47,321 nucleotides of DNA from Candidatus Gastranaerophilales bacterium. Lineage in GTDB: Bacteria; Cyanobacteriota; Vampirovibrionia; Gastranaerophilales; Gastranaerophilaceae. Under the pieces are notes generated by a model, which was not told where the DNA came from, made no database searches, and was given only the letters and a program-made list of their open reading frames with translations. Positions 1 through 47,321 of the stretch are shown piece after piece. A program made the position numbers and the translations under genes. Location: positions 1 to 47,321 of the forward strand of contig CALUVI010000010.1 in the NCBI GenBank assembly GCA_944324185.1, given 5' to 3'. Positions within the stretch are counted from its first letter, which is position 1. Every line of letters starts with the position of its first letter.

Positions 1-250
1 TTATTGCTATATCCTTGTCCGGAGTGAGCGCGGCTGTAAAATGTAACAATAATCGAACGACAGCGCACATTCCTTCCACAGCCGAGGAAGGTTAGGATGG
101 GGGTGAAGTTATATAAGCAGTCAATTTGAACCCCACCCGCATTTGTAGCTCACTAACGTTCGCACAACTGCGACCTCCCCAATCGGAGAGGTAAGCGCGT
201 TTATCCAGAGTAACAAGGATAGAGCGACAGCGCGCGTTCCCACGTACTTT
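1..250. repeat. Palindromic repeat copies, inverted relative to the 12.8 kb array
   Basis: This gene-free stretch carries at least one full unit of the repeat family found three times at 12802-13260, but in the opposite orientation. The block at 128-180 (CCCCACCCGCATTTGTAGCT and following) is the near-perfect reverse complement of 12830-12876. Two hairpins are visible: one at about 70-95 built from CCTTCC/GGAAGG, and one at 173-192 built from ACCTCC/GGAGGT. The anchor GACAGCGC.C.TTCC occurs at 59-73 and 226-240, a period of about 167 bp, so a second partial unit is present. No open frame here looks like a real gene. It is probably a non-autonomous REP/MITE-like element. Confidence 0.8.
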
Positions 251-293
251 TTGAGAATAGGAAATATAAATTCATCTGATTAATTTTCTGTTG

Positions 294-299
294 TATAAT
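294..299 (+). promoter_or_regulatory. -10 box upstream of rph
   Basis: A perfect TATAAT lies 23 bp before the rph start. At 17 bp spacing the -35 position reads TTCATC, which is weak. The SD (GGGAG) is at about 311-315. Confidence 0.5.
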
Positions 300-321
300 T
301 GAATAATGAAGGGAGTGTGGT

Positions 322-1017
322 ATGAGAATTGACGGAAGAGAAAATAATCAGCTTAGAAAAATTAAGTTTACGCATAATTTTACAAAACATGCATTAGGTT
401 CTGTTTTAACAGAATTTGGAGATACAAAGGTCATTGTAACTGCATCAGCTGAACTCAAGAAACCTAAGTGGATGGATGAGAATGACAACAGGGGATGGGT
501 AACTGCAGAATACTCACTTCTTCCGGCTTCCACTAATACGCGCTGCAAAAGGGAAAGAGAAAAGATTTCCGGTCGCACGCAGGAAATTCAGAGACTAATC
601 GGCAGAAGTCTCCGTGCCTGTGTTGATTTAGAAAAAATGTCCGGAGTTACAATAACAATTGATGCAGATGTTATTCAGGCTGACGGAGGAACAAGAACTG
701 CCAGTATCTGCGGGGGATTTTTAGCGCTAAGAGACGCTGTAGATAAGCTATTAGAATCAGGAGACTTAAAAGAAAATCCTATAATAGAACCAATCGGCGC
801 AATTTCCATTGGAATAGTTGACGGAGAAATCAAGCTGGATTTAAACTATGCAGAAGATTCACATGCCCGGGTTGATTCTAATGTAGTATTAACTCAAAGC
901 GGTAAAATAGTTGACTTCCAAACAACATCCGAGGGCGAACCTTATGAATTTGAAAGAATGGTTGAACTTTTCAATATAGCCAAATCAGGCATAGATACTA
1001 TAATCAAAATGTATTAG
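322..1017 (+). CDS. rph: Ribonuclease PH
   Basis: This is a phosphorolytic 3'-5' exoribonuclease that trims tRNA 3' ends using phosphate and releasing nucleoside diphosphates; it normally acts as a hexameric cytoplasmic ring. The 231 residues are close to the usual 235-245. Family blocks are visible in order: GDTKVIVTAS (33-42), GWVTAEYSLLPAS (58-70), RTQEIQRLIGRSLRA (85-99), DADVIQADGGTRTASICGG (114-132) with the phosphate-binding Arg of GTRTA, and LDLNYAEDSHARVDSN (172-187) with the catalytic Asp residues. The start follows GGGAG with good spacing. It is first in a co-directional group with the transporter and radical SAM genes. tRNA-Ile at the end of the window has no encoded CCA, the situation in which 3' trimming is needed. 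Confidence 0.96.
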   Translation: MRIDGRENNQLRKIKFTHNFTKHALGSVLTEFGDTKVIVTASAELKKPKWMDENDNRGWVTAEYSLLPASTNTRCKREREKISGRTQEIQRLIGRSLRACVDLEKMSGVTITIDADVIQADGGTRTASICGGFLALRDAVDKLLESGDLKENPIIEPIGAISIGIVDGEIKLDLNYAEDSHARVDSNVVLTQSGKIVDFQTTSEGEPYEFERMVELFNIAKSGIDTIIKMY

Positions 1018-1081
1018 TCCTGCTTATTGACGGCGCTTTTTGTTGCTTGTAAACTTGTAAATAGATGTGTGGAGAGACAAA

Positions 1082-2455
1082 ATGGAAGAAAACACTTTAA
1101 AAAAGTTTAACACTGCAAAATTTTTAAGTTTTGCACTGGGATTTTTCGGGCTGCAATTTGCCTGGCAGATGAGAATTATCCTATCAGGTCCTGTTACCGA
1201 AGATTTAGGCGCCGATCCGTTTTTGTTCGGCTTAATATGGCTTGCAGGTCCGTTTACCGGCATGGTTGTCCAGCCGGTTATCGGAGCGTTGAGTGACAAG
1301 ACTGAATCAATTTTCGGTAGAAGAAGACCTTACCTGCTTGGCGGAGCACTTCTTTCAGCAGTTGCTTTATGGGCGCTTCCTAATTCGCAGCTTATTACAA
1401 ACTTTATTTCTTCAACTCTTCATATAAAATTTCCGGAACTTGCAGCTTTATTCTTTGCAGCAATTATGATATGGATTCTGGATGCCTGCGTAAATATTGC
1501 GCAGGGTCCTTACAGAGCGCTTGTTCCTGATGTTGTTCCTCCTGAGCAGCATTCTATTGCAAATTCTTACATAAGCCTTGCAATAGGTCTCGGCTCAGTT
1601 GTTGCTGCAGGAACTGCCCCTTTCTTAAAATGGGCTTTTAATTACCAGATGTCTATAAATGCGCAATTTATTATGGCAGCTCTTGCTTTTGCTCTCGGTA
1701 TGAGCTGGACTTGTTTAACAATAAAAGAGAAAAGATACGTAAGAAAAGACGAAGAGAAAAAAGAAAAATTTAACATTATTACAGCTTTAAAAGAATTTTT
1801 TGCACTCTCTCCGGAAGTCGGTAAAATTTGCTGGATGCAATTTTTTACCTGGATCGGTACAATGTGTATGATGATTTATTTTACACAATACTGTGTACAC
1901 ACGGTTTTTGGAGTTCCTGACCTTTCTGATGTTTCGGAAGTCGTTAAGTCAAGCTATGATTCAGCTGTCCTTGCCGGAACCAATTTCTCTTCCGTATGTT
2001 TTGCTCTTTATAATCTCGTTTGCTTTATAGTTGCAATTCCTATCGGTGTATTATCCGTAAAATACGGTAATAAAAGGGTTCATATTCTATCAATGCTTTC
2101 AATGGCGCTCGCGTATCTTGGTATGGCATTTGTTTTCAATGTAAAACTCATTGCATTATTTATGGCGATTGCAGGTATCGGCTGGGCAAGTATTTGCGCT
2201 CTTCCGTTTGCAATGCTCTCTCAATTTATAAAACCGGGAACAGAAGGCTCTGTTATGGGTATCTTTAATATATTTATTGCAGGTCCGCAGGTATTTGTCT
2301 GCACTCTGGTTTCTTGGATTATTAACAAATGCAGCTTTAACGTCATAGGAGGTGTTAATTATCACTGGGAATACACATTTATAATCGGCGCTATTTGCTT
2401 TATTACAGCTTGTATAATAGCTGCAGGCGTAAAAGAAAAAACTGTCAGAGGGTAA
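1082..2455 (+). CDS. MFS transporter, SLC45/sugar:cation symporter type
   Basis: This is a polytopic inner-membrane transporter of 457 residues with about 12 hydrophobic segments. After TM2 it has GALSDKTESIFGRRRPYLL, which matches the SDRT-x-S-x-FGRRRP signature of the sucrose/maltose SLC45 and GPH-like branch of the major facilitator superfamily. That points to proton- or cation-coupled uptake of a di- or oligosaccharide, but the substrate cannot be read from sequence. A central hydrophilic loop (about 215-235, rich in Lys and Glu) separates the two six-helix halves. I chose ATG 1082 because GGAGAG lies just ahead; an in-frame GTG at 1067 is the alternative. The next gene starts 4 nt after the stop, so the two are probably cotranscribed. 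Confidence 0.85.
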   Translation: MEENTLKKFNTAKFLSFALGFFGLQFAWQMRIILSGPVTEDLGADPFLFGLIWLAGPFTGMVVQPVIGALSDKTESIFGRRRPYLLGGALLSAVALWALPNSQLITNFISSTLHIKFPELAALFFAAIMIWILDACVNIAQGPYRALVPDVVPPEQHSIANSYISLAIGLGSVVAAGTAPFLKWAFNYQMSINAQFIMAALAFALGMSWTCLTIKEKRYVRKDEEKKEKFNIITALKEFFALSPEVGKICWMQFFTWIGTMCMMIYFTQYCVHTVFGVPDLSDVSEVVKSSYDSAVLAGTNFSSVCFALYNLVCFIVAIPIGVLSVKYGNKRVHILSMLSMALAYLGMAFVFNVKLIALFMAIAGIGWASICALPFAMLSQFIKPGTEGSVMGIFNIFIAGPQVFVCTLVSWIINKCSFNVIGGVNYHWEYTFIIGAICFITACIIAAGVKEKTVRG

Positions 2456-2459
2456 TTTA

Positions 2460-3866
2460 ATGGAGAATAATAAAAAAGGAAGAGTCTTTTTTATTTATCC
2501 CCCGTCTCCGGTTTTGAACAGAGAGGACAGGTGTCAGCAGCCTACGGAGGATTTGCTTGTAATTCCTCCTCTGCCGCCTACGGATTTAATGTATCTGGCA
2601 GCTATTGCGGAAGAATGCGGATATGAAGCAAAAATCAAAGATTATAGCCAGGGCGGAGATTTTTTGAAAGAATTAAGAGAGTTTAATCCGCATTTTCTTG
2701 TTGTAAATGTTGCAACACCAACTTTTCTCTCCGATATGGGCTGGATAAGGCAAGCAAAGGAAGCTATACCTGCAATTATAACAATTGCAAAAGGCGCTCC
2801 GTTTTTAACTTACAATACTAATGCAATCTATGAAAATCCTTTTCTTGACTATGTAATTATGGGTGAAGCAGAGTTTACTCTGAGAGATATTTTAAACGGA
2901 GTTCCGGATGAGGACATTTTAGGAATTTGTTACCGCAAAAATTTTCAGGCTGAGAAAAATGAAAAGAGACCTTTTATTGAGGATTTAGATCTTTTGCCTT
3001 TTCCTGCAAGACATCTTGTCGACAATTCACACTACAGACGTCCTGATAACGGAAAAGTTCAGGCTGTAATAAAAGTTGCCCGCGGATGCCCTTTCCATTG
3101 CTTTTTCTGCCTTGCAACACCTGTTTCCGGCTCAAAGGTACGGGTAAGATCTGCCGAAAACATTATTGCTGAAATAAAAGAATGTGTTGAAAAATATAAC
3201 ATTAGAAACTTTCTTTTCTGGTCAGATATTTTTAATCTGAATAGAGACTGGACAATTGATTTATGCAAAAAAATTATAGACAGCGGTTTAAAAATCACGT
3301 GGTCATCAAATACAAGGGCGGATACAATGGATGATGAGATGGCTAAAATGATGTACAAATCCGGCTGCAGGCTTGTGAGTATTGGCGTAGAGAGCGGTTC
3401 GCAAAAAATGCTTGATTGTATCGGGAAAAAAATTACACTGGATAACATTAGAAATACGGTCAAAATTCTTAAAAAGAATAAAATAAAAATCTATAACTAT
3501 TTTGTAATAGGGCTACCGTGGGAAACGGAGGAAACCGTAGAAGAAACTATAAAATTTGCAATAGAGCTTGACAGTAACTTTATAAGTTTTTATACGGCAA
3601 CTCCGCTTCCCGGAACAAAGTTTTTTGCGTACGCTATGATGAATAAGCTTACAGAAGGCAATATGGATTTTAGAAGTGCGTACTATGCTCCGGTCGTAAA
3701 ATCCCATGAACTTTCTAAAGAAAGAATCTTTGAACTTCACAAACAAGCTGTAAGGCGGTTCTATCTTAGACCTGAATTTATCCTGAAAACCCTGCTATCT
3801 TTGAGAAGTTTTGCAGAATTCAAGAATTATTTCATTGCAGGAATTAATCTTCTTTATCATAAATAG
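2460..3866 (+). CDS. B12-binding-domain radical SAM protein
   Basis: The 468-residue protein has an N-terminal Rossmann-type cobalamin-binding domain (about 5-150) followed by a radical SAM core. The [4Fe-4S] motif CxxxCxxC is at Cys210, Cys214 and Cys217 (GCPFHCFFC). After it come GVESGSQ and VIGLPWETEET, typical of the TIM-barrel SAM site. In the B12 domain the usual DxHxxG loop reads DYSQGG (61-66), so the lower-axial His is missing; cobalamin may bind base-off or the domain may be vestigial. Members of this class catalyse methylations or rearrangements, often in lipid or natural-product pathways; the substrate is unknown. It lies 4 nt after the transporter, hinting at a shared pathway. 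The last 50 residues form a basic, hydrophobic tail that may touch the membrane. Confidence 0.85.
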   Translation: MENNKKGRVFFIYPPSPVLNREDRCQQPTEDLLVIPPLPPTDLMYLAAIAEECGYEAKIKDYSQGGDFLKELREFNPHFLVVNVATPTFLSDMGWIRQAKEAIPAIITIAKGAPFLTYNTNAIYENPFLDYVIMGEAEFTLRDILNGVPDEDILGICYRKNFQAEKNEKRPFIEDLDLLPFPARHLVDNSHYRRPDNGKVQAVIKVARGCPFHCFFCLATPVSGSKVRVRSAENIIAEIKECVEKYNIRNFLFWSDIFNLNRDWTIDLCKKIIDSGLKITWSSNTRADTMDDEMAKMMYKSGCRLVSIGVESGSQKMLDCIGKKITLDNIRNTVKILKKNKIKIYNYFVIGLPWETEETVEETIKFAIELDSNFISFYTATPLPGTKFFAYAMMNKLTEGNMDFRSAYYAPVVKSHELSKERIFELHKQAVRRFYLRPEFILKTLLSLRSFAEFKNYFIAGINLLYHK

Positions 3867-3903
3867 GTCTTACTCACTTGTCAGAGATATTTACCCCGCC
3901 CCT

Positions 3904-5139
3904 TCATCCCTTTAAACCCGGTTCGGCGTCAGAACCTGTAATCTTCTTTCTCAGGACAAAAGTTAGCTTAGGAAGCGCAACCGCAAGCAAAATACTGCTA
4001 ATTCCGACGTTTGCCAGAATATTTGCTGATTTTACCATAAGAGCTTTTTTTGCGTATTTATCTATATTATTTGTTGCTTTTGCTTCTTTTGCAAATTTTT
4101 CCACTTCTGTTAAGAATTTTTCAATTCGTTTTTCGTCAACATAGGCTCTCGGGTCTCTCACCCTACTTTTTAAATATCTGACCCCGCAATATTTTTCGCA
4201 CAGTTTGGAAATTTGCGAATCTGGATTCTTATCAAGATAATCAATATAATTTCCTTTTGGAATATTTAAAGTTCCATCCTTTATAGAGTTAATAAAGGTT
4301 TTGTCATTCATTAGCATTGGATCAAGGTTGACATTTGTGTTAAATAATTTCCCTGAAATAGAGTCAAATCCTTTTGCAATCCAGATTGGAGCCACAAAGT
4401 TTAAAAACATCATCATTGTCATCTTAAACCCGTTTTCAAGTTTTTCGTATTTATTTCTTGCAGTTCCGACACGCCCGATTGTAAGCCCGCCGTCAGTTAC
4501 AGCCATTTTATTAACCGTTGACATATTTGCAAGCGCTGATACAATACCCTTGAAAGAAGGATTAGAACTGTCGGCAGGAAGCTGATAAGTTCTCTCTGCA
4601 GCCATAGTTTTTTCTACAATCGGTTTAACTGCCTCCTGTTTTTTCTTAAGCTTCGCTGTCAGAGCAAAATTGGATTTAGGTAGAATATATCCCATAAGCA
4701 GGACAGGAATTGCAGTCGATAGCACAAATTTGCCGGCAAGAAGCTTCTGGTATTTTGATTTATTGCTTAAAACTTTTTCCAGACTCTTAACCTCATCCGG
4801 CGCCGACTTTCTAAACTTATCAATATTATACTTAAGCCCCTGTTTGCCGTCCTCTTTCAATAAATTAACATTTACCTCCGGATCAAATCCGGATTTTCTA
4901 ATCATCCAGTCACAAACCTTGTTCATAACAGGGATTCCTCCCAGCCATACAATAGACGAGCCGTACTCATCTATTGTACGTTCCCTTAAAGCATTGTTTG
5001 CCATCTGTTTGGAATCTTTGAGGTTCTGATTATAAGTCATTCCGATTTTTACAGGGTTCTCAATCCCGCAATCACGTACAATAAGAGGGTAAATACTGGA
5101 ATTATTCCCTATTGCAGATATTATATTTACTAATGACAT
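3904..5139 (-). CDS. Orphan membrane protein with a long structured leader
   Basis: I do not recognise a named family. The 411-residue protein has hydrophobic stretches at about 134-155 (KFVLSTAIPVLLMGYILP), about 240-260 (MTMMMFLNFVAPIWIA) and near the C-terminus (ILANVGISSILLAVALP), so it is probably an integral membrane protein with a basic C-terminal tail. A PSFKG sequence occurs inside it near residue 200, echoing the N-terminal motif of other orphans in the window. The start (ATG at 5139) has AAGGAG about 11 nt upstream. It is preceded by about 170 nt of leader RNA that encodes a short His-rich peptide (5220-5297). It reads on the strand opposite the radical SAM gene, with a 37-bp convergent gap. 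By hydrophobic layout it resembles the pair at 42.2-44.4 kb. Confidence 0.75.
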   Translation of the reverse strand: MSLVNIISAIGNNSSIYPLIVRDCGIENPVKIGMTYNQNLKDSKQMANNALRERTIDEYGSSIVWLGGIPVMNKVCDWMIRKSGFDPEVNVNLLKEDGKQGLKYNIDKFRKSAPDEVKSLEKVLSNKSKYQKLLAGKFVLSTAIPVLLMGYILPKSNFALTAKLKKKQEAVKPIVEKTMAAERTYQLPADSSNPSFKGIVSALANMSTVNKMAVTDGGLTIGRVGTARNKYEKLENGFKMTMMMFLNFVAPIWIAKGFDSISGKLFNTNVNLDPMLMNDKTFINSIKDGTLNIPKGNYIDYLDKNPDSQISKLCEKYCGVRYLKSRVRDPRAYVDEKRIEKFLTEVEKFAKEAKATNNIDKYAKKALMVKSANILANVGISSILLAVALPKLTFVLRKKITGSDAEPGLKG

Positions 5140-5310
5140 TTTTTAAATTTCTCCTTGGTAATCGTACTCTTTACATTCTCTCTTGAATATCCCGAAAGAG
5201 CCGAGTGGGGAAAGGAGTTTTAGAAGAGAAGCACAAAAACTCCGAGCCCTTCCGGGTTCGCATGAGTATGATGATGTCTCTTTAAAGTTAATGCCATTAT
5301 TCTTTCCTTT
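5140..5310 (-). promoter_or_regulatory. Structured 5' leader (putative attenuator/riboregulator)
   Basis: The transcript leader of the 3904-5139 gene can fold. An inner hairpin pairs 5236-5243 with 5214-5221 (GGAGUUUU/AAAACUCC, 8 bp, loop 14 nt) and may extend through GGG/CCC (5208-5210 with 5247-5249). An overlapping, partly competing stem pairs 5249-5256 with 5191-5198 (CCCGGAAG/CUUUCGGG, one G-U). The stop codon of the leader peptide sits inside the inner stem. No U-tract follows, so it does not look like a Rho-independent terminator; translational or Rho-type control is more likely. A bare ATG-TAA start-stop unit lies at 5171-5176. The function is inferred from geometry only. Confidence 0.5.
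5220..5297 (-). CDS. His-rich leader peptide, 25 aa
   Basis: This is a short open frame starting with ATG at 5297, preceded by AGGAAAG. It encodes 25 residues beginning MALTLKRHHHTHANPEG, then LGVFVLLF, and stops at TAA 5220-5222. Four of residues 8-12 are His, the arrangement known from the his-operon leader peptide of enterobacteria, where ribosome stalling at His codons switches RNA folding. Its stop codon falls in an 8-bp hairpin and the main gene starts 80 nt further on. The downstream gene is not a recognised histidine gene, so what is controlled is open. Expression is unproven; chance cannot be excluded for an ORF this short. Confidence 0.5.
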   Translation of the reverse strand: MALTLKRHHHTHANPEGLGVFVLLF

Positions 5311-5316
5311 TTTACA

Positions 5317-5344
5317 ATAATATCATGAAGCATGTATTTGTAAA
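5317..5344 (-). promoter_or_regulatory. Promoter of the leader/orphan gene
   Basis: On the minus strand, -35 TTTACA (5339-5344) and -10 TATTAT (5317-5322) are separated by 16 bp. Transcription would start near 5310, about 13 nt before the leader-peptide ATG. The -35 overlaps the edge of the 34-bp palindrome at 5342-5375. Confidence 0.55.
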
Positions 5345-5375
5345 GGGCTACAGCGTATATACGCTGTAGCCCTTT
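5342..5375. terminator. Perfect 34-bp palindrome, likely terminator of the GH13 gene
   Basis: The arm AAAGGGCTACAGCGTAT (17 bp) is followed directly by its exact reverse complement, giving a gap-free 34-bp palindrome 21 bp beyond the stop of the GH13 gene. Only a short U-run follows. It could be a hairpin terminator, or a dimeric operator because it touches the -35 of the next promoter. Confidence 0.6.
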
Positions 5376-5396
5376 TAGATGTTTAAGTTTTTTACA

Positions 5397-7697
5397 TTAT
5401 TTGATTTTCTTTAAGATTGTGAAACTATTCGGTGCAAGTGAAAGATTTTGATTATTATGTGTAATATTTCTCTTAGCGTTTGAATATCCGGATCCGCCGT
5501 ATTCTTTAGCGTCACTGTTGAATATTTCCTGCCATGTACCATATTTAGGGAACCCCGCATAATTATAAGTATGGCTATGGAAGCCCTGCCCGAAGTTCTT
5601 GATTATCAAAAGTTCTTCACCATCAAGCTTCAACTGATGAGCATGAACCATATGGTAATTATCTTTGTAAGTCGCAATCATCTCACCCTTAGCCAGAACC
5701 GGATATTTGTCCAGAAGCTCTCTCAAATCAGCATTAAATTCTATCATCTGGTCATCTATGTCTCTAAACATACCTTCCGGCTCAACAGTACCGAGAGTTG
5801 ATTCAGGACGCGCAACGGCTTCCAGGGTGTCATACCCTTTTTTCTTAATTTCTTCTTTTACAAGGTTCGGATTATCTTTTCTCTTTGCTTTATCATCAGA
5901 AAGCTCACGGAAGAATTTGAAGTAAGATAAATCCATTTCATCATCACCCTGGAAGAACATCTTCGGACCGGGTGTTGTCATTATAGTTCCAAGCATGATT
6001 TTTTGTTTTGCAAATGCTGTTTTAAATACATCTGTTAATTCCTGCTTGGAGATAAATCTATGAATACCGTAATTTCTTTCTGCTTCAGCAAGCTTTTCAT
6101 CAGACATTTTTGCAAAATCTTTGGATACAACTAATTCTGCAAGATCCTGGGCTGCTTTTGCTGCATTCTGTCCCTTTTCTGCATCGTCTAGACCGTTTAC
6201 GTTAAAGAATAAACCGAGGTGACGGCTCATATATTTAGGAATAAATCTTGTACCATCTTCGTTTCCGATTTCATCATGGCTGTATGCGTATTTTACACGG
6301 TAATGAGATGTTTTGATATATTTATCCAGATCATCTATTGTAAATCTGTTAGGTTCAAGTGCAGCTCTGCTTACCGCATCTTTATACTGAGAATCCCACT
6401 CGCTGTCAAATCCGATACTCCAAGGGTATGTAAGCCACCCTTTTGTAATATTATCCACGCTTGAATCTATAAAATTGAGTTCACCGGCATGGTCTGCATT
6501 AGGATTTTTGTAATAGCTTGTAATTGAATGACGTTTTTTCTCATGGTCTTCTGCAATTAAAAATACATTAGGAGCATGCTCGTTAAGTTCGACGGCAATC
6601 TGTCTTAAAAGGTAATCAGAACCTGTTTTGTTAGTTAAATCAAATCTCAAGCCGTCAACTTTAAATTCTGTTGCCCACCAGAGAGCGGCGTTTGTCATCC
6701 AGTCGCGGACATATCTGTTATCTTTTCCTTCATAATTTAAAAGATTACCGAACTCTCCCGGACCTTTTATATAAGGTCCTGTTTGTGCAAGGTAATCTCC
6801 GTCAGGTCCCATGTGGTTTGGTACCATATCTATAATAACATTCAAACCTTTACCGTGGGCATGGTCGATTAATTCTTTTAATTGTTCAGGAGTTCCGAGA
6901 TTTGAATTTACTGCAAATTTGTCTACTCCGTCGTATCCCCACTGCTTGGAAAATGTATTTTCAATAGGCATAAGCTCAATTGCGGTTGCAATGCCTTTTC
7001 TTGCGATTTCATCAATTCTGGCCTTTGCACTTTCAAATGTGCCTTCTTTTGTCAGCGTAGGAATATTAACTTCATCTATAATAAGCTTTTCCAAGCCTCT
7101 TAAAGGTTCGTTTCCTTTTCTTACAATTCTTCTCGGGTCTTTGCCTTCTAACCAGCCGGTGTTTTTCCACTTGTATCCATCCGGATTATAAACCGTACTC
7201 CAGCCGTGAATATTATCCTGCTTCTTAGAATACGGATCTTTTACCATATTTACCTGATTATCTTTTGTTACGATAATATAGCGGTATTTGTCTCCGGGTT
7301 TTGCCTGAACATTATCAACCTGAAAAACACCGTCACCTTTATTTTCCATAGGAAAAACTCTTGATTTACTGTCAATAGGCTTTGCTTCAATATTTCCTGC
7401 AGCTGCAGAAGCACCGGCTGCGGCTCCGGCAAGTCCTAAAACAGTAATAAATCTTTCTCGAATATTTGCCAATTTTACGGCTGCATTTTCTGCAACTTCT
7501 ACAAATACTGCTTTTGCATCCGGAAAAGAGAACAATTTAAAATTAGTTGTTCCGGATTTCTTTAAATAATTGGCACCCCAGCTTGCATGTTCTGCCCAGT
7601 TACGTCTAAACGCAGGGTAACTGTAATTTTGATCTTTTGATTTCTTAATTGTCCGATTGTTTGTTCCGAATGTAACACCAATGTTTTCAACTTTCAT
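5397..7697 (-). CDS. GH13 alpha-glucan enzyme (branching enzyme / TreZ-like)
   Basis: This alpha-amylase-superfamily enzyme (766 aa) acts on alpha-1,4-glucans. After an N-terminal CBM48-like beta domain, the catalytic barrel shows region I DMVPNH (290-295), region II GLRFDLT with nucleophile Asp353, region III IAEDH with acid/base Glu383, and region IV SHDEIGN with His474-Asp475. The AIELMPIE and WGYDGVD blocks are typical of branching enzymes and malto-oligosyltrehalose trehalohydrolases; I cannot decide between them. Oddities: the N-terminus reads MKVENIGVTFG, sharing a short motif with orphan proteins here, and the CBM48 region is interrupted at about 72-110 by an Ala/Gly-rich hydrophobic insert (VLGLAGAAAGASAAAG). 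ATG 7697 has AGGAG 8 nt upstream; a longer frame to 7715 lacks support. Confidence 0.85.
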   Translation of the reverse strand: MKVENIGVTFGTNNRTIKKSKDQNYSYPAFRRNWAEHASWGANYLKKSGTTNFKLFSFPDAKAVFVEVAENAAVKLANIRERFITVLGLAGAAAGASAAAGNIEAKPIDSKSRVFPMENKGDGVFQVDNVQAKPGDKYRYIIVTKDNQVNMVKDPYSKKQDNIHGWSTVYNPDGYKWKNTGWLEGKDPRRIVRKGNEPLRGLEKLIIDEVNIPTLTKEGTFESAKARIDEIARKGIATAIELMPIENTFSKQWGYDGVDKFAVNSNLGTPEQLKELIDHAHGKGLNVIIDMVPNHMGPDGDYLAQTGPYIKGPGEFGNLLNYEGKDNRYVRDWMTNAALWWATEFKVDGLRFDLTNKTGSDYLLRQIAVELNEHAPNVFLIAEDHEKKRHSITSYYKNPNADHAGELNFIDSSVDNITKGWLTYPWSIGFDSEWDSQYKDAVSRAALEPNRFTIDDLDKYIKTSHYRVKYAYSHDEIGNEDGTRFIPKYMSRHLGLFFNVNGLDDAEKGQNAAKAAQDLAELVVSKDFAKMSDEKLAEAERNYGIHRFISKQELTDVFKTAFAKQKIMLGTIMTTPGPKMFFQGDDEMDLSYFKFFRELSDDKAKRKDNPNLVKEEIKKKGYDTLEAVARPESTLGTVEPEGMFRDIDDQMIEFNADLRELLDKYPVLAKGEMIATYKDNYHMVHAHQLKLDGEELLIIKNFGQGFHSHTYNYAGFPKYGTWQEIFNSDAKEYGGSGYSNAKRNITHNNQNLSLAPNSFTILKKIK

Positions 7698-7822
7698 TCC
7701 AAAATCTCCTAACACACACTGTTTATATACTCTTGATTTATTGTTTTTTTACACATTTTTTACTTCTCTTTTTCACACACACTTTATATTATTAATAAAA
7801 CGCATAAAAATCTTTTTTGCTA

Positions 7823-8716
7823 TTAATCAGGGGATTTAAACCCAAAATTTTTTAATAATTTTTCTTTTTTACGCCAATCTTTTTCAACTTTTACCTCAAG
7901 GTTTAAATAAACCTTTTTTTCAACAATTTCTTCCAATTCCTGACGGGCTTCGGTTCCGATTTTCTTTAATAAAGCACCGCCTTTACCTATCAAAATGCCT
8001 TTTTGGCTCTTCTGTTCGCAATAAATAATTGCATAGATTCTGTCTATGTCCACACACTCTTCATACTTATCTATTTTAATCACAACTGAGTGTGGAATTT
8101 CATCCTCTGTATGGATGAGGATTTTCTCTCTTATAATCTCTTCTGCAATACCGCGCATATTTTCTTCTGTCACAATATCCGCAGGATAAAGCATTTCTCC
8201 CTCCGGAAGCTTCTTAAAGATATTATCCAGAAGCGTGTCTTTATTTCTGCCTGTTTTTGCGGATATTCTTACAAGCGGAATATTTTCTTTAAACAGAGTT
8301 TTGTATGACATTAAGTTCTCTTCTATTTTTTGTGTATTTTTAACTTTATCAACTTTATTCATAACAAGTATTACAGGTATTTTAATATCTTTGAGGATAT
8401 TTTCCACTATCCATTTGTCTCCCTTGCCGGCGGGTTCAGATCCGTCGACTAAAAATAAAATTAAATCCGCATCCGGTACCGCAACTTTTGCCTCATCAAG
8501 TAAAAATTCTCCCAGCTTATCCAGCGGACGATGAACCCCGGGGGTGTCTACAAAAACTATTTGTCCACACTCTTCGGTTAAAACTCCTTTAATTCTTTTC
8601 CTCGTAGTTTGCGCCTTGTCTGTTGCAATAACTATCTTCTGTCCCAGCATCTGATTCAAAAGAGTAGATTTGCCAACATTAGGACGCCCTAATATTGTTA
8701 CAAAACCACACTTCAT
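7823..8716 (-). CDS. era: GTPase Era
   Basis: Era is a Ras-like GTPase that binds the 3' end of 16S rRNA and assists 30S subunit maturation. At 297 aa it is the usual length. G1 is GRPNVGKS (10-17), G2 the TTRKRIKG segment (38-44), G3 DTPG (57-60) and G4 NKVD (120-123). The C-terminal KH domain carries VIKIDKYEE and GILIGKGGALLKKIG, the RNA-binding loop. It lies 125 bp upstream of the GH13 gene on the same strand. An AGGA precedes the start by about 14 nt, and a TATTAT box is seen about 30 bp upstream. Confidence 0.97.
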   Translation of the reverse strand: MKCGFVTILGRPNVGKSTLLNQMLGQKIVIATDKAQTTRKRIKGVLTEECGQIVFVDTPGVHRPLDKLGEFLLDEAKVAVPDADLILFLVDGSEPAGKGDKWIVENILKDIKIPVILVMNKVDKVKNTQKIEENLMSYKTLFKENIPLVRISAKTGRNKDTLLDNIFKKLPEGEMLYPADIVTEENMRGIAEEIIREKILIHTEDEIPHSVVIKIDKYEECVDIDRIYAIIYCEQKSQKGILIGKGGALLKKIGTEARQELEEIVEKKVYLNLEVKVEKDWRKKEKLLKNFGFKSPD

Positions 8717-8800
8717 AAATCAATTCTATCCTAAACATATATAATACACCATAGCTAAAATAAATATTTATTGTAAATTTTTGTTAAGAAAAGGCAATTT

Positions 8801-8829
8801 TTTCACCTCCCCTTAACTTCTTATATATA
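8801..8829 (+). promoter_or_regulatory. Promoter of the 704-aa orphan gene
   Basis: TTTCAC (8801-8806), a 17-bp spacer and TATATA (8824-8829). An AGGGAG SD follows at 8841-8846, just before ATG 8852. The -35 is only a fair match. Confidence 0.4.
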
Positions 8830-8851
8830 AGGGATAAAATAGGGAGAAAAT

Positions 8852-10966
8852 ATGTCACCATATAGCTACAGCTTAAATAAACCATTGTGGGATCCTGGTA
8901 ATTTCACATTCAATACATTTTCCCCTGTTGGCGGATGGAACGGGGGCTTCGGGAATTTTCAAATGCCACGGTTTGGAACTTCGTCATCATCAGACTCAAC
9001 AGCGCCGGATTCCTATGAGGCATGGAAAAAAGAAGAGTTAAAAAGGCAGGAAGAAGAAGCAAAAAAATCTGCTTTTCTGGATGAACGTTCGGAAGAAGTG
9101 AAAAAAACTAAAGAATTAATAGAAGCACAAGAAAATATAATTAAGAATATAAAAAAAGGAAAAAAAGCTGACGGCAGTTACGTCGTAGAAAACGCAAAAC
9201 TTGAAGGACCAAAATTAAAAGAGGACGGCAGCATTGACAAAGAAGCCTCAAAGCCTAAAAAGAAAGGGTTCTGGGCAAAAGCCGGCGAGTGGGTATGTTC
9301 TGCAGGTTCAGCCTTGAAGAACATGGGCAAGAGTTTAATTGGTTTTGATGAAAATGGTAAGTGGAGCTGGAAAAAATGTCTTAAAAACGTAGCAATTACA
9401 GCAGCTGCAATAGGTGCAACATTTATTCCGGTAGTGGGTCCTGCTATCGGATACGGCTTGTTGGCTTACGGAGTCGTAAGCGGCGGTGTCGGCGTTGCCA
9501 AAGGTATATCAAAACTCAACAAAGCTAAAACAGAAGAGGCGAAAGAGCAGGCAAGACAGGATATTTGTTCCGGTGCATTTGTCGGTATATCCTCCGCAAT
9601 CGGTCTCAGGGGACTTGGTAAATCAGTAAGTGCTGCAGCAAAAGCATCAGGTACTAATACAACAACTATGGGTATCTCGGCAGTTGCTAAAGCAAGAACC
9701 GGATTAGGAAAACCTATAGAGGTAATATCTCAGGCAACGAGAGACATGACAGTTAACGCATTTAAGGCAACAACAAATGCAATGCAGGCAGACAAAGCGC
9801 TTATTGCTGCAAACGGCGGCGGTATTAAAGGGTTTGGCAAAGCTTATGCTAATAAAGTTAACACTGCAGTTAATAATGTCAATAACTGGAGCAAAAGATA
9901 TCAGGATAAATATGCAGAGATGGAAACATCTTTGAATAACAGAATTTCAGAACTAAATAGTCAAATTGCAGCAGAAACGAATGCCGCAAAGCGTACATTA
10001 TTGCAGGAACAAAAAGCAATGCTTGAAAGTAACCTGAACGAACTACGTTCAATTTCAGGATTCAAGTCAAAAACTGAATTTGATAGGCTTAATACAGAAA
10101 ATTCAGGTATCAGAAATCAGGAACAGCTTTCTTCTTATACACAAAATTCAAGAGGCGGTTATGATATAAACGGTCACTCAATTTCACAACAGAGATTTGA
10201 TGTATTCAGAAAAGAAATGGAAGCAATGCAAAAATCTTATATCAAAGATCTTAAGAAATTGAATCAATTCAAAGAAGCTCAGATGCGCAGCTTTTCAAAA
10301 CATCCTGATTCTCACAGAAGAGAGTTGAATGAATACACAGATGCAACAGTTCGTGCAAAATACAATACAAAAGACAAATTAAAAGCCGGTATACAAAATC
10401 TAAGCAGTAAAATAGAAAATTTAACGACTAAAATTGCAGAAGTTGAGGAGAAACTTGCACGAGCAACAAGCCGGAGAAAGATTGCAGGTCTCAAAAATAC
10501 ACTTAACAACTTGAAGGCTCAAAAACTTGCGGCAGAAAATGAACTTGCAATTTGTAATTCCATAAAATTCAAATCATTATTCAAGAGTTCAACCTGGTTA
10601 AAAAATGAATACAGTAACTATATCGGCGGAAGTAATGCGTCATTCGGAGCTTTAAGAAGTTATGCAGGAAAAGCATTGACACATCCTGCAGCAGCAGTTC
10701 CGTTAACAATGGGGCAATGGGACAGAGAATATTCTATACCGATGTTTGGCTCTCTTACACAATTAACGAAAGAACAGGGAGAAGAATACATAACCCAGCT
10801 GGAGCAGCAGATAGCTGAGTACGAAAAAACTCTGGAGGCTTTAAATGAGATTGAGTCGGCTGAAGAATGGGAAACAATAAAAGCTCAGTATGCTGCACAA
10901 TTAAAAGCTCAAGAAGAAGCTCAGGCAGCAGCACAAGCAGCGCAGGAAGCTCAAGGGCAGCAATAA
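8852..10966 (+). CDS. Orphan 704-aa protein: coiled coils around a hydrophobic glycine-rich core
   Basis: No family is recognised. Visible layout: an N-terminal Gly/Phe/Pro/Ser-rich region (1-52, with MPRFGT at 38-43), a charged helix (55-103), and a Lys-rich linker. Then comes a 40-residue hydrophobic glycine-rich block (180-218) that includes IPVVGPAIGYGLLAYGVVSG, followed by an Ala-rich helical region. Long heptad-like coiled coils lie at about 350-400 and 500-560. The C-terminal helix is rich in Gln, Glu and Ala (about 650-704). There is no classical signal peptide. The hydrophobic hairpin flanked by long helices resembles secreted pore-forming or translocator proteins, but that is analogy only. 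AGGGAG precedes the start. It converges on rlhA with one base between the stops and no terminator. Confidence 0.7.
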   Translation: MSPYSYSLNKPLWDPGNFTFNTFSPVGGWNGGFGNFQMPRFGTSSSSDSTAPDSYEAWKKEELKRQEEEAKKSAFLDERSEEVKKTKELIEAQENIIKNIKKGKKADGSYVVENAKLEGPKLKEDGSIDKEASKPKKKGFWAKAGEWVCSAGSALKNMGKSLIGFDENGKWSWKKCLKNVAITAAAIGATFIPVVGPAIGYGLLAYGVVSGGVGVAKGISKLNKAKTEEAKEQARQDICSGAFVGISSAIGLRGLGKSVSAAAKASGTNTTTMGISAVAKARTGLGKPIEVISQATRDMTVNAFKATTNAMQADKALIAANGGGIKGFGKAYANKVNTAVNNVNNWSKRYQDKYAEMETSLNNRISELNSQIAAETNAAKRTLLQEQKAMLESNLNELRSISGFKSKTEFDRLNTENSGIRNQEQLSSYTQNSRGGYDINGHSISQQRFDVFRKEMEAMQKSYIKDLKKLNQFKEAQMRSFSKHPDSHRRELNEYTDATVRAKYNTKDKLKAGIQNLSSKIENLTTKIAEVEEKLARATSRRKIAGLKNTLNNLKAQKLAAENELAICNSIKFKSLFKSSTWLKNEYSNYIGGSNASFGALRSYAGKALTHPAAAVPLTMGQWDREYSIPMFGSLTQLTKEQGEEYITQLEQQIAEYEKTLEALNEIESAEEWETIKAQYAAQLKAQEEAQAAAQAAQEAQGQQ

Positions 10967-10967
10967 T

Positions 10968-12719
10968 TTACCCTAATACTGCCATTTCACACTTTGTGCA
11001 GTCAAATTTCAAGGGGTAAATTTTCCCGAATTCATCTCTTAAGACCAGCTTTTCAGGAGATTTACACATATTAAGAGCGTACTTTATACAGTGCTTTGTA
11101 CGCATAAGTTCAACCTCACGTTGCGGTCGGGAGCTTTCAAACGACATTTCCGTAACTTTTGCTCCGCATAATTCGTAGAACTCTTTTGCATAAGTATTAT
11201 GAACATTCCCCCTGTAATCAATTTCCGGCTTATAATAAGGAACGTAGTGCATTTTTTTCTGCTCCTCACGCTTATATTCAGCAAGCCGCTTTTGCATAAG
11301 CTTATCCAGTACGCTTCGCCTGAATTCATTTATAGATGAGACCGGCATGAAGGGAATTTCAGATTCTATTTTTATATCATTTATATAAAAATCACTCTCT
11401 CCTGTTTTAGAAAACTGTTTTAGAAAATTTTCTCTCATTTTCTCGGGATTCTTTGCCGGTTCGCCATCGGGAAGCTGTACCTGAAGAGTTACATTATCTT
11501 CATCAATAAGATTTAGTATGTAATCTTTTAACAGGACTTTGACGCCGATTTGACGTTTTACCGGCTGCGCCAAAAGTTTTTCAAATTCTATATCAAGATT
11601 TCTGTATATTTTATCCCCTTTTTTAAATACTGCCGGTTTATTGGGGTAAATGTATCCATTTTCAACTTTGTTTACTAAAAAGCCTGTAACTCCGTCAGTT
11701 AAACCGTCCTGAGCATGGATAATTTTGTCTATATTAATCTTTAAAGCTCCGTTTTTTATATCGACAACTTTTCCTAAAAATTCTCCTCTGGATTTTGGAG
11801 AGAGAAGATTAAAGCAATCTTTTCTTTTTTCTAGAAAGTAATCGGTAAATCCTCGGTTGAAACTCTTTTCCGGATTCGGCTCAAAGGGGTAAAAGCTTTT
11901 GCCGGAAGAAGATTTGTTAGAAAATTTATCTAACTCATGCCGGTAGTACGCCGTCACATTTTTCACGTAGTTAGAATCTTTAAGCCGTCCTTCGATTTTA
12001 AAAGAATAAATTCCTGCTTCTGTCATTTCTTTTAAATGATTAGAAGCATTAAAATCTTTTAAGCAGAGTGCATATATGTCTTTTGCCAACACTTTACCCT
12101 CTGCAGTCTCAACAGAATACTTTTTTCTGCAAGGCTGGGCGCATTCGCCTCTGTTTGCGGAACGCCCGCCGATATGTTGGCTCAAATAGCATTGACCGCT
12201 ATAAGAAACACAAAGCGCACCGTGAACAAAAGCTTCCAATTCTAAATCCGGATTTTTTTGATGGATTTCTTTTATCTGTTCTATTGAGAGTTCACGCGCA
12301 AGTACAACTCTTGAAACGCCCAGATTATTAAAGAATGCGACTTTTTCGGCGTCTCTGTTGTCGCACTGGGTGCTTATATGAACAGGAATTTTAATCTCTT
12401 CATCAATCAAACGCTTTAAAAGCCCCATATCCTGAATTATAACTGCATCTACGAGTATTTTATCAAGCTGCTTTACAAGTTTTAGAGCCTGCTCAACTTC
12501 ACCATCTGTTAAGATTGTGTTTACTGTAACAAAAACTTTCACTCTGAATTTATGGGCATAATTAACAACATCTTTAATATCCTCAATAGAATTGCAGGCA
12601 TTTTGTCTTGCGCCGAAAGCAGGCGCGCCTATGTAAACCGCATCCGCTCCGCAATCAATCGCCGCTAATGCTGTTTCTTTGTCTCTTGCCGGTGATAAAA
12701 GTTCTGTTATTAGATCCAT
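10968..12719 (-). CDS. rlhA: U32 family protein RlhA (23S rRNA C2501 hydroxylation)
   Basis: The N-terminal half closely follows E. coli RlhA (YdcP): LLSPARD (8-13), GADAVYIGAP, FGARQNA, an HISTQCD block, and FVHGALC..YSGQC with Cys170 and Cys177. Next is GGRSANRGECAQPC with Cys193 and Cys197. These four Cys residues are the expected iron-sulfur ligands of U32 proteins. The C-terminal part carries the DUF3656-type extension that separates RlhA from the shorter tRNA hydroxylation protein TrhP. RlhA is needed for 5-hydroxycytidine at C2501 of 23S rRNA, with prephenate as source. The 583 aa are somewhat shorter than E. coli (about 650). There is no obvious SD; TTGACA (12751-12756) and TATAGT (12730-12735) are 15 bp apart, so the message may be almost leaderless. 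Confidence 0.85.
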   Translation of the reverse strand: MDLITELLSPARDKETALAAIDCGADAVYIGAPAFGARQNACNSIEDIKDVVNYAHKFRVKVFVTVNTILTDGEVEQALKLVKQLDKILVDAVIIQDMGLLKRLIDEEIKIPVHISTQCDNRDAEKVAFFNNLGVSRVVLARELSIEQIKEIHQKNPDLELEAFVHGALCVSYSGQCYLSQHIGGRSANRGECAQPCRKKYSVETAEGKVLAKDIYALCLKDFNASNHLKEMTEAGIYSFKIEGRLKDSNYVKNVTAYYRHELDKFSNKSSSGKSFYPFEPNPEKSFNRGFTDYFLEKRKDCFNLLSPKSRGEFLGKVVDIKNGALKINIDKIIHAQDGLTDGVTGFLVNKVENGYIYPNKPAVFKKGDKIYRNLDIEFEKLLAQPVKRQIGVKVLLKDYILNLIDEDNVTLQVQLPDGEPAKNPEKMRENFLKQFSKTGESDFYINDIKIESEIPFMPVSSINEFRRSVLDKLMQKRLAEYKREEQKKMHYVPYYKPEIDYRGNVHNTYAKEFYELCGAKVTEMSFESSRPQREVELMRTKHCIKYALNMCKSPEKLVLRDEFGKIYPLKFDCTKCEMAVLG

Positions 12720-12801
12720 ACAATATTAGACTATAAGCAAAATTTTTGCCTGTCAACTTTATTATCTTTTCCTGCTCAAAACAGGAGGGATTATTGTTCA
12801 T

Positions 12802-13260
12802 TACCGCGCTCACCTCCAAAGTTGGAGAGGTCGCAGTTGTGCGAGCGTCAGCGAGCTACAAATGCGGGTGGGGTTCAGACAAAACTAATCCCCATCCTAA
12901 CCTTCCCCAACTGGGGAAGGAACACGCGTTGTCGTCCAATTAGCGCATTACCAGCGCCCGATAATCGCGTCTACCTCCCAAGTTGGGGAGGTCGCAGTTG
13001 TGCGAGCGTCAGCGAGCTACAAATGCGGGGGGGGCAGACAAAACTAATCCCCATCCTAACCTTCCCCAACTGGGGAAGGAACGCGCGTTGTCGTCCAATT
13101 AGCGCATTACCAGCGTCCAATAACCGCGTCTACCTCCCAAGTTGGGGAGGTCGCAGTTGTGCGAACGTTAGTGAGCTACAAATGCGGGTGGGGTTCAGAC
13201 AACGTAAAGTACACCCCCACCCTAACCCTCCCCGCCGGAGAGGGAATGCGCGTTGTCGTT
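12802..13260. repeat. Three tandem ~160-bp palindromic repeat units
   Basis: Units start at equivalent points 12812, 12973 and 13132, periods of 161 and 159 bp. Each contains a hairpin ACCTCC..GTTGG.GAGGT, then GTCGCAGTTGTGCGA, GTGAGCTACAAATGCGGG-type sequence, a CCTAACC block, a second hairpin CCTTCCCC/GGGGAAGG (altered in unit 3), and CGCGTTGTCGT. A related unit lies inverted at 1-250 and a diverged piece at 18460-18600. Open frames of 60-150 codons here are byproducts of the repeat. Long conserved units without unique spacers argue against CRISPR. It is probably a REP/MITE-type element amplified in tandem. Confidence 0.85.
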
Positions 13261-13265
13261 CGATT

Positions 13266-13511
13266 AACGCCTAACCCTCGCCCCTTGTGGGAGAGGGAAG
13301 AATTTCAAGTTGAGCTGGAGCGAAACTTAGAAATTCGGGTGAGGGGTAGGAAAAAGGTTGGGTGGAACCCAACAATAACTGTATGGATTGCCGCGTCGCT
13401 CCCGCTCCTCGCAATGCCACCCCGCCGGTAGTTTCACCTACCAACCCAAACATTTACCCCCGCAATGACACGAAGTTTGTAGTCTTATCTACCAACCCAA
13501 ACATTTACCCC
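13266..13511. repeat. Composite of other stem-loop repeats
   Basis: This is a mosaic of short palindromic elements adjoining the tandem array. At 13300-13311/13324-13336, GAATTTCAAGTT pairs with AACTTAGAAATTC, inside flanks CTAACCCTCGCCCC and GGTGAGGGG. At about 13358-13374, GTTGGGT pairs with ACCCAAC. The segment at about 13386-13416 (ATTGCCGCGTCGCTCC then GCTCCTCGCAATG) resembles a repeat that I recall as widespread in bacterial genomes. Two tandem stem-loops (GGTAG/CTACC and GTAG/CTAC) at 13427-13511 each end in AACCCAAACATTTACCCCC. No gene is visible from 12720 to 13528. Confidence 0.7.
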
Positions 13512-13528
13512 CAAAATGAATGAAAAAA

Positions 13529-14812
13529 TCACATTCCCATTTTTCGACCGAATATTTTTTTCAAAAACGCACCAAAACCTCCGTTTTCAGCTCCGTTTTT
13601 TATCTTCTCATAATTATCTGCCACAAATTTGTTTCTCGGATCGATCTCTTTTAATCTGTCCATATATTCTACAGCACCATAGTTGTCGCCGATTGATTCT
13701 CTGAATACAGCCAGCTTCTCAAGCGCAAGTTTATTTTTAGGGTCAACATCCGCAAGTCTCTCATAAAATTCCGCAGCTTTAGTCTTATCCCCTTCTGCTT
13801 CCAATAGAGCCGCAATCGTTTCAATTAAATCAACATTTTTATCATCAAACCTGTATGCTGTAAGGTATTCATTCAATGCAACATCTTTTTCACCGCGGAC
13901 AATATTGTATTTACCCCAGTTTACGTGTTCGTTAAAAGAATCCCCTTTTTTCTCATAGATTAAAGCTCTCATCTGGTAAATCAGAGGTGAGTTAGGATCA
14001 ATTTTTGCAAACTCATCAATTTCTTTGAAAGCTTCTTCAAACATATCTTTCTGGAAATAATACTGAGCCAAAAGCGAATGGAAAATCTTTTCTTTTGAAT
14101 ACTTATCCTTAATTTTCATAAGAATTTCATACCCTGCTTCATTTTTCCCCATATCAAACAATGCTCTGGCTTTAGTAAGTTCGCTTTTTGCAAGTTCATA
14201 CGCTTTATCAGGCTGAGAATTTCTTATATAATATCCGGCAAGAACTTCTTCAAAATCTTTAAACCCTCTGTCTTTGCGCCCGCGCTCAAGTGTTTGAATA
14301 GCAGCGACAAGCCCTTCTGTTTTTTCATATAGTTCAGCCAGTTTTAAAAACACAACCGGATTCTTTTCATCATAATCAGAAATCTTTAAATACTCATCAA
14401 TTGCTTCGGTTAATTTTCCCTGTCCTTCACACAAGCCGGCGTACAAATACCTTGCTGGAAGAGATTCCTGCGCATCTTTAGCGTGTTCAATGGCTTTTTT
14501 GTAGTCATTCCGTGCATGGCTCATCTGCTGCTGAAGAGCGTGCATATTCCCTCTTATAAGATAATACTTAAACCTGTCTTCGTCAGCAAAAATATCAATC
14601 AATTGTTCATGCGCCATAATATTAGCAGGGTCAACTTCTAAAATCATTGCATAATAAGCTTTTGCTTCTTCTTTCTTATCAAGAATTAATGCCAGATGCG
14701 CAAGTTTTGACAAAATTTCAACATCAGAAGGTTTTTGTGCCAATAGTTTCTTATATTCAGCGTAAGCTTCGTCATATTTTTCGTTTTGTTCAAGTTGTTC
14801 TGCTATATTCAT
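13529..14812 (-). CDS. TPR-repeat protein
   Basis: The 427-residue soluble protein is built from about ten tetratricopeptide-like helix pairs, for example EQNEKYDEAYAEYKKLLAQ near the start and GDKTKAAEFYERLADVDPKN late. Such superhelical scaffolds bind protein partners; the partner is unknown. The last 25 residues break the pattern: a Gly-rich linker and a basic, hydrophobic tail (GGFGAFLKKIFGRKMGM), perhaps a membrane or partner hook. There is no signal peptide. It follows pth by 37 nt and probably belongs to the ffh-pth transcription unit. The repeat island begins directly after its stop. Confidence 0.85.
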   Translation of the reverse strand: MNIAEQLEQNEKYDEAYAEYKKLLAQKPSDVEILSKLAHLALILDKKEEAKAYYAMILEVDPANIMAHEQLIDIFADEDRFKYYLIRGNMHALQQQMSHARNDYKKAIEHAKDAQESLPARYLYAGLCEGQGKLTEAIDEYLKISDYDEKNPVVFLKLAELYEKTEGLVAAIQTLERGRKDRGFKDFEEVLAGYYIRNSQPDKAYELAKSELTKARALFDMGKNEAGYEILMKIKDKYSKEKIFHSLLAQYYFQKDMFEEAFKEIDEFAKIDPNSPLIYQMRALIYEKKGDSFNEHVNWGKYNIVRGEKDVALNEYLTAYRFDDKNVDLIETIAALLEAEGDKTKAAEFYERLADVDPKNKLALEKLAVFRESIGDNYGAVEYMDRLKEIDPRNKFVADNYEKIKNGAENGGFGAFLKKIFGRKMGM

Positions 14813-14849
14813 TTGTAAATCCTTTCTTTAGTGAACAGTGATTAGAGGT

Positions 14850-15407
14850 TTAATTGTATTTGTTCTGCGCTGCTGCCATACCTTCTTTAAAATAGCAGCC
14901 TATTCCGTCCTTTGCTTTGCTTAACACTGTCTTTAATGTTTCAAGCTCTTCTTTTGAGAAATTCTGAAGAACGAAAACCTCAGAAGGTATATTTGGCTGC
15001 GGTCCTATTCCGATTTTTAATCTTGCAATATTATTTGTCCCGAGATGCTGAATCACTGATTTAATCCCGTTGTGACCGCCGTCTGAGCCGTTAGGGCGGA
15101 AGCGAAGTCTCCCCAGTTCCAATGATATATCGTCATAGACAATAAGAACATCCTCAATGGGTATTTTATAATAATCCATAACAGCCCTTACTGCCTCCCC
15201 CGACAGATTCATAAATGTAGTCGGCTTAATCAGCAGGTAGTCCTCTTTAGGAGTCCTTAAATTAGTCATAATACTTTTTAATCTGGAATTTTCCCTGAAT
15301 GTAAGATTTGAATTAAGCGCAATACTGTCTATAAGCATAAAACCTGCATTATGCCTTGTAAAAATGTATCTGTCGCCAATATTTCCCAATCCTGCAATTA
15401 ATCTCAT
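14850..15407 (-). CDS. pth: Peptidyl-tRNA hydrolase
   Basis: Pth cleaves the ester bond of peptidyl-tRNA that drops off ribosomes and recycles tRNA. At 185 aa it is the usual length. Catalytic and binding residues are in place: Asn9 in GLGNIG (a GNPG variant), His19 in TRHNAGF, Asn67 in KPTTFMNLSG, Asp92 in VYDD, and GGHNGIKS(V/I) further on. It starts 3 nt after the ffh stop, so coupled expression is likely. Confidence 0.97.
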   Translation of the reverse strand: MRLIAGLGNIGDRYIFTRHNAGFMLIDSIALNSNLTFRENSRLKSIMTNLRTPKEDYLLIKPTTFMNLSGEAVRAVMDYYKIPIEDVLIVYDDISLELGRLRFRPNGSDGGHNGIKSVIQHLGTNNIARLKIGIGPQPNIPSEVFVLQNFSKEELETLKTVLSKAKDGIGCYFKEGMAAAQNKYN

Positions 15408-15410
15408 TAA

Positions 15411-16799
15411 TTAACGAAATCTCCGCATATTTTTCATCATCTGATGAGCAGTGAGCTTAGCGCCTGCCTGTCCCATCTTACCCATCATAGAACCCATATT
15501 TTTCTTAACGTCTGAAAAACCTTTCATCATCTTGCGCATTTGTTCAAACTGGTTAATAAATACATTCAATTCGTGTATAGGCACCCCTGCACCCTCGGCA
15601 ATACGTTTCTTTCTTGAAGAATTCATTAATTCAGGATGCTCGCGCTCTTCCGGCGTCATACTCTGAATCATAACTTCAATCCGCTTAACCTGTTTTTCGC
15701 CTTCATGAGAAATCTTCTGCCTGTCATCTTTAGACATTTTGAGCCCCGGAATCATGCCGAGAAGCTGCTCCATTGAGCCGAACATTTTCATCTGAGATTG
15801 CATTTTTAAGAAATCATTAAAAGAAAATTCAGCCTTTGCCATTTTCTTTTCCATCTCTTTTGCGGTTTTTTCGTCAAAAACTTCCTGCGCACGCTCTACA
15901 AGAGATACAATATCTCCCATACCAAGAATTCTCGTTGCCATTCTTTCAGGATAGAAATCTTCAAGAGCATTGAGCTTTTCACCTGTACCGGTTAATTTTA
16001 TAGGTTTATGAGTGCAATATACAACGCTCAAAGCTGCACCGCCTCTGGAGTCGCCGTCTAATTTAGTAAGAACAAGCCCTGTAATACTTAGCTGTGCGTC
16101 AAAGTTTTCAGCAACATTTACAGCTTCCTGCCCTGTCATTGAGTCAACTACAAGAAGTTTTTCCGCCGGATGAAATACCCTGTCTATGAGCAAAAGCTCT
16201 GCCATCATATCCGTATCTATCTGCAAACGACCTGCCGTATCAAGAATCAGAGTGTTAAACCCTTTATCTTTAGCATAATTAACTGCATTTTGTATAATAG
16301 ACTGAACATCTTTTGAATCCTCAGAATAAACTTCTACTCCGATTTGTTCCCCGAGAGTTTTTAACTGGGTAATTGCAGCCGGTCTATATATGTCACAGGC
16401 TACCATAAGAGGATTTCTTCCTTCTTTTTTTAATTTAACAGCAAGTTTGGCAGAAGAAGTTGTCTTACCGCTTCCCTGAAGTCCCAGCATCATTATTAAA
16501 TTAGGATGTCCGGAAAAATCAAGCGGAGATACGGTTTTACCCAGAAGCTCAATAAGTTCGTCATGAACGATTTTTACAAGCTGCTGGGACGGATTTACGC
16601 CGGAGAGGACATTTTCGCCCTCGGCCTTGTCTTTAATATTAGAAATAAAAGCCTTTACAACTCTCAAGTTAACATCCGCCTCTAAAAGCGCACGCCTGAT
16701 TTCCCTCAAAGCCTCCTGCATATTATCCTGCGTAAGCTCTTTTTGACCGGCAGTTTTTGCTATAATATCCTGTAATTTATCCGACAACGAATCAAACAT
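15411..16799 (-). CDS. ffh: Signal recognition particle protein Ffh
   Basis: This is the SRP54 GTPase, which binds signal sequences and SRP RNA and docks to FtsY for cotranslational membrane targeting. It has the usual 462 aa: N domain (1-90), G domain with GLQGSGKTT (106-114), DTAGRLQ and TKLDGDSRGG, and a Met-rich M domain from about 300 (FLKMQSQMKMFGSMEQLLGMIPG) with the RNA-binding helix around the SRKKRIAEGAG segment. AAAGGGA precedes the ATG at 16799. It heads the ffh-pth-TPR unit. Confidence 0.97.
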   Translation of the reverse strand: MFDSLSDKLQDIIAKTAGQKELTQDNMQEALREIRRALLEADVNLRVVKAFISNIKDKAEGENVLSGVNPSQQLVKIVHDELIELLGKTVSPLDFSGHPNLIMMLGLQGSGKTTSSAKLAVKLKKEGRNPLMVACDIYRPAAITQLKTLGEQIGVEVYSEDSKDVQSIIQNAVNYAKDKGFNTLILDTAGRLQIDTDMMAELLLIDRVFHPAEKLLVVDSMTGQEAVNVAENFDAQLSITGLVLTKLDGDSRGGAALSVVYCTHKPIKLTGTGEKLNALEDFYPERMATRILGMGDIVSLVERAQEVFDEKTAKEMEKKMAKAEFSFNDFLKMQSQMKMFGSMEQLLGMIPGLKMSKDDRQKISHEGEKQVKRIEVMIQSMTPEEREHPELMNSSRKKRIAEGAGVPIHELNVFINQFEQMRKMMKGFSDVKKNMGSMMGKMGQAGAKLTAHQMMKNMRRFR

Positions 16800-16850
16800 T
16801 TATAATCCCTTTATATAACAATACAAAGAAATCATAACATAAATATATTA

Positions 16851-18344
16851 TTAAGCGAATATTCCCATAGTCCTTTCGGTATTATCATTTCTTACGGTTT
16901 CAATACCTTTAATCATTTCGTTAATAGCAGACTGTTCCGTTTGCAGATTTTCCATTCTGGTATCTATTCTGGATTCTTTTTCATTAATTACGCTCTTTTC
17001 ATATTCATATTCAACAAGCGCTTCGTTTTGAGCATCTGAATCATTTACAGAGAAGATATTACTACAGTTGGAAGCTATATCCGTATCATAGCCAAAATAT
17101 TCTTCACCGTCACTGTCGACTTCGGAAGACATTGTTGTAATGTAGTATTGATTATTCTGGAGCATGTTGTTCAAATAATCGTTATCCTCAACTCCTGAAT
17201 CTGCAACCCAACCATTGTCAGCTATTGCGGAGAATATCCGGTCATAGAAGTCAAGACTTCTTTCTTCTTCTGAAGTAAGCACCTGATTGTTTGTATCAAC
17301 AGCAGTATTGTATTCCTCTTTAGCAGCTTCGAGTTCAGCTAACTTTTCCGCATATTCCTGATATTCAGCGGAATTTTTATCATACCAGCAATAAACCATA
17401 TCACCTCTGGTATTAGAATCTGTTGTACCTCCCTCGGTTCTGTAATTTCTTAATAATTCGGTTATTAATAAATTAATATTTACGACATAGTGTCCTGAAG
17501 CTGCACCGCTTGTGTCCCGGGAAGTCTGACAGGTAGCTCCGCACTGTTCACCGGAAGTTTCTAAATATGTATTATAATTACTAATCGTAGTTTCACAAGC
17601 CCGTTGGAAAGCTTCGTTATCCTCGCTGCTAAGAAAAGCACTGACACGACTTCCTATAGTTTCAATCATACCTTTCAGTTGAGATTTAGAAGAATTCAAA
17701 TCTGTTCCGAGAATCCATACAGTACTTGCCCCGCTGTAATCATTAGCAATTGTGGAAGCATTAGTTGCACCATTTGACTCATGAGCACCCGCCCAGCTTG
17801 AACCAAAACAAGCTTCCAAAAATTCTGTTTCTGTTCCTGAAATTTCAGCTTTTGCTTGAAGTCTATCAACTTCTTCCATTAACGCATTTACTTTATCTGC
17901 CGTATCATTAAGATTATTTTCTGCATTGACCGCACCGTCAATCTTTTCCGCAGAAATTCCGGTCAGGCTTGATAACACATCCGTTCTTACTGATTCCCAA
18001 TCTCCTCCTGCGCTGCCGTCCGGAGAAATCATTTCAGCATATTTCTGATATTTGTTGTCTAAGACAACTTTACCGGAACCGTTTGTAATTAAATAAGGGT
18101 TATTTTGATTAGAACTGCTTGGTCTCATTAAATTGGAGTAACTTAAGTCAACATAAGATGCTCCGCCGTTATTCGACCATTTTAAAGTCTTTGTATTAAG
18201 GGCGTTTTGATAATTTTGCGTAACTCTCTTCATATCTCTGGCTAGTGACATTTTTTGCAAAGACAAGTCCTGAAGCTGCCAGCCGATAGTATTTTTTCGG
18301 CTGGTAAGCTGCAATAATCTAACTTGTGATGCTGCCATTCCCAT
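16851..18344 (-). CDS. Orphan protein with conserved helical ends and a variable Ser/Asn-rich middle
   Basis: No named family is recognised. The first 50 residues (MGMAASQVRLLQLTSRKNTI onward) and the last 60 (ending TVRNDNTERTMGIFA) are amphipathic, Gln/Asn/Arg-rich helices. Between them lies about 380 residues rich in Ser, Thr, Asn, Asp and Gly with several Cys. Helical termini around a surface-like middle is the plan of flagellin, FlgL and other self-assembling secreted proteins. I recall similar N-termini in several gut Vampirovibrionia proteins, but cannot check. There is no Sec signal, so if exported it uses another route. GGA lies 8 nt before ATG 18344. It is upstream of ffh on the same strand with a 51-bp gap, so cotranscription is possible. 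Confidence 0.7.
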   Translation of the reverse strand: MGMAASQVRLLQLTSRKNTIGWQLQDLSLQKMSLARDMKRVTQNYQNALNTKTLKWSNNGGASYVDLSYSNLMRPSSSNQNNPYLITNGSGKVVLDNKYQKYAEMISPDGSAGGDWESVRTDVLSSLTGISAEKIDGAVNAENNLNDTADKVNALMEEVDRLQAKAEISGTETEFLEACFGSSWAGAHESNGATNASTIANDYSGASTVWILGTDLNSSKSQLKGMIETIGSRVSAFLSSEDNEAFQRACETTISNYNTYLETSGEQCGATCQTSRDTSGAASGHYVVNINLLITELLRNYRTEGGTTDSNTRGDMVYCWYDKNSAEYQEYAEKLAELEAAKEEYNTAVDTNNQVLTSEEERSLDFYDRIFSAIADNGWVADSGVEDNDYLNNMLQNNQYYITTMSSEVDSDGEEYFGYDTDIASNCSNIFSVNDSDAQNEALVEYEYEKSVINEKESRIDTRMENLQTEQSAINEMIKGIETVRNDNTERTMGIFA

Positions 18345-18459
18345 TTTTAGTTCCGCTTTCCTTTAAATTTTTCCCTTATTTACTATGTATTACGGCAAAA
18401 TTGAGCAAAAACTTTAGGATTTTTAGAAAATTTGTTACAAAAATTTACAATTCTGCAGG

Positions 18460-18600
18460 AATGCGCGTTTTTTGGACAACGGCGCGCATTCCTGCCCCGG
18501 CAGGGGAAGCGGATTGACAGCAGAGATCGGAGGTATTTTGCGTAAGCAAAAACCGGAGACTCGTTTAATACCGTCAACCAAACAGGTAAGGATAGGGGCT
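18460..18600. repeat. Diverged palindromic repeat in a 373-bp intergenic region
   Basis: Perfect 9-bp arms GAATGCGCG/CGCGCATTC enclose 15 bases, followed by CCTGCC/GGCAGG and then TTTTGC-GTAA-GCAAAA. The GCGCGCATTCC sequence with a CCCC/GGGG hairpin and a terminal GGATAGGGG matches the corresponding parts of the 1-250 and 12.8 kb repeats in order, so it looks like an old copy. The remaining 18345-18717 is AT-rich with no supported gene. Confidence 0.55.
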
Positions 18601-18717
18601 AGCATTTTACTTATATTTTTAATTTACCCCATTCGGATGATTTACTTCAAAATTAATTAAAGAAAAAAAACTCTTGGACGAAAGAAAAAGTATACACAAT
18701 TTGGTTCGGAGAAGAAA

Positions 18718-20358
18718 ATGACAAATACCCCAGATATGGCGATTGATAATAAGGCTGCTATCTTGCTTGAAGAAGCCAGAGCAGCGCATGAAAATTATCT
18801 TATTAAGCAGCAGGATGCAGATTTAGAAAAAGCTATCGAATACTATGTTGACGCGATAAAAGTCAATCCGGCGATTTGCGAGTCATATTACCGGCTGGCA
18901 AGCTTGTTGTTATTGAAAGGACAAATCTCTGTTGAAGGCGCGCTTGAACAGTGCAGAACTGCATTAACTCTGGAGCCGGAAAACGTTAATGCACATATTT
19001 ACACCGGATATTTTCAGTGTCTGAACGGTAATTTTGATGAAGCAGAAAAGGAATTTAAGCTTGCTGTTACTAATTCCGGCAAAAATTCCGCCCGTCCGCG
19101 ACTTTTTTTGTCCAAACTTCTCTTCTCCAGAATCAAAAATCATAACTCGTCCGTTAAAGATGTTATGCAGTTTTTGTACTATTTCTTATCTGGGAGCATG
19201 ATGATTATGTGGGACTGCCCTTCTATTAAAATGTTTTGCAAATTTTTAGCAAATGATTTTTCCGTTTTTTCATACAAAACTCTGGGCGAAACTTTTGAAA
19301 AAATGAAACTTTTCCCGTCAGCACTGGAAGCTTATTCAAAAGGTCTGGAAAAAACTTCCCAGGGAAATCTCTTCTATCAGAAAATGGGCGACCTTTCTCT
19401 GGAATGCAATGATATAGAAGCAAGCATGGAATGCTATAAAAAGGCGTATGAAATTAATCCTTCTGACAGAGAAGTTTTGATTAAACTTGCAACAATTTGC
19501 CAGACATATTTTCCTGACAAAATTAACGAAACAATTGATTATTATAATACTTTATTAGAATTCGGTATTGATATGGATAAGATTTACTATGAACTGGGTC
19601 ATCTTTATCTTAATAAATCCGATAAAATAAATGCGGTGAGCGCATTCAAGCTTGCACAAGAATTAAATCCTGAAAATCCATACTATAACAATTCACTTGC
19701 TTACGCTTATATAAAGGCTGAGCTTTATGATGATGCTATTGAGTATTATCAGCAGGCGATAAAACTTAATCCGGATGCGGAATGGACTTCTATCGTCTGC
19801 CATGCGCTCGGGGCTATTTATGCGGAAGTTAAGAACAACTACGAAGCTGCAGAGGCAACCTTCAATGCCGGAATGGTTTTAGATCCAAACAATATTGATA
19901 TTCAACTCTCGCTCGGAGATCTTTATATGACGGAAGGAGATTTGGATAAAGCCATTAAGACATATTGTGATGCAATAACTACCGACCCTGAAAATTATCT
20001 TGCGTATGCAAAAACAGGACTGGCTTTGTGGGAAAAAGATTATCTGGAAGAATCAATTGTTGCATTTCATAAATCAATTGAATTAAATCCTGATTTTGAA
20101 ATTGCGCAAAACAATCTCGGTGTTGTTTATCTTGACGGATTGGGCGATCCTAAAGAATCCGTTGAATACTTCAAAAACGCAATCAATATTAACCCGAACT
20201 ATACGCTCGCTTATTTTAACCTCGGAAGAGCGTATCAGGCAATCGGTGATAAAGCGCTTGCGGCAGAGTATTATCAAATGACAATGGATTTAAATAAAAT
20301 CACTGAAGAACTCTCAGAAAAAGAAATTCGAGACAGGTTATACGATTTGTTTAATTAA
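18718..20358 (+). CDS. TPR-repeat protein
   Basis: The 546-residue soluble protein consists almost wholly of tetratricopeptide repeats, at least ten, with the canonical W/L-G-Y-A-F-A-P spacing. Examples are AAHENYLIKQQDADLEKAIE near 20-38, then NIDIQLSLGDLYMTEGDLDK and FEIAQNNLGVVYLDGLGD towards the end. A less regular hydrophobic patch (FLYYFLSGSMMIMWDCP) interrupts the array at about 155-170. Comparable proteins act as scaffolds in assembly or glycan systems; nothing here identifies the partner. It has a clear SD (CGGAGAAG) before ATG 18718. It converges on gcvPB across a strong bidirectional terminator. Confidence 0.88.
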   Translation: MTNTPDMAIDNKAAILLEEARAAHENYLIKQQDADLEKAIEYYVDAIKVNPAICESYYRLASLLLLKGQISVEGALEQCRTALTLEPENVNAHIYTGYFQCLNGNFDEAEKEFKLAVTNSGKNSARPRLFLSKLLFSRIKNHNSSVKDVMQFLYYFLSGSMMIMWDCPSIKMFCKFLANDFSVFSYKTLGETFEKMKLFPSALEAYSKGLEKTSQGNLFYQKMGDLSLECNDIEASMECYKKAYEINPSDREVLIKLATICQTYFPDKINETIDYYNTLLEFGIDMDKIYYELGHLYLNKSDKINAVSAFKLAQELNPENPYYNNSLAYAYIKAELYDDAIEYYQQAIKLNPDAEWTSIVCHALGAIYAEVKNNYEAAEATFNAGMVLDPNNIDIQLSLGDLYMTEGDLDKAIKTYCDAITTDPENYLAYAKTGLALWEKDYLEESIVAFHKSIELNPDFEIAQNNLGVVYLDGLGDPKESVEYFKNAININPNYTLAYFNLGRAYQAIGDKALAAEYYQMTMDLNKITEELSEKEIRDRLYDLFN

Positions 20359-20373
20359 ATAATTTACAGAGAT

Positions 20374-20410
20374 CATAAAAAAACGGATTTATTTAATCCG
20401 TTTTTTTATG
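20374..20410. terminator. Bidirectional terminator between TPR gene and gcvPB
   Basis: CATAAAAAAACGGATT (20374-20389) is matched by its exact complement at 20395-20410 around a 5-nt loop. The A7/T7 flanks give a U-tract in both directions. Confidence 0.92.
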
Positions 20411-20422
20411 ATTATTATGTCT

Positions 20423-21985
20423 TTACCCCTTAAATGTCAAATCAGGATGCCTTGCTGCCAGAGTCTCATCAACTTTTTTAACAGGTGTTGATTTTGGTGA
20501 TTCCAGAACCTCTGCCGGATTTTCTTCAATTTCTTTTGCAATTTTAAGCATTGTATCAATGAATTCGTCCAGAACTTCTTTTGATTCAGATTCAGTAGGT
20601 TCAATCATCATTGCTTCGTGAACAATTAGAGGGAAATACACTGTCGGCGGATGGCAGTTAGAATCCATTAAACGTTTTGCAATTCCAAGTGTTGAAACGC
20701 CCTGTTCGTGCTGCCTTTCTCCTGATAATACAAATTCGTGCATGCAAGGCTCGTCATAAGGAAGCTCGTACACACCTTTCAATTTTTCTTTTATGTAATT
20801 TGCATTCAATACAGCATCCGCACTTGCAAGCTTCAATTCATTACCCATCATAAGAATATAAGCATACGCTCTTACCAGAACACCAAAGTTTCCGTAAAAA
20901 CTTCTTACTTTTCCTATTGAATGTTTTATATCATAGTTTCTATAGTATTTTTCTCCGTCAAATTCGATAGTCGGTTTTGGCAGAAAGTCTTTTAAGAAGG
21001 CTTTCACTCCGACCGGTCCGGCTCCCGGACCTCCGCCGCCGTGAGGAGTTGCAAATGTTTTATGCAGATTAAGGTGTACAACGTCAAATCCCATGAGCGC
21101 AGGATTTGTCCAGCCCATAATTGCATTAAAGTTTGCGCCGTCATAATAAAGAAGCGAGCCGTTTTTATGCATCAAATCAGATATTTCAAGGACTCTTTCC
21201 TCAAAAAGCCCGAGTGTATTAGGATTTGTCATCATAATCGCAGCAACATCTTTATCAAGAATCTCTTTTAAAGCTTCAACATCAACCTGACCGCGTTCGT
21301 TTGATTTAATTTCAACGATATCAAACCCGCACATTTTGGCGCTGGCAGGGTTTGTACCGTGGGCAGAATCAGGAATAATAACTTTTTTTCTGTTAGTTTC
21401 GCCCTTTACTTCAAAATACTTTTTTATAATCATCATGCCGGTAAGTTCACCGTGAGCGCCGGCTGCAGGCTGCAGCGTTATATCATCCATACCGGTAATT
21501 TTCTTCAATTTTTCCTGCAGGTTGTACATTAATTCAAGAGCACCCTGAGAATCTTCATCATTTTGAAGCGGATGTAAATTAACAAAGCCTTCAAGAGACG
21601 CCAGAAGTTCGTTAACTTTCGGATTGTATTTCATTGTGCAGGAGCCAAGCGGATAAAAGCCTTTTTCTATACAGAAATTCCTGTCGCTAAGCTCTTTATA
21701 ATGGCGCATAACTTCCAGTTCACTGAGTTCCGGCAGCCCTATCGGCTCTTTTCTCAGCATTGAATCCGGCAAAAAATCACCCAGCTTCAGACGACCGGAC
21801 ATTACACCTTGACCCCCTTGCGCCAAACTTGTAGGTTCAATGGAGGCTGAAATACATCCCCCATCAGACGCTAAATTTGTAGACTCAATACCGTCTACAA
21901 TACATTCCCCCCCCCTATTAGACACCAAGCTTGTAGGCTCAATGGAGGTTGAAATACATTTACCCCTCTCAAATATTGTTTTCAT
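20423..21985 (-). CDS. gcvPB: Glycine dehydrogenase (decarboxylating) subunit 2, with an N-terminal repeat insert
   Basis: This is the PLP-bearing half of the two-subunit P-protein of the glycine cleavage system. It decarboxylates glycine and passes methylamine to lipoyl-GcvH. The core has [17 protein letters not shown] (110-126) and [17 protein letters not shown] with PLP Lys309. The family N-terminus (MKTIFE, normally a short linker, then LRKEPxGLPE) is split here: residues 8-61 are an extra stretch of three repeats of about 18 residues built on CISxSIEPTSL, encoded by tandem copies of a repeat seen elsewhere as intergenic stem-loops. Length is 520 aa against about 480 usual. Its ATG overlaps the sigma-factor gene by 17 nt. 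gcvPA, gcvH and gcvT are not in this window. Confidence 0.95.
21803..21966. repeat. Three in-frame tandem repeat copies inside gcvPB
   Basis: On the gcvPB strand each copy runs approximately GGGG(T/G)(A)AATGTATT, then a CAACCTCCATTGAG-type centre, then CCTACAAGCTTGGTGTCT, with a period of about 51-54 nt. Copy 1 begins right after the sigma-gene stop. The middle copy can form TTGTAG/CTACAA. The ends match the intergenic stem-loops at 13427-13511, whose reverse complement begins GGGGGTAAATGTTTGGG and ends CTACAAACTTCGTGTC. All units preserve the reading frame. Confidence 0.8.
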
Positions 21986-22607
21986 CGACTTCTTCCTGTT
22001 TTAGTAGTTCTCTTTTTATTTTATCCAAAGCATTCTGGATTATTCTTGAAATACGTGATTGTGAAATATTAAACTCTGCTGATATATCTTTAAGCTTTTT
22101 ATCATAAAAATACTTGGCTTCGATTAAATCCTGCTCTCTTTGTGAAAGTTTTTTCATAACTTCGCAAATTCTGTTTTTCAATTCCACAATCTCGGCTTTT
22201 TCCTCCGGTGTTCTGTGATTATCTTTTATTACAGTCGGATTTTCTGCATCAGCCATTTCTTCAATTGAAAGTATTGTCTTATAAACAGCATCTTTAATCT
22301 TTTCGTGCTCATCGGATTCGTTATTTTTCATAACGTACCATTTATAGCGGCGGCGCATTTCGTTTCTGATGGCCCATTTTATTGCTTTTGTAAGATATGC
22401 CGTATTGTATAAATCTTTATTTTTAGCATTATTTACCAGATAGTAGACAGTATAATTTGCAAGCCCTATAACTTCCGATAAATCAATCAATCCGAGATTG
22501 GAAAATTTCTTGTATTCGACTTTAGATATAGTTTCAATTAGTTCTTTATACTGGGAAAGATTAGCCCTTCCTTCCCGCTCTCTGTTTATAGACTCTAAAT
22601 CTTTCAT
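21969..22607 (-). CDS. RNA polymerase sigma factor, sigma-70 family
   Basis: This 212-aa alternative sigma factor has a region 2 (about 38-95) with a core-binding helix and the basic [14 protein letters not shown] segment corresponding to -10 recognition. Region 4 is at about 155-203: [20 protein letters not shown] followed by [20 protein letters not shown], a clear helix-turn-helix for -35 contact. Region 1 is absent and the linker is short, as in group 3 factors (SigB/SigF/FliA type). Its regulon is unknown. It has its own promoter (TTGCAT, 18 bp, TATATT at 22615-22644) and a weak AAGG SD. Its last 17 nt overlap the start of gcvPB, so the two are translationally coupled. No anti-sigma gene is adjacent. 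Confidence 0.88.
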
Positions 22608-22614
22608 ACCTTAT

Positions 22615-22644
22615 AATATACCAGAAAAGAATGGATAAATGCAA
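22615..22644 (-). promoter_or_regulatory. Sigma-factor promoter
   Basis: -35 TTGCAT (22639-22644), 18-bp spacer, -10 TATATT (22615-22620) on the minus strand. The message would begin only a few bases before the ATG. Confidence 0.5.
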
Positions 22645-22657
22645 GAATATTCATAAT

Positions 22658-22686
22658 TTTACATTCCATACAAAACATGGTAATAT
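22658..22686 (+). promoter_or_regulatory. Promoter of the OB-fold/GH57 pair
   Basis: -35 TTTACA (22658-22663), exactly 17 bp, -10 TAATAT (22681-22686), divergent from the sigma-factor promoter. Confidence 0.55.
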
Positions 22687-22709
22687 GTAACGTAAAAGAG
22701 AGGTTTAAT

Positions 22710-23225
22710 ATGAAATTATATAGATATTTAAAGTCCGTGTCACTGGTGTTGTTAAGTGCCGGAATATTGACAACAAGCGCGGTGTGTCTTGAAAGAGTTT
22801 CTGCCCAGCCGGCGGCAGTTGCTGCAAAACCTGCCGCACAAGCAACAACGGCTGCTGTTACAGCAACTCCGTTGGGTATTGTAAATTCACCTTCCTCTTA
22901 TTTAAACAAAAATGTGATAATGAAGGCTAAATTTGACAAATTCTCGACTCTGGGGCTTGATTATAAGCCTGCTTTCAAATCATCTGATGATTATATATCA
23001 TTTCTGGTAAAGAGAGATGATACATCACACGATATCCCGCTTTCAGAGATGAAATTATTTTTGAAGAGGGATTTAGCGGAAAAATTTATTGATTTAAAGA
23101 CCAATGATGAAATAGAGATAAAAGGAAAAGTTTTTTCTGATGCTCTCGGGGATGCCTGGGTTGATGTAGAGCAGCTTACGATTTTAAAGAAAGCACCGGA
23201 AGAAAAAAGTAACGGAGAAAAATAA
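22710..23225 (+). CDS. Exported small protein with OB-fold-like domain
   Basis: The 171-residue protein starts with a Sec-type signal: positive MKLYRYLK, a hydrophobic stretch (SVSLVLLSAGILTTSAV) and a likely cleavage after VSA around residue 33. Next is an Ala/Pro/Thr-rich linker, then about 110 residues with the rhythm of an OB-fold (LNKNVIMKAKFDKFS, then DEIEIKGKVFS, then AWVDVEQLTILKK), like tRNA_anti/BOF-type periplasmic modules. The role is unknown. I use ATG 22710 with AGAGAGG ahead rather than the longer frame at 22677, because this start yields the signal peptide. The GH57 gene follows 3 nt after the stop. Confidence 0.75.
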   Translation: MKLYRYLKSVSLVLLSAGILTTSAVCLERVSAQPAAVAAKPAAQATTAAVTATPLGIVNSPSSYLNKNVIMKAKFDKFSTLGLDYKPAFKSSDDYISFLVKRDDTSHDIPLSEMKLFLKRDLAEKFIDLKTNDEIEIKGKVFSDALGDAWVDVEQLTILKKAPEEKSNGEK

Positions 23226-23228
23226 ATC

Positions 23229-25745
23229 ATGCCGGATAAAAAAACAGAGAATAAGCAGGAAGAAAATAAGAATAAAGTCTTTTTGACCATTCACGGGCAT
23301 TTTTACCAGCCGCCAAGGGAAAACCCGTGGCTGGAAGCTATAGAACAGCAGGATAGTGCCCAGCCTTTCCACGACTGGAATGAAAGGATTAATGCAGAGT
23401 GCTATAATCCAAACTCTGTTTCAAAAATTGTTGATTCAAAAAATCGAATACTTAATGTTGTTAACAATTATGAATATATGAGTTACAATTTTGGTCCTAC
23501 ACTTTTTTCGTGGATGGAAGAATTTGCTCCCCTTGCTTATGAACGTATTATCAAGGCTGATATAAATTCAAGAAGAATGCATTCAGGTCATGGTAACGCT
23601 ATTGCGCAGGTTTATAACCACATGATTATGCCTCTTGCTAACGAAAGAGATAAGCAGACTCAGGTTAAGTGGGGTATTAAGGATTTTGAATACCGTTTTG
23701 GCAGAAAACCTGAGGGAATGTGGTTAGCGGAAACCGCATGCGACGATGATACATTAAGAGTCCTTGTTGAAAACGGTATCAAGTTTACTATTCTTTCGCC
23801 GTATCAGGCACAAAGAATCAGAAAAGAAGGCGAAAAAACGTGGCAGGACGTAAGCTGGGGTAATATTGATCCGGCTAGATCCTACAGATATTATATAAAA
23901 TCAGCTCCGGGCAAGTACATTGACCTTTTCTTCTACGACGGGGCAATATCACGTTCAGTTGCTTTTGACGAACTTTTAACCGACGGGAATAAGTTTGTGA
24001 ACCGTCTGAAAGACGGTATTTCAACTCTAAGAAACTATCCGCAGTTAGTTCATATTGCAACAGACGGCGAAAGCTACGGACACCATACAAAATTTGGAGA
24101 TATGGCATTAGCATATGCAGTAAAGGTAAAAGTTAAAGATGCCGGATTTGAAATTACAAACTACGGCGAATACTTGGAAAAATACAAAAGCGACTGGGAA
24201 GTAGAAATTAAACCTGTATCCTCCTGGAGCTGTTTCCACGGTGTCGGTAGATGGTGTGATGACTGCGGTTGCTCAACCGGCGGACATCCGGGCTGGAACC
24301 AGAAATGGAGAAAGCCTCTCAGAAACGCTCTTGACTTCTTAAGAGACGAGATGGCAGCCTTATATCACAAGCAGGGGAAAAAATACTTCAAAAATCCGCA
24401 GGATGCAAGAGAAAATTACATAAGCGTTATTTTAGACAGAAGTGATATAAGCGTTAAAAACTTTCAGGAAGAATACTTCCTGCCTGAACTTAATGACGAA
24501 CAAAAAGTCAAGGCAATGGAATTATTGGAAATCCAGAGAGAGGCAATGCTTATGTACACAAGCTGCGGCTGGTTCTTCTCGGAAATATCAGGAATAGAAA
24601 CCGTTCAGATAATGAAATACGCGGCAAGAGTTATGCAGCTTGCAAAATCATTCTTGAAAAAAGATCTGGAAACTCCGTTTCTTGAGATTTTAAAGGAGGC
24701 AAAAAGCAATATTCCTGAATTCGGTTCAGGCAAAGATGTGTATGAAAAATTTGTTAAGCCGTCAGTTATTACTCCTAAACAGATGGTAAGCTTGTGGGCA
24801 ATTTCATCTTTGTATACCGATATTGAAGATGAAGAGACCGTATATTGCTACAAGATACGCAAACATTCTTATAAAACAGTTACAAAAGGGAATTCTAAGC
24901 TTGTTATCGGTCATATTGAAGTGGAATCAAAGGTAACACTGGAAAAATCCAATATGATTTTTGCGCTGCTCCAATTCTCGGGCGGAGATTTTCATTGTGC
25001 AATTAAAGAATACTCTGACGACTTTGATGATATCCAGAAAGAGCTTGTCAGAACTTACCTTGTTTCCCCGCTTACTGAAATTATCAGAAGTATTGATAAT
25101 TACTTCGGCTCTGAATACTTTACTCTTAAAGATATATTTATTGAAGAGCGCCGCAAGATTCTTCAAACAATGCTCAAAGGTAAATTGCAGCTCTTTGCAA
25201 ACACATATGAGTCAATGTATAACGAAGGTAAAGGCTCTATTTATCAGATGCAGTCACTCGGTCTTGAAATTCCTAAAGAATTCAAGATTTCTGCCCAGTA
25301 TGTGCTTACAAAACAGTTTAACGACCTGTTTGTAGACTCAAGAGGGTTTCTGGATAATGATATTATTCAGCAGGCTTCTGATATCAACTTTGAAGCTAAA
25401 AGAATCGGAATTGAAATTGACAAAACTCCGACTTCTAAAATATTCAGTAAAAAGATTGCACAGAATATCAACAGGTTGTCTTATGCATTAGATATACAGC
25501 AGGTTGAAGCAACATTAGAGCTGCTGGATTGCATTGCAAAACTTGAAATAAAAGTCGATATTGCAGAAGCACAAAATTACTACTTCTCAAAAATTGTTAC
25601 CAATATAGAAGATTTGATAAACAGTGTTTCTTGCCAGGCTGACAGAGATTTGCTTGTAATGCTGTTTGAAATCGGCGAAGACCTGAATATAAATATGGAT
25701 TATTATAAACAGGTATTCAACAAATCTCTTGTCGGAAAGGCGTAA
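23229..25745 (+). CDS. GH57-like / DUF3536 glycoside hydrolase family protein
   Basis: The 838-residue cytoplasmic enzyme is related to GH57 alpha-amylases and 4-alpha-glucanotransferases. The N-terminal (beta/alpha)7 domain has the metal/substrate motif IHGHFYQPPRE (21-31), the likely nucleophile Glu168 in GMWLAETACD, and the acid/base Asp279 in HIATDGESYGHH. The region around VGRWCDDCGCSTGGHPGWNQ is diagnostic of the DUF3536 subgroup. The C-terminal 350 residues are helical and of unknown role. There is no signal peptide, in contrast to the OB-fold protein just upstream. The substrate is probably an alpha-glucan such as glycogen; this is family inference. GGAG precedes the ATG at 23229. Confidence 0.88.
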   Translation: MPDKKTENKQEENKNKVFLTIHGHFYQPPRENPWLEAIEQQDSAQPFHDWNERINAECYNPNSVSKIVDSKNRILNVVNNYEYMSYNFGPTLFSWMEEFAPLAYERIIKADINSRRMHSGHGNAIAQVYNHMIMPLANERDKQTQVKWGIKDFEYRFGRKPEGMWLAETACDDDTLRVLVENGIKFTILSPYQAQRIRKEGEKTWQDVSWGNIDPARSYRYYIKSAPGKYIDLFFYDGAISRSVAFDELLTDGNKFVNRLKDGISTLRNYPQLVHIATDGESYGHHTKFGDMALAYAVKVKVKDAGFEITNYGEYLEKYKSDWEVEIKPVSSWSCFHGVGRWCDDCGCSTGGHPGWNQKWRKPLRNALDFLRDEMAALYHKQGKKYFKNPQDARENYISVILDRSDISVKNFQEEYFLPELNDEQKVKAMELLEIQREAMLMYTSCGWFFSEISGIETVQIMKYAARVMQLAKSFLKKDLETPFLEILKEAKSNIPEFGSGKDVYEKFVKPSVITPKQMVSLWAISSLYTDIEDEETVYCYKIRKHSYKTVTKGNSKLVIGHIEVESKVTLEKSNMIFALLQFSGGDFHCAIKEYSDDFDDIQKELVRTYLVSPLTEIIRSIDNYFGSEYFTLKDIFIEERRKILQTMLKGKLQLFANTYESMYNEGKGSIYQMQSLGLEIPKEFKISAQYVLTKQFNDLFVDSRGFLDNDIIQQASDINFEAKRIGIEIDKTPTSKIFSKKIAQNINRLSYALDIQQVEATLELLDCIAKLEIKVDIAEAQNYYFSKIVTNIEDLINSVSCQADRDLLVMLFEIGEDLNINMDYYKQVFNKSLVGKA

Positions 25746-25803
25746 ACAACACAACAGGCAAGACATCTGTTTTTAGCTGATAAAACTAAGCTGTACCTGT
25801 ATG

Positions 25804-25832
25804 TTTACACTTCCTGTAGATTATAATATAAT
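25804..25832 (+). promoter_or_regulatory. Promoter of terC-cca pair
   Basis: -35 TTTACA (25804-25809), 17-bp spacer, -10 TATAAT (25827-25832). GGAAGGAG follows before ATG 25856. Confidence 0.65.
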
Positions 25833-25855
25833 TTTTATATGGAAGGAGAGATTTA

Positions 25856-26911
25856 ATGATAAGGTATTTCTTAGGTTCTTATATAGTTACTATATTCGGT
25901 CTTATTATGGCTTATCTCTGGGGAGAGCATGTTCATAACGGTACCGGATTAACCTGTGTGTTTATTGCATTTGTGCTTGCGGTGCTGGAAGTAAGTTTAT
26001 CTTTTGATAACGCTGTAGTTAACGCAATGAAGCTTGAACACATGTCAGAAAAATGGCGTCACCGCTTTATTACCTGGGGAATTCTAATTGCGGTATTTGG
26101 TATGCGATTCCTGTTCCCGCTTCTTGTTGTAGCTATATTTGCAAAGCTTAATATCCTGAAAGTGCTTGATATGGCATTGAATGATGTGCATTCTTATGCG
26201 CATTACCTGCATTTAACCCATGCACCGATTGTTTCATTCGGCGGCGCGTTCCTTCTTATGTTATTTATGGATTATTTTACGGAAAAAAACAAAGATATTC
26301 ACTGGATAAAAGGTTTGGAGGATTGGCTTCAAAAACTTCATCGTATTCCAGGTATTTGTACTCTTGTAACTCTTGCAGCATTAGGCTTGCTTATGTACGA
26401 AATTCCGCCTGAAATAAGAGGCACTGTCTTTATGTCAGGGGTATCCGGTATTATTACTTATCTTATAATTGACGGACTTGCAGAGTGGATGGAAAGGCGC
26501 CAGGAAGAAAAAATGCGTTTAAATCCCGATGCAATAAAGTGTTCAGGTATAGTAGGGTTTATGTATCTTGAACTTATTGACGCATCATTCTCTCTGGACG
26601 GAGTTCTTGGTGCTTTTGCCTTAAGCAAAGATATTTTGATTATTACAATAGGGCTTTGTATCGGCGCTATGTTTGTAAGGTCGCTTACAATAATGCTTGT
26701 CGAAAAGAAAACCCTTGACAGTTATATTTATCTCGAACACGGGGCGCACTGGGCAATCGGAACGCTTGCAGTTTTGATGTTTGTATCAACTTTCCATGAA
26801 GTTCCGGAAGTTGTTACGGGACTTATGGGGCTGGCTTTTATAGTGGCAGCATTTATATCTTCTCTTATTCATAACAAAAAGGTTAAAAAGAATGCAATTG
26901 AAGGACAATAA
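25856..26911 (+). CDS. TerC/DUF475-family integral membrane protein
   Basis: The 351-residue polytopic membrane protein has about nine hydrophobic helices. Two inverted signature motifs mark the TerC fold: EVSLSFDNAVVNA (45-57, Asp51) and LIDASFSLDGVLGAF in the second half. The length and the HxxHW/EHGAHWAIG segment fit the DUF475 subgroup. Relatives in other bacteria export manganese and help metallate exported enzymes; the exact ion here is inference. It has a strong SD (GGAAGGAG) and a good promoter. Its last 20 nt overlap the start of the nucleotidyltransferase gene. Confidence 0.88.
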   Translation: MIRYFLGSYIVTIFGLIMAYLWGEHVHNGTGLTCVFIAFVLAVLEVSLSFDNAVVNAMKLEHMSEKWRHRFITWGILIAVFGMRFLFPLLVVAIFAKLNILKVLDMALNDVHSYAHYLHLTHAPIVSFGGAFLLMLFMDYFTEKNKDIHWIKGLEDWLQKLHRIPGICTLVTLAALGLLMYEIPPEIRGTVFMSGVSGIITYLIIDGLAEWMERRQEEKMRLNPDAIKCSGIVGFMYLELIDASFSLDGVLGAFALSKDILIITIGLCIGAMFVRSLTIMLVEKKTLDSYIYLEHGAHWAIGTLAVLMFVSTFHEVPEVVTGLMGLAFIVAAFISSLIHNKKVKKNAIEGQ

Positions 26912-27758
26912 TCTCTATTATGTCGGCGGAGTCGTAAGAGACAGTATTTTAGGTGTTCAGAGCTTTGATACGGATTATTGTTATGAAGGTAATGCTATAG
27001 AGTTTGCCCAAAATGCGGGGCTGAATATAATCAAAGAGAACCCTGCTTTTGGAACTGTTCGGGTTTTATTTGACGAAAAAGAAATAGATATTGCCTCCAC
27101 AAGAGTAGAAACTTACCCTAAAAAAGGGCATTTGCCTGTTATTCAGAAAATCGGCTGTCCTTTATGCGAGGATGTAAAAAGGCGCGATTTTACGATAAAT
27201 TCTATTGCAAAGCGTACGACTGACGGGGAGATTATTGATATTCTGGGCGGGCTGAAAGATATTGAAGAAAAAAAACTCCGTGTTCTACATAGTGAAAGTT
27301 TTATAGACGATCCTACAAGAATTGTCCGTGCTCTTAAGTTTTCCGTAAGATTTGGATTTTGTTTAGACGAAAATACTAAGAAATTACAGGATGAATACTT
27401 AAATAATATCAACTACGATATGAGCTATCATCGTTTAAAGAAAGAACTTGTTGAAACTTTTAGTCTGAACAGACAAATTGCACTGGAGAAGTTTATAAAT
27501 GACGGTATTTATAGACTTTTGGGTGAAAACTCAAAACCTCCTTTAGTAAATAGAAATATAGAAGAACTTATAAGCAGTAATCCTGTAAAAAATGTGTGGA
27601 TAGTATATTTAGGCTTATTTAACCTTGAAAATATAGAATTAACCCGCCCTGAAAAGAGGATTATAGAATGGGCTGAGCGTTTAAAATCAGGTGACAAGCC
27701 TAATAATAATACCCCGCCGGAGAGTATTTTGATAAATCGGATTCAGGGTGAATTGTAA
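26892..27758 (+). CDS. tRNA CCA-type nucleotidyltransferase, short form
   Basis: This is a class II nucleotidyltransferase of the CCA-adding/poly(A) polymerase family. The head carries GGVVRDSILG (12-21), catalytic DxD at Asp26/Asp28 (DTD), a third Asp66 (EIDIAS), RRDFTINSIA (98-106) and the nucleotide-selecting motif DDPTR. The neck helix motif (SYHRLKKEL) is present. At 288 aa it is far shorter than usual CCA enzymes (about 380-460), lacking most of the body and tail. It may be compact, or a CC- or A-adding enzyme as in some cyanobacteria, Aquifex and Thermus. tRNA-Ile here has no encoded CCA, so such activity is required. Its start overlaps the TerC stop region by 20 nt. Confidence 0.85.
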   Translation: MQLKDNNLYYVGGVVRDSILGVQSFDTDYCYEGNAIEFAQNAGLNIIKENPAFGTVRVLFDEKEIDIASTRVETYPKKGHLPVIQKIGCPLCEDVKRRDFTINSIAKRTTDGEIIDILGGLKDIEEKKLRVLHSESFIDDPTRIVRALKFSVRFGFCLDENTKKLQDEYLNNINYDMSYHRLKKELVETFSLNRQIALEKFINDGIYRLLGENSKPPLVNRNIEELISSNPVKNVWIVYLGLFNLENIELTRPEKRIIEWAERLKSGDKPNNNTPPESILINRIQGEL

Positions 27759-27788
27759 TTGTATATTGTGTAGTATAAACTTGTTTAT

Positions 27789-28694
27789 ATGTTAAAGAAG
27801 CTTTTGCATTCAAAATTTCATTTGAGGTTTGTCTTTAATCCGCTGATAAGATATTTAGCCGATAATCTCGGTAATTACTGCGGGGTAGGGGTAAATTCTG
27901 ACGGACGTTTGCAAAAACGCAATACTCCGGTAATTGTTTCGCTGTCTTCTTATGCGGAACGATTTGATGATTTGACAATTTCTCTGTATTCACTTTTAAA
28001 ACAAGAGCTTAAGCCGGATAAAATTATACTCTGGCTCGGAAATGACGGAGATTATAAAGAAATCAATGACTTGCCGTATGAATTAACGAGGTTTATTAAA
28101 AACGGACTGGAAATCAGGTTTGTAAAGGATATTCGTTCATACACCAAAATTATTTATTCACTTAAGGAATTTTCAGATTCAATAATTGTGACAGCTGATG
28201 ATGATGTTTATTATCCGAAAGACTGGCTGAAAAAACTTTACTATTCTTATGCGGCGCATCCTGAAGATATACAGGTTCACAGAGCTCATAGAGTAAAGTT
28301 TATCCGCAGCGGGTTAGCGCCTTATGAAGAATGGGAAAAGCATGTCAAAGATGAAACTGCAAGGTATGATAATTTTCTGACAGGTGTCGGGGGTGTTTTG
28401 TATCCTCCGGAATGCTTTATTAAAGAAGTTTTGAGAGAAGATGTTTTTCTTAAACAATCTCCAAATGCTGATGATGTTTGGCTCTGGGTTATGGCATTAT
28501 TAAGTAACAGGAAAATAAGAGTTGTAAAAAATCATATAGAAACTCTCCGCTGTACGAATTTATACCGCCAAATGTTTAAAAAAGGTAAAACCCTCTATGT
28601 CTCAAATTCAGCCGGCGGCAATGATGAGCAGCTTCATAACCTCATGAAACTCTACGGGCAGAATATTTTAGGGAAATTGAAGCAGTATCGGTAA
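27789..28694 (+). CDS. Glycosyltransferase (GT-A fold)
   Basis: The 301-residue protein has NTPVIVSLSSYAERF (45-59), a start typical of GT-A proteins that process polysaccharide side groups, and a metal/nucleotide-sugar DxD at 137-139 (VTADDDVYYP). Acceptor-side blocks GVGGVLYPP and DDVWLW follow. It probably transfers a sugar onto a surface glycan; donor and acceptor are unknown. There is no signal peptide and no clear SD before ATG 27789. It opens the glycan cluster, 30 bp after the nucleotidyltransferase. The codons for GVNSDG contain a GGGGTAAA octamer (27888-27895). Confidence 0.82.
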   Translation: MLKKLLHSKFHLRFVFNPLIRYLADNLGNYCGVGVNSDGRLQKRNTPVIVSLSSYAERFDDLTISLYSLLKQELKPDKIILWLGNDGDYKEINDLPYELTRFIKNGLEIRFVKDIRSYTKIIYSLKEFSDSIIVTADDDVYYPKDWLKKLYYSYAAHPEDIQVHRAHRVKFIRSGLAPYEEWEKHVKDETARYDNFLTGVGGVLYPPECFIKEVLREDVFLKQSPNADDVWLWVMALLSNRKIRVVKNHIETLRCTNLYRQMFKKGKTLYVSNSAGGNDEQLHNLMKLYGQNILGKLKQYR

Positions 28695-28709
28695 TAAAAA
28701 TATTTGTTC

Positions 28710-28738
28710 TCGACATATTAAAAAAAATTTTGTATAAT
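28710..28738 (+). promoter_or_regulatory. Promoter of the 87-aa orphan gene
   Basis: -35 TCGACA (28710-28715), 17-bp spacer, -10 TATAAT (28733-28738). The predicted 5' UTR is about 155 nt and contains the palindromic repeat at 28765-28843. Confidence 0.65.
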
Positions 28739-28764
28739 TGACTCAAATGTGTGTAAGAAGTTAT

Positions 28765-28843
28765 TGTCGGGTTAGTAAACCCAACCTGCATTGTTGTAGT
28801 AGTTGCAAACTATAAATAACTGTAGGCTGGATGAAACCCGACA
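28765..28843. repeat. Palindromic repeat inside a 5' UTR
   Basis: Outer arms TGTCGGGTT (28765-28773) and AACCCGACA (28835-28843) are exact complements. Inner arms CCAACCTGCA and TGTAGGCTGG match 8 of 10, and the tip forms AGTT-GCA-AACT. The GGGTT..AACCCAACCTGCA logic resembles the GTTGGGTTT..AACCCAACCTAC repeats that I recall as common in cyanobacterial and other genomes. A related GTTGGGT/ACCCAAC hairpin lies at about 13358. Confidence 0.7.
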
Positions 28844-28901
28844 AAAACTGAACGTAAATCGGGCATACCAGTCCGACAAAATAATTAAAGAGGTGTATTA
28901 T

Positions 28902-29165
28902 ATGAAAATCAATGCAGTTAATGGTACAAATCAACCCGCTTTCCAGAAGGTTAATCAAAAGTATTTGAAAGAAGCTGAAAACTGGTATAAAAGAAGAGGA
29001 GATATTGAATCCGTTTGGTATGAATCTTTACGTGATGATGTTACTTTATTTAAAGATATTTCTGTACAAGATGGCATAGATACAATGAACGCTGCAAAAA
29101 AATATGTTAAAGAAAAAAGCATGAGAGCCTTCAACCATGTAATGGACTGTATCAAACGAGCTTAA
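28902..29165 (+). CDS. Orphan small protein, 87 aa
   Basis: No family is recognised. It starts MKINAVNGTNQPAFQKVNQK, with the PAFQK motif shared by other orphans here, followed by a charged helical region (KEAENWYKRRGDIESVWYES) and a C-terminal amphipathic helix. AGAGG precedes ATG 28902, which is chosen over the frame-open start at 28803 because the latter lies in the repeat. It has its own good promoter and a long leader. It ends tail-to-tail with the gene at 29162, stops overlapping by 4 nt. Confidence 0.7.
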   Translation: MKINAVNGTNQPAFQKVNQKYLKEAENWYKRRGDIESVWYESLRDDVTLFKDISVQDGIDTMNAAKKYVKEKSMRAFNHVMDCIKRA

Positions 29166-30094
29166 TCAATAATGTCACTGATTGTATTTCCGGCAATAGC
29201 GCCTAATCCCATGCCGACCAGCGAACCTACGGGACCAAAATATTTTGCGCCGATAGCTCCGCCGTAACCAATACCTGCAATAGAACTTGTAAAGCTAATA
29301 GCAGATTTAGCAGCGGATTTTATTGCATTCTCGCCGTCTGAAATTTCTTTAACCAGATGTGCTGCTTCTAATCCGCCTAAAACCGCCGCTCCGATTTTGG
29401 TTGTTCTTGTCATTGCACGGGCAGTAAGTTCGCCAAAAGGATTTTTTGATTTAAATTCTTTTGCAATTACAAATGAGGGGTTATTCTCAGCATAATTTAT
29501 ATTCTTTATTTTAGTATCTGTTCTATATGTTTCTATGTTGAATAATTTAGTAATAAAATCTCCTAATTTTGTATCCCACAAAGTCGTATCATTCTTCAAT
29601 AACCACTTCGCAAACTTCGGACACGGGCTTGTTGCAGGGTTTACAAATTTATGCAGAAGCGTTCCTCTAAAGAACGAAAACGGATGCTGGGCTTTTTTGT
29701 AGTCATAAGAGGGGGGAAATGATTTACCGTTTGAGGTGGCTTTCATTTGAGAATAAGCGGATTTCATATCCCTCCAGTCTTCGGGAGCGTTCAGTACTGC
29801 AAGTGATACAAGTCCGGCAGCAGGAATATAATCATCTGCTTCGATTTTGTCCGGAACCCTCTCAACACGTCTGAAAATCGGGCAAACATCAAATATTGAA
29901 GGTAGTTTATTCTCTTTATCCACGCGCTTTTTAACCTCCTCATAATCACTCTGGATTTGAGGAAATTTGCTCAGCTCATTCTGATATAGTACCGGATTGA
30001 TTTCTGACACAATAATACCTTCTTTTACCACACTATATTTATATAAAGTATTTTTGTCAGTGAAAATTGCCTTAATATTAAAACTCTTTTTCAA
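29162..30094 (-). CDS. Orphan protein with C-terminal glycine-zipper domain
   Basis: No family is recognised. About 230 residues of mixed soluble sequence are followed by a C-terminal hydrophobic glycine-rich module: GAAVLGGLEAAHLV, then SSIAGIGYGGAIGAKYFGPV and GSLVGMGLGAIAG, a G-x-x-x-G zipper pattern that usually packs in membranes. There is no N-terminal signal. The start (ATG 30094) lies inside the preceding glycosyltransferase gene, a 17-nt overlap, so the two are translationally coupled and this is the last gene of the minus-strand glycan operon. Confidence 0.72.
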   Translation of the reverse strand: MKKSFNIKAIFTDKNTLYKYSVVKEGIIVSEINPVLYQNELSKFPQIQSDYEEVKKRVDKENKLPSIFDVCPIFRRVERVPDKIEADDYIPAAGLVSLAVLNAPEDWRDMKSAYSQMKATSNGKSFPPSYDYKKAQHPFSFFRGTLLHKFVNPATSPCPKFAKWLLKNDTTLWDTKLGDFITKLFNIETYRTDTKIKNINYAENNPSFVIAKEFKSKNPFGELTARAMTRTTKIGAAVLGGLEAAHLVKEISDGENAIKSAAKSAISFTSSIAGIGYGGAIGAKYFGPVGSLVGMGLGAIAGNTISDIID

Positions 30095-30944
30095 AAAGGA
30101 TTTTATCGTTAAAAAAGCTTAGTTTAATTTGTTTTCGGCTAAATTTACAATAAAAAAGCCGGGTGCGGATATAATTAAGAATTAGGAATAATCTTATAAG
30201 CCAAAATCTGTTTTTAACAGTTTGTGAATAGATTGAAATGCTGAATAAGAATCTTGCAATCCAGTTTGAGCGGGCTTTATTTAAATAGCTATCCTTATGC
30301 AGTCTCCAACGGGTGAGTTTTTTGTTTATATAATATATCTTTTTATCCGAAAGCTGCGCCCAGAGGTAATGGTCAAGCGAGGTTTTACAAATCGGGTTAA
30401 ATCTGCACGCTTTAATTAACTCTTTCTTTACCATAACGCAGGAAAAAGTAGGAATAATATTGCTTTTGTAGATAATTTTCGGGAAATCCTCAATAAACTT
30501 TGAACAGTCAAGCTCTGTAAGGTATTTATTTACGTTGTTGTAATATTTTTCAATCTCCAAAGCCTTTTCTTTATCCTGAAAAGGCTCTACATCTGTATAA
30601 ACAAGATCTGCATCATATCTTACCGCTTTAAGTCTTTCCTCAATAGATTCCGGTAAAAGTTCATCGTCAGACTCCAGGAATGCAATCCATTCACCGTCTG
30701 CAAAATCGATGGCTTTTTTTAAAGTCGCTGCAAGACCCAGATTCTTTTCATTAATGATAAGTTTAACCCGGCTGTCTTTTTTTACGTATTCATTAATAAT
30801 ATTTAGCGAATAATCAGTTGAAGCATCGTCAATGATTATCAAATCCCAGTTTTGGTAAGTTTGATTAAGAACGCTTTCTATTGCCCGCTTTATGTACATG
30901 GCATAGTTGTAGCTGGGCATTATTATACTTACTTTCTCATACAT
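30078..30944 (-). CDS. GT2 family glycosyltransferase
   Basis: The 288-residue protein has a GT-A nucleotide-sugar domain: SIIMPSYNYAMYIKRAIESV (6-25), IIIDDASTD (36-44) and the metal-binding FLESDDELLP. The acceptor half ends in KITRW-like RLHKDSYLNKA and a basic, aromatic amphipathic C-terminus (IRLFLILNYIRTRLFY) likely to associate with the membrane. A TATAAT-rich stretch lies about 30 bp upstream, so it may have a promoter separate from the three GT2 genes before it. Confidence 0.9.
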   Translation of the reverse strand: MYEKVSIIMPSYNYAMYIKRAIESVLNQTYQNWDLIIIDDASTDYSLNIINEYVKKDSRVKLIINEKNLGLAATLKKAIDFADGEWIAFLESDDELLPESIEERLKAVRYDADLVYTDVEPFQDKEKALEIEKYYNNVNKYLTELDCSKFIEDFPKIIYKSNIIPTFSCVMVKKELIKACRFNPICKTSLDHYLWAQLSDKKIYYINKKLTRWRLHKDSYLNKARSNWIARFLFSISIYSQTVKNRFWLIRLFLILNYIRTRLFYCKFSRKQIKLSFFNDKILFEKEF

Positions 30945-30985
30945 TCAAATACAGCCTCTTTTGTATATTATAATAAATAGAATTA

Positions 30986-31984
30986 TTATGGAATAAGTTT
31001 CTTTTTTAAATGTATAATTTTTTTCCATAAATCAGGGCAGTATTTTGCCATTAAAACTTTCCTTAAATTGATTAATAATTCATATTCGTTCGGATCTAAA
31101 TCATTATATACATAATTTCCGGAGTCCGGTGTATTAAATTTTAGCACAGTTTTAATGAGCTCTGATGTGTTTATATAATTTTCTATGTACGCTCTTACAA
31201 TATTGTGCCGTATTTGATAATAATCAAAGCCTAAAAGCTTATATTTTATATCGTTAGGAAGTATTTTATAAAGTTTTTTATTATGCTCAAAAGCTTTTAT
31301 TACTGATTTAATACTTTTATATCCCTCACTTACGAGTGATCCGCTTCTGTTAATTCTGTAATTTATACCGGTTATATCGGTATAAACAAGAGATTTACAA
31401 TTAATATATGCAGCCGCAGCCGGAATCATTTCTTCTAAAGCTCTGTCAGCAGTGTAAATAATGTTATTATCCAGAAGAAAACTTCTTTTGTGCAATTTTA
31501 TCCATGCGTATCTGTCCCAATTATCAAAAGCTTCCGGATTTCTGACAGGGTTTAAAATTTTATTAATTATAGATTTATTTTTGTATTCTTTGAGTTTGTG
31601 TTCTCCCGTGACATTGTTATATGTCTTATACATAAAATACAAAATATCCGGATATGAAAATTCATCAAGTTTTTTGAATAATTTGGGATACAAATCCGCT
31701 TCCAGCCAGTCATCAGGATCAACAAAATGAATATATTTGCCTTTAGCTTGTTTTAGCCCGATATTTCTGCTTATACCGGGTCCGAAGTTTTTATGATTCT
31801 TAATTATACTAATTCTGGCATCTTTTTCGGCATATTTTGTTAAAATATCACTTGAAGAATCTGTTGAACAATCATCCACGCATATTATCTCAAGCTCTTT
31901 ATATGGCTGGTTTATAATTGAATCCAGACACGCAGGCAAATATTCTGCAACATTATACACCGGCAAAACTACGCTTATTAACAC
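30986..31984 (-). CDS. GT2 family glycosyltransferase (tandem paralogue 3)
   Basis: The 332-residue GT-A enzyme carries SVVLPVYNVAEYLPACLDSI (4-23), CVDDCSTDSS, and the DxD-type HFVDPDDWLE. The second half (WIKLHKRSFLLDN, EMIPAAAAYI, TDITGINYRINRSGSLV) is shared in outline with the next two genes, so all three descend from one ancestor. It probably adds one sugar to a surface glycan on the cytoplasmic face. Its start overlaps the preceding gene by 7 nt. Confidence 0.92.
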   Translation of the reverse strand: MLISVVLPVYNVAEYLPACLDSIINQPYKELEIICVDDCSTDSSSDILTKYAEKDARISIIKNHKNFGPGISRNIGLKQAKGKYIHFVDPDDWLEADLYPKLFKKLDEFSYPDILYFMYKTYNNVTGEHKLKEYKNKSIINKILNPVRNPEAFDNWDRYAWIKLHKRSFLLDNNIIYTADRALEEMIPAAAAYINCKSLVYTDITGINYRINRSGSLVSEGYKSIKSVIKAFEHNKKLYKILPNDIKYKLLGFDYYQIRHNIVRAYIENYINTSELIKTVLKFNTPDSGNYVYNDLDPNEYELLINLRKVLMAKYCPDLWKKIIHLKKKLIP

Positions 31985-33012
31985 TTATTTAACCTCTTCT
32001 TTATTATCGTAAGAATCTCTGCAAGAATCGGGAAATGTTCTTTTACAAATCTTTTACAGTTATATTCCATAAAAAATCGGAAATAATTTAATTCAGAAAC
32101 GCATTCATAAAGTTTGACAGCTTTAAGTGCATTGAAGATATTATTTTCTTTAAAAATATCTGAATCAATATACTGCTTAAAGATTTCTTTTAACTCCGAA
32201 TATGAAATTATTCCGTCATAATAAGCATCAACACAATTTGTTACAAGCATTTCATAAATATAATTTAATAATGCAATTTTAGTATTAACCGGTAGATTTT
32301 TAGCTACATTGTTCGCCCATTTTACATCATTTATAAGGCATTTAGCTGATTGAGTACGCTTTGTTAATAGAGAATTTTTCCGGTTTGCCCTGTAGTTAAG
32401 TAAATTCTCTTCGATGAATACAATATTACTGGCTCTCAATGCTGTTTTCATTGCGTGTTCAACATCTTCAAGACAAATATTATCGTTATATAAAATATTA
32501 TTTTTTATAAGAAACTCTCTTTTGTATAGTTTGACCCATTCACTAGGACTCCAGTATCTGAAACATTCAGGAGTATTGTAAATGTTTACGCTTTTGTACA
32601 AAAAATCTAATCCGGAATATCCGATACAGACTTGTTCTTTAGAAATATCATCGAATTGCGTATAAGTAAACCTTACTGCATCAGTACAGTCAGTAATATA
32701 CTTTGTGATAATTTCATATGCATTTAACTCCAACCAGTCATCAGGATCTAAAAAATGCACAAATTCTCCGTTAGCTTTCATTAAGCCGGTGTTTCTGCTT
32801 AAACCTGCACCTATATTTTTAGGATTGTTAATTATTTTTATTCTGGAATCTTTGCCTGCATACTGTTCTAATATTTCCAAAGAATTATCTGTAGAGCAGT
32901 CATTTACGCATATGATTTCAAGATTACAGTATGTTTGATTAATTATTGAATCCAGGCATTCCGGCAGGTATTTTGAGACATTGTACACAGGAAGAATCAC
33001 GCTAATCAGCAT
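31978..33012 (-). CDS. GT2 family glycosyltransferase (tandem paralogue 2)
   Basis: The 344-residue GT-A enzyme has SVILPVYNVSKYLPECLDSI, CVNDCSTDNS and LDPDDWLELNAYE with the DxD. It is closest to the gene at 33002: both share the RFTY, ECF, NNILYND/NSLFYND, CLEDVE/CLEDIE, NYRA.RK.SLLTKR and KEHFP blocks over the whole length. The preceding gene overlaps it by 11 nt. The C-terminus is basic (IIKKRLNKC). Confidence 0.92.
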   Translation of the reverse strand: MLISVILPVYNVSKYLPECLDSIINQTYCNLEIICVNDCSTDNSLEILEQYAGKDSRIKIINNPKNIGAGLSRNTGLMKANGEFVHFLDPDDWLELNAYEIITKYITDCTDAVRFTYTQFDDISKEQVCIGYSGLDFLYKSVNIYNTPECFRYWSPSEWVKLYKREFLIKNNILYNDNICLEDVEHAMKTALRASNIVFIEENLLNYRANRKNSLLTKRTQSAKCLINDVKWANNVAKNLPVNTKIALLNYIYEMLVTNCVDAYYDGIISYSELKEIFKQYIDSDIFKENNIFNALKAVKLYECVSELNYFRFFMEYNCKRFVKEHFPILAEILTIIKKRLNKC

Positions 33013-34045
33013 TTAAAACTCTCCTTTTTATTTCAAAATAACGTTTTGTTAATTCCGGAAAATGTTCTTTTATATATCGCCTTAAATTGTATGAAAAAAA
33101 GAATTTTAGATGATTATATTCAAGGACTTTTTTACAATATTTATACGCAAGCTGCGCATCAAAAATCTCATTATACTGAAAAACATTCAAGTCTACGTTT
33201 CGGGCAAACAGCAGTTTCATTTTGTTATAGGACAGTTTATTAAAATAATAAGCATCTAATGCATTCATTACAAACAGTTGATATATATAATTTAGTATTG
33301 CACCGGCTGTTTTTTGAGGAAGTTGTTTTGCTATACTATTAGCCCAAATAGTATCTTGCAAAACGTTTTCTATATACGCTGCTCTTTTAGTCAAAAGCGA
33401 GCCCTTTCTTTCCGCTCTGTAATTTAATAATGCTTCATCGATAAAAACAATATTTTTAGCTTTAAGAGCAGTACGGATAGCATATTCAATATCTTCAAGG
33501 CATCTGTAGTCGTTATAAAAAAGACTGTTTTCAATTATAAAATTCTTGCGGTAAACTTTTATCCAAGCGCTGGACCACCACAATTTAAAGCATTCCGGAT
33601 TGTCATATATATTTACTTTTTTGTATAACAGGTCTTTTTGCGGAGAATTAATATGTTCTACTTTTCCGTTGGTTTGGTTATGTGAAAAATAAGTAAACCT
33701 TACTGCATCAACATCTTTGTCAAAGTATTTGAGTATTGTCTCATACGCATTTAATTCCATCCAGTCGTCAGAATCAAGGCAGTGTATAAAGTCGCCTTTA
33801 GCAATTTTGATTCCTTCGTTTCTGGATAAACCAAGCCCCAGATTCTCAGGATTCTTTTTGATAATTATTCTGGAGTCTTTTTTAGCGTATTCCTCTAAAA
33901 TTTTATCGGAAGAGTCTGTTGTGCAGTCGTTTATGCATATAATTTCCAGATTCTTGTAAGTCTGGTTTATAACGGAATCAAGACATTGCCTCAAATATTT
34001 TTCAACATTATAAACAGGTATAACAACACTAACTAACGGATTCAT
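33002..34045 (-). CDS. GT2 family glycosyltransferase (tandem paralogue 1)
   Basis: This 347-residue enzyme is first of the minus-strand glycan operon. It has SVVIPVYNVEKYLRQCLDSV, CINDCTTDSS and HCLDSDDWMELNAYE. Its acceptor half is colinear with its downstream neighbour. It diverges from the plus-strand GT2 gene across a 45-bp AT-rich gap that must hold both start signals; TATATT/TATAAT-like boxes are seen, but no clear SD for either gene. Confidence 0.92.
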   Translation of the reverse strand: MNPLVSVVIPVYNVEKYLRQCLDSVINQTYKNLEIICINDCTTDSSDKILEEYAKKDSRIIIKKNPENLGLGLSRNEGIKIAKGDFIHCLDSDDWMELNAYETILKYFDKDVDAVRFTYFSHNQTNGKVEHINSPQKDLLYKKVNIYDNPECFKLWWSSAWIKVYRKNFIIENSLFYNDYRCLEDIEYAIRTALKAKNIVFIDEALLNYRAERKGSLLTKRAAYIENVLQDTIWANSIAKQLPQKTAGAILNYIYQLFVMNALDAYYFNKLSYNKMKLLFARNVDLNVFQYNEIFDAQLAYKYCKKVLEYNHLKFFFSYNLRRYIKEHFPELTKRYFEIKRRVLNAD

Positions 34046-34090
34046 AGGTATAATATAGCATAAAATTCATATTTAATGTAAGATTTATGT

Positions 34091-34924
34091 ATGAAATTGA
34101 GTGTAATAACCTTAACTTTAAATAAGCTGGAGTATACAAAGAACTTTATAGAGAGCCTTAAGAAGTATACAAAAGATTTTGAACTTATTATTGTCGATAA
34201 CGGCTCAACAGACGGTACGGTCGAGTATATTAAATCAATGCCTGATATTAAGCTGATTCAGAATACTGAAAATAAAGGTTTTTCTGCCGGTAACAATCAG
34301 GGGATTGAAATTGCCCAGGGTGAATATATCGGCTTTTTGAACAATGATATTCTTTTGTATCCAAACTGGTTTGAGGCTTGCGAAAGGGTTTTTGAAAATG
34401 AAAAAGCGGGTTTTGTATCTCCAAGGCATATTAATCCCCACTATGATAATACAAACCCTAAAAAATATATCAAGTATTTTCAAGGGTTTCATTATGACAA
34501 ACCTTATGAGAAGAGCTTTGATGAATGTGTCTTTTCGTGTGTTATAACCAAACGTGAGGTTCTCAATAAAATAGGTGTTTTTGACGAAAACTTTTTCCCT
34601 GCTTTCTTTGAAGATAATGATCTTAAATACAGGGCAATCGAAGCGGGATACGGCATTTATGTTACAAATGAAGCCGGATTTTTCCATTTTGGCTCTGTAA
34701 CTTCTGTCAAACATTCTGCCAATATGGAAAAGAATCGGGCTTATTATTATTCAAAGCACCCGCTTGCTGAATATTTATCAATATCAGGAGCGGAGAAATT
34801 CCAGCTTCAGAGAATGGCAAAACAATTTAAAGTTTTTCCGCTTAATAAGATTTACGCTATTCACCTGTTGTTTATTAAACTTATAAACAGAATAAAAAAG
34901 ATTACAGGAGTCAAGAAAGTTTGA
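34091..34924 (+). CDS. GT2 glycosyltransferase, rhamnosyltransferase-like
   Basis: The 277-residue protein has SVITLTLNKLEYTKNFIESL, IIVDNGSTDGT (33-43), GFSAGNNQGI (62-71) and FLNNDILL as the metal-binding motif. FDENFFPAFFEDNDLKYRAI is the acceptor/catalytic block of the dTDP-rhamnosyl/WcaE-like GT2 branch. The donor is not proved. The C-terminus is basic and hydrophobic. Its stop overlaps the TTG start of the next gene. Confidence 0.9.
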   Translation: MKLSVITLTLNKLEYTKNFIESLKKYTKDFELIIVDNGSTDGTVEYIKSMPDIKLIQNTENKGFSAGNNQGIEIAQGEYIGFLNNDILLYPNWFEACERVFENEKAGFVSPRHINPHYDNTNPKKYIKYFQGFHYDKPYEKSFDECVFSCVITKREVLNKIGVFDENFFPAFFEDNDLKYRAIEAGYGIYVTNEAGFFHFGSVTSVKHSANMEKNRAYYYSKHPLAEYLSISGAEKFQLQRMAKQFKVFPLNKIYAIHLLFIKLINRIKKITGVKKV

Positions 34925-36168
34925 AAATATTATATGATTGTACGGAACTTTCATATTTTTATGATACAAACGGACATAGAGCCGGTGTTTTTTATGTCGC
35001 GCTTAATCTTCTGAACGAATTGAAAAAAAGAGGGTATGATATTACATTTTATTGTGATTTTAGAAGATATTATTTTATGAAAAATATCCGTGAGTTTGGC
35101 GAATTTAAAATCCTCGATTCCCATTCAGGATTTAATAAACTCATAGGCTGGATTTTGTATCAGACAAGAAATTTTTCGTATAACATAAAAGCAGGGTTTA
35201 CCATTCTTGCAAGATTTCTGGATAAATATTTGTACATTTTGAGTAAGAGAGGAATAAAACAAATAGAAGAATTTGATATTTATTTTTCACCTTTTACACC
35301 GCCCTCTCTTGATATCCAGAAAGCGAAAATCCTAAAATTTAGAATGCTCCATGATATAATTCCGATTCTGGAAAAAGGTATGCCTAAAAATACAAAAGAC
35401 TGGCATTATAAAGTTTACAATACAATTAGTGAAAACGAATTTTATGTTACAAATTCCCAATGTACAAGAGAAGATGTTTTAAAATATTTCCCATTCATAA
35501 AACCTGAAAATATAAAAACAACGCTTCTGGGGGTAAATGAAAATTTTGGTGTAAATGATAACTTCGGGGTAAATGAAACAGGCAGTGCTGTCGGGTACAA
35601 TATTCCTCAGGATAAAAAGTACGTTTTTTCACTCTGCACTCTGGGAAAACGCAAAAATGTAATATTTGCAATAAGGAATTTTATAAAATTTATAGAGAAG
35701 AATAAGATTAATGATCTGGTTCTTGTGCTTGGCGGGAGCAACTGGAAAACATTTGAGGCTGAATTAGACAGGACTCTCAAACAGTACGACAAGTCGAAAA
35801 TTATTTTAACGGGGTACATAAAAGACGAAGATTTACCAGGACTGTATTCTAATGCTCTAATGTTTGTGTACCCCTCTTTGTATGAAGGCTTCGGACTGCC
35901 GGTATTAGAGGCAATGAAATGCGGATGCCCTGTAATAACCTCTAATACTTCATCTCTTCCGGAAGTTATAGGAAACGCCGGAATTAAGATTAATCCTGAA
36001 AGTGATGAAGAAATGATTCAGGCGTACGAAAAATTCTATTATGACAACTTTTTTAGAGAACTATGTTCCGAAAGGGGGCAGATTAGGGCAAAAAATTTCA
36101 CCTGGGCTGGGTGTGCAGATGAAATAATTGATTTTATAAATACAAAGTTAAATCAACCCGATAAATGA
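34921..36168 (+). CDS. GT4 family glycosyltransferase with a triplicated GVNxNF segment
   Basis: The 415-residue GT-B enzyme has a C-terminal donor-binding domain showing FSLCTLGKRKN (236-246), ILTGYIKDEDLPGLYSNA and SLYEGFGLPVLEAMKCGCPV with the E-x7-E motif and ITSNTSSLPEV. It is probably a mannosyl- or related transferase of surface-glycan synthesis. The linker usually reading LGV(D/N)xxF plus a variable stretch is here three 18-bp tandem units: GVNENF, GVNDNF, GVNETG (residues 204-221), each starting GG(G/T)GTAAATGA. Translation starts at TTG 34921, overlapping the previous stop by 4 nt. Confidence 0.9.
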   Translation: MKILYDCTELSYFYDTNGHRAGVFYVALNLLNELKKRGYDITFYCDFRRYYFMKNIREFGEFKILDSHSGFNKLIGWILYQTRNFSYNIKAGFTILARFLDKYLYILSKRGIKQIEEFDIYFSPFTPPSLDIQKAKILKFRMLHDIIPILEKGMPKNTKDWHYKVYNTISENEFYVTNSQCTREDVLKYFPFIKPENIKTTLLGVNENFGVNDNFGVNETGSAVGYNIPQDKKYVFSLCTLGKRKNVIFAIRNFIKFIEKNKINDLVLVLGGSNWKTFEAELDRTLKQYDKSKIILTGYIKDEDLPGLYSNALMFVYPSLYEGFGLPVLEAMKCGCPVITSNTSSLPEVIGNAGIKINPESDEEMIQAYEKFYYDNFFRELCSERGQIRAKNFTWAGCADEIIDFINTKLNQPDK

Positions 36169-36218
36169 TATTGAAAAAGTGATTATACGCTATAATAAAA
36201 TTTGAAAAGAGGTTTTTG

Positions 36219-36413
36219 ATGGTCATAAGAGTGTTACTTTTGTTTTTATCACTGATTTTATTAATCAATTTGTGCATAATAACTTTGTGTTATATAACCG
36301 GGCAAAATTTGTATCAAAAATACGGAAAACAAATGCTGATAATTTTTGGTAGTTTTGTTTTTGTGGTTGCAGTTCTCTATGTTGCATTTGCTCTTCTGGC
36401 TCTCAATTTTTAG
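36219..36413 (+). CDS. Small two-helix membrane protein, 64 aa
   Basis: Almost the whole protein is hydrophobic: MVIRVLLLFLSLILLINLCI at the start, a short hydrophilic turn (GQNLYQKYGK), then a second helix (IFGSFVFVVAVLYVAFALLA). No family is recognised. AGAGG precedes ATG 36219, and a perfect TATAAT sits at 36191-36196 with a poor -35. The prohibitin-like gene starts 31 nt after its stop on the same strand, so it may be a small partner of that membrane complex. Confidence 0.65.
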   Translation: MVIRVLLLFLSLILLINLCIITLCYITGQNLYQKYGKQMLIIFGSFVFVVAVLYVAFALLALNF

Positions 36414-36444
36414 TTAGTAATACTCATACAGAGAAAGGATGATG

Positions 36445-37236
36445 ATGGACAAAAAATTTTTTGGAATGCCGGTTCTGGTATTGTGTCTGCTGGTATTATT
36501 TTTGATACTATGCAATCCGTTTGTAATGGTTGGTCCGGGTGAGAGAGGTATCAAAATAACACTTGGAGAAGTCCAGCAGGAAAGTTACGGAGAGGGTTTG
36601 CATTTAATCTTCCCTTTTATTCAAAAATTTAGAACGATGGATGTAAAGACTCAGAAAAATACATACACTACCGCGGTTTATACAAAAGACATTCAGCAGG
36701 CGCAAATTACTTATGTAATAAACTATAATGTCCAGCCGGATAAGGTTAATAAGCTCTTTCAAGAAGTAGGTATGGATTACCCTTCTACAATTATGATGCC
36801 GGTTGTTGAAGGTACTATAAAAGATATTATCGGAAAATGGAACGCTCAGGATTTGATTGCTAACAGAGAAAAAGCTACAGGCGATATTCTATTTAAATTG
36901 CAATCCCAGCTCACTGACAATTATATAAATGTTACAGACTTTCAGATGACAGAAATCAATTACTCCGATGTATTTGAAAGAGCAATTGAAAGTAAGGTTA
37001 CAGCAGAGCAGGAAGCTTTGAAGGCAAAGAATAAAACTGTTCAGGTTCAGGAAGAGGCAAAACAAAAGGTTATTGCAGCCGAAGCAGAAGCAAAATCAAT
37101 GGCAATCAGAGCAAGGGCTTTGAGCCAAAATAAATCACTTGTTCAATACGAAGCTGTACAAAAGTGGGACGGCAAAATGCCTCAATATATGCTCGGAAAT
37201 TCAGTTCCGTTTATCAACGTGAGCCCGTCTAAATAA
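36445..37236 (+). CDS. SPFH/prohibitin-family membrane protein (HflC-like)
   Basis: The 263-residue protein has one N-terminal membrane helix (MPVLVLCLLVLFLILCNPF) followed by an SPFH domain: GPGERGIKITLGEV, GLHLIFPFIQKFRTMDVKTQ and the QITYVINYNVQPDKV strand. A coiled coil (about 185-225, Glu/Ala/Lys-rich, AEAEAKSMAIRARA) mediates ring assembly. Family members scaffold membrane microdomains and regulate the FtsH protease; hflK and ftsH are not beside it. Of three in-frame ATGs, 36445 has the best distance to GAAAGG. Confidence 0.88.
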   Translation: MDKKFFGMPVLVLCLLVLFLILCNPFVMVGPGERGIKITLGEVQQESYGEGLHLIFPFIQKFRTMDVKTQKNTYTTAVYTKDIQQAQITYVINYNVQPDKVNKLFQEVGMDYPSTIMMPVVEGTIKDIIGKWNAQDLIANREKATGDILFKLQSQLTDNYINVTDFQMTEINYSDVFERAIESKVTAEQEALKAKNKTVQVQEEAKQKVIAAEAEAKSMAIRARALSQNKSLVQYEAVQKWDGKMPQYMLGNSVPFINVSPSK

Positions 37237-37240
37237 AAAA

Positions 37241-37732
37241 TTATATAGAATATTCCATTATATAATCATCCATAACAAAGCCGTTGCCGATATCAGTGAC
37301 GGCTTTGTCAATTATTGCAAGCCGGTATTTAAGGTAGGCATCTATTGTCTTTTTATTATTTTTATTGACAGTGAGCTTTATTGACGAATATCCAAAGTCC
37401 TTGGCAATTTCTACGATTTTTTCAAAAGCTTTACGCCCGATTCCCTGATGGCGGTATTCTTTTTTTAAATAAAGCTTTGATAAAAACAAATAATCCTCTT
37501 TTCTTGAAATCCCAAAATACCCGCATTTTATACCGTCTTTGATGATAAAAAAGTATGCATAGTTTTCATTTTTTATCTGCTCGATTATTGCGCTTTCTGA
37601 CTGAAATTTTTCTACCATATAATCAATCTGTTCTTCTGACAATAAACAAGGCCAGTATTCATGCCAGATTTCAGACGCTAAATTCGCAAGTTCCTTGATA
37701 TTCTCTTTATCAACAATTTTAAATTCAACCAT
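37241..37732 (-). CDS. GNAT-family N-acetyltransferase
   Basis: The 163-residue protein has the acetyl-CoA-binding motif A RHQGIGRKAFEKIVEIA (Q/RxxGxG/A) after the beta-4 strand LFLSKLYLKKEYR. The motif B region is YSSIKLTVNKNNKKTIDAYLK. A GNAT fold is certain enough; the acceptor (small molecule or protein) is not. It converges on the SPFH gene with 4 bp between stops and no clear terminator. Confidence 0.88.
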   Translation of the reverse strand: MVEFKIVDKENIKELANLASEIWHEYWPCLLSEEQIDYMVEKFQSESAIIEQIKNENYAYFFIIKDGIKCGYFGISRKEDYLFLSKLYLKKEYRHQGIGRKAFEKIVEIAKDFGYSSIKLTVNKNNKKTIDAYLKYRLAIIDKAVTDIGNGFVMDDYIMEYSI

Positions 37733-37798
37733 ATAATAATCTTATCATAAATAGCAAAATTTTATTTTTCAGGTTTTATTATGAAAAAAGGAGAAATT

Positions 37799-38065
37799 AT
37801 GTCAGAAATATCATTCGGCTCAAGCTACAAAATCCCTGTATCCCAGTGGGGAATCAACAATTCAAAAAAATTGCAGTTGAAATCTCTTATCGGCTCTTAT
37901 GCCGGAAAAATCTGCGGTAAAGGACAGGACTCATTTGCAGTAGTTTCTATGCAGGATAAAAAAGATATGAGTTTTATCAGAAAACTTAGAAAAATCGGAT
38001 ATTTTCAATTTGAAATGTTTGAGAATAGTGAATTTCCGGAAAATTTGAAGAAACTCTTAAAATAA
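37799..38065 (+). CDS. Orphan small protein, 88 aa, with N-terminal SFG motif
   Basis: No family is recognised. It begins MSEISFGSSYKIPVSQWGI and continues as a small basic alpha/beta-like domain (DSFAVVSMQDKKDMSFIRKL, then GYFQFEMF). ATG 37799 has AAAAGGAG at an ideal distance; an upstream in-frame ATG at 37781 overlaps that SD and is rejected. The ISFG segment matches the motif seen in the GH13 and other orphan N-termini. It is monocistronic, followed by a strong terminator. Confidence 0.7.
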   Translation: MSEISFGSSYKIPVSQWGINNSKKLQLKSLIGSYAGKICGKGQDSFAVVSMQDKKDMSFIRKLRKIGYFQFEMFENSEFPENLKKLLK

Positions 38066-38085
38066 AATTCCGGTAAAGTAAATAA

Positions 38086-38116
38086 TAAGGCGCTTTCAAA
38101 GAATTTGAAAGCGCCT
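38086..38116. terminator. Bidirectional terminator after the 88-aa gene and oadB
   Basis: AAGGCGCTTTCAAA (38086-38099) pairs perfectly with 38103-38116 around a GAA loop. AATTCCGG occurs as a direct repeat on both sides. The U-tracts are modest. Confidence 0.85.
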
Positions 38117-38137
38117 TGTATTAATTCCGGAAATATA

Positions 38138-39313
38138 TTAGTGGCAAAGAGCCAACAATACACCAGCAGCAACTGCTGATCCGATAACACCAGATACGTT
38201 CGGACCCATAGCGTGCATTAACAGGAAGTTTTGAGGATTAGCCTCCTGACCTACTTTGTTAGATACACGTGCTGCCATCGGTACAGCTGAAACACCTGCT
38301 GAACCGATAAGCGGATTGATTTTTTCTTTGCTGAACAGGTTCATAATCTTAGCCATAATTACACCGCCTGCAGTTGCAAGTGAGAATGCAACAATACCTA
38401 AGATTAAGATGAACAGTGTCTGAACTGTCAGGAACTGGTTGGCAGAAAGTTTTGAACCTACTGACAAACCGAGGAAAATTGTTACAATGTTAATCAAAGC
38501 ATTTTGCATTGTATCTGACAATCTTTCAACAACACCGCATTCTTTACATAAGTTACCGAATGTTAAAGCACCGATAAGCGGGCAGGCATCCGGAAGTAAG
38601 ATTACACAGAGTAATAATACCAGAAGCGGGAATACAATCTTTTCTCTTTTTGAAACTTCTCTCAACTGGGTCATCTGAATTTTTCTTTCTTCTTCAGTTG
38701 TTAAAAGTTTCATAATAGGCGGCTGGATTACAGGAACCAGTGCCATGTAGGAGTATGCTGCAACAGCAATTGCACCGAGAAGTTCCGGAGCTAATCTTGT
38801 TGTAACGAAGATTGATGTAGGACCGTCAGCACCGCCTATGATACCGATTGCTGCAGACTGCGGCATTGTGAATCCGAAGAAACATAATGCCATAAGTAAT
38901 GCACCGAAGATACCGAACTGAGCAGCACCGCCTAAAAGTGCAGTCTTAGGGTTTGCAATCAACGGACCGAAGTCAGTCATTGCACCTACACCCATAAAGA
39001 TTATTAACGGGAATAAACCTTTATGAATGCCTGCTTCATAAATTACGCCTAAGAAACCGTTTGGACCTGCCATATCGCAGACAGGAATATTTGATAACAA
39101 ACCGCCGAATGCAATCGGAACAAGAAGTAACGGTTCAAATTGCTTTTTGATACCTAACCATAGCAGGAATAAGCAGATAAGAATCATTATCCAGTACCCG
39201 TGCATGTGCAGGAATTGCTCAAAACCGTTTGTAATTGCAGGGTCTGCAGGTTTTATTAAATTCATTATACCCGTAGAATGCCAAAGGGTATTTAAACCAT
39301 CAGCTATATTCAT
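38138..39313 (-). CDS. oadB: Oxaloacetate/methylmalonyl-CoA-type decarboxylase beta subunit (Na+ pump)
   Basis: The 391-residue polytopic membrane subunit couples decarboxylation of carboxybiotin to Na+ export. About ten hydrophobic helices and the conserved segments [10 protein letters not shown]-type ([20 protein letters not shown]), [14 protein letters not shown] with the Na+-site Asp, and [12 protein letters not shown] near the C-terminus are present. It has a very strong SD (AAGGAGGG) and starts 12 nt after oadA. It is the last gene of the birA-oadG-oadA-oadB operon. Confidence 0.96.
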
Positions 39314-39325
39314 TTTCGACCCTCC

Positions 39326-41116
39326 TTAACCTACAATTGCCAGAGCCTGACCTGTTACAACCTTGTCACCTTGATTTACAAGGATAGATTGTACAGTACC
39401 TGCTTTTGGCGCCTTGATTTCAATTTCCATTTTCATTGCTTCAAGAACAAGAATTACATCACCTTCTGCAACGGTATCACCAGGCTGGGCTTCTATTCTC
39501 AAAACGTTACCAGGTACACCGGCTTTAACTTCTTCACCGGCACCGCTTCCTGTAGATGCAGCAGCGTGTTCAATACCTTCTTTAACTGATACATCGTAAG
39601 TTTTGCCGTTAACAGAAGCTTTGTCGCCTTCAAGTTTAATTGCATAAGATTTACCGTTAACTTTAACAGTGTACTCGCTTCCGTTAGCAGAAACAGGAGC
39701 GCAGGTTTGTGCAGGACAGTTTTTGCGAACGCCGATTTGACCTTTGCCTTGTAAGAACATAATACCTTTTTCTTTGCAGGCGCCTGCAATAAAGATATTT
39801 TCATCATTAACGTCAAGTCCGGCATCTTGAAGCATTTTTGTAGCTGCAGCAATACCCTTGTTAGAGTCTTTGTCGTTTAAGTCAACAACTAATTCAGTTG
39901 TAGGCTGCAAACCAAGCTGCTCTTCCGCAATCTTGATAACTTCCGGATCCGGTTCACAAGGAGTTTTACCGAAGTAACCGAGAACCATTTTGCCGTAACC
40001 TTCTGCCATTTTCTTCCATTTTCCGAACATAACATTGTTGAATGCCTGTTGGAAATAGAATTGTGAAACCGGTGTAACTGATGTTGCAAAACCGCCTTTT
40101 TCAACAACTTCTTTCATAGCAGCAACAACTTCAGGGAATTTATCCATAACGCCGTTGTCTCTCATCATCTGGGTATTAGCAGTTAAAGCTCCGCCAGGAA
40201 GTGGAGAAGAAATAATCATCGGATTAACTGCCAGAGCTTCCGGCGGTAAGAAGTAATCTTTCATACATTCTTTGAAGATTTCTTCCGTTTCAAGAATCTT
40301 GTTAATATCAATACCAAGGTCATATTCTGAACCTTTAAGAGCGTGCCACATAGAAACGATATCAGGCTGGGCTGTTCCGCCAGAAACAGGTTTCATAGAA
40401 AGGTCTATACCGTCAGCACCGCCGTCGAGAGCTGCTAAGTATGCTGCAAGACCTGTACCTGCTGTTTCGTGAGAGTGGAATCTTATATGAGCTTCCGAAC
40501 CCAATATTTCACGAGTTCTCTTAATAGTTTCATAAACTTTTCTAGGAGTAGATGTTCCTGATGCATCTTTGAATGCAATGCTGTCAAACGGAATACCTGC
40601 ATCTAAAATATTTCTTAAAACTCTTTCATAGAAAGCAACGTCATGAGCACCTGTACATCCGATAGGAAGTTCCATCATTGTGATTGTAACTTCGTGCTTC
40701 AGACCGTTATCTTTAATACATTGTCCTGAATAAATTAAGTTGTTTACATCGTTTAATGCATCAAAGTTTCTAACTGTTGTAACACCGTGTTTTTTGAATA
40801 ATTTTGCGTGTAAATTAATCATATCTCTAGGCTGAGAGTCAAGCCCTACAACGTTAACGCCTCTTGCAAGAGATTGTAAGTTAATATCAGGACCGACAGC
40901 GGCTCTGATTTTGTCCATTGTTTCAAAAGCGTTTTCATTGCAGTAGAAAATCGGTGACTGGAATCTTGCACCGCCTGCAACTTCAAAATGTTTAATACCG
41001 GCAGCAACTGCTGATTTAAGTGCCGGAAGAAAATCGTCTACGAAAACTCTCGCCCCGTAAACAGATTGGAAACCATCTCTGAAAGATGTGTCCATAACCT
41101 TAATAAGTTTTGTCAT
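39326..41116 (-). CDS. oadA: Biotin-dependent oxaloacetate decarboxylase alpha subunit
   Basis: The cytoplasmic 596-residue carboxyltransferase takes CO2 from oxaloacetate onto its own biotin. The TIM barrel carries the metal site: Asp9 in DTSFRD, Lys183 (expected carbamylation) in AFKDASG, and His214/His216 in RFHSHETAG. The C-terminal biotinyl domain ends in EAMKM with biotinyl-Lys562. The usual RDxHQS motif reads RDGFQS, a His-to-Phe variant I associate with some gut bacteria. Between barrel and biotin domain is a conserved linker with CKEKGIMFLQGKGQIGVRKN. Oxaloacetate is the likeliest substrate, but related pumps use other acids. BirA is made from the same operon. Confidence 0.93.
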   Translation of the reverse strand: MTKLIKVMDTSFRDGFQSVYGARVFVDDFLPALKSAVAAGIKHFEVAGGARFQSPIFYCNENAFETMDKIRAAVGPDINLQSLARGVNVVGLDSQPRDMINLHAKLFKKHGVTTVRNFDALNDVNNLIYSGQCIKDNGLKHEVTITMMELPIGCTGAHDVAFYERVLRNILDAGIPFDSIAFKDASGTSTPRKVYETIKRTREILGSEAHIRFHSHETAGTGLAAYLAALDGGADGIDLSMKPVSGGTAQPDIVSMWHALKGSEYDLGIDINKILETEEIFKECMKDYFLPPEALAVNPMIISSPLPGGALTANTQMMRDNGVMDKFPEVVAAMKEVVEKGGFATSVTPVSQFYFQQAFNNVMFGKWKKMAEGYGKMVLGYFGKTPCEPDPEVIKIAEEQLGLQPTTELVVDLNDKDSNKGIAAATKMLQDAGLDVNDENIFIAGACKEKGIMFLQGKGQIGVRKNCPAQTCAPVSANGSEYTVKVNGKSYAIKLEGDKASVNGKTYDVSVKEGIEHAAASTGSGAGEEVKAGVPGNVLRIEAQPGDTVAEGDVILVLEAMKMEIEIKAPKAGTVQSILVNQGDKVVTGQALAIVG

Positions 41117-41154
41117 TTGTTTTACCTCTCTTTATTTTGACAATTTATAAAATC

Positions 41155-41388
41155 TTATTTTTTTAATATTGCGGAAAGTATTGCAACTGCAATATTAGCA
41201 TCGTCCTCTGCTTGAGGAGCTTTGCATACTCCGGCAGCCTGCGGAACAGCTTCCGGAAAAATCCGGTTAATCTTTTTAACAACTTTAGCCATAATTATCA
41301 TCGAGATAATTGTTGTGCACAAAAAAGCGAGCACAGTGCCCATCCCTATGAACATTACGGTTAAGCTTTGTACTAATGTTTCACTCAT
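41155..41388 (-). CDS. oadG: Oxaloacetate decarboxylase gamma subunit
   Basis: The 77-residue membrane anchor has one N-terminal helix (LTVMFIGMGTVLAFLCTTII) and a short hydrophilic tail. In the Na+ pump it holds the alpha and beta subunits together. The start overlaps the birA stop (ATGA, 4 nt), so it is translationally coupled. Confidence 0.9.
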   Translation of the reverse strand: MSETLVQSLTVMFIGMGTVLAFLCTTIISMIIMAKVVKKINRIFPEAVPQAAGVCKAPQAEDDANIAVAILSAILKK

Positions 41389-42104
41389 AATATATCTCCT
41401 ATCAAAAGTATATGTTCTTTATTTTGTTTATCAATTAACCTTAAAGCACCATTATCCGTTATATCTTTAGCAATCCCCGAAACTGTTCTGTCAAAGACTT
41501 TTACGGAAATTTCTTTATTGAGAAAACCGGCTCTTTTTAAATACTCTTCTTTTATTAATAAAAACCCTGTCTCAATAAATTTATCATACATCAAACAAAA
41601 TTTTGCTAAAAGTTTTTTTAGAAAAATTTCTTTATCAATATCCTCTCCTGTTTCAATATTCAAGGAGGTTGCAGGCTGATTAATTTTGTCTAATAATTCT
41701 TTTTTTGTATTCAAATTTATTCCGAAACCTAAAACAAGCCCTTCAAGTTTACCTTTTTCAATAACACCTTCCGCTAAAATTCCTGATATTTTTTTTGAAT
41801 TAATCTGAATATCATTCGGCCATTTAATTTTAGGTTCAACTCCGTATTCTTCAAATGTTTGTGCGAGAACCACGCATAAATACTGGGTTAAATTTGAATA
41901 AACTTCTCTCATTTCTTCCGAAGGCTTAAGTACAACAGAAGCGTAAATATTATCTTTCCCTAAATAACTCCATTTTCTCTCTAATCTTCCCCTGCCGTTT
42001 GTCTGGTTGAAAGTATACACTACAGTTTTATCGGATAAATTTTGAATATGCTCTTTTGCATATTTATTAGTAGAATCAATCTCTTCTAAATAAAATAAAT
42101 TCAT
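41385..42104 (-). CDS. birA: Biotin--protein ligase, monofunctional
   Basis: This enzyme activates biotin with ATP and attaches it to the EAMKM lysine of carrier domains, here most probably OadA. In the 239 aa are GRGRLERKW (the GRGRxxRxW biotinyl-AMP loop), KWPNDIQINSKKISGILAE and GFGINLN. The N-terminal DNA-binding domain of bifunctional BirA is absent, so it is not a repressor. It leads the oad operon, an unusually direct coupling of ligase and substrate. No SD is seen, and a TATATT lies about 10 bp before the ATG, so the message may be leaderless. Confidence 0.95.
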   Translation of the reverse strand: MNLFYLEEIDSTNKYAKEHIQNLSDKTVVYTFNQTNGRGRLERKWSYLGKDNIYASVVLKPSEEMREVYSNLTQYLCVVLAQTFEEYGVEPKIKWPNDIQINSKKISGILAEGVIEKGKLEGLVLGFGINLNTKKELLDKINQPATSLNIETGEDIDKEIFLKKLLAKFCLMYDKFIETGFLLIKEEYLKRAGFLNKEISVKVFDRTVSGIAKDITDNGALRLIDKQNKEHILLIGDIL

Positions 42105-42120
42105 ACATTTATTCTAATAT

Positions 42121-42159
42121 AAAAAAAGCTGCTCTGAAATAAATTTTCAAAACAGCTTT
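42121..42159 (-). terminator. Terminator between the orphan pair and birA
   Basis: On the minus strand AAAGCTG and CAGCTTT close an imperfect hairpin with a TGAAA/TTTCA extension, followed by seven T. It separates the upstream orphan operon from birA. Confidence 0.85.
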
Positions 42160-42191
42160 AGTATGTACACATTAGGTTTGCATTTATGTTA

Positions 42192-42965
42192 TTAAGCTGA
42201 TTGCTTATATTCCGGATTTAATTCAATTTCTTTTGCTTTTCCAACATTTGGCTCTAAAACAATTTCTTTAGCCGCAGCAGTATTATCAGGCTTCAAAGTC
42301 GTTTCAGCTGCCTTTTCTTTAGGAGCTTCATCTTCACCGAAGAATTTACGTCCGAGCCAGTTTGCAAGTGGAGTAATTGCAACAGGTGTAAAGAATCTGT
42401 AAATTAGTGTGAAGGTCAAGAGTGTTGCAAGAGTTTTGAACCCTTTTAAACGTGAGCCTAATTTAGCTTCAAGTTCTGCCGCTTTTTCTGCAGAAATCTG
42501 ACCTAAAGCTTTTCTCTGTTCCTGAAGTCCTGCATATCTATACTCAAGTTTTTTATTCTTTTCTCTCAGTTTTGTATCAACCCAGTACCCGAGCGCTGTC
42601 GGAACAATGAATCCTAACCCCTGGTTGATTGCAAGAGTCTTTCTTCTCTTTTTATCCAGATCCTTTTTGGTAAGGGTTTGTTCCATATAAACACTGGAGG
42701 TTAATAGAGAACCAAGAACTGACATGTGCTGGGTCATTTGCCCCGGGAATTTTGATAATTTTTCAGAAGTTTTGTGAACCCATTCTTTGTTATACATTGG
42801 CTCTGCATATTTTTCTCCGAAAAACTTGCCGACCTTGTCCCAGAATTTTGCCTTGAATGCTACATTATCTATGTTACCTGTTTTTTGAGAATTGTCGTTA
42901 TATTTATTTCTGTTTACATTATATTGCTTGTATTGCGGATAATTATTAATATTTTGTATTCTCAT
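42192..42965 (-). CDS. Orphan membrane protein (second of a coupled pair)
   Basis: No family is recognised. The 257 residues start MRIQNINNYPQYKQYNVNRN and carry NVAFKAKF at 34-41. Hydrophobic segments lie at about 108-122 (GLGFIVPTALGYWV) and about 177-200 (TLATLLTFTLIYRFFTPVAI). The C-terminus is Ala/Glu-rich and includes KEIELNPEYK, close to KNIELNPKKE at the end of the upstream partner. Its ATG overlaps the partner's stop by one base (TAATG), so production is coupled and a complex is plausible. A terminator follows. Confidence 0.75.
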   Translation of the reverse strand: MRIQNINNYPQYKQYNVNRNKYNDNSQKTGNIDNVAFKAKFWDKVGKFFGEKYAEPMYNKEWVHKTSEKLSKFPGQMTQHMSVLGSLLTSSVYMEQTLTKKDLDKKRRKTLAINQGLGFIVPTALGYWVDTKLREKNKKLEYRYAGLQEQRKALGQISAEKAAELEAKLGSRLKGFKTLATLLTFTLIYRFFTPVAITPLANWLGRKFFGEDEAPKEKAAETTLKPDNTAAAKEIVLEPNVGKAKEIELNPEYKQSA

Positions 42966-44362
42966 TATGCCACCGCCTTTCTGGCAGAAATATCTTCTTT
43001 TTTAGGATTTAATTCTATATTTTTTTGAGTATTTTCTGTCGGTTGTGGTTTTTTACCTTTTTCCAGGTGGAATATGTTTTTAAGAACAAGAGGTATTAAT
43101 GCAATCGTTGCAGCTGCAACAAAAGGTCTTGTAACAATATCAGGCAGCCAGGTCAGCAATTTGTCTGAAATTTCATTATTCAAATCAGCATCCAGATATT
43201 TTTGCTCAACCGGCGAGCCTAATTTATCAGGAACCCTGCTCTTGTCTTTAATACCGTTATTTGTTTGATAAGATACATATTTTTCAACTTTATCTTTTGT
43301 ATCAAATCTCTTTTTGCCTGTATAAAGCGGTATTGCATCAGTTGTTTCTCTGTATGAAGAAATATGAATTGCATCCATATCTAACTTAAACGGTGTTCCG
43401 TCTGCATTTTTCCAGAAATCCGTATGCAATCTCTGTCCGTCTTTCTTGATTGTATTCAAATCAACTGTCGGGAATACTTCTTTTAAGAAACCTTCATCCA
43501 TATGTTGAAGAGAGAAGAAGTTTTGTCCGACGCCGTCTTCCTTAACAGATACAAACATATCTTTTAAATCAATGTGCAGTTTATTGCCGTTTCTGTCAAT
43601 CCATTCATTTGCAGATTTACCCTTCATCTCGGCAAGGTTAATATCAGCCCCGATTGATTTTAAAGTTCCTTCTGATACTTCTGATATATGTTTAGGTTTT
43701 GCAACCTTGATTACATCCTTAAATTCTTTTGAGAACGGATTACCGTAAATATCTTTCCATTCATTCATCGGTTTTCTTATATTAGCAGCTTTATCTTTCC
43801 AGATTGAATCAATATTTAAGTTCGGATACATAGTTTCAAGAGTTTTGGTCTTGAAGTTCTTAACCAGATTTTGCATTGCGTATTTTAAGCCCTTTGTAAA
43901 CGGCATTGCAAGGAATATTGGAGAAACTAATCCGACAACACCTGAAGAAATTGAGTGAGCGGAAGCGTATATATTATCTTCTTTACTTTTCTTTGTCGGA
44001 ATTGCCATAATTGCAAGCGGTCTTAAGAAAGTACAGATTAAAAATGAAATAGCAGCTTGAATAAATACTTCCTGATTCATAGAATCAAGTAACTTATCAA
44101 AAACACCGCTGGTGAGAATTTTATCATACCATTTCTTCTCTTTACCCGCGGTGTTTTTCGTGTTATCTATAACTTTTTGAATAATCTCTTTTTTGCCCTT
44201 AAAAGACACATTTCCCTCATACGTATCTTGTTGGTCATAGAGGTGCTGCTTTCGCATGCGTTCCGAATAATTTAATCTAAGCTCATTTGATGGGATAGGT
44301 ACATTGTTGGTTGATTGCATTCTCCCCAACGAGTTTAGATTTTGCGTTGTATGAATCTTCAT
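42965..44362 (-). CDS. Orphan membrane protein (first of a coupled pair)
   Basis: No family is recognised. The 465 residues begin MKIHTTQNLNSLGRMQSTNN and have NVSFKGKKE at about 51-59. Hydrophobic stretches: FIQAAISFLICTFLRPLAIM, VVGLVSPIFLAMPF and a late RPFVAAATIALIPLVLKN. The long middle (about 160-400) is soluble-looking with repeated phrases NEWKDIYGNPF, NEWIDRNGNKLHIDL and TDFWKNADGTPFKLDM, a short W-x-D/N-x-x-G-N/T motif suggesting three homologous modules. Starts at TTG 44374 or ATG 44365 are possible; I prefer ATG 44362 for SD spacing from GGA and likeness to other starts. Confidence 0.72.
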   Translation of the reverse strand: MKIHTTQNLNSLGRMQSTNNVPIPSNELRLNYSERMRKQHLYDQQDTYEGNVSFKGKKEIIQKVIDNTKNTAGKEKKWYDKILTSGVFDKLLDSMNQEVFIQAAISFLICTFLRPLAIMAIPTKKSKEDNIYASAHSISSGVVGLVSPIFLAMPFTKGLKYAMQNLVKNFKTKTLETMYPNLNIDSIWKDKAANIRKPMNEWKDIYGNPFSKEFKDVIKVAKPKHISEVSEGTLKSIGADINLAEMKGKSANEWIDRNGNKLHIDLKDMFVSVKEDGVGQNFFSLQHMDEGFLKEVFPTVDLNTIKKDGQRLHTDFWKNADGTPFKLDMDAIHISSYRETTDAIPLYTGKKRFDTKDKVEKYVSYQTNNGIKDKSRVPDKLGSPVEQKYLDADLNNEISDKLLTWLPDIVTRPFVAAATIALIPLVLKNIFHLEKGKKPQPTENTQKNIELNPKKEDISARKAVA

Positions 44363-44423
44363 CATAGTTTCCAATCTAAATTAACTGCCTACACATTTAT
44401 CATAAAACAAAGGAAAATTTTTT

Positions 44424-44452
44424 TTGCTAGTTGTTTACAATTTTGTTACAAT
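44424..44452 (+). promoter_or_regulatory. Promoter of the exported orphan
   Basis: -35 TTGCTA (44424-44429), 17-bp spacer, -10 TACAAT (44447-44452); transcription would begin about 15 bp before the ATG at 44475. Confidence 0.5.
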
Positions 44453-44474
44453 TATTTTGGAAGCAGAGTTAAGT

Positions 44475-45332
44475 ATGAATAAAAATGCGATTATAGCTTG
44501 TTTAATATTTATTATGTCTACAAATTTTGTTCAGGCATTTGATCTGGACATGACTGTAGACGATGAAATCAGAAAAAATTACAATTCATCTAAACTTGTA
44601 GACGACACTCATACAGGAAGTTCGGAAGAAGAGTCTCTGCCTTCACTGCCGGAGATTTCAAAATACGATAAACAAAATGAAACAGTAAACAAAGTCATCG
44701 ATAAAGAAATAGAGCCGGTGAAAGATATTCCTGTTCAAAATACAATCACATCAAACGCTATAAAAATCCGCAAAGGAACCTCTTTTGATGTAGTAAATTC
44801 AACTAAAATATCCGACTGGCTTGCAAAAGGAAATACAGTAAAATTCAGCACTAAAACTCCAATTGTAAAAAGAAAATATACAATTCCAGCCGGAACTACT
44901 TTTACAGGAGAAATTCTTGAAGTTCACAGACCGCAGATAACCTGCAACGGAGGACTTGTTGTTATAAGAGTAAGAAGCATGACTTATAAAGGAAAAACTG
45001 TTCCTATAAATGCATATATTACAAGAGCGGATGATAAGATGATATTTTTAAACAATATAAAAGGGGACAGGACTTTCTTAAAAACAATGTGGAAAAAAGG
45101 AAACTGGGGAAGAGCGCTCTTCGGTAGAATGTTTAACCTGACAGTAGACCTCGGAGGTGACGGAGCAACTCTTCTGCTCTCGCCGTTTCCGCTTGCTTAC
45201 GGTACAATATGTCTCGGTCTAAATACTCTAACCTCTCCGATTTGCGCCTTTTTCTCAAAAGGCGGGCATGTCTCAATTCCTGCCGGAAGCGATTTCAGAA
45301 TTAAATTTTTAGATACAGCTTATCTGCAATAA
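44475..45332 (+). CDS. Exported orphan protein with beta-rich C-terminal half
   Basis: The 285 residues begin with a clear Sec signal (MNKNAIIACLIFIMSTNFVQ, cleavage likely after QA at about 21). An acidic, disordered linker follows, then a beta-strand-rich domain from about 100: IRKGTSFDVVNSTKISDW, IPAGTTFTGEILEVHRP, VVIRVRSMTYKGKTVPINAY. The pairing of KGTxF and IPAGTxFxG recalls the beta-barrel of VirB10/TrbI envelope proteins, but similarity is slight. A hydrophobic stretch (ATLLLSPFPLAYGTICLGL) lies near the C-terminus. ATG 44475 is preferred to 44424 because it yields the signal peptide. Four bases separate its stop from the convergent neighbour. Confidence 0.72.
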   Translation: MNKNAIIACLIFIMSTNFVQAFDLDMTVDDEIRKNYNSSKLVDDTHTGSSEEESLPSLPEISKYDKQNETVNKVIDKEIEPVKDIPVQNTITSNAIKIRKGTSFDVVNSTKISDWLAKGNTVKFSTKTPIVKRKYTIPAGTTFTGEILEVHRPQITCNGGLVVIRVRSMTYKGKTVPINAYITRADDKMIFLNNIKGDRTFLKTMWKKGNWGRALFGRMFNLTVDLGGDGATLLLSPFPLAYGTICLGLNTLTSPICAFFSKGGHVSIPAGSDFRIKFLDTAYLQ

Positions 45333-45336
45333 ATTT

Positions 45337-46845
45337 TTAAAACAGTTTTACAACATTCTGTTCTTCAAACTTCGGACAGGTATTCCATACGAGAGTCGGT
45401 ATAATATCACCTTCAACCCGTCCCTGGAATTTGCAGTTGCAGCAGCCTTTAACCATGTTTGTAGAACCATCAATTAATGGCTGAAAATATTTGCAGCACT
45501 GACATACTTTCATAGATAACCCGTAATCTGAAAGTTTATCCGACAACTCACGGATTGCATCAACCATTCTCAGGTGATTGTTTTTAGTAAGGTAGGTTTT
45601 TCCTCTGTTTATAAATTTTACTTTTGCAAGCCCGTCATCTGATATTAACTCCAGCTGGCATTGAAAGTCTTTTTTGCCGTCGGTTACGATAATATTAGTA
45701 ACCATTTTTTCAATATTATGCTTTCTTCTTGCTTTCTTTATAAGATTTCTTGCTCCTCTTATTGGCGGAAGATTTTTAATTATATGACCTACGGAATAAA
45801 TAGGATAAGCAAACAAATATAAATGTTCTTTTGCGTATAGTTTTGTGCTCATAATACTTATGCAGAAGGCAAGCGCAAGAATTATAAATGTTATAAGTAT
45901 TGTCGTATAACTTGTCCAGAACGGAAATGCGTAGGCATGGTGTAATAAAATTGCATAAGCAAGCAAACATACAAGCCAGTTCGGCTGAATGAGCGAACAT
46001 ACATATTCAAGAGTCAGAAAATTCGGACAATGGGTTACATTGTTCCAGAAAATATTAATTCTCTTAGATAGAGAAGGTATTCTGGAATCATAGTTAACGA
46101 TTGATGTATAAACTTTTAAATCATCAATAAATGCGACATGCACACCTTCATTGGCAAGTTTTACGGTATATTTAATTTCTGCAACTTTATCCTGAAATTC
46201 AAAAGATTCTATTTTATCAAGCAGAGCTTTTTTTATAATAAAAGAATCTGTGTTGATAAGATTTGCCAGTCCTAATCTGGTTCTTGATGTGTATATAAAT
46301 TTTGAACAGTACCTTGAAAAAGTCGATTTAATATTTTCCAGAGGGGTAAATCCTTTTTCTTCTTGGATATAATTTACCATCGGCATGAAAACATCATACT
46401 TGGATAAATAATAGTTTACATTTGTAAGAAAATCCGAGTCGACATAATTCTTAGCATCAAGAAAAACATAAGCATCCAGATTCGGAGTTTCAGCGAGTTT
46501 TTCTGCCAGAATGGAATACGCCTGACTTTTTCCTATAGGTTCCAGATTATCAATAGTAATAAAATTAATATCCAGATCACTTTTTAGAGTTACATCAGAG
46601 GACTTTTTACATTTATCCAGAATTGCGTAAATAGTATATCTTTGTTTCGGGTAATCCTGATGTTTAAGCTGTTTTAAGAGGTTGTCAAGAGTATTTGCTT
46701 CACCTGATGCGTAGACTACAACACAAATATTAGAGTCTTTAGAAGTGTATTTGTCTCTGATTTTTCTTGACGGTTTAATGCTTCTGATAGCCAGAACAAT
46801 GAAATAAACAGTAAATAAAGTTATGTAAATATATAAAATAGTCAT
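45337..46845 (-). CDS. Membrane GT2-like glycosyltransferase with Cys-rich C-terminal domain
   Basis: The 502 residues have an N-terminal helix (ILYIYITLFTVYFIVLAI), then a GT2 core like processive synthases: ICVVVYASGEANTLDNLLKQ, GKSQAYSILAE and FLDAKNYVD in the position of the DxD. Three or so helices follow at about 280-345. The DxD is degenerate (DAK) and the expected QxxRW is not seen, so catalysis is doubtful. The last 60 residues hold seven Cys: C448, C450, C451, C468, C469, C471 and C490, a likely zinc or iron-sulfur module (CQCCKYF, GCCNCKF, WNTCPKF). I know no standard GT2 with this tail. No SD is obvious. Confidence 0.75.
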   Translation of the reverse strand: MTILYIYITLFTVYFIVLAIRSIKPSRKIRDKYTSKDSNICVVVYASGEANTLDNLLKQLKHQDYPKQRYTIYAILDKCKKSSDVTLKSDLDINFITIDNLEPIGKSQAYSILAEKLAETPNLDAYVFLDAKNYVDSDFLTNVNYYLSKYDVFMPMVNYIQEEKGFTPLENIKSTFSRYCSKFIYTSRTRLGLANLINTDSFIIKKALLDKIESFEFQDKVAEIKYTVKLANEGVHVAFIDDLKVYTSIVNYDSRIPSLSKRINIFWNNVTHCPNFLTLEYVCSLIQPNWLVCLLAYAILLHHAYAFPFWTSYTTILITFIILALAFCISIMSTKLYAKEHLYLFAYPIYSVGHIIKNLPPIRGARNLIKKARRKHNIEKMVTNIIVTDGKKDFQCQLELISDDGLAKVKFINRGKTYLTKNNHLRMVDAIRELSDKLSDYGLSMKVCQCCKYFQPLIDGSTNMVKGCCNCKFQGRVEGDIIPTLVWNTCPKFEEQNVVKLF

Positions 46846-46903
46846 AAATTAGTCTCCAAGAAAAGTTTACTCTAAAAATAACAAATTCTCAAATAAAAAA
46901 GAC

Positions 46904-46932
46904 TTGATTTCAAAAAATGTCTATGCTAGATT
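46904..46932 (+). promoter_or_regulatory. tRNA-Ile promoter
   Basis: -35 TTGATT (46904-46909), exactly 17 bp, -10 TAGATT (46927-46932). Transcription would start near 46940, giving a 65-nt 5' leader that contains GGGGGTAAATG. Confidence 0.6.
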
Positions 46933-47005
46933 AGAAATTGCCGGGGGTAAATGAAGAAAAGGCTTTATTAATCCTCAACTAGCCGGTATGAAAATTTGAC
47001 AGTAT

Positions 47006-47079
<74 letters not shown>

Positions 47080-47082
47080 TAT

Positions 47083-47120
47083 AAAAAGGATGATAATGAA
47101 TATTATCATCCTTTTTATTT
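47083..47120 (+). terminator. tRNA-Ile terminator
   Basis: AAAAAGGATGATAAT (47083-47097) and its complement 47102-47116 form a 15-bp stem with a 4-nt loop, followed by a T-rich tail. Confidence 0.92.
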
Positions 47121-47121
47121 T

Positions 47122-47195
47122 TTATATATAACTTCATTATATATAACTTCAAAATTAATATAATAGGTAATAGGTTTCTGGGTAATAGGTTTCTG
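47122..47195. repeat. Two separate perfect 15-bp tandem duplications
   Basis: TTATATATAACTTCA is repeated exactly at 47122-47136 and 47137-47151. GGTAATAGGTTTCTG is repeated exactly at 47166-47180 and 47181-47195. Both have the same unit length although the sequences are unrelated. No gene is visible from 47080 to 47321. Confidence 0.85.
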
Positions 47196-47235
47196 GGACA
47201 TTGAGACAGGGAAAATTTAATAAAAAATCAAACAG

Positions 47236-47259
47236 ACAGCCGATTTGAGGCTGTTTTTT
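47236..47259 (+). terminator. Terminator-like hairpin with no visible gene before it
   Basis: ACAGCC (47236-47241) pairs with GGCTGT (47249-47254), and the last base pair is followed by more T residues. It could end an unseen short RNA or be a leftover of a lost gene. Confidence 0.6.
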
Positions 47260-47321
47260 AGTATTGAGATGTACCGGTCTTTTCGTCTTGGATTATTCGG
47301 GGTGTCGGGAAGTTCTCAGCT

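Follow-up and report, generated by a model that had tools for sequence, protein, structure and literature searches.

The leader of an orphan membrane-protein gene in a Candidatus Gastranaerophilales bacterium is, with a probability of roughly 0.87 and judged by comparative and modelled evidence, all of it computational, a ribosome-mediated translational attenuator that would sense charged tRNA-His. The gene lies on the minus strand of the analyzed stretch of DNA (the window; 47,321 nucleotides of contig CALUVI010000010.1). An earlier note, made from the letters of the window, had proposed a ribosome-stalling sensor based on His codons in front of a membrane-protein gene unrelated to histidine biosynthesis. 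This proposal is supported by conserved His codons, by covarying alternative stems, and by a modelled switch in the accessibility of the Shine-Dalgarno (SD) sequence; it is further backed by relatives whose leaders carry a terminator, by missing genes for histidine biosynthesis, and by a target protein nearly devoid of histidine.

In the proposed mechanism, a ribosome translating the leader under ample histidine would pass the HHHTH run and disrupt region 2 of the RNA, so that region 3 would pair with region 4 and the SD, and the membrane-protein gene would be off. On a leader without ribosome, a 1:2 stem would occupy region 2, and the gene would be off as well. When charged tRNA-His is scarce, the ribosome would stall on the first His codons, covering region 1 and leaving region 2 free; the ensuing 2:3 pairing would expose the SD, and the gene would be on. 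The net effect would be the induction, in a histidine-starved putative auxotroph, of a membrane protein that needs almost no histidine to be made. We infer that the ribosome does stall, that the gene responds with this sign in the cell, and that the protein helps to cope with a shortage of histidine.

Layout of the locus

All elements that the earlier note had placed between positions 5140 and 5344 were found there on the minus strand, in the 5′ to 3′ order promoter, SD AAAGGA, leader ORF, a structured stretch of 80 nt, and SD AAGGAG, with the orphan ORF following from 5139 on. The main features are as follows:

5317..5344, minus strand: putative promoter of the sigma-70 type, with −35 TTTACA (5344..5339), a 16-nt spacer, and −10 TATTAT (5322..5317); from the sequence
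5220..5297, minus strand: leader ORF MALTLKRHHHTHANPEGLGVFVLLF with stop, 25 codons, SD AAAGGA before the start; from ORF reading and relatives
5262..5276, minus strand: regulatory codons CAU CAU CAU ACU CAU (His8, His9, His10, Thr11, His12); switching point of the modelled SD accessibility
5176..5171, minus strand: ATG-TAA unit; from the sequence
3904..5139, minus strand: regulated gene, encoding an orphan membrane protein of 411 aa with no histidine; from the ORF and from searches

The consensus-like promoter described before is present as TTTACA-N16-TATTAT, and a similar one was found at 42 of the 44 related loci whose leaders are of the window type (a control stretch lying upstream of it had one at 6 of 44). 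The SD and the 25-codon ORF with His at four of residues 8-12 were also confirmed (His8, 9, 10, and 12). The next gene upstream encodes a GlgB-like branching enzyme, and a hairpin is located between this gene and the promoter. A strong hairpin at the end of the leader ORF had been claimed as well. Pairing of the 3′ half of the ORF was indeed found, but by minimum free energy the leader did not stand out (z = −1.25; 22 of 200 shuffles were equally good), and the alternative stems described below would not have been recognized from it; the case for a leader RNA therefore rests on conservation and covariation. The ATG-TAA start-stop unit before the main gene exists, but it is not conserved; since ATGTAA was found in just 10 of the 44 window-type relatives, it is probably a chance occurrence. 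A terminator search of the window returned no U-tract or intrinsic terminator, in keeping with the missing U-tract reported before. Elsewhere in the window (12803-13270), 2.9 copies of a 159-bp unit form a tandem array between two genes, and the ORFs listed within this array are probably spurious.

Conservation of the His codons

Orthologues were taken from 33 other genomes of the same genus, most of which gave matches, and from a scan of GTDB genomes, where the carriers were largely metagenome-assembled genomes of Candidatus Gastranaerophilales from gut and rumen. In total, 78 loci were compared (44 of the window type and 34 more diverged), and an ORF was considered His-rich when it encoded at least three His, with HH. 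Such an ORF preceded the orthologue at 78 of the 78 loci read in Candidatus Gastranaerophilales, so that the conservation of short ORF and His codons in relatives, which the earlier note had named as a check, was found throughout. The window-type ORFs comprise 17-28 codons with 3-5 His (44 of 44 loci), and 3-5 His were likewise counted at 34 of 34 diverged loci. A short ORF with an SD and a run of codons for a single amino acid, one of the features expected of a leader-peptide attenuator, thus appears to be present in both groups (44/44 and 34/34).

The remainder of the peptide is less constant. At three window-type loci, its C-terminus is shortened (17-18 aa), and the His run is retained. The portion NPKGLGVL is well conserved within the window clade; it is gone in loci L064, L066, and L074 and in the clades of the terminator type (see below), all of which retain the His codons. 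Order and spacing of the His residues vary among leaders (HHTHH, LHHTH, HHNSH, HHTYH), and their number stays at 3-5. Retention of the His run despite a varying remainder indicates that constraint on the peptide acts on the His codons and on those stretches whose RNA is paired.

Searches with the RNA model and with the His-codon pattern pointed to this locus alone. The other matches to CAYCAYCAYNNNCAY in the same genome were within long ORFs or in reading frames that lack a start codon. In 28 genomes, the RNA model gave strong matches at this type of locus only. One genome (G016; contigs C56, C1, C96, and C79) additionally gave four weak model matches, with E between 8e-4 and 0.18 and several of them at contig ends; they perhaps represent a repeated element.

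Alternative pairings of the leader RNA

The segments predicted to pair within the window-type leader are the following:

5277..5282, minus strand: region 1, AAGAGA in the window and AAAAC-type in most relatives, immediately 5′ of the His codons; partner at the end of the leader ORF
5224..5229, minus strand: UCUCUU, pairing with region 1 to form the 1:2 protector stem; from sequence inspection
5246..5256, minus strand: region 2a, CCCGGAAGGGC, forming a local CCC/GGG hairpin or pairing with region 3b; 11-bp helix with compensatory changes
5236..5243, minus strand: region 2b, GGAGUUUU, partner of 3a, AAAACUCC, in the anti-sequester form; from helix 3 of the 2:3 count, partly misaligned, and from sequences
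5211..5221, minus strand: region 3a, AAAACUCCUUU, containing the anti-SD CUCCUU, partner of 2b or of the SD; from sequences and accessibility modelling
5191..5204, minus strand: region 3b, UCGGCUCUUUCGGG, partner of 2a (ON) or of region 4 (OFF); from covariation counts
5162..5172, minus strand: region 4, AAAGAGUACGA, partner of UCGGCUCUUU in the OFF form; from the helix 3 count
5151..5156, minus strand: SD AAGGAG preceding the orphan gene; in the OFF form, CUCCUU (5217..5212) hides it; from sequence and modelling

Region 3 (AAAACUCC and GCUCUUUCGGG) has alternative partners: region 2 (CCCGAAAGGGC and GGAGUUUU) on the one hand, and region 4 (AAAGAGUACGAU) and, via CUCCUUU, the SD on the other. 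The stems were first found by eye and then counted on an alignment of 26 sequences (A3). In the structure made up of 1:2 and part of 3:4, 88% of the cells were paired and nine pairs had changed on both sides; the corresponding values for the 2:3 structure were 90% and four pairs. Double-sided changes occurred at 6 of the 9 pairs of helix 1 (region 1 with the ORF end) and at 3 of the 8 pairs of the region 4 helix (helix 3; 90.9% of cells paired), and the 11 bp of the 2a helix were paired in 98.6% of cells. The 1:2 helix of the window itself is short (6 bp); it was identified by visual inspection, in a shifted register. The anti-SD pairing was omitted from the counted structure on account of the poor alignment there. 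For both alternative structures, the covariation score was above that of 500 of 500 shuffles, a statistic inflated by the relatedness of the sequences, and above that of every slid register, which preserves relatedness. The covariation of both structures argues for mutually exclusive 1:2, 2:3, and 3:4 stems, as found in attenuators. The competing stem that involves sequence downstream of the ORF, only suspected from the window, is therefore real and conserved (CCCGGAAGGGC with GCUCUUUCGGG), and the covariation in relatives that was to be looked for is there, with double-sided changes in both alternatives.

Modelled switching by ribosome position

For the 44 window-type loci, a ribosome was set on each codon and only the RNA downstream of it was folded. 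The mean unpaired probability of the SD was 0.18 without ribosome. Its predicted value peaked at 0.63 when the A site was occupied by the third His codon, fell to 0.15 at the last His, and was 0.03-0.08 across most of the remaining codons. Dinucleotide-shuffled leaders were flat (0.30/0.30/0.32; p = 9e-15). In the model, the SD is thus exposed while the ribosome is on the first three His codons and hidden after their passage; that is, the position of the ribosome on the regulatory codons decides the structure in silico, with the shuffles as control. Also in silico, the SD is hidden by the region 4 structure (CUCCUU against AAGGAG), as would be expected for a translational attenuator. From the lack of a U-tract, either translational or Rho control had been suggested; of the two, the former is favoured because the 3:4 structure covers the SD.

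With the ribosome at or near the leader stop codon, the modelled SD was open again (0.64), because the ribosome there covers the anti-SD (region 3a). Either termination and release must be quick, then, or the OFF state is leakier than the simple account holds. At one locus (L074), the SD was predicted to be occluded in every ribosome state.

Relatives of the terminator type

The 34 diverged loci carry the same gene (45-51% protein identity) behind a differently worded His-rich leader, for example MIQNFLQIHHHNHHINLKGC. A terminator hairpin with T-run was scored after the leader peptide in 29 of the 34; an intrinsic terminator of the hisL type is thus found in these relatives and is missing from the window. 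The antiterminator pairings (CCUGAAGGGGUUGU with ACAACUUCUUCAGG, CCUUGAAAGGCUAU with AUAGUCUUUCAAGG) show concerted changes, and the antiterminator helices reach up to 17 bp. In the 29 relatives, the modelled probability of the terminator was 0.80 on naked RNA, 0.08 with the ribosome at the third His, and about 0.9 once the ribosome had left the run behind; L094 was predicted to terminate in every ribosome state. Because an outer helix (e.g., UCAAUUCU/AGAAUUGA) extends to the SD in most of these relatives, their control looks double, by terminator and by SD. In the protein tree, the window-type sequences form a single clade (100/99) that is placed among two terminator-type lineages, and the simplest reading of this tree, in which the placement of the outgroups involves long branches, is that the terminator was lost in the window lineage.

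Histidine auxotrophy and the target protein

HisD was absent from 34 of 34 genomes of the genus and from 31 of 31 further tested genomes with the leader, and present in 23 of 23 relatives outside the genus. Likewise, none of the 34 genomes of the genus had HisB/IGPD, which was present in 21 of the 23 other relatives. From the lack of HisD and IGPD, we infer that members of the genus are histidine auxotrophs. A protein made during histidine starvation is expected to avoid histidine. The orphan protein of the window contains none, and among 77 leader-bearing orthologues 65 contain none and 12 contain one (means of 0.23 and 0.06 in the two groups of loci); the mean was 2.4 for paralogues from the same genomes and 5.0 for homologues from HisD-positive families. 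The family is K-rich and His-poor even without a His leader (0.56% His in the paralogues), so that part of the depletion predates the leader or is unrelated to it.

Sequence searches of Pfam, NCBIfam, and PDB with the 411-aa protein yielded no relative. It has three clear hydrophobic segments, and its AlphaFold2 model is all helical (mean pLDDT 80). Foldseek returned no convincing structural neighbour of the model (best E 0.99), and VIA reached Z scores of at most 7.3, on parts of the model only; the chains with Z of 5-7 were of many unrelated kinds, ABC transporters included, which is within the background stated for helical models. The transporter that the earlier note had considered possible thus found no match in family or fold. 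The two halves of the protein show partial internal similarity (hhalign E about 5e-5, probability 65-71%). No conserved operon partner was found, the flanking genes differing between clades. The same genome also encodes an amino-acid ABC binding protein and two amino-acid permeases. The regulated target is thus a membrane protein and not, as with hisL, histidine biosynthesis; judged from its regulation alone, a function in histidine or peptide acquisition is plausible.

A more far-reaching scenario, which we consider tentative and somewhat short of even odds, is that a His-codon attenuator was kept after histidine synthesis had been lost and was rewired from termination plus SD control to translation only, on a single gene, for a so far unknown membrane protein of histidine scavenging or starvation that evolved to zero His.

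Alternative explanations

Runs such as HHHTH are capable of metal binding, and the function of the targeted membrane protein is unassigned; the leader peptide might thus sense Zn, Ni, or Co, with the metal on nascent HHHTH stalling or freeing the ribosome and a metal-related membrane protein being controlled. This is very unlikely: order and spacing of the His residues vary while their number holds, as codon counting predicts, the run is near residues 6-13 and hence still within the ribosome, and the loss of his genes and the His-low target point to histidine, not metal. The conservation of NPKGLGVL in the window clade would fit a sequence-specific arrest peptide (TnaC- or SpeFL-like) that responds to another small molecule and in which this stretch causes the arrest. 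Its codons, however, encode region 2 of the RNA switch, which explains the conservation, and it is lost from L064, L066, L074, and the terminator-type clades while the His codons stay; the probability of such a peptide is lower by a shade than that of the metal sensor.

In the model, any stall near the first three His codons exposes the SD, and the leader could therefore report slowed translation in general (ermC-like) rather than histidine specifically. At each of the 78 loci, however, the residues conserved where the ribosome would stall are His, and the genus lacks his genes, which leaves this reading as improbable as that of a metal sensor. Least probable of all, and close to negligible, is that the conserved short ORF encodes a working micro-protein, with an RNA structure that is either incidental or part of a common intergenic element; conservation of the peptide is concentrated where it is required by RNA pairing or by the His codons, the alternative stems covary, and the switching point matches the His run.

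Relation to known systems

With the hisL leader of Escherichia coli and Salmonella (Rfam His_leader), the attenuator proposed here has in common an ORF with a run of His codons, exclusive 1:2, 2:3, and 3:4 stems, and 2:3 pairing upon ribosome stalling. Whereas hisL acts by classical transcription attenuation, the output in the window clade would be sequestration of the SD without a U-tract; moreover, the target is the orphan membrane protein instead of the his operon, and the host appears to lack the his pathway. The sole Rfam match in the window was a tRNA, with nothing near the gathering score at 5100-5420 (His_leader included). Firmicutes, too, have attenuators with His leader peptides, located upstream of hisS/hisZ paralogues and of his genes (PMC2965389, PMC9413887). 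These attenuators share the terminator and antiterminator layout with the terminator-type relatives but belong to another phylum and have other targets, and most of the relatives described here additionally pair the SD region.

Translational attenuators have, in place of the terminator, a structure that masks the ribosome-binding site (PMC9413887). As in these and in the actinobacterial LEU element (PMC1262725), translation initiation of the next gene would be controlled through a leader ORF that contains regulatory codons; different here is a full 1:2/2:3/3:4 layout for histidine, together with terminator-type relatives, which likely show a route from transcriptional to translational control. 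In histidine auxotrophs, histidine transporters can be under T-box or HisR control (PMC9413887). There, too, a membrane protein of an auxotroph is governed by histidine supply, but the sensor proposed here is a translated leader peptide and its target is not a recognised transporter. The low cognate bias of amino-acid biosynthetic enzymes (PMC4209129) likewise reflects avoidance of an amino acid by proteins needed when it is scarce, here extended to a membrane protein of putative auxotrophs.

No paper combining Gastranaerophilales with a leader peptide was found in the literature searched. The mechanism is already known; new are its orphan target, the lineage in which it occurs, its setting in a putative auxotroph, and the series from terminator to SD. 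The link to histidine shortage would provide a first functional handle on an uncharacterised family of uncultured gut bacteria and extend leader-peptide attenuation to non-photosynthetic relatives of Cyanobacteria. The series of relatives (terminator plus SD, then SD alone) makes the change from transcriptional to translational attenuation traceable, and low histidine content is a simple signature that may be used to find other orphan proteins induced by starvation.

Short ORFs ahead of more distant homologues

Upstream of distant homologues of the orphan gene (L170, L171, L173, L176, and L177), the first leader ORF is a different one, MRIRxYQ(R/K)RCFYTN(...) with stop. Behind it come terminator-like hairpins with T-runs, and beyond these lies a second short ORF whose product has LMNLxWGL or IANLIWGL at its end; possibly, this is another attenuator type on the same gene family. 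Arginine auxotrophy as a parallel explanation for the Arg-rich leaders of distant homologues was rejected, as ArgG is present in G042 and G044 and most of the respective proteins are not Arg-poor. Within the genus of the window itself (G000-G033), a full-length ArgG match is missing throughout, which suggests that it depends on arginine as well. Paralogues of the orphan gene in the same genus (L164, on contig C6 of G000 near 8871, and L179-L198) are preceded by a lone, strongly conserved short ORF (e.g., MNKHSKKLMNLKWGL with stop), the stop codon of which nearly adjoins the start codon of the main gene.
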